From: Marvania coccoides
Taxonomy: Eukaryota > Chlorophyta > Trebouxiophyceae > Chlorellales > Chlorellaceae
Length of the DNA: 64,000 bases
Direction: 5' to 3'
Assembly: GCA_963854735.1 (NCBI GenBank)
Contig: OY978100.1
Coordinates: 1,612,001 to 1,676,000, forward strand
In this document: in pieces, positions 1 to 64,000 of the stretch
Position numbering within the stretch: position 1 is the stretch's first letter
Layout: the number at the start of each line of letters is the position of its first letter
The notes under the pieces: generated by a model
Database searches by the model: none
The model's input: only the letters and a program-made list of their open reading frames with translations
What the model was told of the DNA's origin: nothing
Translations under genes and position numbers: made by a program

Positions 1-675
1 GACACCCCTTCCGATGATTCTGACTTTGAGGTCAACGAGGAAGAGATGCAAATGTCGGCGTTTTGCCAATTCAGCAGCCGCCGAGGCTTCAAGCGGGGTC
101 AAACCTGCGGCAGGAGTGGCGCTGGTGCTCCGCCCAAGAAGAGGCACAACCTCTGGTCGCTGGAAGAGACACTTGCGCTGATGAATGAGGTGCGCCTGGC
201 TGGCATCGGCAAGTGGGCTGAGATCAAGCGGCTGCCGGTGCCTGGCATTGCTGAATTGCTGGCGTGCAGCGCGCCTGTGGACTTGAAAGACAAGTGGCGC
301 GACCTGGTGGGTTTATTTTTATGCACGTTTTGTTTCGTTGCTTTAGAAATCATAACTTTGTTTAGTAATGTTCTGATGGTAATTTCTTTCTTATGCTAGG
401 CACGATTGGCGAAGCTGCCGCTGCGGGGGTTGGTTGGCAGCTGCTGCAGCCCTGGCCATCTCCCTGCGGTCTTCCTCTTGCTCCGCAGCTGCCCATGTCT
501 CCTCAAAACAATCCAGAATTTGGGCATGACGTTTTCGCGCCGCAGAACCTTGCCCACACCAACAACCCCCCTAAAGGGAGGAGGGGCGCCAGCCATTGCC
601 TCTGGGCCGATGCTGCACACTAATAGCTCCATTTCCTTCTCAGGAGGACCTCCACATGCGCCCACATGGCAATGA
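1..675 (+). CDS. Telobox Myb (telomere-repeat binding type) protein, 5' partial
   Basis: The frame is open from the first base, so the 5' part lies outside the window. Exons are 1-306 and 400-675, joined in phase 0 at a GTGGGT donor and a CTAG acceptor. An acidic stretch (about residues 1-16) is followed by a basic patch and one Myb/SANT repeat (WSLEETLALM through VDLKDKWRDL). The VDLKDKWR telobox helix typifies TRP/TRB/TRF-like proteins that bind double-stranded telomere repeats or teloboxes in promoters. A C-terminal Myb repeat fits the TRFL/TRP arrangement. The tail after the telobox (about 80 residues) is low complexity and its exact splicing is uncertain. Domain call firm, full identity open. 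Confidence 0.8.
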
Positions 676-1001
676 GTCACCCAAATGCCTGCCACAGCAG
701 CTTGGAAAGTTCGAGATGGGCATTTTTACACAAGTACAAATTCTCTGGTAGTTTAAAGTGAATATAGGATCTAGCAGCTGCGCTGAATCAAGCAGTTCAA
801 ATTCGTTCATTCAGCGTTCTTTGAAATCTACTCTTCGCTGCAGGGCACGCTATCAAGGCAGGAAATAACTAATCAAAGGGCATGCATGCTGGGCTGGGTG
901 AAAATTGCATTGCATTGCGTAAAACGGTAGCCAGTACATATATTTTTCCGTCGTTCATTTTTTTGGTCATTCTCCGCCGCTGCTTAATTTTTTTTAATAC
1001 T
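676..1001. other. Convergent spacer
   Basis: Lies between the 3' ends of the telobox gene and the minus-strand DUF7918-like gene. AT-rich, with no open frame or repeat that I can support. Confidence 0.6.
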
Positions 1002-2014
1002 TCAGCGAGCGAGCCGCTTGTTCCACTTGGGCTCAGCGTCGTCGTCTCCTGTCAGGTCGCACTCGAGCTTCTCTCCTGGCGCCAGCTGCTCCGCCCCATC
1101 CAGCACCACCACCTCTGCCCGCTCCCGCTTCACTCGCATCGGCTGCGTGGGCGCCATCCCCAGGTTCTGGCGCTGGCGCTCGCGCTCCGTGGAGGCGCGC
1201 GTTTCCGGGAACGAGTCCAAAATTGCGGCATGGAGCGGGATTTCACGGCGCAGCACCTGGCGCAGCATCAGCGTGGAGGGGGTCTCGTACCGTAGGTCAA
1301 AGGTGGCCAGGACGGGGCCGACCTGCAACGCGTCGCAAGAAGCCATAATTGCGTATACTGAATCTTGATGGAAAGTACAGCTTTGAAACACCAAACATAT
1401 ATAATTAACCGGCCCAGCAGTTTTTTCGAATTAAAAAGAAAGAAAGGCAATTTTTTCTTTCTTACCAGGTGAGCGCTACGCTGGGAGAAGCCGCGGCTGA
1501 CTTGGCTGCCCGCCGAATGTGTGGTCAACGACGGTTTCAAAAAGAACTTCTTGCCTTCCGGCAGCGTAGGGACAGTAGAGCTGCTGGCCCCGGCGCCTGA
1601 GCTTGTCCCCTTGCATTCTGGCCCCCAGACCATCTCTTGCACGACCACCTTCATCCGCCCCTCTTTAAAATCCAGCGACTGCGCGCGCTCCCCCGCCGAG
1701 TCCTGGGCAGCGCCGAACTTGAACAGGTCCAGGACGACCCTCTCTGTGCTGCCGTGCTGCACAAACCCCAAGAATTTGTACGTAGCGTGGGCTGCATCGA
1801 GAACGCCGCAGATCCCCACTTGTTTGCCGTCGATGGTCAGCTGGCAGTTGAAGCGGCGGCTGGGATGGGGATCGGGCACCAGCGAGGTGACGTGGACCTC
1901 GTAGCGGTCGCCAGGCGATGCCACGATGAAGTTGTCACCTGAAGATTGCACCTCGTGAAAGGGAACCCCGGTGTCGGGCCGCACCACCCGCAGCTCAAAG
2001 TTCCCAGAGCGCAT
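1002..2014 (-). CDS. DUF7918-like protein of unknown function
   Basis: Exons 1466-2014 and 1002-1322 (minus), GTAAGA donor and TTGCAG acceptor; about 290 residues. The start MRSGNFELRV is the first ATG that keeps the conserved start of the domain. The body is a beta-rich domain (about residues 1-125: FELRVVRPDTG, GDNFIVASPGDRYEVHV, ATYKFLGF, GRMKVVVQEMVWG) like the fungal/algal DUF7918 family. A Ser/Gly linker and an EGKKFFLKPSL motif follow, then an acidic tail (LTGDDDAEPKW). No enzyme motif or targeting signal is visible. A decayed second copy lies 2.5 kb downstream on the same strand. Family assignment is from memory of the motif pattern; function unknown. Confidence 0.7.
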
Positions 2015-2823
2015 GGTGATAGGAATTGATTGCTTGAGCGAGGTTTGGGAGAGCACAGCGAACAAATGTGATCAATTTGTTTGTCGAAATGAGAGCGAGG
2101 TGACCAGATTCTTCTTATCCTAGCTTATTTGAGCAGAAATGATTTTTTATTTTATTTTGAAGTTAATAAAATTGAAAGAATTGCTCGGGAGAATTCAAAA
2201 CAGTTTCTAACTGTTTTTATTTTTTTTAATGTGGTCCCAATTCCCTGCCCCCTCCGGCAGCTCCAAAAGGAGCTCCGGCAGCGTTCAGGCAGCGTATTAC
2301 ACAGCTGAGCTGCCCTAGGGAGGGTATGGAGAGGCGCAACAGCCAACAGCGCGCAGGACGGCTTGCACGTGGTCCCCGCCTCTGCCAGGGCCATGCCATT
2401 GATGCCAGCTCTGGCCTGTGCAGCGCATCAACCCTCAGGAAGTTAATTGATAGGCCGCTGATATATATACGCCATGGAGATTAGACAGCTCCAGATTTCT
2501 CTCGGCATCGATAGTTTAAAACAGTCAATGTTTTGGAATATCATTTTAGCTTGATATAGCATGTATAGATTGGCTGCACGCCAGTCGATTCCTACTTAAT
2601 GCAAAACATCGATGGAGTAATGATTTCGTATCAATTTAGAGGTATCTAACGAAGCGGAAGAGGAAAATAATTTATCATACAATAGTGCACTTATAACAAA
2701 AATTAAACCAGGTACATGAAAAAAAATCGCAATTTCGTAAAAAGTACGCCGTAGAAAAGAGGTGGAAAATAAAAAAATAAAAAAAAAGTTTGAAAAGAGG
2801 ACGGAAAAAACAGGTGCTTGCCG
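2015..2823. other. AT-rich spacer
   Basis: Upstream region of the DUF7918-like gene and 3' flank of the next minus-strand gene. Contains a GCTCC-AAAA-GGAGC hairpin near 2260-2275 and long A/T runs. A short minus-strand frame at 2152-2394 has no recognisable motif and is not called. Confidence 0.5.
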
Positions 2824-3778
2824 CTAATCATTAGGAAAAAAAATTAAAAATGTGGACACTAAGAGCTCGCATAGTCGCCAAGCCAGGGCAGCTATCAACG
2901 CCGTCTCCACCACTGTGCGCACCAGCGGCTTGCGGCACTCCGCCAATCTGAACGCCATGCTGCGGTTCTTGCAGCGAAAAGCGAATTGCATCCTTGCCCT
3001 AGCGTCCGCCTGGTTTCGCACGGCCCAGAACAGCAGCAGCTGAATGCAGATGACCGTGAAAATTACCACGGTGACGCACGCAGCTCGAGGCGGTAGGGCT
3101 TCTGACGCGCTGGATGGGGGGACGAAGGGTAGAAAGGAGGACGCCAATGCGATCTTCTGCGCTACCGCCGAATAAAAGGCGCTCCCCCACCCAGCGGGAC
3201 ACTGCGACGGCGTGCAGCACAGCTGTGGCAAGTAATACAGCGAGTGCACAGTGATAGCTACCTGCAATAACGGCGCGCTGGGAACGCCTGCCAGCGCAAA
3301 GCAGGTGCTCTGCATGAATAACCACAGCGCCAGCAGCCCAAAAGTCTGGGCTGATGTGAAGGGGGGTCCCGCCTTTTCCGACGACTCCAGCGCAGCACGC
3401 ATTGCAGCCGAGTGCGAAATGGTGTGGGCAGCTATGTGTAGGAAAGCTCGCAGGTGCTCGTTTGAAAGTTCAACGGGGAGGCGGCGCAAGGCCCAGGGGG
3501 TCTGCAAAAAAACAACTGCGACCAGGAAAAGGTGCAGCGGCAAATGTTGGTTGCTGTACTCGGCGGTGAGGGTGGTCGGGATGACGCTGGCGATGGTCAG
3601 CACTGCTAAGAGAATGAGATCCAGCCGTCGCCATGATTCGCGATCGCCGCTCAGCTTGGCTGTCCAAAAGTTATGGAAGGCTTCCTCGCTGCGGGGCTTG
3701 GCAAAGGACAGGCCCCCTGCCCAGGAAGACTTGATCCTCCCCAGCCGCAGCGAAGCCTCCTGTACCAGGTCGCAGAAC
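2824..3778 (-). CDS. Multi-pass membrane protein, unknown family (3' exon)
   Basis: An uninterrupted minus-strand frame of about 317 codons begins after an ATTTAG acceptor at 3779 and ends at a TAA at 2824. It has no early Met, so at least one exon lies upstream; 3825-4073 holds an open frame behind a TTGCAG acceptor with a hydrophobic stretch and may be it, but I could not find a donor that joins the two in frame. The protein has about five or six hydrophobic segments and little else. Order of segments, a Trp-rich start and an RNQ basic motif after the penultimate segment resemble the single-exon membrane protein at 35450-36361. I infer the same lineage-specific family; function unknown. Confidence 0.6.
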
Positions 3779-3824
3779 TAAATGCTTAGAATTGAAGGGA
3801 CTGGCAGAACGAGGTTAGGGTGAT

Positions 3825-4073
3825 TCAGCCAATACACAAAATCTTGCAGCTGGGATGGTAAAAAACGCACCGTGCCGCCCATAGAATGCAGATGCAGTGG
3901 TGCTGAAGGGCAGTCTCCAACGCTATTCGCCAGTTTGCTAACCCCAAAAATACCGGCCTCTCAATGATGACGATGGCAGTGTCGGCGAATACCAAAAAAA
4001 AATCATCCTGGAGCTTTATAAAACCATACGCGGATGTTAACACGAACACGGCGTTAAGATAATCAGCGTGCGC
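3825..4073 (-). CDS. Possible upstream exon of the membrane protein gene
   Basis: Open minus-strand frame reading through LTSAYGFIK, a hydrophobic stretch and a Cys-rich segment, directly behind an AATTGCAG acceptor. Lies immediately 5' of the 2824-3778 exon. Splicing to that exon is unresolved, so this is a candidate only. Confidence 0.3.
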   Translation of the reverse strand, partial: AHADYLNAVFVLTSAYGFIKLQDDFFLVFADTAIVIIERPVFLGLANWRIALETALQHHCICILWAARCVFYHPSCKILCIG

Positions 4074-4479
4074 TGCAATTTTGAGAGAAGAATTGTAACG
4101 TTTTTTTGTTTATTTTTTAATAAGCGCCCTAGGCCTACAGCTGAATCAGACGCATCTTTTGAAGAGGAGAAGAGAGGACGAAAACAACAAAAACTTATTC
4201 AATTGCACAATTTTTTGCGGAGATTAAGAAACTTTCTTATTTATTTCCTTTGAAAGGTTTTCTTTTTTCAAGCTGTCTTCAAGCTTACAAGGCTTGCACA
4301 GCATTACAGGGGCAACAGGGGCAATTTATTGCCCCTTCAGTCATTCCTCTGGGATGGGGTCATTTTTTTTTTTTTTTGCTTCCTACTGTCTGCCCCCAAC
4401 TTTCACTCTACATTCGCATCACGGTGCGGCAAACCGATACCGCCGCGCTCTCCGTGATGTCCACCACTTGCTGCCGCTT
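4074..4479. other. Spacer with homopolymer tracts
   Basis: AT-rich with a poly-T run near 4362-4377. No gene seen. Confidence 0.5.
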
Positions 4480-5430
4480 TTTTCATATCGGCGGGGCATC
4501 CGCCGGCCCAGTAAGGTCGCATTTAAAGTGCTCTCCAGGCGCTAACCGCTCGTCTTCATGACCGTCGATGATCACCACCGCACCCTCTCCCCGCTCCCTC
4601 TTCACGCGGTCGTTCATTGGCGCTGCAGCCCTGGTGGTGTTTGCATCCATCTGTGCCGCGTCCCCCCCCCCCCCCCCCCCTTCTGCCGCTGCCGCGCTGC
4701 CTGAGTGCGCGTTTCGGGGAAGGCGTTCAAAATGAGGGCATGGGCGGGGTTTTCTGGCCGCAGGATGCCGCGCAGCAGCAGGGTTTGTGGGTTTCGTAGC
4801 GCAGGTTAATAATGATTCGGGAGCCCACTAACAGAAAGGACGAAGATAGGCATTACTACTACTATTATTACGATTAATACATATCCAACAGCATGAAATA
4901 CATAACGAATGTTGTTTAAAACGATATGGCTTGCTTCCCTGGTGTGCCGATGGGCAGTGGCCGCGCTCGTCTCAGTGACGGTGCCAGCGTTTTGCCTGAC
5001 CAGCGAAGGCCGCAGGAAGAATTTCTTGTCTTCGGGCAGGGCAGGCACCGTCGAGGCAGCGGCGCGACTACTGCCTGGCGGGCAGTCCCCTCCTGTGTTT
5101 GGTTTCGTCGGTACACTCAATCTGCCGCACAGTCACCTCAAACTTGCCACTCTTGATATCCTGCGCAGCGAAGCCGCTCACACCGAGCTGGACTCCCTCG
5201 CAGCCGCGAATTTGAAGAGAGTCGTAGGTAACAACGCTGGACCTCCAGCGATGGCGATACCCTGTGAATGTGTTGTTTTCTGAATACAGCTTTCATCTTT
5301 GACCCGCATCTCTGCTGTCTACCTTGAGTATGCACTGGTAATGGCGGTCCCTGGAGGGGTGGAGGAATGGGTGCGCTGTGTCGGGATGGACCACACCGTT
5401 ACTATGAAATCGCCGACCTGCATGATACGT
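4480..5430 (-). pseudogene. Degenerate second copy of the DUF7918-like gene
   Basis: Minus-strand segments match the gene at 1002-2014 in order along its whole length: GDFIV near 5410, HPSR...YQCILKVD near 5350, a FAAQDIKSGKFEV segment near 5170, TVPALPEDKKFFLRPSL near 5020-5060, LRYET near 4795 and an NAFPETR segment near 4720. They are no longer one reading frame. A TGA interrupts near 5303, the frame shifts near 4785 between LRYET and the following LLLRGIL-type segment, and a 19-base poly-C tract sits at 4662-4680. Protein identity to the intact copy is low, so the duplication is old. A functional gene with unusual splicing cannot be fully excluded. Confidence 0.65.
4662..4680. repeat. Poly-C tract (19 C)
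   Basis: Uninterrupted run of cytosines inside the decayed DUF7918-like copy; likely to vary in length and to be prone to sequencing error. Confidence 0.9.
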
Positions 5431-5584
5431 TGAGTTGTTTAGACTGAATTGAATTATTTGAATTTTAGTTGGTTGAAAAATTAATGGTTTAAGCCAGTGT
5501 TTAAGCTTTTTCAATCCCCGCCTCTGCGAAACGTGTTCATAAATAAACAGAGGGGGCCATTAAATATCTTGTCTGCAACTTGCC

Positions 5585-5613
5585 AAGAATAAGCTCAAGT
5601 TGAGCTTATTCTT
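5585..5613. repeat. 29-bp perfect palindrome beside the transposon
   Basis: Arms AAGAATAAGCTCAA and its exact reverse complement flank one central G. It ends 6 bp before the left terminal repeat of the transposon and lies outside the element. Confidence 0.95.
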
Positions 5614-5619
5614 ATCATT

Positions 5620-5634
5620 CATCTCAGTTTTGTG
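5620..5634 (+). repeat. Left terminal inverted repeat
   Basis: CATCTCAGTTTTGTG, preceded by ATT. Exact reverse complement of 11854-11868. Confidence 0.9.
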
Positions 5635-5690
5635 AACGCGGTAGAAAACGGATTCAAGCAGCAGCGCGAAACGGCATGGCCCTTTTCATC

Positions 5691-5797
5691 AGCGCTAAAA
5701 ATGCACTAGCGCTAATTGGCGGATCTCAACAGCTGCGCTTATGAGCGCTGGCCTCCCGACACTAGCGCTGAAAAGCGCAGATCAACACTTGCGCAAG
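5691..5797 (+). repeat. Left subterminal repeat cluster
   Basis: GCGCT-led units at 5692, 5709, 5746 and 5765; the last (GCGCTGAAAAGCGC) is nearly identical to a unit at 11785 near the other end. A CTTGCGCAAG palindrome lies at 5788-5797. CACTA-type elements usually carry such subterminal arrays as transposition protein binding sites. Confidence 0.75.
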
Positions 5798-6002
5798 TTG
5801 CTGCAGCCGCTGCCTGGACGCTTGTCTGCAGGTACGCTGTAATGCGCTATTCTGCGGTTGTGCAATTTTGGGCCGTTACAAAAGTACGTTGATTTATGCT
5901 CATCTGCAGATTTCGCCCCCGCCCGCTAATTGCAGCTGGCGGTGCGCCTCGCCCTGGCCCCTCCGCGGGGTGCCCTCCTCCTCGCCATCTCCACCCTCCG
6001 CC

Positions 6003-7870
6003 TCACTCCATGGGCTGCGACCCCACCTCGACCTCCCACCGCGGCAGGATGATGGAGTTCTTGGGGTCGATGCGCTCCTCCACCTCCGTGATGCGCAGCT
6101 CGTAGTCGTCTTTGTTCACGTCGATTGTGGTTTCGCCCCTCAGCAGCAGTTCCACCTGCATTGATGGATGGAGAAAGGAGAGGAAGAAGATTAAGTAAGA
6201 CATTTATTTTATTTGAACGGCAAGTGCTTCTTGAATAAATTAGTTCATAGTTTTAACTTTTGAATTGGAGAACTCACCGCCAGCTCTACGAATGCGATGT
6301 GCGCCGCAGGGATGAAGTCGATTGGCTTGTGCTTGTCGGCTTTTTTGTACTTGAACTGGGAGGTGGTTTCGAGGAGCAGCCCACGAAAGGCCACCTGCTC
6401 GTAGGGATTTACGCCCATGGCGCGGTACGAAAAGTTGTCAGCCATGCGACTGCCCACGGCGGTGTCCAGGCTGGTGCATCCGACGGGGAAGAGGCGGCCG
6501 GTGCCGGTGCCGGTGCCGGCCACCGCAAAGTCTATGTAGTGCTCGGAGAGTTTCGCCTTGAGCGAGCCGCTGATGACGCTGCGCAGGCTGCGGTAAACAA
6601 GCAACACCTGCTTGACTTGAAGGAATTGACGAATTGAATTCATTAAAAGTTGCTGCAATACATCAAATGAAAAAATCAATTTGACGTACATCGCTTGCCA
6701 CTTCTTTCATCTGCTCCTGGGCGTTTCGTCGAGCCTCCTTGACGTTGTCGTAGCCCAGGTAGCAGGCTGCCATGTAGGCCGTGTGCGAGGTGGTGGGCCA
6801 ATAGCCCCTTGTCTTGGAGTTCCAGACCCACTTGACCGCCATTTCTGTGAAGTCTTTGCCCTACAAATCCAGGGGACAAAGATTGTTCATTACTTAAATG
6901 CAATATATAGTTTGATATTAATGCATATTTATTGTAAACGAAAGGAAACGCACCAGGGATCTTTTTTTCCCTTGCCGGCGGCCGGGAGGGGAGTTGCCCC
7001 AGGAGCTGATGGTGGACGCCGCAGAGGCCAGCGCCTCCAGGGACTTCTCATGGTTGTCAGTGAGCCTCTTCATCGTGGTTGTGGCGTCAGCCAGCATGTT
7101 CATCATGGCGGCTACGAAAGAAAAGAACAAAATAGTAGTTGACCTGCGACGGCGGGGTGTAATTAACGCATGAAAAGTAGCTTACGGAGGACGGCGAGAA
7201 GCTGGCGCATGTCGGAAGGACCAGCTGGGGGCGCGAGGTGGACGCGCTGGGTCGCAGCCGGCCTGCGGGCTTGGTGAGCCCCGCCGTTGCCGCCGTTCCG
7301 TGATGCTTGAAGAGCTGCTGCGTCGCTGGTGTTGTCGTGGTTGAGATCTTCATTCTCCTCGTCAGAAGACGCGTCAATGTGGAGGCTGGACTTGTTCGGG
7401 GAGGCGGCGGCCGGGCGCTGGGCTTGGAAGGCGGGGGTCTTGGCGCCTTGCTCGCCGGTGCGGGAGAACTTGTTGTTTTTGGTGGCAGCGAGCGCTCCTG
7501 GCCGCTTGAGGGCTTGCGAAGAAGGAGCAGCACCTCTAGGGGGAGGTAATGGGCATTCTTCTTCTTCGCTTAACCAGGTGGGCCCTGGCATTTCTTCTCC
7601 AGCCTGAATGAAGGGGAAAGAGAAGGAAGAAAGGGCGGGGTCGGCAGCGAGTATGAAACTGACAATGACAGAAGAAGGCCAGAAGGCAGAATATGTTGAA
7701 GTGAAAAGACATCTGCTCAGATGATCTTGACATGCACCCCAAAAATTGCAAACCAAAGGCAATTTGGCATTCCCGTTCCTCACCTGGAGGCCATAGAGAC
7801 CTTGCAAGAGTACGCGGGGGCCCACAATGTTGTTGTCCGAGCCCGGCCTGAGCCGATTCGTGCTGCTCAT
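6003..7870 (-). CDS. Transposon accessory protein (TnpA-like position), unknown family
   Basis: Six minus-strand exons (7784-7870, 7186-7603, 6954-7111, 6690-6860, 6278-6607, 6003-6155) join in frame to 438 residues; all introns are GT-AG. The N-terminal third is low complexity: acidic EEEE, Pro/Ala/Gln-rich, then a DASSDEENEDL acidic patch. The middle has a predicted helical MMNMLADATTTMKRL segment, and a folded half follows (KWVWNSKTRGYWPTT, LRSVISGSLKAKLSEHY, a Gly-Thr repeat, then a beta-rich end with RGETTIDVNKDDYEL). I recognise no family. Lying inside the element's ends and head-to-head with the transposase, it occupies the place of the second, end-binding protein of CACTA elements; that role is inference. 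Confidence 0.75.
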
Positions 7871-8223
7871 GGCTACAATGGACGGTAGGTGCTGTCGCAG
7901 GGAATCAGAGAAGGAAGACACGTTGAAACGTATTGAATAATATTTAGGTTTGACACGCTGAGGCGGGGACACGCAATCATCAGCGTGTCGAAAGAGGTGC
8001 AGACTGAGACACGTCGCGCGACGTGTCCCCTCTCGTGAACTTCGGAAGGATTCACGCGATTTTCGAAAAATCGCCGCGGCTCGTTCCTCCTTTGGGCAGC
8101 CGATTAAGCTACTTTTCGCGCTGAAATAAGGTTAAATAATCAATATAATTCTTGAAACAGCATTTTCATTTAGGATTAACGTGTTTTTTCCTCTGAATAA
8201 ATTTTAACATTCAAACATTTCTC
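7871..8223. promoter_or_regulatory. Central bidirectional promoter region of the transposon
   Basis: The 353 bp between the two divergent start codons. Contains the 20-bp palindrome at 8008-8027 and a further imperfect GCGATTTTCGAAAAATCGC dyad near 8056-8074, then AT-rich sequence before the transposase ATG. Promoter role is inferred from position. Confidence 0.6.
8008..8027. repeat. 20-bp perfect palindrome
   Basis: GACACGTCGCGCGACGTGTC equals its own reverse complement. Lies in the shared promoter region of the two transposon genes; a candidate site for a dimeric DNA-binding protein. Confidence 0.95.
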
Positions 8224-11200
8224 ATGGGGAGCATATGGAAAACCCCTGAATACCCTCATCACTGCTGCGGCTGTGGAAAGTATTGGCGCAACATCGAAAG
8301 CCACATCAAGCACCCATCCAACGAGAAGTGCTTCTGGGCTACGGTCGAGGCCCCGCCTACCGCTCCGCTCCGCAAGCGCCCTCGTGCAGCTGCGCCGCCG
8401 GATGAAATGGACTGGGGGGATGGCAACCAGGACAATGGCGACGACGGCGGGCTGCCGCCAGGCGGGGATGGGATGGTTCCGGCCATCGATGCCGCCAACA
8501 TCACCGCCGCCGCTGCCTCGCTGGTGGCAGCATCACAGCGCGTACGCAGCACCGCACCGACCGGCCCTGCCGCAGTGGACCAAACTGAAGCTGCGGAGCT
8601 TGACGAAATAGTCAACGGGCTGGGGAGAATGGGCTTGGATGATGAGGTGGAAGATAGCGGCAAGAGCGGGTACGGCATCAAGTTCACCGAAGCTGAGCAC
8701 GTTGCGGTCAGCATCATGCACAAGCTGTCGCTGATGGAGGGGACGCGGTTGTTCAACATGCTGCACAACCACGGGCTGTGCCGCTGGAAGAATGTGCCGC
8801 AGTTTGACACCTATCGTGCAGCCCCAAGGGTCCGGGAGCTGGGGCAGCCGTGGGTGGATGCTACCATCGCCGAAGTCAACGGCGTGGTCATCAAGGCCAG
8901 CTTGGTGGGCGACTTTGACCTCGTTCTGCGAGAGATAGCCCGCAAGGGCGGGATGCTCGCAGAGTCGGATTGCGGCGCACTCAACAGCGACGGGGAGCAG
9001 CTTTTCGGGCGCGTTCACATGGGCACTCGGGTGCAGCAGCGGTTCGTAAGTAAACGGCATTCATTTGATCTAAATATAATGCTTTTCTCTTGTTCACTTG
9101 AGCATAATAAAAAAAGTCTCTTGTTCACTTGATAATTTTTTTCTTTATTCATTTTTTTTCGCAGGGAGCTTACAGAACGAGCCCTTTCCGCCGTTCCGAT
9201 GAATTAAACATCATCCCCCTCGGTGTATACTACGACAAAACTGACGTGGAGCGCTCCGATCGTTCTATGTGCCCCTTGAACATAATAGCGATGGCGGTGG
9301 ACCGCAGCATCCTTTTCACGCCGCGCGGGACAACGCGCATCGCTGAAATCCCTGTGTTGGACCGCAAAGCTCTTGGAATAACACCGGGGGAGTGCAGGAT
9401 GCTGCAGCATTGGGTGGCACAGACAACGCTGGAGTTGGCCTTGAAGCGTTTCAAAGAGTTGAGCTGCAAGTAAGTGATTTTCTCTGGAAGTTAATAGAAA
9501 ATCTTATTATGAAAGATAACACTAATTTACTAATTTATTTATCCTACACAGGGGGCTCGAGGTGGCTGACCCCCAAGGCAACCCGATATGGACGTTCCCC
9601 ACCCCCGTTGCCTTCATTGGCGACCTCCAGGCGCTCAGCCAAGCCTTTGCGGTTGGCGGCAACTATAAATGTGACATGCCTGATGTTTCCACGTACGTGC
9701 CGAAGGAGGAGCTGGACAACATCTTCGACGATTTTGGCGAGCGCCGCGAAGAAGACATGTTGGCAGTGTTCGCTCGGGCCGCCATGGCAGCCGTGGCCAC
9801 TGGGCCCCACTCTGCTGACATGCGTGTAGCGGCAGAAAACGAGTTGAAGCTGTACTCGCTGACACCCCTCCCCCTTTTCAACCCTGAGAAAGACATCAAA
9901 GGAGTTGTCAAGGTGCTGGCAGGCTCTCCCATGGTGGCCAAGCCAGCGCTGATGGGTTTCTTTGCGGTGAACTGCTACGAGCTGGCCATGCCCGACCGTT
10001 TGCATACCGTGTGGAAAGGCTTCGTCACCTACATGCTGGGGGTGGAGCCTGGCGGCATTCTGTATTGCCTCGCTGGTGGCAGCATGCCGCTTCTCAGAAA
10101 GGCAAGTTACCCAATTCGCCAATTAATCTCCGGGTTCTCAATGGCTTAAATTTCGGGTTTTCTTTACATTTGTAGATAAACAGATACATTTTCAACCTCC
10201 CCACTTACCCTGACCTTGTTTTGCCCCGCAACGGCTGGCAAACCTCGCGTTGTGAAGAAGCTGGGCTGTTTGCGAAGAAAATAACCGCCACAGAGAGCAT
10301 AAACCTGGCGCTGGTGATCGGCCCTGCTCTGCTGCTGGACTCCAAGCTCATGCCGCTGCTCCGCTGTATTGCCGGCAAGTCAAAATGATTAAAAAAAGTT
10401 TTGAAAACGATATATTATAACGAACAAACGGTAACAACATATATATTTTTTTATTTGTAGCGCTGCTGAACTGGCACGCCGTGGTGCGCCGTGAGATCCA
10501 CACTGAGGAAACCATCGCCCAAGTGCACTCCCTCCGCATCGAGCTGCAGCAGACCGTTCTTCGTGAGCTGAGCACAGAGAATGAGAACTTGAGGGACAGC
10601 TGGACCACCCCCAAGAGCTGGAGCATCCCCAAGATGTGGTGCCTCCGCAAATTTGAAGGGGCCATCAAGGTGGTGGGCGCCTCCGCCATCACCGACACCG
10701 GCTTCCAGGAAGCGCTGCACAAGGCCGGCAAGCGCGCTGCCATCCACACCAATAACCGCAAAAACGACGCGATGCCGCAGATGTCGCAAGCCGAGGCGCG
10801 CGAGTGCGCTTGCCGGCGGCTGTTGGACGCCGATGAAGGCGACGCAGAGCGGGAGACGCGCTGCAGCTTGCAGCGGCTCGCGGTCGCCATCAAGGGGATA
10901 GTTCTACCTGCGCGCTTCGCCCGCGTGTGCTTAGCCGAGTTGGACAAGGGTCACCTGGGTGACCAGAGCACCGCCGACCAAGTGGCGCTCGAGCTGCTCA
11001 CCACCGCCCCCCTGCTGCAGCAGCTGCTGTCCGATGCCAACCAGGTCGCTGAGGACGAAGGTCTCCCACGTCCCAATGCGGACGTCCAGATCTTTGGCAC
11101 CGCTGGCATCCCCTTCTACGCCCACCCAGGCGCGCCGGTGAAGGGAGTCAAGCTCATGGCCAAGGTCTGCGCGGGCTCCAGGGGGTACGGCTCCGTGGCC

Positions 11201-11533
11201 ATGCGCGGCGTTGGCTGGACTCCTCAGCTGCAGATGGAGTGGTACGCTGACGTTGTGGCCTTTGTGGGGCTCAACTTTGGTGGGCACCGCAAAACGATGG
11301 CCATGGTGCGGTGGTACGAGGTGGACACCGAGGCGGACGAGAACGCTGCCATTCTGGGGATGACGCAGCTCAAGGTGGAGCAGCAGACGCGGCTGCTCAG
11401 CGACGGTCGCTCCCACACTGTCGACTACACCGAGCTGGTGCCGTTGCACGACATTTTGCGGCCAGTGTACATTCAGCCGCACCCCACGAAGCAGGGAACC
11501 TTCTTCTACAACCCCTACATCAAGGGAGTATAG
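8224..11533 (+). CDS. Plavaka-like (CACTA/KDZ-related) transposase
   Basis: Five exons (8224-9045, 9165-9469, 9552-10101, 10176-10374, 10461-11533) give 982 residues. Introns 3 and 4 use GCAAGT donors: nearby GT sites break the frame. N-terminus: Cys/His zinc-knuckle-like motif (C14, C17, H27, H30, C36). Then the Plavaka order: NIIPLGVYYDKT (D298, candidate catalytic Asp), PLNIIAMAVDRS, a DPQGNPI...GDLQA segment (D400), PDRLHTVWKG (D524-H527, matching PDLLHQLHKG of fungal proteins), a PTYPDLVLPRNGW segment and WCLRKFEGAIKVVGA...KAGKRAAIHTNNRK. The end, VPLHDILRP...FFYNPYIKGV, matches the family C-terminus. Such enzymes cut and paste the element at its terminal repeats. No stop or frameshift; catalytic residues assigned from memory of the family. 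Confidence 0.85.
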
Positions 11534-11611
11534 CCGCTGGGACCCTGGCAGGGGTCAGAGGGCCTAGGAGCGACAGCGGGCGGGGTTTGACGGTGGTGCA
11601 GGGCGGCGCTG

Positions 11612-11822
11612 GCGCTGAAAATCGCTGTTTTGCACCCATTTTTAACATGAAAAATAGTGCGAGCGTCGAATGGCGCTAATAAACGCGGCGAGTGCCAGCG
11701 TTTGTTGGCACCAGCGCTAAATATCGCAATCAAATTTTCATGAGCGCTTTTTAACGCTGTGCTGGGCAGCGCCAGACATCGCTTGCGCTGAAAAGCGATC
11801 AATAACACTGCGCTTATTAACG
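11612..11822 (+). repeat. Right subterminal repeat array
   Basis: Six units of one 14-bp pattern, GCGCT plus six mostly A/T bases plus CGC, start at 11612, 11673, 11714, 11744, 11785 and 11810 (the last two slightly diverged at the 3' base). Each unit is a small dyad with GCG/CGC arms. Units are 25-61 bp apart. The sequence between the transposase stop and the right end is otherwise non-coding. Confidence 0.8.
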
Positions 11823-11853
11823 TTTTTTTACACCAGCGCCCAACAGCAGAGTC

Positions 11854-11868
11854 CACAAAACTGAGATG
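11854..11868 (-). repeat. Right terminal inverted repeat
   Basis: CACAAAACTGAGATG, the exact reverse complement of 5620-5634, followed by ATT. Confidence 0.9.
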
Positions 11869-11920
11869 ATTGGGCTCTCCAAGACACTTTGTTTGTTTTT
11901 ACAATATTTTAACTGATGGA

Positions 11921-12313
11921 ATGGAGAAGGAAGTTCGTGGGGCCTGGGAGGCTTTCGCTCTAGCCGTTGCCGACGCTTTGGAGCAGCAGGGTGCACCAAA
12001 GTGCGATGAATGATTTACAATTTTTCAAAATCGGCTTCATTCTATTTCGTGGGTCCCTGAGGTTTGAAAATTTATATGTTGCAGGGATCAGAGCCCCGAA
12101 ATCGTAGCGAAGCTCCACGCAGCAAGGAAAAATCTGCACGCCGCCTGTTTGAGAGCCTCGCTGCAGCTGGTGAGCCCTCAAACCCCTTCCTTTTCTCCCT
12201 CGCATGCACTCCTTTAAACCTCCAATCTGTCTACAAATGTGCAGGAATACGCCAAGCAGTATCTGCATCTCACGCAAGACCAGGAGCAGCAGAAGGAGGA
12301 GCCAGCTGCTTAG
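11921..12313 (+). CDS. Small helical protein, 77 residues, unknown
   Basis: Three exons (11921-12000, 12085-12169, 12245-12313) join in frame between an ATG and a TAG. The introns have GTGCGA and GTGAGC donors and GCAG acceptors. The product is almost wholly alpha-helical and charged: AWEAFALAVADALEQQ, then SPEIVAKLHAARKNLHAACLRASLQLEYAKQYL, then a Gln/Glu tail. The heptad-like pattern suggests a coiled-coil subunit of a larger complex. No family recognised. It begins 52 bp outside the right end of the transposon and ends 36 bp before the ZNF511-like start codon. Exon chaining is consistent but the first donor is weak. Confidence 0.5.
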
Positions 12314-12349
12314 CAAACCAGGAAAAAAAAAACGTTTCACGCTTTTTTA

Positions 12350-13209
12350 ATGGGCTCGATCGTCGAGGGCTGGGCCATCCCGGTCTACGTCGGCCACCGC
12401 CGCCGCCTGCGCCCCGACGACGCGGTGTTCGAAGGAGACGAAGCCGCGAGGAGCGCCGCTGCCGCCACCACAGCAACAGCGCGCCACGCCCCCGCGCTGC
12501 CTCTGGACGCCGCACCACGGCTGCCGGACGAGTGCAGTGTGTGCCATGCCGCGTTCCCCACCGCTCACCTGCTGGATTTGCACTTAGCAGAGGTCCACGA
12601 TTCTTTCTTTGCGGCACAAGCTGCCCGGCGGCTTCCTGTGTACGCCTGCCTGGTGGAGTCGTGCAGGCACAAGTTCCGGGGGGTGCAGGAGCGGAAGCAG
12701 CACCTCATAGACCACCACAAGTTTCCCAAAGGCGCCAATTTGGACAGAATCCACGTCAGGTATCGGGATTTTATTTCAATTATGTATTCGCATTATATAT
12801 ATTCGGAAATGTTTTGTTCATGTTCATGTTTATAAGACTCTAAAAGCTGGTTGATTTGTGGGCCTCTTGCTGTTGCAGGCGGACGAAAGCACAAATTCGG
12901 CCGCTGCCAGAATTGAGAAAGGGAAAGGGTCGGGCCCAGCGGCAAGGAGGAGACGCAAGTGGCAGGAACGGGGGCGGTGGTGGCAGTACTGAAGAGAAGG
13001 AGAAAGAGGCGGCACAGGCGCCCGAAGCCATGCAAGTGGATGCTGAGCTGGCTGAAGGAATGTCGCGGCTGCACATGGCCTCGGAGCTCTCCGCGGTACC
13101 TAGAGTGATTGCGTTTGGCCACAGAAGAGGGGCCAGCGTAATGCCAGGGCTGGGCAGAGGTGGAAGGGGAAGGAAGGGGTGGGGCGAAGCAAACGCCATG
13201 AAAGAATAA
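12350..13209 (+). CDS. C2H2 zinc finger protein, ZNF511-like
   Basis: Exons 12350-12759 and 12879-13209 encode 246 residues. Two C2H2 fingers sit about residues 62-125: CSVCHAAFPTAHLLDLHLAEVH, then the ZNF511 hallmark linker DSFFAAQAARRLPVYACLVESC, and an H-x5-H pair ending HLIDHHKFPKG. The C-terminus has a Lys/Arg/Gly-rich stretch, an acidic segment and a PRVIAFGHRRG motif like the conserved FGRG-type end of ZNF511 proteins. ZNF511 is a conserved nuclear zinc finger protein of poorly defined role in transcription or RNA metabolism. Sequence features clear; function inferred from family only. Confidence 0.8.
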
Positions 13210-13471
13210 GAATAAGTACTAAACGCACAGGCATTAGTGCGAAAGAGAGATATTCCATGCAAAATCAGAGCTCAATGCTTTTGGTAATAAAATGAACACT
13301 TGCTACAGGCAATAGCTAGTTGACAAAAGGATAGTCACTATCATAGTGCCAGCTGGCGGTGAAAGAGTGCCCAGGAACCACAAGATGGTCTGATGGTTTA
13401 CAGAGACACTCCAATTTAATTTAAATTTGTCTGGTTGTAGTAAAGAGGGAATTTTGATCATCAAAGGGAAA

Positions 13472-14594
13472 ATGAAGTCGCTCAATAATCCAATCTCCAC
13501 ACATCAGCCTCGCCTAGCTGTGCGCCCCGCCACGAGAAGGACAGCGCAGAGGCCCCAGGCGGTCCGATGCCAAGAGCAGTTCGTTCCATCCATCGCCCAG
13601 CGCGCTGCCATCTTCGGCACCACCTGCGCTCTTACCGCCCTGGCTACCTTGCCAGCGCTCGCCGCAGCTGAAGGTGAGGAGGTCTATGGACAGACAGTAT
13701 TCAGCTATCTTTCATTTTACGCCCTGGATTTTAACACACTCCTCCCTTGTTTAATAAATAAAACCTATTTGTGCTGGCAGAGCAGCCGCCCACTCCCGTC
13801 TTTTTTGGCAACGGCTGCTTCTGGGGGCGGCAGTACGACTTTGTGCAGACAGAAAAGGCGCTGGGCCGCGCCCCGGGCGAGATCAGCAGCGTGGTGGGCT
13901 ATGCCGGCGGCCGCATCCCTTCCAGCAAGGCCTGCTACTACTACACGCCTGAGAAGGACGCAGTGTATGAGCGGCTAGGCCACGCTGAGGTGGTGCAGGT
14001 GGAGCTGCGGGGCGCCGGGGCCGCGGCGCAGGAGGCGCAGTTCCGCAAGCTGGCCGACACCTACTTCGCGCAGTTTCGGCGGCTGCCGGGCGGCAAAATG
14101 ATTCGGCAAGACCCTCAAGACGCGGGGCCAGGGTGAGAGAGAAAAAGAAAGCGAGAAAAGGGGGGTGACCTCGCCCCTTTTTCTCTCCATGTAGGCATTC
14201 CGAAACTATCAACTGCTTAATAATTAAATCATGAATGATTTTCCTTTCACCTCTACGCAGGTACCGGAATGTCATTGGGATCCCTGGCGGGGTGGGCTCC
14301 CCGCTGTTCCCGTTGCTGCAGGCCGCCAACGTCAACAACATGGAGCTGCGTGAGGGCGCCGGCGGCGAATTCACCGACGGTAAACCCACAGAGGGAGACA
14401 TTTTGAACGTGGTGTGGGTGGTAGACTCTGACAAGCTGCCTTTCTACCAGGCGGAGGCCTACCACCAGTACCACAACGGCCTGGGCAAGGCGTTCCCGAA
14501 GAGCTACACGAAAGACATGAAGGAGGCGGCAATGCAGGCTGGAAAGGTGGCCCCCGTGGACGGCTGCCCTGAATTTTTCTTCTTGGGGTCGTAA
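13472..14594 (+). CDS. Peptide methionine sulfoxide reductase A, probably plastid/lumenal
   Basis: Exons 13472-13673, 13781-14132, 14261-14594 give 295 residues. MsrA reduces methionine-S-sulfoxide in proteins. The catalytic GCFWG motif (C80), VGYAGG, the AEVVQVEL strand, DPQDAGPGYRN and EAYHQYHNG motifs are present. The first about 66 residues look like a two-part targeting peptide: Arg/Ser/Pro-rich transit region, then hydrophobic TTCALTALATLPALAAAE with an AxA-type cleavage site, as for thylakoid lumen proteins. The fold is longer than canonical MsrA and has an insert around the FPLLQAANVNNMELREG segment, so this is a divergent algal subclass. Lumenal location is inference. Confidence 0.85.
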
Positions 14595-15250
14595 AATTGC
14601 GAAGCCGTGTGTTGTGTGCACACATTACAATTTGTAAGTAAATGATGAGATGATAAAAAAATTGCGTTTGGCAGTGCCGTTGCTTGTCGCTGGCTCGTAC
14701 TGATTTATTCTATGGTGCAAAGAAAAATGTATATTTACACATATTAAACAGTATATACTATATACTATATATAATAGCATCTATGTTCTATTATATGTTC
14801 TATAACCCAACGCCATCCCAATAAGGATTTCGTCAGTCAGTCAATGTCACGGTCATTGCCAGAATTCAACGCCAAGTAGCCAGTTGAGCCGTTAGTAAAG
14901 GTAGTCAGTTAAACCGTAATTGAACAATATACGCAATTTAAGACCCATATGGCATATGAAAATACTCTAGGAAAGTCAGTATTGCCTTATTATTTTAGGA
15001 AAGTCAGTATTGCCTGATCCATCACAGGCATAACAGAAATACTTGAGATATATCTATGATGTATCAAACATATCAAAACGAGTGAAAAGAAATACGGTTT
15101 TATGAAGAAACGTTAAAGTTAGGGCAAAAAAAACCCTCGGTGGCTTTAATGAGAGAATATAAATGAGTCAACGTCGTAGTGAAAAATGTCAAGAATGTTT
15201 GCATCCCCTGTTGCATTTTATTTTTGCAACGTTATGAACTAGGTAGATTA
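14595..15250. other. Convergent AT-rich spacer
   Basis: Between MsrA and the secreted protein gene. TGTAA near 14632 could serve as the MsrA poly(A) signal. TA-rich dyads at 14746-14810 and a 20-bp direct repeat at 14968-15015. No gene seen. Confidence 0.5.
14968..15015 (+). repeat. 20-bp direct repeat pair
   Basis: TAGGAAAGTCAGTATTGCCT occurs at 14968-14987 and again at 14996-15015, 8 bp apart. Confidence 0.9.
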
Positions 15251-16774
15251 TTAGATGCCTCCACGTCCATCGGCTTTGTACTCTGTCAGCGTCACCGGTG
15301 GCAGCAGGGTGTGGCTCCCGGGGGCGGCGGCCGCCCGTGCCCCTTCCCCTCCGCTAAAAACGTCCCCTGCCGGAGCCAGCTTCCAGCTATTCGCGTAGAT
15401 ATTTACGTTAACCAGCTGTTTAGGGAATGGCCAGGTCAAAGGGGACGTATTTGACCAGCTTCCGGCCCAACTCCATGATGAGACTTTTTGGGGGTAGGCG
15501 ATCAGGAGGCGGTACGTCCCGGTAGCGGCCTTCAAGCCTCTAACCTGGCGCTTACACCAGATACCGGTGCACAGCGTGCCTTTAAAGGCGTCTGCGAAAG
15601 GAGGCACGCAGTTTGTTTTGCACTGCGCTGCCCATGCTTGGTACTTGCTTTCGCTGAGGAGCATGGACGTCATGCCCACCTTTCTTTTGTCGGCAGCAAA
15701 GGACGTATGGACTCCGACGGTCCAAACGGCCCCCGTCAGGTTGGTCACGCGGTAGGCTTTGAAGGTGACTAGGTTGTAGGAAGGGGTGATCAATGACATG
15801 AAAAAATTTGTGGAGCCAAAGCGAATCTGGTCACGGATCACAGGGGTGGGCATAGGGTATCTGTCGGCGGTGCAGCGGTCGGCGTAGACGGTCAAGAAGA
15901 ATTTCAGCGAGTTTGGGCCGTCGAGCCTGCCATTGTTTTTCCACATGCTGACAAGTTTTTTATCCTGCAGGTGGGGGAAATGACAAATATATTTGAAGGG
16001 TAAGAAAACCCATGGTTTGGTATTCAAGCATTGGGCATTAGCGACACTGCGTCCCACCCCTCACAATCGTTTGAAACTCCACAATGGCAGAGCTCTGGTA
16101 AAAACTGGGGTCGTGCGCGTATCCCAGGGGCGAGACCAGTTTCACTCGGCACGTGGAAGGCGTGCCCAGCCCAGCCGTGCAACCAGACATGGCCATGTCC
16201 CCCCGCGGGCCAACGAATGGCTTCATGATGTTTCCTTCGACGTTTTGTGGTCCGCCTGCAATGTGCGTTGAAGAAACTCTTCAGTAAAGAACTCCAAAAG
16301 AAAAGGTAGAGTAAGTAATAGTCCGCAAAACTCACCCAGCAAACGCATGTGCGTGCCCCAGCGACCGGCGGCCTGCCCATCGAGAACGATTTTCATCGAG
16401 TTTGCGCAGATGTTCCCTTCGTTAGCCAAGCCTCCAATAATAACGCTGTCTCCACGGTTGTAGATGTACTGCTCAATACGGGTCATCGTTGCCGTCTCAA
16501 AGTGCCAAATGCAGGAGGCACTGATGTTCTGGCGTTGAAACGAATAGCCAGAGAGGCAGGTCGCCCGGTCCAGCAATTGCCGACACGCAGCATCACGTCC
16601 AGGGTAAGCAGCGTAGCCCCTGCAGTGTGAAAAAGCAATAAAGTTTATCTGGAAGGGTTGTGCGCTGCGTGGCCATTTATGCTCGTCAACTCACTGGCAT
16701 TGCAAGGCATCAGCTGCTGCAACGAAAACGGCAAGCAAGACCACCGCCGTCGCAGCCGCGCGCAGCCTAGGCAT
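15251..16774 (-). CDS. Secreted cysteine-containing protein, unknown
   Basis: Four minus-strand exons (16695-16774, 16336-16619, 16065-16255, 15251-15964) join in frame to 422 residues. The N-terminus is a clear signal peptide (MPRLRAAATAVVLLAVFVAAADA). The mature part has scattered Cys pairs (GRDAACRQLLDRATC, SGCTAGLGTPSTCRV, QCKTNCVPP, TLCTGIWC), aromatic residues, an NLT glycosylation sequon and no C-terminal membrane segment. The mixture of short beta-like stretches and Cys suggests an extracellular or wall-associated protein. I do not recognise a family: it lacks the Pro-rich spacer of pherophorins. Confidence 0.75.
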
Positions 16775-17468
16775 TTCTTGTTGTGATGAAAGCTGAAATC
16801 GTATAGAATTGGGAGAGAAGAACTAATTTCCGCGTCTCACATCAAATGTGAGTAAAAGGGGGAACAGTTGGGAGAGCGTCGCCTCTCCTCCACAGTGTTC
16901 CTGAATTAAGTTTTTAACGTGCTGAAATACTGTGTATAATTAATAAGAATGTAATTGAGAGATAATTGGAGCGTTTTCCGGCATGAGAGTAGGCACATAC
17001 ATTCTCCGAAAGGCCGGCACATACAGGGGCAGGGGGGTTGGATCATACAAAGATGCAAAAAAAATATTTTTTGAATGCAATTTTATGCATCTATATGCCT
17101 AACACAATGGGTTTCGCAGAAAATACCCACTGGCACGCCGGAGTCAATTTCAAGGAATTCGGCTGGGGGGTGGTTGGGGAGCCTCCACTTTTCTTTCTCA
17201 CCACAAGAACATCCATTTTATTCCTTACGAAACACAGAGGGTGATTGAACCCCGCCTCGGGCCGGTTACGGAACTCCGCACCAAAAATTGATACTTTTGG
17301 GGGCGCTTCATACATATTGCGAACTTACACTGACAAGCAGGTACGATGAACATCAATTTAACAATGAAGATTAAATTTGTGAAGTAAATCCTTCCTTTGA
17401 AGCACATATTATACTCAAACTCGATTATTAAAAATTAAACGCGTGGGTTGGCAGGTAGGCTACTGAGC
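16775..17468. other. AT-rich spacer
   Basis: Promoter side of the secreted protein gene and 3' flank of the reductase gene. A GGCACATACA motif occurs twice near 16990-17025. No gene seen. Confidence 0.5.
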
Positions 17469-18501
17469 TCAAAACTGGAACGTCTGTTGCTGTGTGTAGC
17501 CCAGCACCTGTAGGTGCACTTCCATGGCCTTCATCATGGGGGCAGGCCCGCAGCGCAAGACCACAACGTCGTCAGCAGGGGCGGGCAAGTGCTGTCTGCG
17601 AGGAGGGAGGAATTGGAAATTAAATTAATGCATATACATGTATGAAATATAATGCCGAAATAAGTGATATCAGATATTCTAGAGCCTCAACCCAATTAAA
17701 CACAGACAAGACTGATAATAAACCCAAATTATATCGGCGGCTTCCTTATAAAAATACTCACTTGATCATCTCTGCGGAAATAAACCCCACGCCGCCGTTC
17801 CACCCCTGCGGCGCCTCGTTCAGCACGTAGTGCACAGTGAACCGCCCAGGGTTGCGCTGCACCATGTCGTCCAGCTCATCCCGCATCAAAATGTCCTCTT
17901 CCTTGACGTTGGCGAAGATCAGTACCAGCTCGGTGGGGTCCATGGGGTCTCGCAGCACCGCCTGCGCCAGCTGGTACATGGGAGTGATGCCAGTACCCCC
18001 CGCCAACATGCCGTACGCTCGCTTGCCCCGGGGGTCGTATTGGAACCGCCCCTTGGGGCCCTTGAACAGCAGCGCGTCGCCCACCGCCAGCGCCTCCATG
18101 GCCTGCGTCATTTTGCCCTGGGGGTAGACTTTAACAACGAAATCAACGTAGCCCCGCTGCCGCCCCTCGGAGGTGGGGGTGTAGGGCCGCATGACCTCTG
18201 AGCCGTCGAGGAGCGCGGCTTTGATAGTGATGTGCTGCCCCACGGGGAGGCCCAGCTGCTGGTCCTCGTGGGGAAGGGCAAAGCGGAAACGGCGCGTGTT
18301 GTGGTTGAGCTCTTTTCTGTCCACTAGCTGCAGCGACTTCCAGGCGGTGGGGTCCAGGAAGGGCTTGCGCATGCCGCGGAACAGGTCCTTGGCCATGATG
18401 CCCACGATGACGGCCACGAGGAGGACCAGGCAGGCTTGGGGGATGATGTCCACGAGTTGGAACGTGGAAAGCTCCACGCCGCCTACAGCTGCCGCGATCA
18501 T
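17469..18501 (-). CDS. NADH-cytochrome b5 reductase
   Basis: Exons 17762-18501 and 17469-17595 (minus) encode 288 residues. The enzyme transfers electrons from NADH through FAD to cytochrome b5 for lipid desaturation and related reactions. One N-terminal membrane anchor (about residues 17-37, ACLVLLVAVIVGIMA) points to the ER or mitochondrial outer membrane. FAD motif MRPYTPTS, flavin/NADH motif GGTGITPMYQL and the terminal CGPAPMMKAM...FQF are intact; length is typical. Head-to-head with the SDR gene 393 bp away. Confidence 0.92.
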
Positions 18502-18894
18502 TGCGTTGAGATTAAGACGGATGGGTTAAATCGGGGCTGAAACGATGTGTTTTTTGAGAGGAGAGCCTGCGGCGTCGATCCAAATGCGATTTGTTTGTTG
18601 AAGAAGACCAGCCGGCCGGGGAAAATGCACTATGCTGCTGGCGTGCAACAAGCGAGAGTAACACGATAGATGAAAATGTAAAAGCAATCGAAAAATTCAA
18701 ACTGTTTGTGTGTTCACGTCGCCTGGAAGACGCACAAGTCCTTGTGCAGCCGCCTGATTCCATTTAAATTTTATAATAACCAACGTGCCCTTTACTGCAC
18801 ACGACGCACAGGAGGAGCACCCAGTTATCATTTATTTTATTGATTATTTTTCGTTCACACAAAATCTTGAGATCACCAAGTGTCTCTCATTAGC
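18502..18894. promoter_or_regulatory. Divergent promoter, reductase / SDR
   Basis: 393 bp between two divergent start codons; AT-rich, no specific motif assigned. Confidence 0.5.
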
Positions 18895-20208
18895 ATGGCG
18901 ACGCTGGGGTGGAAAACGACCGCAGAGCAGGCCCTGCAGGGGGCTGATCTGTCCAAGAAGACGGCGGTGGTCACCGGCGGAAACTCTGGCCTTGGCGCTG
19001 AGACTGTCAGAGTGCTGGCCCTGGCTGGTGCCTCGGTCGTGCTCTGCAGCCGCAGCGTGGAAGCTGGCGAAAAGGTGGCAGAAGAAATCCGGGCCACAGG
19101 CGTCAAAGTGAGCAAATTATTTTTATTGCGGCGGCGTGGGTGTGGTAGCGCTCCGTGAATGCAGGCCATGCAGCAATGCTCCTAAACCTTTCTTCAGCTC
19201 TTTATACACTGATTTTACTTTTTTTGTTCCCCAGGGCAAGATCACCGTGCAGCAGCTGGACCTCGCCGAGTTCAGCAGCATCAAGGCGTGCGCTGCCGCC
19301 CTCAACCAGCAGCTGCGCGACTTGGACATCCTCGTTCTCAACGCAGGCAAGCCAATCCTTCGATATTTATCTCGTTTCCACATGTTTTTTAACTCGGATA
19401 TTTATAATACATGTTATAACTGAATTGCATCATCCTCCCCCCGACGTCAATTTTTTTTTTACTTTAAAACTAAGCAGGCATCATGGCGTGCCCGCTGACC
19501 CGCACCCCCCACGGCTTCGAGCAGCAGTTTGGCGTCAACCACGTCGGTCACTTCTACCTCACCCAGCTGCTGCTCCCGAAATTGAAACTGAGTGGAAAGC
19601 AGGAAGACCCCGCCCGGGTGGTCGTTTTAGCGTCGCTGGCGCACAAATTCGGGGCCATAGACCTGGAGGACCTCAACTACGAGAACCGACGGTACTCGGC
19701 GTGGCCGGCCTACGGCCAGTCCAAGCTGGCCAACATTCTGTTCGCGAAAGAACTGGCGCGTCAACTGGAGGCGGAAAAGGCCAACGTTGTGACGTACTCT
19801 CTGCACCCAGGGTAGGTTTTATATTAGATAACTCGTGTTGCTTAGTGTTACGCGGCTATTAACATCGTATTATAATATATACAGCGCATTGAACGTGTAC
19901 CTCATATTCTTTTAATTTCCCACGACTTATAATTGATTTCCAGGAGCATTCTCACCAACCTGCCCCGCCACATGGGCATTTTCAGCAACGGGCTGCGCCT
20001 GCTGTCTCCCCTGCTCAATCTGTTCATGAAGGGCGTCCCTGAGGGCACCGCCACCACAGTCTTCGCTGCCACCGCTGCAGGCATTGAGAACGGGGCCTAC
20101 CTGTCCGACTGCAAGGTTGCGAAGCCTAGCAAGGCAGCAGGAGACATGGAGGTGGCAGCCAAGCTGTGGGAGAAGACAGAAGCCCTCGTGAATGCGGTGC
20201 AGGTCTGA
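18895..20208 (+). CDS. Short-chain dehydrogenase (retinol dehydrogenase / WWOX-like)
   Basis: Exons 18895-19107, 19235-19346, 19478-19811, 19944-20208 give 307 residues. Classical SDR order: cofactor motif TGGNSGLG, SRS after beta-2 (NADP preference), DLAEFSS, LVLNAG, a SLAHK Ser, catalytic YGQSK and HPGSILTNL. Substrates of this branch include retinal-type and other lipid aldehydes or ketones, but the sequence does not settle which. Intron 2 (19347-19477) starts GCAAGC: a GC-AG intron is the only choice that restores the NAG motif. No targeting signal evident. Confidence 0.9.
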
Positions 20209-20486
20209 AATTTCTTTCTTAGATTCTTTCTATTTGTCTCGACTTACAATTCATTTGGGCGTCTTTGTTTGATATTCAATTATTTATACAGAGTGGGAAC
20301 AAGAAATACAATGGTCAAAGCATGTTGTGAAAGCTTTGAGAAAGCAAGAAACGGGAAGGAAAAAATCGTACCAGAAAAGAAAAGAAGAAAAAAAAGGCTG
20401 AAGTATGCATGGTACTCCGCAACCAATTGGAGGTCACAAAAGAAGAGAATCAAACGAAAGAACCAGTGATGCGCTAGTCAAGTCAA

Positions 20487-21878
20487 CTACCAATCGGAAG
20501 GGAACCTGCCGCCAGAGGGCGACTGAATGTTTCCTGGCGAGGCCCGCGGCGGTGCAGCAGCGTGATACTGCTGATTGTGGTTTGCAGTGCTTTGCAGCTG
20601 GAGTTGATACCCGTAGCCCAACCCCTGCTCCCTGGTTCCCGCGTTGTGCGTGGGCGCTGCTCCAGTTGCTCCTGCTGCCCGCCCACCTGCTCCAGTGGGC
20701 ATCGCTTTGTGATATCCGAGATTGCCCCCTCCGCCTACAGGCCCCATCGGCGCTGACACTGGTGTGGCTGGCGTGTCGCCGCCAAACAAGTACCGCTGTG
20801 GCTGCTGCTGTGGCTGCTGCTGTGGCTGCTGCTGTGGCTGCTGCTGTGGCTGCTGCTGCTGCTGGTGTCGGCCCCATGGCTCAGGCTCTGCCTGCGAAAG
20901 AATGGCACCCAGCCCCTGCTGCTGCAAATTGGTAAGAAAAAAGAGGGTCGTTTTAGCCCCATTAAAAGATCACCAAGTCCTCCTGAACTGTTTTATAGTG
21001 GTTTAGAGTAATGCGGTAGATTTTGTCGACACCGACCTGAGGCCGCACGCGCTGCCAAACGGGGCTGTGAGTAAACTCCAGCAGCTCCCCCTTCGCCTCG
21101 ATCTGCGAACCCGCCGCCAGCTCCCCCACCGCCTTGCACAGCACGTAGATGCCGTGCAGCGCGTGGCGCTGGTTGGCGCTCACATCCGCCAGCACCGAGT
21201 CAAGATCTAACACTGAGGCGTGAATCTGCCCAACCTGGCTGCGGACAGCCTCCACGTCTGACCCCACCTCCGCCAGGTGCGCGCGCATCGCCGCCGCGGC
21301 TGTGGCGGCTTCGTCCTGCTTGTGTGCCACTTCCGCGATGCGGTCGGCCAGGCGAGTTTTAACGTCAGCCAGCCTGGCGTTCAGGGCGTCCAAGCCTGCA
21401 GCCACGCCGGTCATGCCCTGGCGGAAGGCGCGCTGGGTGACCCACGCGAGGTCGCGCAGTCGCCAGCCGCGGAGGACGACCAGGTAGAGGGCGCCGCTGG
21501 CGGCGGCAGCAACGAGCGCCAGAGGGAGGAGGTCGCTGCGGCCGCTGTCGGCGTCGGCATGGACGACCGTGACGGTGCGAGAGCCGCGCACCTCGGTGGC
21601 CAGCTGTTCGACCTGCGGAGGGTGGGTGAAAAGAGGGGTGAGAAGGAGGGTGAGCCAAAAAGAGATGTGGGGAGATCGTTGTTCGAAAATTGGGTATCGA
21701 CGGGGGGTGCACTCACCAGCTTGGTCAGTTGGTCAACTTCTCGGCTGCTGATGGCTGCGTTGCCGAGACTGGACCCAGAAACCGCGGCATTTCGGGCCCA
21801 ATCAATCACAATGTCGGGTCGGAGGTAAGCTGTCGCACCCGCAGCACCCAGTGCCACGCCCACCGAGCCCCGACTCAT
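20487..21878 (-). CDS. DUF1664 coiled-coil membrane protein with Gln-rich tail
   Basis: Exons 21717-21878, 21037-21612, 20487-20921 (minus) encode 390 residues. The N-terminus has a hydrophobic start, and a second hydrophobic segment (LLPLALVAAAASGALYLVVL) lies about residue 80. Residues 100-230 form the long helix/coiled coil of plant DUF1664 proteins (GMTGVAAGLDALNARLADVKTRLADRIAEV, then SDVEAVRSQVGQIHASVLDLD, then a GIYVLCKAVGEL segment). The last exon adds a low-complexity PQQQ-repeat tail with Gly/Pro/Ala that plant homologues lack as far as I recall. Function unknown; membrane association likely. Confidence 0.85.
20806..20868 (+). repeat. 12-bp tandem repeat coding PQQQ
   Basis: Units of TGTGGCTGCTGC repeat head to tail and encode (PQQQ)n on the minus strand in the DUF1664 gene. 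Likely to vary in length. Confidence 0.85.
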
Positions 21879-22260
21879 CCGTGTCCTTGTATTTGAGTAT
21901 CAGAACCGGAGTGTTGAGATAATTGTGCACTTCACCCCCAAAATAAAAATTAATAATAAGTTCAGAGCTTGCAGTCCCTTTGGAGAAGGGGGCAAACGAC
22001 TAGAAAAGAAGTCAGATTGTCGCTATATTTTCGTTTATTTTTATTTCTCTCAGTGAGCCCTTCATTCACTCCAATATGCTGCTGTGCTGTGCTATGTCGC
22101 CCGTTGGTTGCCTGCCAGTTGGAGCCTTTCTCATGTTTGCCCGCTCGCCAATATGCTGCACTATCCGCTGCGCAACCACCCACCACTGAATTTCTGGCAG
22201 CCATTAAGTACTCCCTGACGCTGCCGCTTTAGTGCTGCTTCATTCACACAGGAGCAATCG
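21879..22260. other. Spacer
   Basis: Upstream of the DUF1664 gene and 3' flank of the next minus-strand gene. No gene seen. Confidence 0.5.
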
Positions 22261-22994
22261 TTACTCCATGCACGAGGAGCTCTGTGTTCTTCTCCTGCGT
22301 GCTGCTTCTTCTGGCGGCAATGCAGCTTCAATGTCAGGGGTGGCGTTTCTGCTGTGCGCGAGCGATGCCTGCAGGAATGGTGGCCGCAGCGGCGGACTCT
22401 CTGTGGAGGAAATAATATCAACACAATGTGCCTCGAGGTGAAAAGTACGTTTGCGCTCTTACCTTGGTGAAATGCATTGGCGCGGCTTTGGCCGGCCCTC
22501 TCTTGTTGGCCCTGGTACTCCTTTGCCTCCCAGGCAACTTGACAACTTTTGTCGGGCATGACGACCACAACCAGAGGCGTTATAGCCCTCTCTCTATTGA
22601 CATTGGCGGTAGAATAGTGGTGCTGAGATCGAGTGATGATGCCTGGTTCTTCATAATCGTAATCGTAATTGTCTTCTTCTCGGTAAGCGTCGACATCCAC
22701 AACTCTCCCCCTCAGCCGATTTCTAAAGCGGATGCAACGCCGGGTGTGATGAAAATGGGCAACGAACGTTCCAAATAGAACAATAAAGACAGCAGGGATA
22801 GCCAGGCCTGCAAAATAGGCCACAAAATTGTCAGGCACTGCCAGCTGAGTTGAAAAGGCTGTCCTGAACTGAATGAAACCCATTCACGTCTCACCGACAA
22901 GAATGTATAAATGCTGTTGATTGGAGGACCCTTTATCGGGCGCGGCAACGGCTTGTGGAATGGCGCTGCCTGACGGTGGCGGTGCCAACGCCAT
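22261..22994 (-). CDS. Single-pass membrane protein with VVVMPD motif, copy A
   Basis: Exons 22895-22994, 22463-22807, 22261-22400 (minus) give 194 residues. A short Pro/Ser/Gln-rich N-terminus precedes one membrane segment (GLAIPAVFIVLFGTFVAHF). Then come a basic juxtamembrane stretch, a Tyr/Asp/Glu-rich region and the motif PLVVVVMPDKSCQVAWE. The gene 0.8 kb upstream on the same strand (copy B) has the same layout and an intron at the same place and phase, so the two are paralogues. The layout (short N-terminus, one helix, cytosolic V-I/V-M motif) recalls plant GLUTAMINE DUMPER proteins, but the VIMAG signature itself is not matched. Function unknown. Confidence 0.65.
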
Positions 22995-23757
22995 CTCTTG
23001 TTGAACAAATATTAAAAATAACCTTTGAAGTGCTCCTCCTCTCTTTCTCTTTGCAATATAAGAGCCGTGCAAATTTTATAGAGTTTTTTTAGCAATGCAG
23101 GCTTTTAATCTGCTCGCATAGGAATGCGACTCTTCATGTGCCAAAAAAAAAAAACAAAAAAAAAACCGACAGTTAACCTGCTGCTGAGTGCATGTTGGTG
23201 ATATTTGCAACCCGTCATTCTTCCTTTTTTGCAGCCCGCAAAAGAATAATAACATGTTTGCAGAGTACAGACGAGGTATAATCGTAGTTAGGTAGCGCTT
23301 TGTTCTGAATGAGGATAGCCAAAGAAAAAACTAGGGAAAAAGGAAGAATGCCTTTCAACCAGAACTGAAAGAAAGAAAAAGAGAAAAAAACCAAATAAAA
23401 GTAGCAAAGCATATGGAAACAGGGGAAAAAAAACAAAAAAACAGCGCGTCTCATATTCTGAAAGTTTCGTCAGACCGCGTGAACAACAATGAGAAGGCAG
23501 GGCTACGCTGCCTGGTCTTGAACAGAATCTTTCAACGCCATGAAGAAAATACATGCAGTTGCAAACAAAATCAAAGTGATAATACAGTAACGGAGGGGGG
23601 GGGGACCATGTGAAATGCGACAAATGCATCATTGTACGTCAATGGTGGCGACCGAAACACTCTCCGAAAAAAATCGGCGACAAAAAATCGTAACGTTGGG
23701 GAAAAAGGGAGAGGGAAAGAAAGAAAAAACTAATTTTAAAAACAGAGGAAAAAAATT
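22995..23757. other. Spacer between paralogues
   Basis: Purine-rich and poly-A/T runs (for example 23140-23165), GGGGGGGG near 23596. No gene seen. Confidence 0.5.
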
Positions 23758-24307
23758 CTACAACGAAGCTGATGAGTTCCTCGCGCATTCACACTTGCCG
23801 TACAGCGCCTCTTGGCACCCGCACTCGGACACTTTGATTGAGTCTTCGTCTCCATCTAACTTAGTGTCGCCCTCAGCATCCTCCCACGCAAAAACCATCC
23901 CGTCGTCTGGAAGAACAACGATAACAGGCAGCGGAACCGGCTTTTGCGGGTCCACAGCAGCTTCCTCATCTACTGGCGGCGGCCGCCTGGCTGCAGCTAC
24001 CCTAGCCCGCTCTGCAGCGATGGCATGCCTCTGCTGCCGCTTGTAAATTGTGTGTAAAATGACGACTACGCCCGCGATGAGAATCACGCCAGCCAGCCCC
24101 AAACACACGCCTGAAAAACACAGAAGAGAGACAATTTGGTAATATTTAGCCGCGAGTTGAGTGGGAAAAGGTGAAAATCGGAGCCGTCGATCACAAGTAC
24201 GCACCAACGGTGACCGAGATGGCGCCTGTTGGGGCGTGAACGTAAGAATGGTGCCCTGAAAAGTCTGAATGAGGGCATGGCGGTGGAGGAGAGGCGCTGC
24301 CATCCAT
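23758..24307 (-). CDS. Single-pass membrane protein with VVLPDD motif, copy B
   Basis: Exons 24205-24307 and 23758-24110 (minus), 151 residues. The start chosen, MDGSASPPPPCP, keeps phase 1 at the donor exactly as in copy A; an ATG 4 bp downstream is out of that frame. A Pro/His/Ser N-terminus, one membrane helix (GVCLGLAGVILIAGVVVIL), a basic stop-transfer stretch (YKRQQRH), a Pro linker and LPVIVVLPDDGMVFAWEDAE follow. The tail ends in a Cys cluster (ECGCQ, KCEC). Paralogue of 22261-22994. Confidence 0.65.
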
Positions 24308-25466
24308 GTTTATTTCAATTTAGCTGCGAGGGTTTGACAATCCTGTTAGATAAATACGCCGCGTTTCAGTGATCTGGCGCGGTACACATAATGCGTAAAG
24401 GATGTTGAATAAATTTTGCATGCCAGCTCGTTGAATACGGTGATGATTGGTGGGTGGAACTTAATAAAAACGAGCGAGTTGCCTGGCTTTTTCCTCCTCA
24501 CCTATTTGCCTTTGTTATTCTCCCAATAGGATGGTTCTTTACATATACCAGCTACCCTGCACTTTGCGTTGAGGGAGGGACAGGGGGGGGTGCAAATCCC
24601 GACTGGCAAGGGCGCTTGCGGGTCGTCATTCAAAATGAGGTCTAGCTGTTTTTTGGCTTGCAGATCCATTTACTACTGTTGCAAATTTGCATTTAGAACA
24701 TGAATCGGTAGAAAATTTCGCAGGTAGATTGCCTAAATCAAAAGGCAGCAGAGGGATTCCATGCGGGTGTTGCGGTCGACGCCATTCGAAAAGCCCAGCC
24801 AAAGGATGCTCAAGGCGGACGTTTTAAACTGCTGTGCTAGTGGATATAAAAATCTGCATATATTCTTAAGTACCCGAGTCTAGCAAGATACGAATTGTGC
24901 GCCTAACAAAGCAAGGCCAGCCTCGCAACACAAGTAGTTATTGCTGCTCAATGTTGCATTGAAAAAGCAAATGCACGGGCTTCACGCATTGCTGTGTGCG
25001 GGGTTTTGTTTCTAAGGGTTGAGGATGAGGAGATTCCAACATATGTATACCACTTTATCCCCACATTTTTGAACTTATTTGAATTCTTTAAAAAAATCTA
25101 GATATAATCAAATCTTACAGGAAACGGGCTGAGAACACCATGCGTCTATCGTTAATGTGCCCTTCACAATTTTCCCTCGGGATAGCATGTTTAAATTCAA
25201 GCATAGGCTGGCCATTCCTGCCCACCAACGCTTCTGGGAGCCTGATGCTGTCTTCCCCCTAGCAAATTATGGCAACTCACAGGTTTCAAGATATTGTGAA
25301 GGTCAATGTGAAATGTATCTCATTTATGGCCGCTCGTGCTGCTGAACAGCCAGCTGTGAATTCATTTTCTCAGCTCATTTTTTTTCACATTGAATTGTAA
25401 ATTATATTAGATTATTTTATGAAAATATAAATACGGCTAATCTGCTGAAGAAGAGCCTTGAACAAC
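24308..25466. other. Long spacer without a supported gene
   Basis: 1.16 kb, AT-rich. A 62-codon plus-strand frame at 25157-25345 has no recognised motif and is left uncalled. Includes the promoter of the MTR4 gene. Confidence 0.5.
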
Positions 25467-28400
25467 ATGAAAAATGAAGTGCAAATTGAGATTGTGCCCA
25501 CCGCGAAACGTGCCAAGCTTGAGGAACCGCCAAGGACGTTTTCCAAGCTAAAAAACGTCGTCGAATTCGATGGAAAATCATGCACCCACGAAGTCGCTTG
25601 GCCAATTTGTAAGATTAATTTATTTTCGCATGCATCTCACTCTTACACCCACTCAAAGCTCGAGCTTGCGCTCATAAAACCCCGTCGTATAAAACCAAAA
25701 ATCGCTCTTCTCACCCCCTCTTCTACACCCTGCCCTGCCTGTGCAGCCCAGGAGGGGTCCCCGCTTCCGCCGCCGCCCCGGCCCGGCCCCCCCGCCCAGA
25801 CCTACAAGTTCAAGATCGACCCCTTCCAGCAGGCCGCCATCAACTGCCTGGAGGCGGGTCACTCGGTGCTGGTCGCCGCCCACACTTCCGCTGGAAAGAC
25901 CGTCGTTGCGGAGTACGCATTTGCCATGGCGCTGCGGGACGGCGCCCGCGTGATCTACACCTCCCCGCTCAAAGCCCTGAGCAACCAGAAGTACCGCGAG
26001 TTCCAGGAGAAGTTCGGGGACGTGGGGTTGATGACGGGCGATGTCGTAATCAACCCGAACGCGTCCTGCCTAGTAATGACCACAGAAATTCTGCGGTCGA
26101 TGCTGTACCGAGGGAGCGAGGTAGTGCGGGAGGCCTCGCTGCTGGTGTACGACGAGATCCACTACGTGAGGGACAAGGAGCGCGGGGTGGTGTGGGAGGA
26201 GAGCATCGTGCTGGCGCCCCGCTCCGCGCGCTTTGCCTTTCTTTCGGCCACCATCCCCAACGCGCGGGAGTTTGCGGAGTGGATTGCCTCCACCCACGAC
26301 AGCCCCTGCCACGTGGTCTACACCGACTATCGCCCCACGCCGCTGCAACATTTCGTGCACCCGGTGGGCGCTGACGGCATCTTTCTGGTGGTGGACGAGC
26401 GCGGCACCTTCCGCGAAGACTCCTTTTCGCGGGCGGTAGCGGCGCTGAACGATGCCGACGGTCTGGCCGCCGGGAAAGACAGCAAAAAGGGCGGAAAAAG
26501 CGGCGGCGGCGGTGGAGGTGGGGCCAACGGGCTGCAGGAGAAGCCGGAGAGCGACGTGCGGAAGCTGGTGCGCATGGTGATTGACCGTAACTTCGACCCC
26601 GTCATCGTTTTCTCCTTCTCGAAGCGCGACTGCGACCTGCTGGCCCAGGAGCTGTGGGATTTTGACTTGACGCCGCCGGAGGTTAAAAAAATCGTGGACG
26701 CGATCTACCGCGCGGCTGTGGCCAACCTCTCCGAGGAGGACCAGAAGCTGGCGGAGGTGCAGGGCATCGTGGAGCGGCTGCGGCGGGGGGTGGGGGTGCA
26801 CCACTCGGGGATGCTGCCCATCCTGAAGGAGCTCACAGAAATTCTGTTCCAAGAGGGCTACCTGAAGGTGCTGTTCGCCACGGAGACATTCTCCACGGGG
26901 CTCAACATGCCCGCCAAGACCGTGGTGTTCAAAGACGTGAGGAAGTTTGACGGCGGCGGGTTCAGGTGGGTGTCGCCGGGAGAGTACATTCAGATGAGCG
27001 GGCGGGCGGGGCGGCGTGGGCTGGACGACAAGGGCACCGTCATCCTGATGCTGGACTCCAAAATGGACCCTCCCACAGCGAAAAACATGCTGCGAGGGGC
27101 ACCAGACACCCTGTACTCAGAGTTTCACCTCACCTACGCGATGCTGCTGAGCATGCTGAAGCTGGAGGGGGCGTCCCCCGAGGAGCTCATGCGGCGGTCG
27201 TATCGGCAGTTCCAGGCGGAGCGCTCGCTGCCCACCCTGGAGGCAAAAGTGGCAGCGCTGGAAGCGGAACGAGATGCCGTGGCTATCGAGGGGGAGGAGG
27301 CGGTCGCTGAGTACGCGGCGCTGCGGGAGCAAGAGAACAAGCTGCGGGCGGCGTGCCGGGCGGCCGTTATGACCCCTCGCCACGCTTTGCCGTTTTTGCA
27401 AGCGGGGCGGTTGATAAAGGTGTTGGAGCCCGGCGGCGAGCCTGGCGCGGCGGGGGTAGGCGCCTGGGCGGCGGTGGTGGACTTTCAGCTGGTGGGAAAG
27501 GGCGAAAAGGGGGCAGAGGAGGGCGGGGAGGCTGGCAATGCCGCTGTGGAGAGGAAAAAAGACGGCAGAGGAAAAAATGGCGGCAAGGACAAGAGCAAAG
27601 GGCGGTCGGTGCTGGTCGACGTGCTGGCGGCGTGCGCGGCGCAGCAGAGCGCGGGATCCATCCGCGATCGTGCGGTCCCTGTGCCCGGTTTGACCCCGGG
27701 CGCCGTGCCTCATGTCATTCCCATTACGTTGGACGAGGTATTGGCGCTCAGCACCGTGCGGGTGAACCTCCCCAAGGATCTGCGCACCTCGGGCGCGCTG
27801 GAGCTGGGCGGGAAGCTGCTGGGGGAGGTGGAGAAGCGGCTGGGGGCGGCGGGGCCTCCGCTGCTGGACGCTGAAAGAGAGATGATGGTTACTGACCAAG
27901 GGTACCGCAAGGCGAAAAAGCGGCTGGAGACGGTGGAAGGCATGTTGCGGGGGCACGCGCTGGCAGGGGACCCCTCGCTGGCCGCCCGGCTGCAGGCGCT
28001 GGCAAGAAAGCACGAACTGGCGGAGGCGGCGCGGGCGGCGAGGAGAGACCTGTCGGCCGCAAAGGGGCTGGTGCTGCACGAGGACCTGCGCGCGCGGCGG
28101 CGGGTGCTGCGGCAGCTGGGGTTCGTGGACGGGGAGGGGCTGGTGACCCGCAAGGGGCGGACCGCGGCCGAGCTCACTATGGGCGATGAACTGGTGCTGT
28201 GCGAGCTGATCTACGGCGGGGTGTTTGGCCCGCTGAACACCGCGCAGCTCACGGCGCTGGTTTCGTGCTTCGTATGGCGGGAGAAGAGCGACGTGCGCGG
28301 GAAAGTGCCCCCCGAAATGCAACCGATGTACGCTGCGCTGAGGGAAGCTGCGCGGCGGGTGGGGCGCGCGGAGGCCGAGTCTGGGGTGCAAGTGGACCTC

Positions 28401-28670
28401 GATGCATACGTAGACTCATTCAAACCCGACCTCATGGAGGTGGTGCAGGCGTGGTGCGGCGGGGCCAGTTTTGGCGCGATCATGAAGCTGGCGGGGGAAA
28501 GGACGTTCGGAGGGTCGTTGGTGCGCGCGATTCGGCGGGTGGAGGAGCTGCTGCGGCAGCTGTCGGAGGCGCTGACCGCGGTGGGGGACACCGCGCTGGC
28601 GGAGAAGTTTGATCTGGCGATAGGAAAGATCAAGCGGGACATCATCTTCGCTGCCTCGCTGTTCCTTTAA
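25467..28670 (+). CDS. MTR4: Exosome RNA helicase MTR4 (DExH box)
   Basis: Exons 25467-25608 and 25747-28670 give 1021 residues. MTR4 unwinds RNA for the nuclear exosome (TRAMP and related complexes). Walker A AHTSAGKT (about 92-99), TSPLKALSNQK, MTGDV, DEIH (183-186), SATIPNA, an MTR4-type HVVYTDYRPTPLQHF, GVGVHHSGMLP, TETFSTGLNMPA and QMSGRAGRRGLDDKG are all intact. The arch/KOW region (about 600-720) carries a Gly/Lys-rich low-complexity insert, and a second GGGGGG insert sits between the RecA domains. The 138-bp intron keeps frame and contains no stop, so read-through would add 46 residues; its GTAAGA donor, C/T-rich run and CAG, and AT-rich base make it an intron. The rest is one 2.9 kb exon. 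Confidence 0.93.
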   Translation: MKNEVQIEIVPTAKRAKLEEPPRTFSKLKNVVEFDGKSCTHEVAWPICKINLFSHASHSYTHSKLELALIKPRRIKPKIALLTPSSTPCPACAAQEGSPLPPPPRPGPPAQTYKFKIDPFQQAAINCLEAGHSVLVAAHTSAGKTVVAEYAFAMALRDGARVIYTSPLKALSNQKYREFQEKFGDVGLMTGDVVINPNASCLVMTTEILRSMLYRGSEVVREASLLVYDEIHYVRDKERGVVWEESIVLAPRSARFAFLSATIPNAREFAEWIASTHDSPCHVVYTDYRPTPLQHFVHPVGADGIFLVVDERGTFREDSFSRAVAALNDADGLAAGKDSKKGGKSGGGGGGGANGLQEKPESDVRKLVRMVIDRNFDPVIVFSFSKRDCDLLAQELWDFDLTPPEVKKIVDAIYRAAVANLSEEDQKLAEVQGIVERLRRGVGVHHSGMLPILKELTEILFQEGYLKVLFATETFSTGLNMPAKTVVFKDVRKFDGGGFRWVSPGEYIQMSGRAGRRGLDDKGTVILMLDSKMDPPTAKNMLRGAPDTLYSEFHLTYAMLLSMLKLEGASPEELMRRSYRQFQAERSLPTLEAKVAALEAERDAVAIEGEEAVAEYAALREQENKLRAACRAAVMTPRHALPFLQAGRLIKVLEPGGEPGAAGVGAWAAVVDFQLVGKGEKGAEEGGEAGNAAVERKKDGRGKNGGKDKSKGRSVLVDVLAACAAQQSAGSIRDRAVPVPGLTPGAVPHVIPITLDEVLALSTVRVNLPKDLRTSGALELGGKLLGEVEKRLGAAGPPLLDAEREMMVTDQGYRKAKKRLETVEGMLRGHALAGDPSLAARLQALARKHELAEAARAARRDLSAAKGLVLHEDLRARRRVLRQLGFVDGEGLVTRKGRTAAELTMGDELVLCELIYGGVFGPLNTAQLTALVSCFVWREKSDVRGKVPPEMQPMYAALREAARRVGRAEAESGVQVDLDAYVDSFKPDLMEVVQAWCGGASFGAIMKLAGERTFGGSLVRAIRRVEELLRQLSEALTAVGDTALAEKFDLAIGKIKRDIIFAASLFL

Positions 28671-28798
28671 AAAAGCGCAGATTCTGAGAATGTATAGTGG
28701 GATGAATAAGAATGAAAATCCAAAGTTTGCAGCATGTAGCATACTTTTATGTTGGCAAATAGTTCATTTAGTTCAAAATTATTGAAGTTCTGTGAGCG

Positions 28799-29271
28799 TC
28801 ACTTTTGCTGTGGCTGTGTTTCTTCGGGGGAGGGACCGCGCCTGCGTCGCATTCTCGTGGGATCTAGGTAGCGCTCGGGATCTGTGATGACCAGGTGAGG
28901 GTCTTTAGGCTCCGACCTGAATTCAACAAGTGCCGGCGGAGGTTCAGAGACGACAGCGTACAGAGTGGGCAGGCAAAAGGTGCTAGAATGTGCTGGAAAC
29001 TTACCCAGGTTCGGATGCCATGCATTTCCTAAAATTTGCCCACGCCGGGGCAATCTTTTCTGAGATCTTGAGGGTGAACAGAGCCTGAGAGATGAGAAAA
29101 AGATTTGGTCAGCTGTTACAAAAAATCATGCTGGTGCTTGAACCGAGCTCTGTATACGCATTAGTTGGCATGAATTCTCACCTGAACCACGTCTTCTACG
29201 CGATCATTGCAGCGATGAGGTTTTGAAATCTTCTCTGCTGGCGCATCTGGCTGCAGAGCTTCGTTTCCCAT
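28799..29271 (-). CDS. Small conserved-looking protein, 95 residues, unknown
   Basis: Three minus-strand exons (29182-29271, 29005-29084, 28799-28916) join in phase to an ORF starting MGNEALQPDAPAEK and ending in a basic, Gln-rich tail (RMRRRRGPSPEETQPQQK). Middle: VVQALFTLKISEKIAPAWANFRKCMASEPG, helical, followed by DPHLVITDPERYLDPTR. All six splice sites are canonical, which argues for a real gene. I do not recognise the family. Convergent with MTR4, 128 bp apart. Confidence 0.6.
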
Positions 29272-30246
29272 TGTAAGTTTGGTTACACAAACGTTATGAA
29301 ATGTTTGACTGAAATTAATACTCTAAATTGTATTATTTTGAAAGCTACATGCATATATATTTGCATATATATCTTCAGTCACCGCCCCCCGAACCCCCCA
29401 CCCACCCACCCACCCACCCGCTGCCGAGCTTGCTGAGAGGCCATTGGAAGAAAGTACACACTGAAATTACCAGCTCAATTTAAGAAGGTCGTAAAAAGAA
29501 AGCAGGTAAACCTATCCGGGCAACGAAGGTTTCAAGTTTCAAGGTTCACATATGGTTGTAACGTCTACGTAACTTGCTCCTATAGAGATCTGCAAGCCGA
29601 CGTGCCACCTCCCCCCCCCCCCCCCACAGTAAGACGGAGTGCCCCTTCCATCCGCCTTAAGGAAGCGCATTTGCGTAGGCTTCACTATACATTTCTTTCA
29701 TTATTCCTACGCGCACGGCTTCCACTAGCGTGCCAGTCTGCTACGGGACCTTTGTTGCCTTTTTGTGTGGACTTTGAACCCTGTAATGTATGGGCATTGA
29801 ACCCCGTCCGCTGCACTTGGTAGAATGCCCACGTGCAGACGAAAAAGGAAAACCCGCTTGGACCAAAGCTTGCCTCTCTGCTGTGTGGCATTTGCTGCCG
29901 TCTCTGTGCGGAGTCTAAACAGTCAATAGTTGTATTGCATTCATGACTAATTTGGTGGGGGGGGGCAGTGCCACAGACAAAGAGAGAGAAAACCAACCTT
30001 GCTCAGTGATGTCAGTCGGCAGAATCTCGCTAATTCAGGCATTTCAGCGCATTATGTAGAATTTTACTCTGTAAGGAAGGAGGAGGTTCTCTTCATTTTC
30101 GCTGGTTGCGCCTTTGACTTTTCCTTTCGCTGGCTGCTGAGTCAGCTCAGCCCCCCCATATCACCGCTTCCGACACCGTTTCCGCTAAAATTTCAACCCA
30201 ATATCAATTATATTTAGAGCTAAACGCGTAACGAAAGCTAGAACAA
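29272..30246. other. Spacer with simple repeats and a dispersed repeat
   Basis: Holds a (CCCA)n run at about 29395-29418, a 15-C tract at 29611-29625 and the 60-bp dispersed repeat at 29861-29920. No gene seen. Confidence 0.55.
29861..29920 (+). repeat. 60-bp dispersed repeat, copy 1
   Basis: About 95% identical to 36958-37018 in the same orientation (shared core CAAAGCTTGCCTCTCTGCTG). Possibly a fragment of a longer mobile element. Confidence 0.8.
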
Positions 30247-30964
30247 ATGGTGATCCACCATTCAACTCTGAGGGAGCGTTGGGCTGCCGTGTTCGCCTGG
30301 GAGCAGGTGAAAGACGTGCTTCTATATATATCTTTTCGGGAGATAACTCTATACACGACTTACACTTTTTCGTCCACGGACCTATTTTACTTCGAGCAGA
30401 GCGACAAGAATATGCGCCAGGCAACGGTGTTGTTCAAGAAGCTGTGCCCCAACACCGAGTTGAAGATTGTCCCCGAATTCATCAAGCGCACAGTCGAGCG
30501 CGTCGAAGCAGGCGACACGGAGCTGATTCTGTGGAAGATGGAAACGCCGGGACTGACAGATGCGCAGGCCCGTGAGGTCGCCAGCATCCTGGCACGGGGC
30601 TACACGCTGCAGACCAAGAAAGTCTACTTTGGCACCGTTGAAGAGGTAATTTGCAGTTCTGTTCATTGCCACTATTTGTTTTTAGAGATATTTCGCCGCT
30701 ATTAAGTAATAAATGAGATTTTTCCTCGGTATTTTTTTATTGCAGGCGTGCAAGCTCGACCCCACCCTGCACGCTATGCAGCGGGCTGCCGGCGTCACTA
30801 CTGAAATGCTGTGGTACCAAGCCCACAGGGCCGACCCCAAGCTGTCCAAGACGAAAATATACGATGAGATGCTGAAGCATACGCTGAAGAAAACGGCCGC
30901 CAACAAGATCGCCAAGCGGCCGGCAGTGAAGAAGGAAAAGGTGGTAAAGAAGGCCCACGCATAG
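30247..30964 (+). CDS. Lys-rich-tailed protein, unknown
   Basis: A plus-strand gene starting MVIHHSTLRERWAAVFAWEQ. The intron 30646-30745 (GTAATT...TTGCAG) is clear, with the last exon at 30746-30964. A stretch at 30307-30399 may be a further 93-bp intron (GTGAAA...GAGCAG) or coding; both readings keep frame. The product is 178 residues without that stretch or 209 with it. It is mostly helical (RQATVLFKKL, FIKRTVERVEAGDTELILWKME, LTDAQAREVASILARGYTL) and ends in a Lys/Ala-rich tail that could be a nuclear signal. No family recognised. Confidence 0.6.
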
Positions 30965-32331
30965 GGCGGAGTTAGCCAAAAACAATGGCTGGGTCTTCTC
31001 CATTACAGATAATTTTCCGTTAAATTTTATAACTGATTTTTTTCCTTCGCGCTGTCACAGCGGCTCTGTCTGTCTGTTGCCAGATCGTTGGGTTAGTTTG
31101 TAGAAAATCAAATCCAATGAAAATACACCTCATAGCCACAATCTACAGAAGAATTGGAATCGGTCTTTGATTGTGGTACACTCGATCGATAAGTGACTGG
31201 ACGAGGGAAACCTTTTTTAGTACATACATACATACATACATTACAGGTTTAAAGTCCGCACAAAGAAGCAACTAAGGCAACATAGCAGACTGGCACCGAA
31301 GTGCAAGCAGAAATAAGAATAATAAATTGATGAATGAAAATGATAATGAAGAAAGACCAAAGAAAAACCAACCGCTAAAAGAAACAGAGAAAAAAATAAC
31401 AAGGAAAAGAAAAGAAAGGCTTATATCCAACCACGCAGCTTCAGTAGGAACTGTGCACCTACTATAGGCGTCCTCCCCCTGCGGTCTCTTTAAATCTTAT
31501 TTTTGTTGAGAAGACAGCTTAATTATCCTCGGTGCTTATTGGGCATATGAAAAAACCTCATTTGTTTTCCTCCTCTTTTTCCCGGCCATTTTGAGTATTT
31601 GTAAATTCCCAGGACCACCCCGCCGCCTTTGCACGGTCTCCTTAGGGCACTCCCCCCTAGGGCAGAGTATTTAACACGCCCGTCCAGTCCAGGCCTCCAT
31701 TCCATTTTCTTTTATGTCCTCGACGGCGTGTGTTCTTCCCCTCTCTGTGTGAGCAGAGCAAGTTTCATATTATCCATTCTGTTGTAAACTATTAATCATT
31801 GTAATTATGCATCGTTTTCACCTGAGAATCCGCCGGAGTGAGTGATTGGCTGTGCATGCATCAATGCAAAAACTCAACTTCAAATACCAACAAGCTATAA
31901 CGTCTTTGACGTTTTTTTTTTCATCCCGTGGTTCTTCGCCCACGCAGATACCACCCGCCTCCTCTCCTGTCGGCGCCCGCGGCTGCTCCCTGTCACAAGA
32001 AGTATGGCGCGCTTCTTCTTCTTCTTGTCCATTTTCTCCCTGCCAAAAGTAGATGCTGACCAAGGCAGCCACAGCGGACCTTTCAAAGCAGCATATTCGG
32101 GCTAAAAGGCTACCGGCAGCGCACGGAAGCGCCACGGGTGTTTATTCTTGGCGACGACAACAGTCTTTCGAAAAAGAGGAAACTGAAATGTTTTCCAAAA
32201 TGCCTATGTGCAGCAGCAGCTCATCACTAGTCATACCCAAACTCAAGTCTCAGTTTGGCGGCCTGCCGCCCTGGCCCATAGTAATCCTGCAATTTACAAC
32301 AGCGTTAGTTCATCATCCGAAGCAAGCAATT
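30965..32331. other. Repeat-rich spacer
   Basis: 1.37 kb. Contains one copy of the MITE-like repeat (31137-31212 and 31441-31556, split by 228 bp), a (TACA)5 run at 31221-31240 and a purine-rich block at 31300-31420. No gene seen. Confidence 0.6.
31137..31556 (-). repeat. MITE-like repeat, copy 1 (interrupted)
   Basis: 31137-31212 and 31441-31556 are together the reverse complement of about 36475-36670, with high identity (shared TCCAATTCTTCTGTAGATTG and GGATAATTAAGCT). The 228 bp between them, including the TACA run, are absent from the other copy. One terminal inverted repeat (the 31556 end) is recognisable; the other is missing, so this copy is truncated. Confidence 0.75.
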
Positions 32332-32955
32332 TCATACCAAAAAAAGCGCATTTCTGCTTGCCTGCAACACCCCATCTGGCTGAAAATTAAGCTGGGTGTA
32401 CAGCCCTATAGCTGCCTCGTTCGTTTCAGCCACGTGCAGCGTCATGCTGCCCACACTGCGCTCCTTTGAAGCCACGCCAATGGCCGCTTGCATGAGCGAT
32501 CGCCCCACGCCCTGCCGCCGCCACGCAGGCACCACCACGATCTTAGACACGTGCGCCACTAACCCAGTGGTCATTAACAACACGTAGCCAGCCACTTCTT
32601 CATGAAAAAGTTGATCTTTGGTGGCAGGGATGTCGCCAGTTTTGGCGTTGCGTGGCGCACCACCGTTGGGCTGTTCTCGATACAAATTTGGTGTTTGCTG
32701 CTGCACAGCGTGGCTGGCGACGGCGTACAGAGTGACGGCATTGCGGCGGCGGAGCTCGTCGGCGAGCGCTTCGCCCCAGCTTTCCGATTTTTTAAACAGG
32801 CGCTCTAACTTAACCAAGGCGGCAACGATATCGGCATCATTTTTGGTGAGCCTGCGAACGTCAAAGTTCGTCATTTTATTTTTATTGGATTTGAAAATCT
32901 TAGAGGAGGGGAAAGCGAAGTTCCGGGTATTTCTGCCCACCTCAGTGTTAACCAT
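32332..32955 (-). CDS. GNAT-family N-acetyltransferase
   Basis: Single minus-strand exon. The probable start is MTNFDVRRL at 32874 (180 residues); an upstream in-frame ATG at 32955 would add 27 residues. The GNAT acetyl-CoA fold is clear: VAGYVLLM, VSKIVVVPAWRRQGVGRSLMQAAI (Q/RxxGxG/A pyrophosphate loop) and MTLHVAETNEAAIGLYTQLNF. Substrate unknown: the HVxxxNxxAxxLYxxxxF pattern is shared with protein N-terminal and small-molecule acetyltransferases. Head-to-head with RMD5. Confidence 0.85.
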   Translation of the reverse strand: MVNTEVGRNTRNFAFPSSKIFKSNKNKMTNFDVRRLTKNDADIVAALVKLERLFKKSESWGEALADELRRRNAVTLYAVASHAVQQQTPNLYREQPNGGAPRNAKTGDIPATKDQLFHEEVAGYVLLMTTGLVAHVSKIVVVPAWRRQGVGRSLMQAAIGVASKERSVGSMTLHVAETNEAAIGLYTQLNFQPDGVLQASRNALFLV

Positions 32956-33227
32956 ATATGATTATACGCTCTTTGTATGCTGCGAAAAATAAAAATACAA
33001 CTTTGTGCTCAAGAAAACAATCGAAAAAATCGAAATCGACGAAAACAAGTTCCAAACTTTTCATTTAAATGCACATTCGAATTTTTTTTTGTGAATGCGA
33101 ACACAAAATATTGCTCTGGGTGCTGCAAGCAACGCGTGCATTTCAAGCGCCCTAAATAAAATTTTATATTGAATCCCAGCACAAAGGGTTCCCCTCTCTC
33201 CGTGTCCAATCGATCAGCCCTCCCCAA

Positions 33228-34629
33228 ATGGCCGACAACGCCCCTCTCGGCGCCATCGAGGCTGCCTTGGCGGAGGCCGAGCGCGTGGTGAAGCGCCAGA
33301 AGACGTGCGCCGCCCGCACCAGCGGGGCGCTCTACAAGGTCATCCACTACATAGAGACCGCCATAAAGACCCTGGCGGAAGACCCCAACACCGACACCGC
33401 AGCCACGGTCGCAGAGCTCACCGCAACCATCGCTGCCGCAGACCCCACCGCCCAGGTAACCCTAATTTTCAATTCCAACAAACAACAAGCACTGAGATGC
33501 CGGGATGAAGCTCGCTCAGCGACCCAAATCAAAGTTGCCATTTAAATTTTGTCATCAAATACTGGTAGTTAATTTTGAGTCTTATTACTACCAATTATTA
33601 CGCCCGCAGGTCGCCACCGATACCAAGGAACTTCACGGCGCAGTGGGCAGGCTAGGAAAGATTGTAGACAAGGAATTTTCCACCGACGTATGCGGCGCGC
33701 TGCGCCATATGGATCTGGACCGCCCCACTCTCGACCGCATCATCGCGCAGCACCTCTACCATGAAGGCGATTTTGCGGTCGCCGACGCCTTTGTTGCCGA
33801 AGCGAAAATCGAAGACGCGGCCGCTCTGAAGGCACCCTACGTGGCCATGCACGCGGTGCTGGAGCGGATGGGGCACGGGGACCTGAAACCAGCGCTGGAT
33901 TGGGCAGAGGCGCATAAGTACGAGCTGCGAAAGGGCGAAACCGCCGGCGGCAGCGGAAGCGTCAGTTTGGAGCCAAGTTCTCTGGAATTTAGCCTGCACC
34001 GGCTGGAGTTCCTGCAAAAGTTGGAGCGGGAGGGGCGGGGAGGGGCTTTGGCGTATGCTCGTGCTAATTTTCACTCTTTTTTTGCGGGGACAAAGGGCCG
34101 AGAAGTACAACGCCTGATGGGCGTGCTGTGCTACGAAAAGCGCGCCAAAACTCGGCCAGGGGGCCACACCGCGGGGCCCTACGCCGACCTGGCGGGTCCT
34201 CAGCTCTGGGCAGACGCTGCTAGGGAGTTTCGGCGGTGGTGCTGCGTGCTGCTGGGCCAAGCGGAGCACAGCCCGCTGCTGGTGACGGTTTCCGCGGGCG
34301 CGGCGGCGCTGCCCACGCTGCTGAAGCTCGCCGCAGTGGTGGCCAAGACCCAGCCTACCGCGGATTTAGCCGGCAGCAGCGCTGAGCTTCCAGTGGAGGT
34401 TCCGCTGGGCCGTGAATTTGTGTTTCACTCCATTTTCGCGTGCCCGGTGTCGCGGGAGCAGAGCAGTGAGGAGAATCCGCCCATGATGCTGCCGTGCGGG
34501 CACTGCATGGGCAAGCAGAGCGTGCTGCGGGTGGCCAAGTCATTGACGCGGGCGTTCAAGTGCCCATACTGCCCTGTGGAAGCCACGCTGCAGCAGTGCA
34601 TGCAGCTGCACCTGCCAGACATGAAATGA
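33228..34629 (+). CDS. RMD5/RMND5-like GID/CTLH E3 ligase subunit
   Basis: Exons 33228-33455 and 33610-34629 give 415 residues. N-terminal helical region, LisH-like segment (about 110-140, LDRIIAQHLYHEGDFAVADAFV), CTLH/CRA region through SLEFSLHRLEFLQKL...ALAYARANFHSFF and a C-terminal divergent RING (HSIFACPVSREQ...LPCGHCMGKQS...FKCPYCP). This arrangement is that of Rmd5/RMND5, a catalytic subunit of the GID/CTLH ubiquitin ligase. The RING lacks the full set of eight classical ligands, as in other Rmd5 proteins. Confidence 0.9.
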
Positions 34630-35449
34630 GGCTGGTATGAGAGTGGTGGTAATCTTGAAACGAAATGAAATGAATGCAGCTGTTGCTGCTGGGCGCTTGT
34701 GCCATTGATGCAATAGGGGCAGGTGGGAAGGTAGGGGAGGGGGGGTAGGTGGACGCTAGGTCACTACCTTCACCCATGATTTCATTTTTAAAGGGTTTCA
34801 GAAAGTCGTCGAGTGTAACTGTAGAGAGACAGGGTAGGAAAGGTGATAGACATTTCGAGCGAAGCCGGCGATTCCAATATCGTTGGCTGTAGACAGCCAA
34901 TTTCAACGGCAGAGCAATGGCATTGTAAGAAGGGCGCTCGATTTTCAAATGGGGTTTGAAAGTGGTGAAAAGCAGGGAATGGCCGTCCGTCCGGACGCGT
35001 GCGCACGGCACGCCCGCGCGAAAATGTATGCGGCGTACATTTTCAAAACGTCTCTCAATTCTGTGGGGTTGCTATTGTACGTATACGTACTTTTAATTTA
35101 TTGAAACACGTGAATTAATACCTTTCCAGCCGATTCTGCGTGTCGCTGAGTTTTTTTTTTTGGTAACTCTCTTCAACGTGCACGATGTTTTTTTGCCCTC
35201 ATTCTTGAAACGCAAAAGCCCAACACTCGGTCATTCATTGTCTGGAAGTGTTTTAATTATTGATACATCCACTCGGCTGCCTCCTATTCTCTCACACCTT
35301 GTCCGCTTTGACGTGGCCTGATTGCAGTTTTTTCTCTTTCCGTGGGTCTTGAGTAGCCAGCATTCTTTCTTATCCTTACCAACTCAGATGGCCTTCATCT
35401 TCTTCGGACCTTCCTCGTTTTGACGGTGCGAAAGGGCAAGCACTGGAGC
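34630..35449. other. Spacer
   Basis: 0.8 kb between two plus-strand genes, AT-rich with T runs. No gene seen. Confidence 0.5.
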
Positions 35450-36361
35450 ATGGAAACCAAAAGCGGCCGCGTTCCATTGGCTGTGACCCACCACCTGGAC
35501 CTCTCCTTCACCTCACCGTCGCTCGAAGACAAGTTTAGCATTTGGTTGCTGCAGCAACGCCGCGAGGTCCCTTGGTTTGAAGCAATACGTGTGGGCCTCA
35601 CAATCGCAGGCGTCTATCGTGCCACCCGCCTCCTTCTTTCTGGGGGCTCCGCCCAACTGCTGTACATCTTTCCACTGGCATTTTTCAACATCACGGATGC
35701 CTGGATGGCGCTGTCTTGCCGCGCGCCGTGGTGCTTTCGAGCTTGGCTTGCTGTCATTTGCGCCATCGTCAATATATCGTGCATCGCCCGTATTTATCAC
35801 CTCATCCTCCCAGAGTCTCCATTTGCGTCCATTTCACAGAGGGTAATCGCTTGTTTCATAGCTTCGTTCTGGCTGTTGATGCACTCTGGGCGTCGACTCC
35901 AAATGCCCTTTCGTTTCCACTATGTTCGACTCGTGGTGCAGACGATGGCGGTGCTGGCGCACACGCCCACAATGTGCTGCCACAGCTACGCCCTGCAGTG
36001 GCTTACGTCCGCAGCGCTTCGAATTTTTGCGCCGAGACACCTTCAAAACCAGACTGCGGAAGATCTGCACGTGGTGTGCACTGCAGGGCAATGTTTCATC
36101 ATAACCCTGTTTGGATTTGTGCTGGCATCGTTCATGTCCTTCAGAAATGAGCAGTGGCAGCGAAAGATATTTGTGCGGCATATTTTGGGGCGGCAAAGCA
36201 AAGACGCTGGGCCCAATGAGGAGGAGGAAGGCGATGAGGCATGGTGCGGCACGACGCACGTTGGTTTGAAGGATTATATGATTTATTTTGCAGCCCCTGG
36301 GGCGCTTTGCATGGCGGCGTTGAGCATTGAGATTGTGCATCACTGGGCAAGCACATCGTGA
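35450..36361 (+). CDS. Multi-pass membrane protein, unknown family
   Basis: Intronless, 303 residues from the first in-frame ATG (METKSGRVPLAV). Soluble N-terminus of about 40 residues, then roughly six hydrophobic segments, a basic loop (SFRNEQWQRKIFVRHILG), an acidic stretch (NEEEEGDEAW) and a last membrane helix. The segment order and the RNE/RNQ basic loop resemble the minus-strand gene at 2824-3778, so I infer a small lineage-specific family. No enzyme or transporter motif seen. Confidence 0.7.
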   Translation: METKSGRVPLAVTHHLDLSFTSPSLEDKFSIWLLQQRREVPWFEAIRVGLTIAGVYRATRLLLSGGSAQLLYIFPLAFFNITDAWMALSCRAPWCFRAWLAVICAIVNISCIARIYHLILPESPFASISQRVIACFIASFWLLMHSGRRLQMPFRFHYVRLVVQTMAVLAHTPTMCCHSYALQWLTSAALRIFAPRHLQNQTAEDLHVVCTAGQCFIITLFGFVLASFMSFRNEQWQRKIFVRHILGRQSKDAGPNEEEEGDEAWCGTTHVGLKDYMIYFAAPGALCMAALSIEIVHHWASTS

Positions 36362-36477
36362 TTTTCTTTATTTTGCGCCTGATGATCGACGTTTCTGTCC
36401 TTTTCGTCGGTTTTGGCGGAATTCTCGGCGCTGGGAGGCTGTATAATGCGTGATCGGCAGCATGCATCTGTTTTTTT

Positions 36478-36830
36478 TCATATGCCCGATAAGCACCGAG
36501 GATAATTAAGCTCAGTCTTGTTTCTCAACAAAAATAAGATTTAAAGAGACCCCAGGGGGAGGACGCCTATAGTAGGTGCACGGTTCCTACTCGGAGGTTT
36601 CCCTCGTCCAGTCACTTATCGAGTGTACCACAATCAAAGACCGATTCCAATTCTTCTGTAGATTGTGGCGTTGCCGTCGCAGTATGTGTAAAAAAAAATA
36701 TATGTTTTCAATGTTATTGTGTACTCTATCTTTCCAGAAACGCAATGTTTGTCCTCCCCCTGGGGACACTTTGTTTTTCTAAAACAAGACGAGCTTAATT
36801 ATCCTCCAAGCACACTAGGCATACGAAAAA
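36478..36830 (+). mobile_element. MITE-like element with about 90-bp imperfect inverted repeats
   Basis: The left arm (about 36478-36565) and right arm (about 36745-36830) are imperfect reverse complements sharing GGATAATTAAGCTC, GTCTTG and CCCCAGGGGGAGGAC. Total about 350 bp, no coding capacity. The left arm and centre recur in reverse orientation at 31137-31556. Size, inverted ends and dispersal fit a miniature inverted-repeat element; target duplication not identified. Confidence 0.7.
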
Positions 36831-36957
36831 CGTTTTTTTGGTTGTTGCTGTTGTAGTAGTTGTCAATAGTTCCCAAAAACATGATTTCCATTTTGGGGTA
36901 CACTGGGCATGGTGGCCGTCGTGAGCTATACAATACAGGCTCCTGGCTTCATTGCCA

Positions 36958-37018
36958 GGACCAAAGCTTGCCTCTCTGCTGTGTGGCCTTTGTTGCCGTC
37001 TCTCTGCGGAGTCTAAAC
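36958..37018 (+). repeat. 60-bp dispersed repeat, copy 2
   Basis: Matches 29861-29920 in the same orientation, from GGACCAAAGCTTGC to GAGTCTAAAC. Confidence 0.8.
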
Positions 37019-37588
37019 TCTCGTTCTTTGTGTTTGTATGTGAAACTCAGAAGGCAGGGGCCGAAGCCTTACTGTGGCAGGCATGGCACAGCAACTTGTG
37101 GGTCTCTTCGGGAGTGCTACTCGCGGTCCCAACTTTGTAGCAGCCGTTAACCAATACCCAAACCTGTAAACCTTTCTTGTGGTTGTGCCCGGATATGTTT
37201 TTCTCAGATAAAGAGTTTTTCTCAGACTAAGAAGCTTCCAATCTATCCGCCCTGGGCACGTGTCCTGCAAGTCGCAGGGGGACAATACACCACACAGACA
37301 TTTCAGTAATTTCAATAAACGAATAAATTGCATTCATATATACACATCACTAACCTTGCGACTCGCAAGGGCAGGCCCCCCCAACCCTCCCCCCCCCGCT
37401 GGGGAGCACGGTCTAATGATTTTCCCCCCATTGGGACGATAAACTTGGCAACTAGAGCGGAAAGACTGAACGGCAGGAAGTAAGATTCGGCAACGAGAAA
37501 TTGTGGAGCGGGCTGGTGTCTGCGGGGGCTTTTAAGGACTTAATTGGGGACATCAATCTGGGAACATCTAGGTGAATTGGGCACTGAA

Positions 37589-38682
37589 ATGGAGCAGGAA
37601 CAATACAACGATGGGCAGCCACAGACTATTGTGGAGATTCCGCACGGCGTAGGCTCGCCTGGTAAGTTTCGCCTTTTAATTCCTCCAGCACCTGCTGTCA
37701 ACCAGTACAACAGGAATTATTTCTCCCCCTGCAGGCCACCCGTCACAGCCAGGGCCGCAGTACAAGCGCGGGAGGGGGCGCTCGTTCTTCAAGGAGGGCC
37801 CGTCAAGGGGCGGATGCCAGGGTGAGTTGTGCCGTGTTATTTTTTATCCGTGGATTACCGACAGTTTTTTGCCAGCCTTAGGCTCAGCCCCTCTGCCCCA
37901 CACTGACCGACATTCACTCTGGATACTGCAGTGCCTGGCTGCGACCGGTCGCTTGCGGATCTGAAAGAATATTACAAGGTAATGCTCAGGGAATTGGTTG
38001 GTGTTGAATAAACGCTGCTGGGGTTGTTTTTTTTGCAGCCGTTTCTCATCCAATTCATAATTCCCGTATCTTTTCTGCAGAGATACAAAGTAAGGGCCTT
38101 CTATATTTGCCCCCTCAAGACCTCCGTTTCTCCTTCATTCTCTCCTGTAGTTTCTTCCAGCTAATACCGTTTCCTACTCGTTCCCTTTGTTCTTTCCTCC
38201 CTGTAGATCTGTCAGTACCACTTGGAGCTGAGCTGCATGGTGGTGGAGGGGCAGGCCATCCGGTTCTGCCAGCAGTGCGGCCACTTTCAGCTGCTAGACG
38301 ATTTTGACGGCGACCGTCGCTCCTGCCGAAAGAAGCTCGAAAAACACAACGGCAGGCGTAAGCTGGGGCGGCGGCTGGACCACATGCTGGCATCCAATAT
38401 TGGCAACGCCTCGGAGAGCGACACCGACGGCGGCGGCAGGCACGGCGGCAGCGGTCGCCTCCACAAAATGCGGCGTGTGTCCAACTCAGACCAGTACCTC
38501 TCTGGCCCGTCTGACAGCGCACTGGCCATCGGCGACATTCTGCACAACCTCGCTGCCGACTTCGACTTCATGCAGCAGCCTGCGATGCACGGAGGCATGC
38601 CGCCAGGTGTGACGGTGGGCAGTGGCAACGGTGGCATGCGGTTGCCGCCGAACAAGTACGGCGGGGCAGGCTGGCAACAGAC

Positions 38683-38719
<37 letters not shown>

Positions 38720-38907
38720 GGTGGAAACTACGGCAATCGGACGTACCAGCTGCCGCCCCACCTGCCGCCTCACCTGTCGCAGCATCACCATCAGGCGTAC
38801 CCCCGCCCTCTGCCGCCGTATGGAGGCCCATCCCTGCCCCCTATGTCGCTGGCTTCCCGGCCGTGGCAGCCTGCATATTGCAGCGGTGCTGGCTACCCCC
38901 CACCACC

Positions 38908-38940
<33 letters not shown>

Positions 38941-39769
38941 GCAGGGCGTGGGGATGATGCCGTCGTACCCGCGACCGCCGCTGCGCCCCGCGCCGACGCC
39001 TGCCGCCGCTGCGGGCCCCTCGGCGGTGCCGTTGGACACGCTGGAGCAGCTGTTGCGCAGGGGGGGCGGTGGTGGGATGGGATGGGGCCCTCATCCGCCC
39101 CCTCACGCGCCTGGTGCCTTTAGAAGCGCGTTTGCGCCTCCCGGCGGGGTGTCTGACGGGCGGGCAGGGCCTGCGCCTGGGTACAGGACGCCACAGCTCC
39201 AGCAGCGGCAGGGCAGCAACGCCACCAGCCTGCAAGGCATGCTGTCGCTGCTGCAGCAGCATCTGGGCGGGGACAGCGGTGGCGGCAGCAGCAAAGTTGC
39301 TGCCGCGCCCACCAGGCCGCCGCCGCCGCAGCTGCCTCAGCTGCAACAGAACTCCGGTTCGTTCCCGCCACCGCACCACCACCACCACGAACAGCAGCAG
39401 CAGCAGGGGCCCTCTCCCGCCCCGCTGCCGCGACCGCCCTCTACACAGCACGTTGCTACTGCTGCTGCTGCTGCTGCGTCTGCTGCTGGGCCTGAGGAAG
39501 CGGTGCTCTCCCACCCCCTCTATTCCTCCACCGCCACCGCCGTGAAGGAGGAGCCGCAGGACGACGCTCAACGAAACCACGAAGAGCAGCAGCAACAGCA
39601 GGAGAATGGGGGGCAGCAGCAGCTTGACGGGCCTGACATGGACCTACTGTGCCTGCTGAGCCAGCTGAGCCAGAGCGCCGCCGCGTCCGGACGCCAGCAT
39701 GTCGGCCCCCCGCCTCCCCAGCAGCCTCCGCCTCATGGAGGAGATCCTAATGCCTACCGTTACCAATGA
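37589..39769 (+). CDS. SBP-box (SQUAMOSA promoter-binding-like) transcription factor
   Basis: Five exons (37589-37661, 37735-37821, 37932-37978, 38081-38089, 38207-39769), 592 residues. The SBP domain begins at C52 (CQVPGC) and runs to about 125 with both zinc sites (CDRSLADLKEYYK-RYK-ICQYHLEL, RFCQQCGHFQLL) and the basic end RRSCRKKLEKHNGRRK that binds GTAC cores and acts as nuclear signal. Exon 4 is only 9 nt and codes RYK, replacing the RHK of plant SBPs: without it the first zinc site would lose its basic spacer. The remaining 460 residues are Gln, Pro, Gly and His-rich low complexity, fitting an activation domain. Several CAG runs (for example 38682-38718). Confidence 0.92.
38081..38089 (+). 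other. 9-nt micro-exon in the SBP domain
   Basis: AGATACAAA between a TTTTCTGCAG acceptor and a GTAAGG donor, flanked by introns of 102 and 117 bp. Supplies R-Y-K between the EYYK and ICQYH halves of the zinc-binding domain in phase 0. Confidence 0.8.
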
Positions 39770-40881
39770 GAGAAGAGAGAGTCGTAGTACGAGCAATGTT
39801 CCAGTTATTTTTTGCCAGCAGGACGTGCGCCTTCAATAATCTTTTGGAAATAGCGTCAAGTAATTCTAAATGTTCTTTTTACCCCATCTTCTCTTGGGAT
39901 AATCGATGATATCTGATTTTACAGCCAAGATGGTTTTCTGTTTCCTTTTAATGGAGTTCTCTTTTCGCTTTTTACTACGTATTTTCATGACGTTTATAAT
40001 TTCACAAGCTGATGAAGACAAAATAATTGACCAAGAAATAAGAAACGTAGGCGAAAAATATTTTTTTATTTCGTATACATTAAATGTGACATTTGCAGTA
40101 TTTTCAAGTGCTGTTTCTCGTTTCAAAATGGGATTGCAGTTTTTATCTTTCGGTGTGCGTTCTACTAGTAGTTCACGACTCGAGTGAGTGGCAAAAGGGA
40201 GAGGAAGCCTACTGTCTTCACCGTTTTCACTTTGCTGGCCTCTTTGCTGCCAGTCCTCTTTGTACCCATCTTCTGAAACCCATTTTTCTGTTTTTTATGT
40301 GTTAATAACGCGGCGATGGCAAGTTTTGTTTTGTCGCAAGCCCCTCATGCGCACCTTAATTCTTAGCCTCGTTTGTTTGCTGCTGATTGAAAATATTTTT
40401 GCAATGCGAATATCTGTAAATGTGCATATAGTCTTTCATGGACCGGAAATGATCTGCAAATGACCAACTGGCGTCTCCTTTCTTTATGGCAGGAAGACAA
40501 GGAGGCAACTCCTGAGGATTTCCTCGCGTTCGCTTCGACATTTTGGTGCTGTAAAAGCAGCGAAGCATAGAACAGCGTGCTCCTTTGCTGAATACCACTG
40601 CATGGGGGTGCCTGTCGAGGAGGGAGCGGCAGGTCGGCAGTCTGTTGCCTTTCGTGGTAGGGCAGTGAGCCGGAAAGGCGACGTCTGCGGGGGTTCTACC
40701 ATCCGTCAGGCCAGCATTCCATGCAGAAAGCCAAGTTTTGCCGCGATTTGCAGCCTGTATCGTGGCATGCATGACATGAGCTTGCACGCGTGGTGCAGTG
40801 CACCGCTTCAGAAACAACTGAAAAAAATCGCGGCAGATTAAATTAAGTATTAGATACGTGTTTTAAACGTATCCTTCGTTC
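39770..40881. other. Spacer without a supported gene
   Basis: 1.1 kb, AT-rich. A minus-strand frame at 40356-40817 shows no motif or coding-like base composition and is not called. Confidence 0.5.
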
Positions 40882-41566
40882 ATGGCTTTTGGGTGCCAGT
40901 CACTTTTCAAACCAAAAATCGAACCAATGAACAGCGTTTGTGGCCTTTTTTCCAGAAATACCACCGGATTTGCCGGCCCACGAGGGGCTTCCTCTCCAAG
41001 GAGGATTCTTCCTGCCTCCAGGAGTCGCGTCCTTCAACGCATCGAGTGCAAGAGTTTGGCGTTAGGCGACGTCGCGAAGCGTTCTGGAGCACTCATCTGC
41101 AGGTGCGTGCTCCAGGTTAAATCAAAAAAATTCTCACACGCTAAACTGCACAAAACCCAAACCAAACCCTGTTGATTTTTGCTCTGGTTCATTGATCAAA
41201 CCCTCCAAAACAATTTCAACCGCGCTTGTCCGCAGAATGCGCCACCTCTCCATCTCCCTTTTCACGAAGATGACCGAGCTCCCGCCCGAGGGCTCCACGT
41301 TGATGCCCAGGGAAGAGCAGTGCAATGTGCAGTCCCTCTGCAGAACTGCCCCGGCCCATGTCTGGGAAGAAAAATGCTCCCAGTGCGGGGGCGCGGGCCT
41401 CATCTCCATGAAGGGCTCTCGCGGCAGGAGGACGCTGGCCACCTGCCTCATCTGCGACGGCGTGGGTATCGTTCGCCACGTCTCTACAGAGCCTGAGTTT
41501 ACAGCGGAGGTGCTAACCATCGCAAGGCCGCCGCCAGTGATTAAAGCCGCTACCAAGCGGCTCTGA
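40882..41566 (+). CDS. DnaJ-type zinc finger protein, probably plastid
   Basis: Exons 40882-41102 and 41236-41566 give 183 residues (or 168 from a second ATG at 40927). The first about 60 residues are Arg/Ser-rich and could be a transit peptide. A pair of CxxCxGxG-like motifs (CSQCGGAGLI...CLICDGVGIV) forms one DnaJ-type zinc site, as in small plastid proteins of the BSD2/PSA2 type that act as redox or assembly helpers; only two of the four repeats are present. The last about 30 codons and stop are tandemly duplicated in the 3' flank. Confidence 0.75.
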
Positions 41567-41673
41567 TGATAAATGAATCATAGAGCCTGAGCTTGCAGCC
41601 GAGGTGCTGACCATTGCAAGGCTCCGCCAGTGCCTAAAGCCGCCCCCAAGCGGCTCTGGTGATCAACGAATCA
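41488..41673 (+). repeat. Tandem duplication across a stop codon
   Basis: Unit 1 (41488-41580) holds the last 26 codons, stop and 16 bp beyond of the DnaJ-zinc-finger gene. Unit 2 (41582-41673) repeats it with about 85% identity. In unit 2 the stop TGA has become TGG and small indels break the frame. Confidence 0.9.
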
Positions 41674-42089
41674 GCGTATCTTTAAGATGATAATGGTTGC
41701 ATGTTAATTTTAAAATTGATATCATATACACAGAACGTGTGTTACTATTTTTTTCAACGCCATACTCCATGAAATGAATGGTCCGAGGAATATTTACCCT
41801 CTTTATTTGAAACCCGTATCTTTTTTCAATCTTTCGCATGATATATAATCACCACAAACGCACCCCCTTCACTGTCTTTTTGAACGTGCATCCCAATTAA
41901 TGTTTTGTTGCTTTTAATCTGTTTATTTCTTTTTTCCTCTTCCTGCTCCTAGCTCGTTTTTTTCCTTCCTAGCGCTTTTGCCTCCCTCAAGCTTTTGCAT
42001 AAACCTTGTGTAACCACATGTGTGCCTTATAAACATATATCAATCTTAAGAGATGCGGTGTCATGCCGCATAAAAGTGCTAAGTAATAA
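41674..42089. other. Convergent spacer
   Basis: AT-rich, between the zinc finger gene and the DUF3598-like gene. No gene seen. Confidence 0.5.
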
Positions 42090-43732
42090 TCACGCAGCCC
42101 TCACAGCCGTGCTGGCGGTCACCCCCTCTAACGCCCCTTCTGGGCTGTACCGCCGCGTCATGCCCAGCAGCACCCCATCTTTCTTTTTCAGGTCTGGGCG
42201 CCACAGCACAGTCACCTCCAGGCCCACCCCGCCGGCCCCTGCCCCCTGCGCCAGCTGCACGCAGATCCCGTGCGGCAGCCACAGCACCCCGCCCTCCAGC
42301 ACAGCCTTGCTGCTTTTGTTCTTCTTTTGGATTTCCAGATCCGACGACAACTGCATGTGCTGTTGAACCTCGCGCGACAGGTACAGCGGCAGCAGCGCCT
42401 GCTGCCCCGTGCGCATGTCGATGTCTTCAATCGTGGACGCGCAAACCTCGAAAACGTTCCAAAAGCCGGCAACGTCGGCGGGCTTTAGCCGCTGGGCGCA
42501 GCACGCCTCAGCCAGCGCCGCCTCCTGCGCCTCCTCCTGCTGTCCCACCCCCACAAACTGCCCGGGCGCGCCCTCCCAGGTCTCGCAGGCCACAGCCACG
42601 CGCAGCAGCGACACATCGAGCTCTGGCTCAGAGCGACTCCAGCTGCTGTTGCTTTTATTGTCGCTGCTGTTGCTTTTATTGTCGCTGCTGTTGCCAGTGG
42701 TGCTGCTCCCGCCCAGCATGCAGCAGTTGAGCGTGAGCTTCACCCGCACTCGCCGCTCCCCGTTGAGCTGCAGGCTGGTCTCAATGACGGAGGTGGTGCC
42801 GGCAGGCGTTGGCTCCTCTTCCTCGAACACCCACTCCTCCAGCTCGCCAAACTCCTCGTCGTCCAGCTCCTCTCCCTCCCCAGCTTCGTCCAGCTTCGCC
42901 AGGTAGTTGTCTAAATCCGCAAGCTCATCCCCGGCTGCCGATGCTTCATCGTTAAACGACCCAGAAACCACCACTCCCGCTGCTGCTGCGTCTGCTGCTG
43001 CGCTGCCATCCGTAGGTTCCCCATCCTTTGATGCAGCGCTGGCTGGTTTCTCCTCTGGCACTACGTACAGAGCCGGGGGCCCCACGCTGTAAGACCCTCC
43101 GTCAAAAACAAACAGCCCCGGCTGCCCCGCCGCGAGCTCCTCCTCGTCCCAGTCCACGCTGGCCGTAGGCTCAAACTGCAGGTCGCCGCCCGCCGCCACC
43201 TCCCGTGACAGCTGCGCCGCGGAGGTGGCGCTGGCGGAGCGACGCACCAACCGATCAACGTCAGGCGAGGATTCCACGTCGCGGGCCTCCACACAGACCT
43301 GACGCATGGACAGCAGCTTTGTCTTGCCGTCTGCGGCCACGCCCACTGGCTCCGGCAGGCCGGTGAAGGGCGCAAAAGCCGAGGTCGTGCCCACCCAAAC
43401 TCCGCCGACAGCGCCACAGAAAGAAGGCCACAGAGGGTCGGGCATGGACTCAAAGTTGACCAGAGTCTCGGTGAGCTCGATATGGAGGGTCTGTGTGTAG
43501 GAGAATGGGTGGAACATGGGAAAAAAGTGAGTGGAAGGACTCCAGTGTGTAGTGGCGGTGGGAGAAGAAGAAAAAAACTTGCCTCGGTGAGAAACTCGGG
43601 TGGAGGGGGTGCCTTTTTGGATTTGGCAGCGCAAAATACGGTGTTCAATCTTCTACGTGGTCGCAATGTGGGAGCTAAGGGTGTGGCTCGCAAAGAGAAC
43701 GAGGGATTCATCGTAGATAATTTGCAATGCAT
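42090..43732 (-). CDS. DUF3598-like plastid protein
   Basis: Exons 43583-43732 and 42090-43490 (minus), 516 residues. The first 40 residues (Ser/Arg-rich, ending TVFCAAKSKK) look like a chloroplast transit peptide. The body follows a plant protein of unknown function: LWPSFCGAVGGVWVGTTSAFAP, GLFVFDGGSYSVGPP, VSLLRVAVACETW, AGFWNVFEVCAST, VLWLPHGICV and VTVLWRPDLKKKDGVLLGMTRRY. Acidic low-complexity and SSDNKSN repeats interrupt it. The single intron (43491-43582) has a GCAAGT donor: it joins LTE to TLHIEL in frame and no GT alternative does. DUF number is from memory. Confidence 0.75.
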
Positions 43733-44525
43733 GTGGGGGGGTAACCAATTGAATTGGTGCGAGTGGATTTGAAACTGATATTAAAATTAGAATAAAATAT
43801 TGAATGCTCCGAAATGGGGGGCCCACAAAACTTGAGGTGGGTGCTGGGAATTGACACGAAGAGACGCTCTTTCCTCAGTATTTTTATACATCCATTTAAT
43901 TTTTTAATTCGCGATGGTAATTTTCTGTGGTCCAGCCATCATCACGACAGCTGCAGAATTTTGCATTAAAGATCACTTTTGAAATCTGTTACTGTTCTCC
44001 TGCCTATACCTTGCCGACCTTGTGGATGGAGCTTGATGCAGAAGAACTCCGTCAGAAAATTACCTCAGCTCTGCTGACCTTGCTTGCTTTTCTTTTACTC
44101 TCTGGCAGCGGCGGCGGAAAATGGATGGGGAAATCCGAATATATTTTTGCTTGAAAGGGTTACATTGCACGTCAAATTGATGGCTGTCAGCAAGACCATG
44201 GACGCAAATAATAACATGATCATGGAGAAAGAGGTCTTTCGTACGACATCAAAGCACAGTACTACGAAGTATTATGGCAGCAAACAACGAGGCGCCTAAC
44301 ACGCAAGAGAGGCTGAGCTGTCGCTTCCCCCCTACCAAGAAGAAGGTACAGGGAAGACGCCACAGCTGTCATAAAATCACGCGGTAGGAGCAGAGAAAAG
44401 TGAAAGTTTTCGTAAAGAAAAAAACAAACACAGGGTTTTTATTCCTCGCGGTGTTATTAAACTTACGAAAATCAAAGAACAGGGAGGCGCCTTCAATCCA
44501 ACCAAACACCAGGGATAAATTGCAA
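43733..44525. other. Spacer
   Basis: 0.8 kb; promoter side of the DUF3598-like gene and 3' flank of the next gene. No gene seen. Confidence 0.5.
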
Positions 44526-46214
44526 TCAAGGGGTGGCGGTGGTGAAGGAAGTCGCCGAGGCGTGAGGCCCAGCTCCGGCAGCGTTGATAGCGTACACGGA
44601 GCAGGTGTACTGGGTGCCAGCAGCCAGGGCAGCGTTCTCGCCCGAGGTGTCGGAGCCGATGGTCGCGGAATTGACGTAGCTGAACACGCGGACGTTGCGC
44701 ATCTTGGCGACGGAGTTGTCGCCGGCCACGCAGGTCACATCGTACTTGAGGATGGCCTGCAGCGTGGCCTTGACGGGGGGGGCCCAGGTGACCGTGCGCT
44801 GGAGAGGCTGGCCGGTCACGGCGGAGGTGGCCACGTTCAGGGGGGCGTCGGGGCGCAGCAGGGCGAGGGTGTTGTCGACCTTTTCCTCGATCTTGTCCTC
44901 GATCCTGCTGATGATGTCACCGGTGCCGAGATCAATCTGGTACTCGCCGCCACCGATGGTCTTGTCGCCCTCCTTGCCAATCTCAGCCTTGTACCGGCAT
45001 TTCTTGCCGGTCCAGGCGAAGGCGGAGTAGTGCTGAAAAAAATGAAAAAAGTAGTGGAGATTTAAGTATTAAACTGGAGGAGATAGCGAGTAATAAAAAC
45101 GCATCATATAAACAATCCGATTTACCTTGAGCACGCAGGAGCCGGGCACCTTGGTGAGCACCAGCCTGGCGGGCTCGCACACAACTTGCTTGGACAACTC
45201 GTTGAGGATGCACGCCTTGGGGACGTATGTGAGGTTCACCACGGGACCGTAGCAGGTGGTGGGCACCTTTTCGGCGGGGGTGTACTTCTCCTCGGTGCAA
45301 AAGTGGTCGACGACGGTGTCCAGTTTGGTGTACAGCTCGCCCAGGGACTGGGGCTTGGAGAAGTCCTTAATGTCCTCGTGGGAGAGGAGGTCCTGGAGGT
45401 TAGAGTTGAGCTCGAACATGCTGAGGGAGTCCCAGGTGAGGTCTGCGGGAACAGGAGTACACGCAAATAGTTATTTTGGTTGGCTCAGAGAGGGTTAAAA
45501 TCGAAATCGAAAGGCGCAGGCGCATACGCAGAAAGAGAGGAAGAAGAAAACTCACTCTTGCCCTGCCAGGAGAGGGGGGTGAAGTCCTTCCAGTTGGAAC
45601 CGAGAATGTCGGAGAAAAAATCAGTAATCTTGATGCGCTTGGCGTCAACGACGTTCCAGATCTTCTCGCCAACGTCCATGATCAGTTCCCAGCTCTGCAT
45701 TCACGGAAAAAGAAAGGAAAGGAGTTAGAAGATGGCCGCGGCGAATAAGCGGCAAATAAAATATTTAGCTCACCTTGGTCAGGCTGGCCGAGTTGACGAC
45801 GCCGTCGGCAAGGAGGCGGCGGCGGTTATCGCCCGTGGCGTCCTTGAAAGCTTGGCGGGAAAACTTGAGGAACTCAGCAGCATTTTCAGTGTCCTTCTTG
45901 ATGAGCTTCTCAAGCTCGGCACCAACCTCCGTGAGGACTGCAAAAGGAATGGGGCACAAAGCGAATGTATTCATTAGCATTTTCAGCGGGTTAGTGCTAA
46001 TATAACTCTGAAAAATGCCTGTGTTCATGTCAAAGACAGGATCGATCGCAATCGCAATACTCCCGCACGACCTGCCCGCACCCAACCCAGCATGCCAGCA
46101 CTCACCGGCAGCCAGACGCTCACGGCTAAATCTCCGCGTGCTGTCCTGGGCAGCGACGGCCATCTGGCCGGTCACCGCGAGCACTGCAACTAGCAAAGCG
46201 AACCGACGCATCAT
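44526..46214 (-). CDS. Secreted protein with a C-terminal fibronectin III-like domain
   Basis: Five minus-strand exons (46106-46214, 45774-45937, 45556-45694, 45126-45442, 44526-45032) join to 411 residues. Signal peptide MMRRFALLVAVLAVTGQMAVA. The middle is helical and charged, followed by a Cys-containing beta-rich part (HFCTEEKYTPAEKVPTTCYGPVVNLTYVPKACILNEL, KKCRYKAEIGKEG). The last about 85 residues read as an Fn3 fold (APLNVATSAVTG, VTWAPPVKA, YTCSVYAINAAGAGPHASAT-SFTTATP). Several Asn-X-Ser/Thr sequons. Probably extracellular or wall-associated; first four-fifths unrecognised. Confidence 0.75.
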
Positions 46215-46673
46215 TTCGCGCACCGTGGACAGACGACAGCTGGTGCTGGAGAATAAATTCACAGTGAAACAGATGCAAGAGACAAAAATAAAGCTTTCTG
46301 TTGCCTTATTGCCTGCAAAAATCAACCATTTTGACTTGTGGTTGACCGTTGACCGAATAGTCAACGACTTTCTTCCTTCCTACAGGAGGGACCTATTCTA
46401 TCGCGAGATCCCCCGTTTTTGTGGTTGATACAGGCGAGGAGGCCACTCCATGCGGATGGCTTCATCCTGAGAGAGAATTTTTGAATTCCTGGAGAAACTT
46501 CTCGGTTTGTGTGAATTGACTACGGTTCTCTGCCAGCAGCAATGCATGGGCGGCATCCACGTTGCCCTGTCCTCCTATCCTCTCTCTCCGAAAATCTGTC
46601 GGAAAATTTACATCAAATTAATGCAAGAAAACAATTAAACACAGCGTAGCGTGTCTTTAGCATTTTCAAAATA
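46215..46673. other. Spacer
   Basis: Upstream of the Fn3-tailed protein gene and 3' flank of MBF1. No gene seen. Confidence 0.5.
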
Positions 46674-47333
46674 TTACTTTTTTGTGGGGTTCTTCCGCAA
46701 AGTGACGCCCAAAATGCGCGACATTTTCCCCAGGATCTGCAGCACGAAAAAAAAATAAGAAAAAGTATTAGAGTCGCCAATTTTACAGCAGATTGCAGCG
46801 CTCTGAAACAATGGCCACGAAAAAGGCGCTGTGCCTCCTTAATACTACCAAGTGAGCTCAAAGCCCACGTAAACTGACCTGGGGGTTAGGGATGGCCTTG
46901 CCGTTTTCGTACTCGTTGATGATCTGCGGCTTTTCATTAATGAGCTGCGCCAGCTGCGCCTGTGTGAGCTTCTTTGCTATCCGCGCCTGCTGGATCTGCT
47001 TCTTCAGCTCGGAGCTGACCTTTTCGTGCTCAAATACCTCAGTTTCGTTCTCCAGCTTGGCCAGGTTCTTAACAGGGCCGTGGGCCCCGGTTTTGTTGGT
47101 CCCAGCGGTAGCTTTTTTTGAGGTCTCGACAGCGGCGCCTGCAGGGAGGGCGAAGAGGGAAATGTGAGCACTCTGCTTCATTTTAAACAGCACCAGCCTT
47201 GAATCAGCACAGTTTTGGGCCACCCACCTGCCCTGATTGCGGCATTCACGGCTTGCGAAGATTGAGCCGCAGAAGAGGTCGCTGGCTTCTTGCGAAGCAC
47301 CACGGGGTTCCAGTCCTGTCCGTTGAGGTTCAT
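46674..47333 (-). CDS. MBF1: Multiprotein bridging factor 1
   Basis: Exons 47228-47333, 46879-47138, 46674-46736 (minus), 142 residues, the usual length. N-terminal MBF1 domain (MNLNGQDWNPVVLRKK, PVKNLAKLENETEVFEHEKVSSELKKQIQQAR) and a Cro-type helix-turn-helix ([45 protein letters not shown]). MBF1 is a nuclear/cytosolic coactivator linking TBP to bZIP factors and helps ribosome frame maintenance. All motifs intact. Head-to-head with the WLM gene, 212 bp between starts. Confidence 0.95.
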
Positions 47334-47545
47334 TATGTTGGTATAGATAAATAGATGTAAGAGAAAAAGTGGTGTGATTTAGATGGAATTTTGGTTGTAA
47401 CGAGCGATGAGCGTATATCCTTCGTCTGTTTTTAATAATGTGAAGCTAACGAAGTAGCTACGAGCACAGGGGGTGCTGTTTGCGGCCCACAACCAGCAAA
47501 GAAACTTCTGGGTGATTTAACGTCGTTGTCGCATTTCTAAATCAA

Positions 47546-49150
47546 ATGGCTCTTCCAAAAAATGTTTTTAAAATATGTACAAGAGCCCAGATCATACGCA
47601 GTCGCGGGCATCGCTTCATTAAGCCCTTGTCCCATCTGGGCAACAACCTCAGTTCGATCACTAGAGTTCGCCTTCGAATGGCGAGCACCGTCCCCTTCAC
47701 CATCTCCTATCAAGGGAATGTCTTTGATTTCACTGCCCCTCCCTCTGCTAACCTAGCAGAGGTAATCACCACAAGGTTTCCCGATATCGATATCGCCACC
47801 GTCAAGCTGCTGCACAAGGGGAAATCCCTCAAACTGCGCCCAGCTCGAGATGGCGGCATCCCAGTGAGCGTCATCAAGCCCAAGTCCTTTCTGAAGATGG
47901 TAGCATCGAAGAAGGGCGAGGTACAGGCCTTACATCAGCAATCCAGCATCTCTGCTGACCACCGCTCCGCCAGTTTCGAGCACGAGGAGCGCAGAGAGGC
48001 GCAGCGCCAGGCGCCGCCGCCCCAGGCACCAGTCTCAGCTGCGGCGCAGCGCGCGTTCCGCGGCTTTGAGGCCTGGCAGCAGCCGGGGCTGAGCCCGCCT
48101 CCCGCACAAGCCCTGGCGCTTCTGCACCGCCTGGCGTCGGTAAGAAAATGTAGATTGTTTCGGTTTTACGGGGTTAACCCTACTGTGCAAATTGTTTTCT
48201 CTTTCGGCTGAAACTAATTTAACGCCCCACTCATTTTCCCCATTTTCTCCCCTTCTTTCTTCCAGGACCCGGGCATTCTGGGGGTGATGGCCAATTACGG
48301 CTGGAGCGTGGGCTGCCTATCGGAGCTTCCGCCGGCAGGCAAGGTCGGCATCTCTCCTGTCTGCCTTTTAGGAGCCAACGTCAATGCAGGCCAAGAAATT
48401 ACGCTGCGGCTGCGCACCGACGACCTGAAAGGCTTCAGGCGGTACGCCGCCATCAGAGACACGCTGATCCACGAGCTGGCTCACATGAAATTCTCAGACC
48501 ACGACAACAACTTCAAGGAGCTCAACAGCAAGCTGCAGAGGGAGGCCGCCGCCATGGACTGGAAGGGAGCACCCGGGGCACGCACCGTTGCGGGCGGCGG
48601 CCCCAGAGCGCCAGTTGCGCCCACGCTAGCGGGAGTGGCAGGCGGTAAGCAGCGGCAGGCAGGTCCGCAAAATGTGGGCGGCGGTGTCAAAGGAGCTGCT
48701 GCACCACTCGCGCCTTCCGACGCGCGCGAGGCGGCGGCGGCAGCGGCACTGCGGCGGGCGGCAGCGGTACAGCCGGCGAGCTTCCCTGTCGTTCCCTCGC
48801 CCTTGTCGGCATCCCCTGAAGGCCCTTCTGCCATCCCAGAACCTCCAATGAAAGTAGAGGAGGCTCCGCCTGCGCCGCTGCCCAAGAAGGGCGATGCTGT
48901 GGTGTATAGGCAGCGGGACGGCACTTGGGTTGCCGCCAAGGTGGTTGCCGTTGACGTGAGCGTGCAGCCGCCTTCCTACGGCATAGAACTGGACGGAAAC
49001 TACCGGGAGACGGAGGCGACGCGGCTGCGCCTGGTGGAGAAGTCGAAAACGCCAACAGCAGCGGGCGGCGTTCCTGCTGTTGAGGGAGCGGAGCACCGGG
49101 ACGCGAAAACCGAGGCGTTGGAAGAAAAAGTGCGCAAGATGTACGAATGA
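47546..49150 (+). CDS. UBL-WLM domain metalloprotease (Wss1-like) with Tudor-like tail
   Basis: Exons 47546-48139 and 48266-49150, 492 residues. A basic 44-residue N-terminus (possible organelle signal, or translation may start at the internal MASTVPF) precedes a ubiquitin-like domain (VPFTISYQGNVFDF...TVKLLHKGKSLKL). Then the WLM protease domain: ILGVMANYGWSVGCLSELPP, LLGANVNAGQEITLRLRT and the zinc site HELAHMKFSDHDNNF (HExxH plus distal His). An Ala/Pro linker leads to a Tudor/SPRY-like module (KKGDAVVYRQRDGTWVAAKVVAVD...YGIELDGNYRETEATRLRLV). WLM proteases such as Wss1 degrade DNA-protein crosslinks. Confidence 0.85.
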
Positions 49151-49367
49151 GACAGAATGAATCTTGAAAGCCGTATGTTACAGAAATGCCATATTTTATA
49201 TGTACTGAACAAATGTACAAACTAACAAAACAAAATGAAAATTATTAACGAGGAGAGGAAAGGTTCAAAATTTTGGCATACATACTTTTTATTTTGTTGT
49301 AAAAAATGGACGCGCGTATTCGTTGAAAAGCACAAATATTCGTGTTTTTTTTTTCAGCGCCGGTTTT

Positions 49368-49949
49368 CTACATCCACATCGTGCCTGGCGCGCCCTTGAT
49401 CGTCCCTTCTATCCACGACGTCTTCCATCCTCCATAGAAGTCTCCAGGCTGCGCCTCCACTTTCTCCTCGTCGACGTAGCACTCAAATGGCGAGGCATAG
49501 AACGCGTAGTACCCCGCAATAGGTCTGAAGTTGGGGGTAGGGTTGGGGTATGCCCACACCCGCCGCTGAACTACCGCTTGCCCGCCGGGAAGAACTACGT
49601 CGAAATAGCTGGCTCGCCCCTTCCACTCGCACATAGTGGAGCCTCCGGGGGAGGGCTGGATGAGATCTGGGTTGCAGTCTTCAGGCGTTATGTAGTATGT
49701 GGGCGGGTGGAAAGTTTCAAGGACTCGAAAGGCCCGGCTGGTGTCGGCAATGGTCTCGCCGTTGAGGAGAACGCGCAGGCGGAGAGGGGTGGGCTCAAGG
49801 CGAGGTGGGCGGGGGTAGGCGGTGACGTCTTCCTTTGGGTGGCTGCTGCTGCTGCTGGTTGAGGCGGCGGGGGTGGTCATTGTTGTGAGTTTGAGTCTCC
49901 TTGGAAGGGCGAGAGGTCTGCTGGCGATGGGACGGCACGAGGCTAGCAT
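49368..49949 (-). CDS. DUF427 family protein
   Basis: Intronless, 193 residues. DUF427 core: LRLRVLLNGETIADTSRAFRVLETFHPPTYYITPEDCN, MCEWKGRASYFDV, VWAYPNPTPNFRPIAGYYAFYASPFECYVDEEKV, PGDFYGGWKTSWI. The family is frequent in bacteria and plants; function not established. The N-terminus (Arg/Ser/Thr-rich, about 40 residues) could be a plastid or mitochondrial transit peptide. Confidence 0.92.
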   Translation of the reverse strand: MLASCRPIASRPLALPRRLKLTTMTTPAASTSSSSSHPKEDVTAYPRPPRLEPTPLRLRVLLNGETIADTSRAFRVLETFHPPTYYITPEDCNPDLIQPSPGGSTMCEWKGRASYFDVVLPGGQAVVQRRVWAYPNPTPNFRPIAGYYAFYASPFECYVDEEKVEAQPGDFYGGWKTSWIEGTIKGAPGTMWM

Positions 49950-50262
49950 TGGATGGTCGGGAAAAATGCCTTAAAGCTCGACCCCCCAAAACACAAGCTC
50001 GAGAATTCTTGTGGGCTCGTTCAGAAAAAACTCGCAGAGGCTATCCTGGGGCCGCGCTCGCTGGAATTGAACTTTGTGTGATTTTAAACAAATTTTTTAA
50101 TATTAAAGCGTGGATGAAACTTAAAAAAATTGCCTAAATTGAGAAGCTTGAGCCCTGCGCACGAGCTCAGCAGGAAGCCAAAATCTTGAGATTTCTGCTT
50201 CTTGAGCACACTTAATTAGTATTTAATTTTGATTTCCCTCCATAATATCATCAAAGATCGCC
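49950..50262. promoter_or_regulatory. Divergent promoter, DUF427 / plastid protein
   Basis: 313 bp between divergent starts, AT-rich in the right half. No specific motif assigned. Confidence 0.45.
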
Positions 50263-51359
50263 ATGCAGACCGCATTCAAGCCATCCAACGCCATCGCTCC
50301 GGCTCGCCGTTGCAATATCTCGAGGCCTGCTGCTCGCGCACACACCGTCAAATGCCATGCCAGCATCACTGACAACATTGCCAAGAACGCCCTGATGGCC
50401 GCGGCTGCCCTGGCGCTCACCATCGTGAGTTGTTGATCTAACCATCTGTCCGGTGGTTGTCGCCCAATTCTGCACGATATGATCATCTAACACCCTTAAA
50501 AACACCATCTATGCCGCGATCATTTCATCGTACCCCGCCATTCCACCCCAACCCCCCCCCAAACCACGGGTTCACCTCCTCAATTTCATCTCATTGCCTC
50601 TGACTCTTGCAGGCGCCTGCCTCCGATGCCGCCGCCGCCGTCCCCAAGAAGCTCACCTCCTTCCAGAGGGAGCTTAAGTACCAGGAGGAGATGAGGGCCG
50701 CTGTGAAGGCGCGCTCAGGCAAGGACCTCCCCGACCTCACCTCCTCCCCCGACCCCAAGCAGGAGGCAGTCAAGGCCCGCCCCCCCCTCAAGTTCTCCGA
50801 AAAGGTGGAGCAGGTGACCATCGAGACCTCGGCGGCGGTGCCCGCCCCCGCCCCTGCCCCTGCTGCGCCTGCTGCCGAGGTGCCCAAGCCCGCCCCAGCG
50901 CCGGTCGTGGCTGCGCCTGCCCCTGCCCCGGTTGTAGCGACCCCCGCCCCTGTGGCAGCGGCCCCTGCCCCCGTCGTGGCTGCCCCCAAGCCCGTCGCTG
51001 CCCCCGCCCCCGCTCCGGCTGCGGTTGCTGCCCCCAGTGCAGCTGCTCCTGCTGTTGGTGCGTGATTTTTTACCTTCTCTTGTAGTATTTTTATTTGCAA
51101 GACGCACGCATTTCTCTGACATTCTCCCCTTTACTTTTGAAATCCATTCGCTGCTGCAGACAGCAAGGCTCTGCTGGCCATTGGCGGCATTATCGGTGTT
51201 GCCGTTGTCGCCGCTGCGGCCAGCGGAGGATCTCAGGAGGGCGCCGCCGCCTCCGCCGCCCCCGCTGCTGCTGCCACTGGCGCCAGCGATGTGCCTCCCA
51301 ACGTGGCAGAGGCGCGGGCCTGGATCGGCGCCTGGAAGAAGAAGCACGGCAAGGCATAA
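50263..51359 (+). CDS. Pro/Ala-rich plastid membrane protein, unknown
   Basis: Exons 50263-50424, 50613-51057, 51160-51359, 268 residues. Transit-peptide-like start (MQTAFKPSNAIAPARRCNISRPAARAHTVKCHA), then a short hydrophobic patch (ALMAAAALALTI). A charged helical segment (FQRELKYQEEMRAAVKARSGKDLPDL) precedes about 90 residues of PAP/APV repeats. One membrane segment (ALLAIGGIIGVAVVAAAASG) lies near the C-terminus, and the end is basic (ARAWIGAWKKKHGKA). The long Pro/Ala rod next to one helix suggests a tether across or along a plastid membrane. No family recognised. Confidence 0.75.
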
Positions 51360-51969
51360 ATAAGTAATAAGACTGCCGGCGTATTCGACCCTTTATCTTG
51401 TCAAATGATTCTTTCTTTCTTTTTATTCCTTTTCTTTCTTCTAGACAACCCCCTGAGGGCGTTAAACTGTGCAATTTTCCCATTCTGACGAGAAGATTTA
51501 AAATTTTTACTATTTGGTTTGCTCTGCGACGGTGTAAGAGAATTTAGATGCATGGAGCTGTGGGAGGGAGCAGGTTGGCCCACCCACGACAAAGAACTAT
51601 ATTGCAGGCTGGGATCACAGCATGCACGCAGTGAGGTCAAGAGAGTTCTCTCTCTAGACACTGTTGCAATTTTTTTTGACAGACCAAAAGATAAGAAGCT
51701 CGCTGGCTCTCTGTTTTACACCGTTTTGATAATAATAAAAACGCGAGACTAATTTTGAGATTCCCGTCGTGTGACTGCCCGCCGCGATCTCCAGAAAATA
51801 AGCATTTTTTTAGCAGACAACTTTTTGATTGCTTGGCATTTGAACAAGGTATTGATCAGGCGGTTCCGATGCCTTCTGTGTGGCGCATTGGCGATGGTAT
51901 TTGCGATCTTGGGATTGCCTCCTGGCCAGCCATCTAAATTTACTCCTACATCCTGTGGTTTGTGTAGAA
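51360..51969. other. Spacer
   Basis: 0.6 kb, AT-rich, between two plus-strand genes. No gene seen. Confidence 0.5.
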
Positions 51970-53957
51970 ATGAAGGCAGCACGGCCAACCGGGCTGGCTG
52001 CCTCCCTTTGCAGCTCTTCTCGGCCATCATGTCTGCGCAATCTCCATGGGTTCTCCCCCTCGCGGACCAGCAGCGCCTCACGCACTCTCCGCACCACAAC
52101 AGCAGCAGCGTACAGCGGTGCCGAATTTGAGGCTCTGCAGGCCACTTTGTTCGCCGAAGCAGAGCGCAGCGCAGCAGCAGATCCCGCCGCCGCAGCAGCT
52201 ACCCCCGCAGCTGAATCTGCTTCAGCGGCAGCAGCAGCGGCGATTTCAGGGGTCCCGCTGGATTCCCTGAGCCCCGTTGCCCTGTCCGCCGCACTGCAAA
52301 GCGCGGTGGATGCAGCAGCCGCCGCGGTCCCTGACCCCATTCATACCATCATCGCCACCCTGGGGGGTGATTTCGCCAACCTACTGGGCTTGCACCCGAC
52401 GCTGCCTGGCGGCTTACGGTTGGCGGTGCTCTACTACCTTGTATTCACGCGTCCAGGGCCCCTGTCCGCCATTTTGGACTTTTACGTCTTCATTCCGCTG
52501 TCGAGGGCGCTCAGAAAAAGCTTCGACGCGGGGGATTTCACGCTGAGGGACAAACTGGGCAGCGGCAACTACGGCCAAGGTAGGAACCCGTTTTTGTTGC
52601 ATGTTGTTACCCTTTTCTCTACCCTGTTTATCGCAACGTGTCTCTTTTTTAATTAATCCTTGTCTTTAAGTGTTGCTGTGTTGCTTTTTATTCCTTTCCC
52701 CGACTCCTGCGCTTTGTTTCTCATCCACATTTCAATTTCTTTTTATTATTGTGTGCAGTGTACCAGGGCCTGCAGAACAGGCAGCGCTACGAGCCCGACG
52801 TGTCCTCCCGCGACTTGACCCCGGAGCAGAAGACCCGCCGCGTTGTGCTAAAGAAGACTAATCTGGACCGCACCGGCATCCGCACAAACTTCCTCAAGGC
52901 GGGCACAATGGCCAGGGGGGCGGCAGAGACGGGCGCGGTGGAAGACTACATGTGAGCAGCAACATGATACAGCAACTTGGTACTTTTGAAGTAGTTGCAG
53001 TTTCTTTGTTTGGGTTTGGAAAATTGGGGTACAACGAGCGTTGTGGAATTATTATTGGAGCTTGATTATAACTTGTCGGCTGTTTGTGTTTTTCGTAGGT
53101 GCTCCCGCGTGGCGCGGCACCCCCAGGTGCGGCCCTACGTCGCCGACTATTTTGGCGCCTTCATTGCCGAAGACACCAGCGGTGGCATTACGGCCGGCTC
53201 TCAGTGGCTGGTGTGGCGCTTCGAGAGCGATTCCACGCTGGCAGACGCATGTAACGGCAGTCTGGGCCCCTTCCCCGAGTGTCTGGCGCCGGTGATGCTG
53301 GGGGAGAAGCGCGCGGCGGCGTTGGGAGACAGCAATCCCGACAAGAGGGATGCATTGACGGTCAGGGCAGTTATGGCGAAGCTGCTGGCGGGCATCGAGT
53401 CGCTGCACTCCCTGGGCATCGTGCACCGCGACGTCAAGCCCGAAAACATTCTCATCACCGCCAAGGGGCAGGTGAAGCTGCTGGATTTCGGGGCAGCTTG
53501 CGATCTTTCCACCGGAATCAACTTTAACCCGCTCTACGGCATGCTGGACCCGCGGTACGCTGCCCCCGAGGAGGTTGTCATGCCCAAGACCTTCCCCAGG
53601 CCCCCCATACCTGCGCTGGCTGCGTTGGCGGCCCCCGTTGCTTGGATTTACGGCCGGCCAGACCTCTTCGATTCCTACTCTGCTGGGGTGTGCATGCTGC
53701 AGCTGGCGGTGCCGCAGCTGCGCACCGCCACTGGTCAGCGCGGGTTCAACACCGATTTGGCTGCGAGCGGGTACGATTTGGCGCTGTGGCGGACAAGGTC
53801 TCAGAAGGCACGGTCCTGCGATTTCTCGCTGCTGGACAGGGCGGGGGGCGCGGGGTGGGACCTGGTGTGCCAGCTAGTGAAGGAGCGAGGAGACTTCAAC
53901 CGCGGGAGGTTGGACGCTGCGCAGGCGCTGCGCCACAGGTACTTCCGGTCCGAGTAG
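51970..53957 (+). CDS. Thylakoid Ser/Thr kinase, STN8/STL1-like
   Basis: Exons 51970-52579, 52759-52951, 53099-53957, 553 residues. Transit peptide (MKAARPTGLAASLCSSSRPS), Ala-rich stretch, a hydrophobic segment (LRLAVLYYLVF...FYVFIPL) before the kinase domain: LGSGNYGQVY (about 196-205), VVLKK Lys 235, HRDVKPEN (377-384), DFGAACDL (397-). Text after the catalytic loop (DPRYAAPEE, FPRPPIPALAALAAPVAW, DLFDSYSAGVCMLQLAVPQLR, AGWDLVCQLVKERGDFNRGRLDAAQALRHRYF) follows the STN8 branch. No Cys pair precedes the membrane segment, unlike the lumenal Cys of STN7/Stt7. STN8 phosphorylates photosystem II core proteins; substrate here inferred. Confidence 0.88.
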
Positions 53958-54319
53958 AAAGTTTATTATTATTTTAATTTTTGAGGTATTAAATAATGAT
54001 GCATCAATGAAAGTCATAGTTCATGTAAAATAAGGAAAAAAAATTACGTCAGGCAGATGTGGTAATGCCAATGATTGCATTCTACTGCATGATCTAAACT
54101 AATTAGGAGGTGAGGTGTGAGGTCTGGCCACCCTCCCGCTCCATGATCTGTGGCCCTAATACACACCCGCTTCAGCGTATTACACAATAAGCTTCAAAGA
54201 AATCAAATCATCGGGTACTTGGGCATGTACAAAGTGGAGCATAGAATGCATTTTCTTTCATAGTTCATAGTGCGACAGAAATGTCACGCAATCTGTTTTT
54301 TTCATTCAAATTCAACTTT
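53958..54319. other. Convergent spacer
   Basis: AT-rich, between the kinase and HRD1 genes. No gene seen. Confidence 0.5.
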
Positions 54320-56915
54320 TTACAAGTTGGCCGCCGCCGGCGGCATCTGCTGCTGTTGGAATCGCTGCAGCCTGCGCCTCCTGAGCTCCTCCGCCTCGCT
54401 GCTTTCCTCAGAAGGCGCAGCGCTGCGGCTGGCGCCCGCCTGCTCGCCGTTTGTTGCAGGAGAAGGCGCTGAAGGCTCTGCGCCGCTGCTGCTGCCTCCT
54501 GCCCCACCGCTTTCAGGCAGGATCTCTTTGGAGAACGGCTCGCCGCTGGGCCCATCTCCAGGTCCGCTACCTGCTGCTGCTGCAGGGGAGGGCCCCGCTG
54601 CTGCACCAGGAGCAGCAGCAGCACCGCCATTTGCGCCATTGCATGTCTCTCCTTCCTGCTGAGGACCTTGCTGCTGCTGCTGCTGCTGCATGGGGATGTG
54701 CATGGGGGCAAACTGAAGGGCCGTCGCCAGCGGCATCGTCATCGAGGCCGCCGCAGCGGCTGCTGCTGCGATTGCAGATGCCATTGCATGCTGCGACGGT
54801 GTAGGCTGCTGCTGAGAAGATGGCGAAGGCCCAGCAGCGGAACTGCCATCTCCACCTCCGCTGGATGCACCAGCTGCAGCGCCCGCCTCCTCCCCGGCAG
54901 CGCCCGGCGGCTGCATTTGCTGCGGCGGCGGTGCCGCCATGAGGGGAATCAAAATTTGGATGGGGATCACTGGCACGACGCCCTGCTGCGCCGCTGCCCC
55001 ATCAGCCGTCCCTGCCCCTCCTCCTGCAGCGGCGGTAGCAGCAGCAGCAGCAACAGCTGCAGCCCCGGCGGCGGCAGCGGCGGCCGCAGCTTCGGGCGCC
55101 ATGTGCCCCGCCAGCTGCATCATTGGCACGGCTCCTGCGCCAGGCATATACAGCGCCATGGGCGGCGCAGTCATCCACTGCTGCTGGGGCTGCATCTGCG
55201 GCATCGCGAACTGCATGCCCCCGGCAAATGGCTGCTGCATAAACTGAGGGTAGACAGCCGCGTACTGAGGCGGCAACTGCTGCTGCTGCTGCTGGGGCGG
55301 TGCTCCAGCTGGCGCCGCGCCAGCTCTGGCGCCGCCGTCAGCGATTCCAGCAGCTGCAGCCCGGCGGTTCACCCCCCTTGCAGCAGGGTCCCGTCGCATC
55401 CGCTCTGCGTGCCGAAACAGCCCCTCCAGGGGCTCCAGATCGTCTTCCTCCGCCCACTCGTCGTCCATGTCAAACATATTGCCAACATTGGGTTCCCCTC
55501 CCCCACCGCCCTGGAAGGCTTCGTTGAACCGGCGCTGCGCATCTGCCGCCTCCCTACCCCCGTCTGCAGCTCCTCCGCCACCACCACCCCCTCCGGCGCC
55601 GCCCTGCGCCGCCTGCGGCCGGCGCTGCTCCGTGGCCAGCACCGGGGCGCGGCAGATGGGGCAGTTTTGCTGCCGCTCCAGCCACGATCGCAGGCAGTGC
55701 ACGTGGAAGGAATGCCCGCAGTCCAGCTTCTTGGCCCGCGTGCCAGGCCCCATCTCCTCTCTGCACACGATGCACACGTGGTCGGCCCGCGCCAGGTCCT
55801 CTTCGGTGGCGTCCGGAAACCGAGCGTCCATGTTGGCTGCCACCCGCCTGTAGCGAAGAAAGTCCCGCACCCGGGTCTGGAAGTTGCGGAATGTCCAGTA
55901 CAGGTCGCGCACAAGGTGGATGGGGATGCCGTAGGTGGAGAAGACTGCGGCAAAGAAGGCGGTATAGGTGATGAGGTGGAGGAGGTCTAGGGCCAGCTCC
56001 AGGTAGAACACTGCCACCCCCTTGCCCTCCCAGCGACCGCCCATTGCCATGTCCGCCACAGACAGGAAGTACCTGAATTGCAGCGATTTTAGTGAGAGTA
56101 TAAAACCCGTCAGTCACGAAAAAATGAAGAGCGTTGATAATCAGGTAGCATACTATAGACCACTGCAAAATAAAGCAGTCAGTGAGTCAGTCGTACTTGG
56201 CGAGGGTTGTGGCGGCGGTGGAGGCCTGGATGGCGTACTCAAACGCGAAGAGGAGGTAGATGGAGACGCCGCGGGAGAGGGTGCTGGCTAGGGCGTGGCG
56301 CAGCAGCGCGTAGTCGATGGCCATGAGCAGAAAAAGAAAGGCAACGATGCGGGCGTGCTGCGATCTGGTCACGTTTGGGGTGGTTTCGATGAAGTCCACG
56401 CGGTCCTGCACCATCCAGTGGAAGATCTTGACAAAGGACAGCACCACGAACGCCGCAAAGAAGCCCACAGTGAAGTCCTGGCGGAAAATTGTCATCGCTA
56501 GCAGTGTCTCGACGATGGCCTGGCTGATCTTGTCGTTGATGCGCTCCACCTCGGAGTCGCGCAGCCGGCCCAGGAACGCCTGGGTTTAGGAAAGGGCGAG
56601 GCAGGGTTAGTATACGGAGATATGAAGGGTCTGAAAAATGAATGTGAGACTCACCCAGGTCATGATTTTGTATGTGCTGAGGGCCACAGCGAAGCCCAAG
56701 TTGCCCAGGATGGCTATTGAGAGTTTGGAGTTGTAAAGGTACACCATGGAGGGGAAAAACCTGCACCAAAATGACGAATTAATTGACTGTGGTGCTCGAG
56801 CAAAAATCTACGTGTTTGGGAGACTCTCAACGCACTGTTCTCGAGTGGCAAACGCATGCCAGATGACCACCAGGGCAGCCACCAGGCTGCCAGCCAAGTA
56901 TGTCTTGGCTCTCAT
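54320..56915 (-). CDS. HRD1: ERAD E3 ubiquitin ligase HRD1
   Basis: Four minus-strand exons (56836-56915, 56655-56760, 56197-56579, 54320-56072), 773 residues. Multi-spanning N-terminus (MRAKTYLAGSLVAALVVIW, YLYNSKLSIAILGNLGFAVALSTYK, VGFFAAFVVLSFVKIFHWMVQDRVDFIETTP, WEGKGVAVFYLELALDLLHLITY) is the HRD1 membrane domain that forms the ER retrotranslocation channel. RING-H2 at about 290-330 (CIVC...CGHSFHVHC...CPIC) is complete. The C-terminal 440 residues are Ala/Gln/Pro-rich low complexity with CTG/CAG runs, longer than in most homologues. Head-to-head with cpSRP54. Confidence 0.93.
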
Positions 56916-57332
56916 TTTTTTAAATCAAATCAAATTCCCCTAAAAATATTCCTTCTCTCCGCTTTCCCTGTGCTGCATGGTGATCTGGAAGGTTTATAGT
57001 AAATTTATTAACGATTATTAGAGGCCTACAATAATAAAAAAATAAAAATGAACGAGAGAGCGCCAAAAAACTTGCTGCGATAAATCGAGATAAGGCTGCT
57101 GTCGGAGAAACTTGCACTGTAATTTAATATTTTGTAAACAAGAGGTCGTCGCCAAGTCGTTGGTGAGCTGGCGTGCCCATCGTGCACCCAAACATTGAAA
57201 AATTATTTTTTTGCTGAGAGCTTTTTCTCTTCTTCTCTCAGCATTTCTCGCGCATTGATAATTGAGGCCAATTGCTAGTACATACGAATCCTCAATTTCG
57301 ACGAAAACCAGCATTTTGTTTAAGGAACAAAA
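56916..57332. promoter_or_regulatory. Divergent promoter, HRD1 / cpSRP54
   Basis: 417 bp between divergent starts, AT-rich. No specific motif assigned. Confidence 0.5.
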
Positions 57333-59240
57333 ATGTTTGTTCTTCCCGGCGCTGGCACCAGGCTCACCGTGCCTCGCGCACCAGCCTCCATGCTGCAGCC
57401 CTCCCGCCCCCGCCCTTCCCAGCTCTTCTCCACCCGGGCCCACCCCCATTCCTCTTCTCCCCTCCTCAACGGCCGTCACCGCCACCGCCGAGGCAGCGCG
57501 CTCCTCGTCCGCTCAGCCGCCTTCGACAACCTCTCCCGCGGCCTGGAGCGCGCCTGGGACATGGTGCGCAAGGACGGCAAGCTCACCCCCGACAATATCA
57601 AGCAGCCCATCAAGGAAATCCGCCGGGCGCTGCTTGAGGCTGACGTATCCCTCCCTGTGGTGCGATCCTTCGTGAAGAAAGTCGAGGCCGAGGCACTGGG
57701 CGCCAAGGTCACCAAGGGCATCACCCCCGAGCAGCAGCTGGTGAAGGTGGTGTACGACCAGCTGCGGGAGCTGATGGGCGGCGCAGCGGCAACGCTGGCT
57801 GTGCCTCAGGGCGGAGACCCACAGGTGGTGCTGATGGCGGGGCTGCAGGGCACGGGGAAGACCACCGCCGCGGGCAAACTGGCGCTGTACCTTAAGAAGA
57901 AAGGGCAGAAGGTACTGCTGGTGGCTACTGATGTGTACCGCCCTGCTGCCATTGATCAACTGGTTACCCTGGGGGAGCGCATCGGGGTGCCGGTGTTTGA
58001 GCTAGGGACTGGGGTGCCCCCCCCCGAGATTGCGGCGCAGGGCCTGGCGAAGGCGAAAGCGGAAGGCTTCGACGCTGTGATCGTGGACACGGCGGGTCGG
58101 CTGCAGATTGACGCAGAAATGATGGCGGAGCTGCAGCAGGTGAAGGAGCGGGTGCGCCCCACAGACGTGCTGCTGGTGGTGGATGCTATGACGGGGCAGG
58201 AGGCGGCGGCGCTGGTGAAGTCTTTTAACGAGGTGGCTGAGATCACGGGGGCGGTGCTGACCAAGCTGGACGGCGATTCGCGGGGCGGGGCGGCGCTGAG
58301 CGTGAAGGAGGTTTCTGGCAAGCCCATCAAGTTCGTGGGCACCGGAGAGAAGATGGAAGCGCTGGAGCCGTTTTACCCCGAGCGCATGGCATCCAGGATC
58401 CTCGGTGAGAAAGAAAGTAGAAGCGGGAGTGGGCGTGTGTTGGTAGTTAATTAGTTACTTATACTACTACGTTTACGACACCCCTGCTCCTTAAAACTTG
58501 GACTTCATTGGCATCTCATCTGGGAGTCGGGAAATGAATGTGTGGCTTCATTGTGGTTCATTTCTTGCCCTCCCCCCCTCTAAAACCCCGTAGGCATGGG
58601 CGACGTGGTGACGCTGGTGGAGAAGGCTGAGGAGGCGATCAAGGCTGAGGAGGCTGACGCCGCCATCGCCCGCATGATGACGGCCAAGTTTGACTTCAAC
58701 GACTTTCTTCAGCAGTACAAGATGGTCACGGGGATGGGGTCGATGTCGCAGATGGTGAAGCTTATCCCGGGCATGGGCAAGGTCACCGACAAGCAGCTGG
58801 AGGCAGTGGAAAGAAAGTACAAGCAGTACGAGGCGATGATCGGGTCGATGACAAAGAAAGAGCGCGAGGCGCCCGAGCTGCTGGCCAAGAGCCCCTCGCG
58901 GCGGCGGCGCATCGCGCGCGGCAGCGGCTACACCGAGCAGGACGTTGCGGCGCTGGTGGCGATGTTCACGGGGATGCGGGCGCAGCTGCAGACGATGTCC
59001 AGAATGATGGCGCTGGGGGGGGGCGCGGGGGCGGTGCCTGGAATGAGCGATGAAGACATGATGGACGCGGTGATGGGCGGGGCGGGGCCCCGCAAAGTCG
59101 CCCCAGGCATGGTGAGAAGGAAGAAAATTCGGGCGGTGAGGGAAAGCAGCGGTGGTGGCGGCGTGCAGGCGGCAACAGCAGCAGCTACAGATGCGTCGCA
59201 GCAGCTGGCACACGCCGGAGCTGCTCCAACTTCAACATGA
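57333..59240 (+). CDS. cpSRP54: Chloroplast SRP54
   Basis: Exons 57333-58404 and 58594-59240, 572 residues. A transit peptide of about 60 residues (Pro/Ser/Arg-rich) precedes the N domain ([43 protein letters not shown]) and GTPase G domain ([61 protein letters not shown]). The M domain ([29 protein letters not shown]...ARGSG) follows, with a basic, Ala-rich tail that may hold the cpSRP43-binding end. cpSRP54 targets light-harvesting proteins and nascent plastid chains to Alb3. All motifs intact. Confidence 0.95.
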
Positions 59241-59442
59241 ATAATAACAAAAGGGTATCGAAATCATTTCGGAAATGTCAATTTGCTGCTGGTTCTTTTT
59301 CTGTTTTCCCTTCTTTCATTATGTAATGCTTTTAATTTACAAACACGCACATTTAACTACTTTTAGTCAACCAATACTTCACTACATCAGGCCTAAAATA
59401 AAATAAAACTAATACGAGTACAAATGAAATTTGGCGCTTCTT

Positions 59443-61316
59443 TCAAGGCGCCCCTCCCGCTGCCGCCACGGCTGCTGCTGCCTCCAGGGCGGGCTGCGCC
59501 TCGTACAGCCTGTCCGGCCGCCTCTTTACGCTGCCCTCCAGGCTGCCCAGCTGGCCGCACGCGGCCATTTTATCGTCTCCTCTGCTGGATCGCACTGTTG
59601 CCACATGGCCACCCGCAATGAGAACGCTGCGGAACGCAGCCACCGCCTCTGGGGTGGAGGCTTCGAATTTGGTGCCGTCGTGGGGGTTGAACACGATCAA
59701 GTTAATCTTGCAGCGGACGTTGCGCAAAAGGTGAATGAGAGCCTCTGCAAGAAAAAACTCGACATATTAAGAATTAGAAAAGCGATATAAATAGATTTAG
59801 CATAACCACTGTTTAAAAAATGTGAAAGAGCGGAAAGTGTCTTGAGATATTTGCTTACCAGCGTCGCTCTGTCGGTCATTCACTCCTGACAGCATCGTGT
59901 ACTCAATCAGCACGTGGTGGCCATGCCTGAAATACATAATGAAGTACATTAGCCCATTGCGTCAAAATGAGCATAAAAATTCAAGGAACAAACAATCAAT
60001 TAAATTGCTACTAATTGCTATTAAATTTACCGAATAGCGGCCTTGTCCTTGGGGAACAGCTCCTCCAGAGCCCCCACTACCTCCGCCAGTGGGTACCGTC
60101 GGTTCACCGGCACGATGGCGTCCCGCACCGCGTCGGTGGCGGCGTGCAGCGACACCGCCAGCACAGCGCGCGAAGCAGCAAGAAAGCGCCGCATTTCAGG
60201 CACAAGGCCTACCGTGGACACGGATACCTTGTTGTAGCTGAAGTGCATGCCCATGGGGTGGGTGAGGATGTCCACAGAAGGCAGTACGGCGTCCAGATTG
60301 TCCATGGGCTCGCCCATGCCCTGCAAGAGAAAGGAAGGAAAGACGAGGGCTTGAAGTGGGTCAATTCAAATGCAATCAAACAAAATAGAAGCGTCTTCAA
60401 TAGGATAAGCGACAGTCCCAAATTCAAAAAAGGGGGTTCTCACCATGTAGACGATGTTTGTGATGGGGGTGGGTTTGGCATGGCGCTCTACCCCCGCGGC
60501 CACCTGCTCTTCGTACATCATCCTTCTCGCCACAATCACCTGCTCCACAATCTGGCCCGGGTTCAGGGACCCCATCAGTCCCATGCGCCCAGTGAAACAA
60601 AATTTGCACCCCATGGCGCACCCCACTTGCGACGACACGCACAGCGTGACGCGATCTTTCTTTCCAGATTCCCGGACAATGGGAATAACCACCGCCTCCA
60701 CCTGGCCGCCCGCCCCTGGGCCGGCAGTCAGCCGAAACACGATCTTGCGGGTGCCGTCGCTGGCGCCGTGCACGCTGAGCTGCTCCAGCCCGCCGTCCAG
60801 CGTCGCCAGCCCCCTCACTTTTTCTCGAAATCCGGCGCTGAAGCCGTTGGTGATTATGCCGGCGGGGGCTTCGTCCAGGGAGCGCAGCCAGTTGCAGTCG
60901 TAGTAGATCCACCGCCACAGCTGCATGGCGCGCTTTCGAGGGTCTTCCCCGATGGAGGCGCACCATTCCTCCAGCTGCGGCAGCGTCAGGCATTTCAGCA
61001 TGAGACGGCCCTGGGAGTCGTAGAACGCGGCTGGAAATTGCGCTGGAGTCCACTGGGGCGAGGCCGATTGAGCTGCGTCAGCGTCCTCAGGGAGAGGCGC
61101 TGCGCTGCTGGCTGCTGCATTTTCAGTGGCGGCGGCGGCGGGGATAAATATCCTGGACTCCCGGGGGTGTCTGCTCAGGGTGGCAAAAGCGTGCGTTCTC
61201 TGGAGGGTTGTCGGGAGTCTGGGGGACAGGGTGAGATAAACGAGCTGGCACTGCTGCCTGGGAAGATTGCAGACATTTGGTGGGGCAAGTGTTGAGGTGC
61301 GGGCGATGAACGGCAT
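59443..61316 (-). CDS. RlmN-like radical SAM rRNA/tRNA methyltransferase
   Basis: Four minus-strand exons (60444-61316, 60031-60320, 59859-59926, 59443-59744), 510 residues. N-terminal Thr/Arg-rich presequence suggests an organelle. Core: PRKRAMQLWRWIY, VTLCVSSQVGCAMGCKFCFTG with the radical SAM CxxxCxxC (C233, C237, C240), GMGEPMDNLD, VSTVGLVPEM, AVSLHAATDAVRD and the family end VRSSRGDDKMAACGQL, whose Cys is the second methyl-transfer Cys. RlmN adds C2-methyl to A2503 of 23S rRNA. A Gln/Ala-rich end follows. Confidence 0.93.
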
Positions 61317-62043
61317 TTCGGAGCGTATCGAGTTCGAAGCGTCTCGCAGAATTGATGCGTTGCCCGTACAATGCAGCTGAAGTAGCGGCCTTGAATTCAA
61401 GCTTAATTCTCCCTTCAATTCAACTTGTAGAAGAGCTCAGAGAGAGGCGTCTTCTAGCTGAAGAGAGTCACAATAAGCAAATTGAAAACACCCCTTTTTT
61501 TATTAATAAATTGATCTTGTTTCCTGCATTTTTGGGGTCTTCCTCTGCCGCCTGGGCCACTACCACAGTGATTCTCCTATTTCGTTGTTCTCTTCTAAAC
61601 TCGAGCAGACATTACAACAGCACCGGATAGGCTCCGTTGCGCGTCTGGCATTGACGAGGCGGCCAAGCAAGCAATAGCGAGAGAAAGAGAATTGCCGCCA
61701 CCGCCACATACGAAATAGCAGTTTAATTGATGAACTGGAAAGGTGAAACAGGTCAAGTCAGAGGAAAATGTCGGGGTACACAGCGAATAAAGCAAATAAT
61801 TCACAAGCAGCTACATCGGCCGCTGTAAACGCAAGTATATAATTTATTCAAAGGCGGGCACCGTCCCTTCTGCAGGAGGACGCCCACACGTTCAAGGCAA
61901 AAGAATGAAGAGAAAGAACGAAAGACAAACAGCACTGCTTGCTCTCTCCTCCTCATACCTGAGTGAGAAACTTTTATGGTAGAAATTAACTGAACGCTGG
62001 TTAGCGTTAATTTTTCTAAGAGGCCGTTCCGTCATCCCTCCTT
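61317..62043. other. Spacer
   Basis: 0.7 kb between two minus-strand genes. No gene seen. Confidence 0.5.
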
Positions 62044-63461
62044 CTAGTGCGTCGGCGGGTTTCTCACCCAGCTGAAGTCATCCTCCACCCCCGCCTCCCG
62101 CTTCCATATCAACCCCAGGTCGTACCCCAGGAAGAAGGCGAGCGCCGTGAGATAGCACAGCCCCGCCACCACCAAGTACACAATCGGCAACACGAAATTC
62201 CTGTCGCCCACCCACGTATTGGTCGTCAAAATCAGCCGCTTACTGCCGCCAAACGCGTAGGTGTTGTACCTGTTGAACACGGTAACGTTGACTTGGGTTC
62301 CCGCCTCTATGGGATCGTCGATCCGGCCAAACAGCTTCTGCAACGGGACCGCGCCGCCGGGGCGCTGCCACACCATCCAGTGCTGTGACTGATCCAGCGG
62401 CTGCGAGGTGGTGTTGCCCCCCCGGAAGTTGGGAATGAGATTGAAGTTTTCTGAGAGGACGTCGCCGTAAAGATAGTCACGATCGCTGTCCCAAGCGATG
62501 TTAGAGTCCTACAAAGAAATAAAGAGAGAAAATGGCGACCAATCGATGTTTATACCAGGAAAATCCACCCAAAATTGCATTTTAAAGTAGAAGAAATTAT
62601 TTCAATGGCGTGAAGAGATAGAATGGCATACTCACGTCAATGCGGAGGGGCTGCCCGCCCACCGACAGCTCGTACGTGTCGTTGAAGTTGGACTGCGAGA
62701 TCTGGCCGCACGGCAGGATGGGCCTCGACTCGTTGTCGCCCTCATAGCGAAATGGTGAGCAGGCTGTGATGCCAGGCGTGCTGGAGCCGTCGTGCATCTG
62801 ACTGGGGTCGAAACTCCGTACGTACCGGCGGTAGTTCTGTCTGAACCGCCCCAGCTCGAAAACCACGTAAATCTGCAGCACAGTTTGAGAGAAATTCAGA
62901 CGAGGAAGGAAAAAAATACAAATGTAATTTGCTAAAGAACTGATGAGGCGAAGACAACCAAATGCTCACCGGTGGATCCATTCGTTCTGTTACTGTGAGG
63001 GAGAGGCTGTAGACCACCGCATCGTCCTCTTTGCCCGCCTCCCAGATCTCTTCCTGCCGCTGCTGATCAGTCAGGTTGGCCATGGGGCCCGCGTCGTCGT
63101 ATCTCACGCTGAATTCCTTGACGTCCATCGCCGCCACCAAGATCGGGATCCCCAGCGCCAGCAGCAGCGTGCCCACAGTGAGGAAAAACACCTCTGCGTT
63201 GTGAGCGCTCAAGATCGGTCTCCAGCCCCGTAGCTTCTGGTAGGCAAACCTGCGCGCACAGGGCAAACCGTGAATAAAATGATCTTAGTATCCGTGTTGC
63301 CCCTTCCTATATTCTCTCTCTCACCTCTTCCCAAACCCATATTCCTTCTTTTCTCTTCTCCTGCTGCTGGGCGATGTGGCCACGCTGCTGGCGGTGTCAT
63401 CCAATGTCTCTGGGGCCACGGATGCCAGGCTCTCGCCCGCACGAGGGGTGAGAGCTGGCAT
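62044..63461 (-). CDS. CDC50/LEM3 family (ALA-interacting subunit of P4-ATPase)
   Basis: Four minus-strand exons (63325-63461, 62970-63249, 62636-62872, 62044-62508), 372 residues. Cytosolic Ser/Arg N-terminus, FAYQKLRGWRPILSAHNA, first membrane helix (VFFLTVGTLLLALGIPILVAA) and a large lumenal loop with CDC50 motifs (YVVFELGRFRQNYRRYVRS, CSPFRYE, ILPCGQISQSNFNDTY, DSNIAWDSD, MVWQRPGGAVPLQKLFGRI). N-glycosylation sites, LTTNTWVGDRNFVLPIVYLVVAGLCYLTALAFFLGY (second helix) and a short tail follow. CDC50 proteins chaperone lipid flippases. Confidence 0.94.
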
Positions 63462-63872
63462 CCTGTGTGAAAAAAATAATAAAAAGTAAAATGCCTTGGT
63501 TGACTTTTTATCTCTCAAACAACGATGCGCCCCGTTGATCAATCGCTTCGGAACACTGGCTCAGTTGTATTTTAGCTTGTGAAATGGTGGGCAGCTGGTA
63601 ATCGTCACAGCTCGACCCCCTTTTCTTTTTCCTCACTCGCAAAAAAAATTCAACCGAATTTTTTCTGTGCACGCTCAACCCAGCATTTTTAATCAAATTC
63701 GCATTGTAATAGCTTGGTTTAACCACCAGGGTGCCTATTCCTTGACGGCATATACGACAACTGCTGCGTTAGTGTGACCGTTGCACACTTAAATTATTAA
63801 TTTCACTTGGAGGATCTTCGTTTGAGGAGATAGCACTGGCGCTGCGGACGCAAGAATCAACCCCCACACACA
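63462..63872. promoter_or_regulatory. Divergent promoter, CDC50 / kinesin-5
   Basis: 411 bp between divergent starts, AT-rich. No specific motif assigned. Confidence 0.5.
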
Positions 63873-64000
63873 ATGGCTTCTAAGCGGCCGCAGGCACGCA
63901 CGGCGGGCGCCTCAATTGACGATGCTGAGACCAACGTGCAGGTCATCTTGCGCTGCAGGTCCGTCCCCCCCTTCACTCTCTTTATTTTTGTCAACTGTTA
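63873..64000 (+). CDS. Kinesin-5-like motor protein, 3' partial
   Basis: Exon 1 (63873-63958) encodes MASKRPQARTAGASIDDAETNVQVILRC and is cut by a GTCCGT donor within an Arg codon; the rest lies beyond the window. ETNVQVILRCR is the first beta strand of the motor domain, and NVQV(V/L)LRCRP is typical of kinesin-5 (BimC/Eg5), the spindle bipolarity motor. Assigned from this short stretch only. Confidence 0.6.
   Translation, partial: MASKRPQARTAGASIDDAETNVQVILRCRSVPPFTLFIFVNC

Follow-up and report, generated by a model that had tools for sequence, protein, structure and literature searches.

From our sequence comparisons, we conclude that positions 5620-11868 of the window (the whole analysed stretch of 64,000 nucleotides) very probably constitute a green-algal DNA transposon of the cut-and-paste kind, intact and recently mobile, which encodes a predicted DDE transposase and a partner protein. 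The same genome holds a second full-length copy of this element, with which it forms family F1, and a second family of the same layout, F2.

Structure of the element

The F1 element spans 6249 bp and ends in perfect 15-bp inverted repeats, CATCTCAGTTTTGTG on the left (5620-5634) and CACAAAACTGAGATG on the right (11854-11868). Directly outside both ends stands ATT (5617-5619 and 11869-11871), a 3-bp target-site duplication. Both features had been claimed in the first-pass annotation, and re-reading the window sequence at these positions bore them out. Repeats of the CAGCGC/AGCGCT type occupy the left subterminal region (5635-5889), and repeats of the GCGCT type the right one (11599-11853). Subterminal repeats, named in the first-pass annotation as a trait of the CACTA superfamily, are supported here for 6-mers, CAGCGC occurring ten times in the two F1 ends (1 of 500 shuffles was equally extreme), and not for 7-mers and 8-mers, the enrichment of which in F1 was not significant (70 and 175 of 500 shuffles as extreme, respectively).

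The transposase gene lies on the plus strand. Its reading frame extends from the ATG at 8224 to a stop codon at 11531-11533 and encodes 982 amino acids, as had been annotated, being open once five exons are joined. The splice sites of the gene models were picked by eye. Exon 1 (8224-9045) encodes a zinc-finger-like C-x2-C...H...C pattern at residues 14-36, which is kept in F2. Exon 2 (9165-9469) contains the presumed first catalytic residue, Asp298 (9234-9236), and exon 3 (9552-10101) the presumed second, Asp400 (9622-9624). Exon 4 (10176-10374) is followed by exon 5 (10461-11533), with the presumed catalytic Glu709 (10709-10711) and a conserved C-terminal region. In the window copy, introns 3 and 4, which follow exons 3 and 4, have GC donors and require GC-AG splicing; one of the 16 donor combinations for these two introns keeps the frame open. 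The corresponding introns of F2 use GT donors. The five-exon model is supported by F2, because all four introns are found at identical residues and in identical phases in both families.

The partner gene is encoded on the minus strand, from 7870 down to 6003, and its claimed intactness was confirmed by a reading of 438 amino acids from six exons. Exon 1 (7784-7870) begins with the ATG at 7870, exon 2 (7186-7603) is less conserved in F2, and exons 3 (6954-7111), 4 (6690-6860), 5 (6278-6607) and 6 (6003-6155, with the stop codon at its low end) have homologues in F2. The 353 bp between the two divergent start codons (7871-8223) presumably contain the promoter region. The F1 and F2 partner proteins share 24% identity over 281 residues (E 1.9e-22). 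The acceptor of exon 2 in F2 was selected so as to keep the frame, and matching introns therefore carry less weight for the partner gene than for the transposase gene. The sole Pfam match of the F1 partner was a HEAT profile below the cut-off (E 0.11-0.14), and the F2 partner had no Pfam match. Conserved between F1 and F2 and without relatives in the searches made, the partner gene appears to be new here.

Copies in the genome

The genome searched comprises 22.46 Mb in 15 contigs, with a G+C content of 54.7% over 17 scattered loci. A green-algal host is supported by its genes for chlorophyll a/b-binding proteins and by one with an SBP domain, which is not known outside the green lineage. The second full-length F1 copy, at G000:C2:1269116-1275364, differs from the window copy at one of 6249 bp; its edges coincide exactly with the terminal inverted repeats, and its flanks are unrelated to those of the window site. 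Exact 15-mer ends occur eight times in the 22.46 Mb, against a chance expectation of approximately 0.04 (arithmetic, equal bases); the two full F1 copies account for four of the eight. With up to two mismatches there were 61 sites, versus 22 when the 15-mer was read backward as a control. At C2:2249205 and C3:759527, exact 15-mers were accompanied by neither a related interior nor a matching second end in the 1.5 kb inspected.

One F2 copy was read whole (7387 bp) and three others in part, for which the comparison covered 3264 bp of the right side and 322-372 bp of the left. The four copies are near-identical in the compared parts, and three of them are identical over the 3264 bp. The terminal inverted repeat of F2, CATCTGGGTTTTG, is 13 bp long, and the termini of both families read CATCT..AGATG. 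Internally deleted derivatives, including one of F2 measuring 416 bp, retain both ends. The F1 and F2 transposases share 41% protein identity, with dN 0.61 and dS 1.36 over 922 codons.

Exact 3-bp duplications (ATT, GTA, GGA, AAC, TTT and GTC) flank six of the eight elements with both ends defined (P ~4e-10, assuming equal bases and independent insertions), and are absent from the other two, the second full-length F1 copy among them. This count leaves out a possible 1094-bp derivative at C1:263334 (four mismatches in the right end, TTG on both sides), a short derivative at C11:779946-780446 with a degraded left end, and pieces with one end or none. Degraded partial copies are also present in the genome.

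Inverted repeats with target-site duplications at several sites point to cut-and-paste transposition, as do the flanks of the two F1 copies, which proved unrelated on comparison. The first-pass annotation had described a complete, recently active and apparently autonomous two-gene element; the two open frames, the nearly identical second copy in unrelated surroundings and the F2 family of the same design are in agreement with this description. Its proposal to search the same genome for further copies and empty sites was borne out as to copies. A query joining the two sequences on either side of the window insertion matched its own site alone, apart from the palindrome there matching itself, and gave no separate empty site. 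In the mechanism we propose, the 982-residue protein would act as a DDE transposase by means of Asp298, Asp400 and Glu709 and would grip the element ends with its N-terminal zinc finger. The partner protein may assist at the subterminal GCGCT-type repeats, and the transposase would excise the element and join it to a 3-bp staggered cut.

Homology searches

One Pfam profile, PF18759 (Plavaka), was matched by both families. F1 scored 18.2 bits (E 0.0016, residues 288-535 on profile positions 109-318) and F2 17.2 bits (E 0.0032, residues 314-440 on positions 152-272), and neither reached the curated cut-off (26.3 bits). Residues 314-440 of F2 align with residues 327-453 of F1, and their registers on the profile agree within a few positions. 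The reversed F1 and F2 proteins, used as a control, matched no Pfam family at E values up to 10. Run directly on the genome, the profile gave one weak match elsewhere (15.8 bits) and missed the F1 and F2 genes, probably because their exons were scored apart; a weak match was obtained in one of 14 control genomes (Thermotoga maritima).

Pfam holds a KDZ profile, which was absent among the matches of F1 and F2, as were profiles of CACTA transposases, Harbinger-type transposases and Myb/SANT domains. The NCBIfam search, made with the F1 transposase only, returned nothing. Among the best 8000 candidates by shared words, protein searches found nothing with the full F1 transposase (E 0.001), the F1 and F2 alignment (E 0.1) or the exon-5 alignment (E 1), and a PDB profile search found nothing up to E 1. 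Two pattern searches of IMG/VR gave 26 and 21 matches and a search of GTDB contigs gave 118, none of which was confirmed. As these protein, PDB, IMG/VR and GTDB searches gave no homologue, the assignment of the catalytic residues rests on two sequences: Asp298, Asp400 and Glu709 are invariant in the alignment of F1 with F2, and we presume that they form the DDE triad. Beyond the N-terminal finger (outside the first 30 residues), neither transposase contains a C-x2-C or H-x3/4-H motif.

Relationship to known transposons

In Kojima 2025 (PMC12730594), PlavakaB elements are described with 2-3 bp duplications and 5'-CATCA..TGATG-3' termini, the CMCT clade mostly with 5'-CA..TG-3' termini, and the metal-binding motif C(2)C/H(3-4)H as common to the CMCT lineages. 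F1 and F2 resemble PlavakaB in their 3-bp duplications, seen at six of eight elements, and in termini that begin with CATC and end with GATG, so that four of five end bases agree. They differ at the fifth base (CATCT versus CATCA), and their termini are therefore not those of PlavakaB. They also differ from Plavaka in their profile scores below the Pfam cut-off and in a partner gene without a Pfam match above cut-off, and from the CMCT lineages, Plavaka included, in lacking C(2)C and H(3-4)H past the N-terminal finger. CACTA/EnSpm elements have 2-3 bp duplications, subterminal repeats and often a second DNA-binding protein. F1 and F2 share with them the cut-and-paste character, the 3-bp duplications and a second protein, and F1 also the subterminal repeats, but their CATCT ends are unlike the CACTA or CAC of CACTA/EnSpm proper. 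The earlier label Plavaka/CACTA-like is in part supported by the profile matched by both families and the near-PlavakaB ends, and weakened by the low scores, the absent motifs and the non-CACTA termini; judging from the sequence, F1 plausibly resembles a distant cousin of Plavaka/CACTA transposons, a group known mainly from fungi.

The same evidence bears on whether F1 and F2 truly belong to the Plavaka superfamily of fungal type (PlavakaB), having reached green algae by vertical or horizontal spread. The shared profile and the similar termini and duplications favour such membership, as do the potentially active EnSpm-Plavaka transposons reported from the green alga Auxenochlorella in its genome paper (PMC12633428 / PMC12636532), but the scores, the missing zinc ligands and the fifth end base count against it, and we regard it as rather doubtful. 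Because Plavaka-type elements have already been reported from that alga, the first-pass suggestion that the element widens the range of Plavaka is not new. F1 and F2 are like the elements of Auxenochlorella in being potentially active cut-and-paste elements of such type in a green alga. That they represent the same element family, in Auxenochlorella or a close relative, is nevertheless improbable, given a G+C content here well below the roughly 63% of that genus. Equally improbable is that the element, though complete and mobile until recently, has since fallen silent: degraded partial copies would fit this, but the two F1 copies differ at a single position, their frames are open, and three of four F2 copies are identical over the compared 3264 bp.

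PIF/Harbinger elements typically have two genes, 3-bp duplications and a TTA/TAA target. F1 shares the two genes and the duplication length, but neither TTA nor TAA occurs among the six duplications and no Harbinger-type or Myb/SANT profile was matched, which makes this identity very unlikely. A KDZ (Kyakuja-Dileera-Zisupton) element, suggested by CA..TG termini like those of Kyakuja, is disfavoured to a similar degree: the published account gives duplications of 8 bp for Zisupton and of 7 bp, without terminal inverted repeats, for Kyakuja (PMC12730594), against the 3-bp duplications and 13-15-bp inverted repeats found here, and no KDZ profile was matched. A host two-gene block duplicated segmentally, with inverted repeats arising by chance, might explain a second full-length copy without target-site duplication. 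This reading has almost no probability left, since it is refuted by copy boundaries lying exactly at the inverted repeats; the unrelated flanks, the duplications at six of eight elements and the deleted derivatives with both ends also oppose it.

Returning to the transposon interpretation, F1 and F2 appear to form a divergent lineage, new here. We tentatively suggest, as one possibility of modest probability, that this is a separate algal lineage beside or inside CMCT that has dispensed with the zinc ligands presumed to be shared by CACTA, Transib/RAG1 and Plavaka transposases and has a dedicated, co-evolving second protein of an undescribed family.

Implications

F1 and F2 supply defined ends, two open-frame families, deleted derivatives and a conserved partner for a poorly characterised branch of green-algal transposons. 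Should the zinc ligands truly have been lost, the shared C(2)C/H(3-4)H motif would be dispensable for a CMCT-type transposase, which would bear on the construction of the RAG1/Transib/CACTA catalytic cores. Because its copies are near-identical, F1 is also a candidate for use as a working insertion tool in algae.

Structure and genomic setting

The first-pass annotation had described an element with perfect 15-bp terminal inverted repeats (TIRs), an ATT duplication on both sides, a 982-residue transposase and a partner gene, and our analyses bear out each of these features. The element, a member of a family designated F1, occupies 5620-11868 (6249 bp). The transposase gene (8224-11533, plus strand) comprises five exons encoding 982 aa, and the partner gene (7870-6003, minus strand) comprises six exons encoding 438 aa.

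The genome containing the window (22.46 Mb, 15 contigs) has a G+C content of 54.7% across 17 scattered 3-kb loci. In the PDB, a light-harvesting protein from this genome is matched by chlorophyll a/b-binding chains, with multi-domain LHCI chains of entry 9vfj ranking at the top, and the window encodes an SBP-domain protein, an SRP54-type protein and further ordinary genes. These features point to a green alga as the host. A candidate host-gene ATG lies at 11921, 53 bp past the right end of the element, and is followed by an open reading frame (12350-12835) with a C2H2-like zinc-finger pattern; the element may thus have inserted into that gene's promoter or 5' leader. On the left, a near-perfect 29-bp palindrome at 5585-5613 (AAGAATAAGCTCAA...TTGAGCTTATTCTT) falls just outside the ATT duplication, ending 6 bp before the element, and may mark a hairpin-prone target. 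The neighbouring minus-strand frames 1268-2065 and 4806-5120 have the peptide stretch STVPxLPExKKFFLxPSL in common and may be tandem copies that have since diverged; they share no DNA repeat of at least 40 bp, and 1268-2065 had no Pfam match. A tandem repeat (two copies of a 93-bp unit, 84% matches) is present at 41488-41673.

Copies and past mobility

Searching the host assembly (G000) with the ends and the transposase revealed further F1 copies, whose number is a lower bound, and a second, related family, F2. A second full F1 copy (C2:1269116-1275364) differs from the window copy at one non-coding site, element position 320, and has unrelated flanks. These flanks form no 3-bp duplication; GCC is found 2 bp away on the left side. 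An internally deleted derivative of 1699 bp on C11 retains both ends, with GTA on either side. Truncated or degraded pieces of about 79-98% identity occur on C1, C2, C3, C6 and C11, and their presence beside a near-identical copy shows that F1 has an older history as well as recent copies. The exact 15-bp TIR, expected about 0.04 times by chance in the genome, was also seen at C2:2249205 and C3:759527, where the interiors are unrelated to the element and no matching second end was found within the 1.5 kb examined.

The transposase search located F2 at four sites, whose exons show 38-48% protein identity when taken one by one. The copy read whole (C4:871994-879380, 7387 bp) has the TIR CATCTGGGTTTTG and is flanked by GGA on both sides. 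Copies on C13 and C2 are flanked by AAC and TTT, respectively, and a 416-bp derivative on C2 by a GTC duplication; the fourth copy (C4:1068853) has an altered first base and lacks a duplication. Over 3264 bp of the right side, no difference separates three of the four copies, and the remaining one departs from them by a 3-bp gap; the left side (322-372 bp compared) shows a 3-bp length variant and one substitution.

Among the eight F1 and F2 elements with both ends defined, six are flanked by an exact 3-bp duplication, which in no case extends further; the two without one are C2:1269116-1275364 and C4:1068853. The copies, including the second full F1 copy with its single difference, show that the element has been mobile in the past, in line with the recent activity proposed earlier.

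Relationship to Plavaka

The proposed Plavaka/CACTA-like identity stands in part. The profile search matched Pfam family PF18759 (Plavaka) in both families, with registers that differ by no more than a few positions, but below the cut-off of 26.3 bits (F1, E 0.0016, 18.2 bits; F2, E 0.0032, 17.2 bits). The sole other match of F1 up to E 1 was a sub-threshold TAPR1-like one (E 0.34); F2 matched no other family, and the reversed transposases none at all, up to E 10. A 71-aa frame at C1:2574632-2574799 gave a 15.8-bit Plavaka match, also below cut-off, and is either another relative or a chance match; one control genome also matched weakly.

Kojima 2025 (PMC12730594) gives 2-3 bp duplications and 5'-CATCA..TGATG-3' ends for PlavakaB, and 5'-CA..TG-3' ends for most of the CMCT clade. 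The ends and duplications of the present families match these or come close, but both transposases lack, beyond the N-terminal finger, the C-x2-C and H-x3/4-H motifs that the clade is said to share. We therefore regard the element as Plavaka-like and as operating in the manner of CMCT elements, and do not assign it to Plavaka proper. Asp298, Asp400 and Glu709 form the presumed catalytic triad, based on invariance, spacing and Plavaka motifs.

Published work has already overtaken the suggestion that an occurrence in algae would extend the range of Plavaka: potentially active EnSpm-Plavaka transposons are reported from Auxenochlorella, among families with many haplotype-polymorphic insertions (PMC12633428, PMC12636532), and the protist Amoebidium is reported to carry repeats flanked by a Plavaka transposase (PMC11244446). 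The size of the present genome lies within the 21.9-23.0 Mb published for Auxenochlorella, but its G+C content is lower than is usual for that genus, and the host is probably another alga. No relatives outside the present genome were found among the top-ranked candidates in protein, PDB, IMG/VR and GTDB searches; with this scope, and with IMG/VR and GTDB covering viruses and prokaryotes, the result says little about other algae.

Proposed mechanism and the partner gene

The transposase would bind the TIRs, the partner probably assisting at subterminal GCGCT-type repeats, and excision would be followed by joining to a 3-bp staggered cut; this division of labour is putative. Among 6-mers at the F1 ends, CAGCGC is the most frequent, with 10 occurrences in the two 255-bp end regions (a count reached in 1 of 500 shuffles), but 7-mers and 8-mers were not unusual (70 and 175 of 500). 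For F2, the corresponding values for 6-, 7- and 8-mers were 19, 51 and 3 of 500.

The F1 and F2 transposases are 41% identical (dN 0.61 and dS 1.36 over 922 codons, dS being near saturation), and all four introns agree in residue and phase; introns 3 and 4 have GC donors in the window copy and GT donors in F2. The partner proteins share 24% identity across 281 residues (E 1.9e-22), and their intron phases agree in manually built gene models. The occurrence of a partner homologue in both diverged families suggests that the partner gene is a component kept over a long time, rather than one captured by a single copy.
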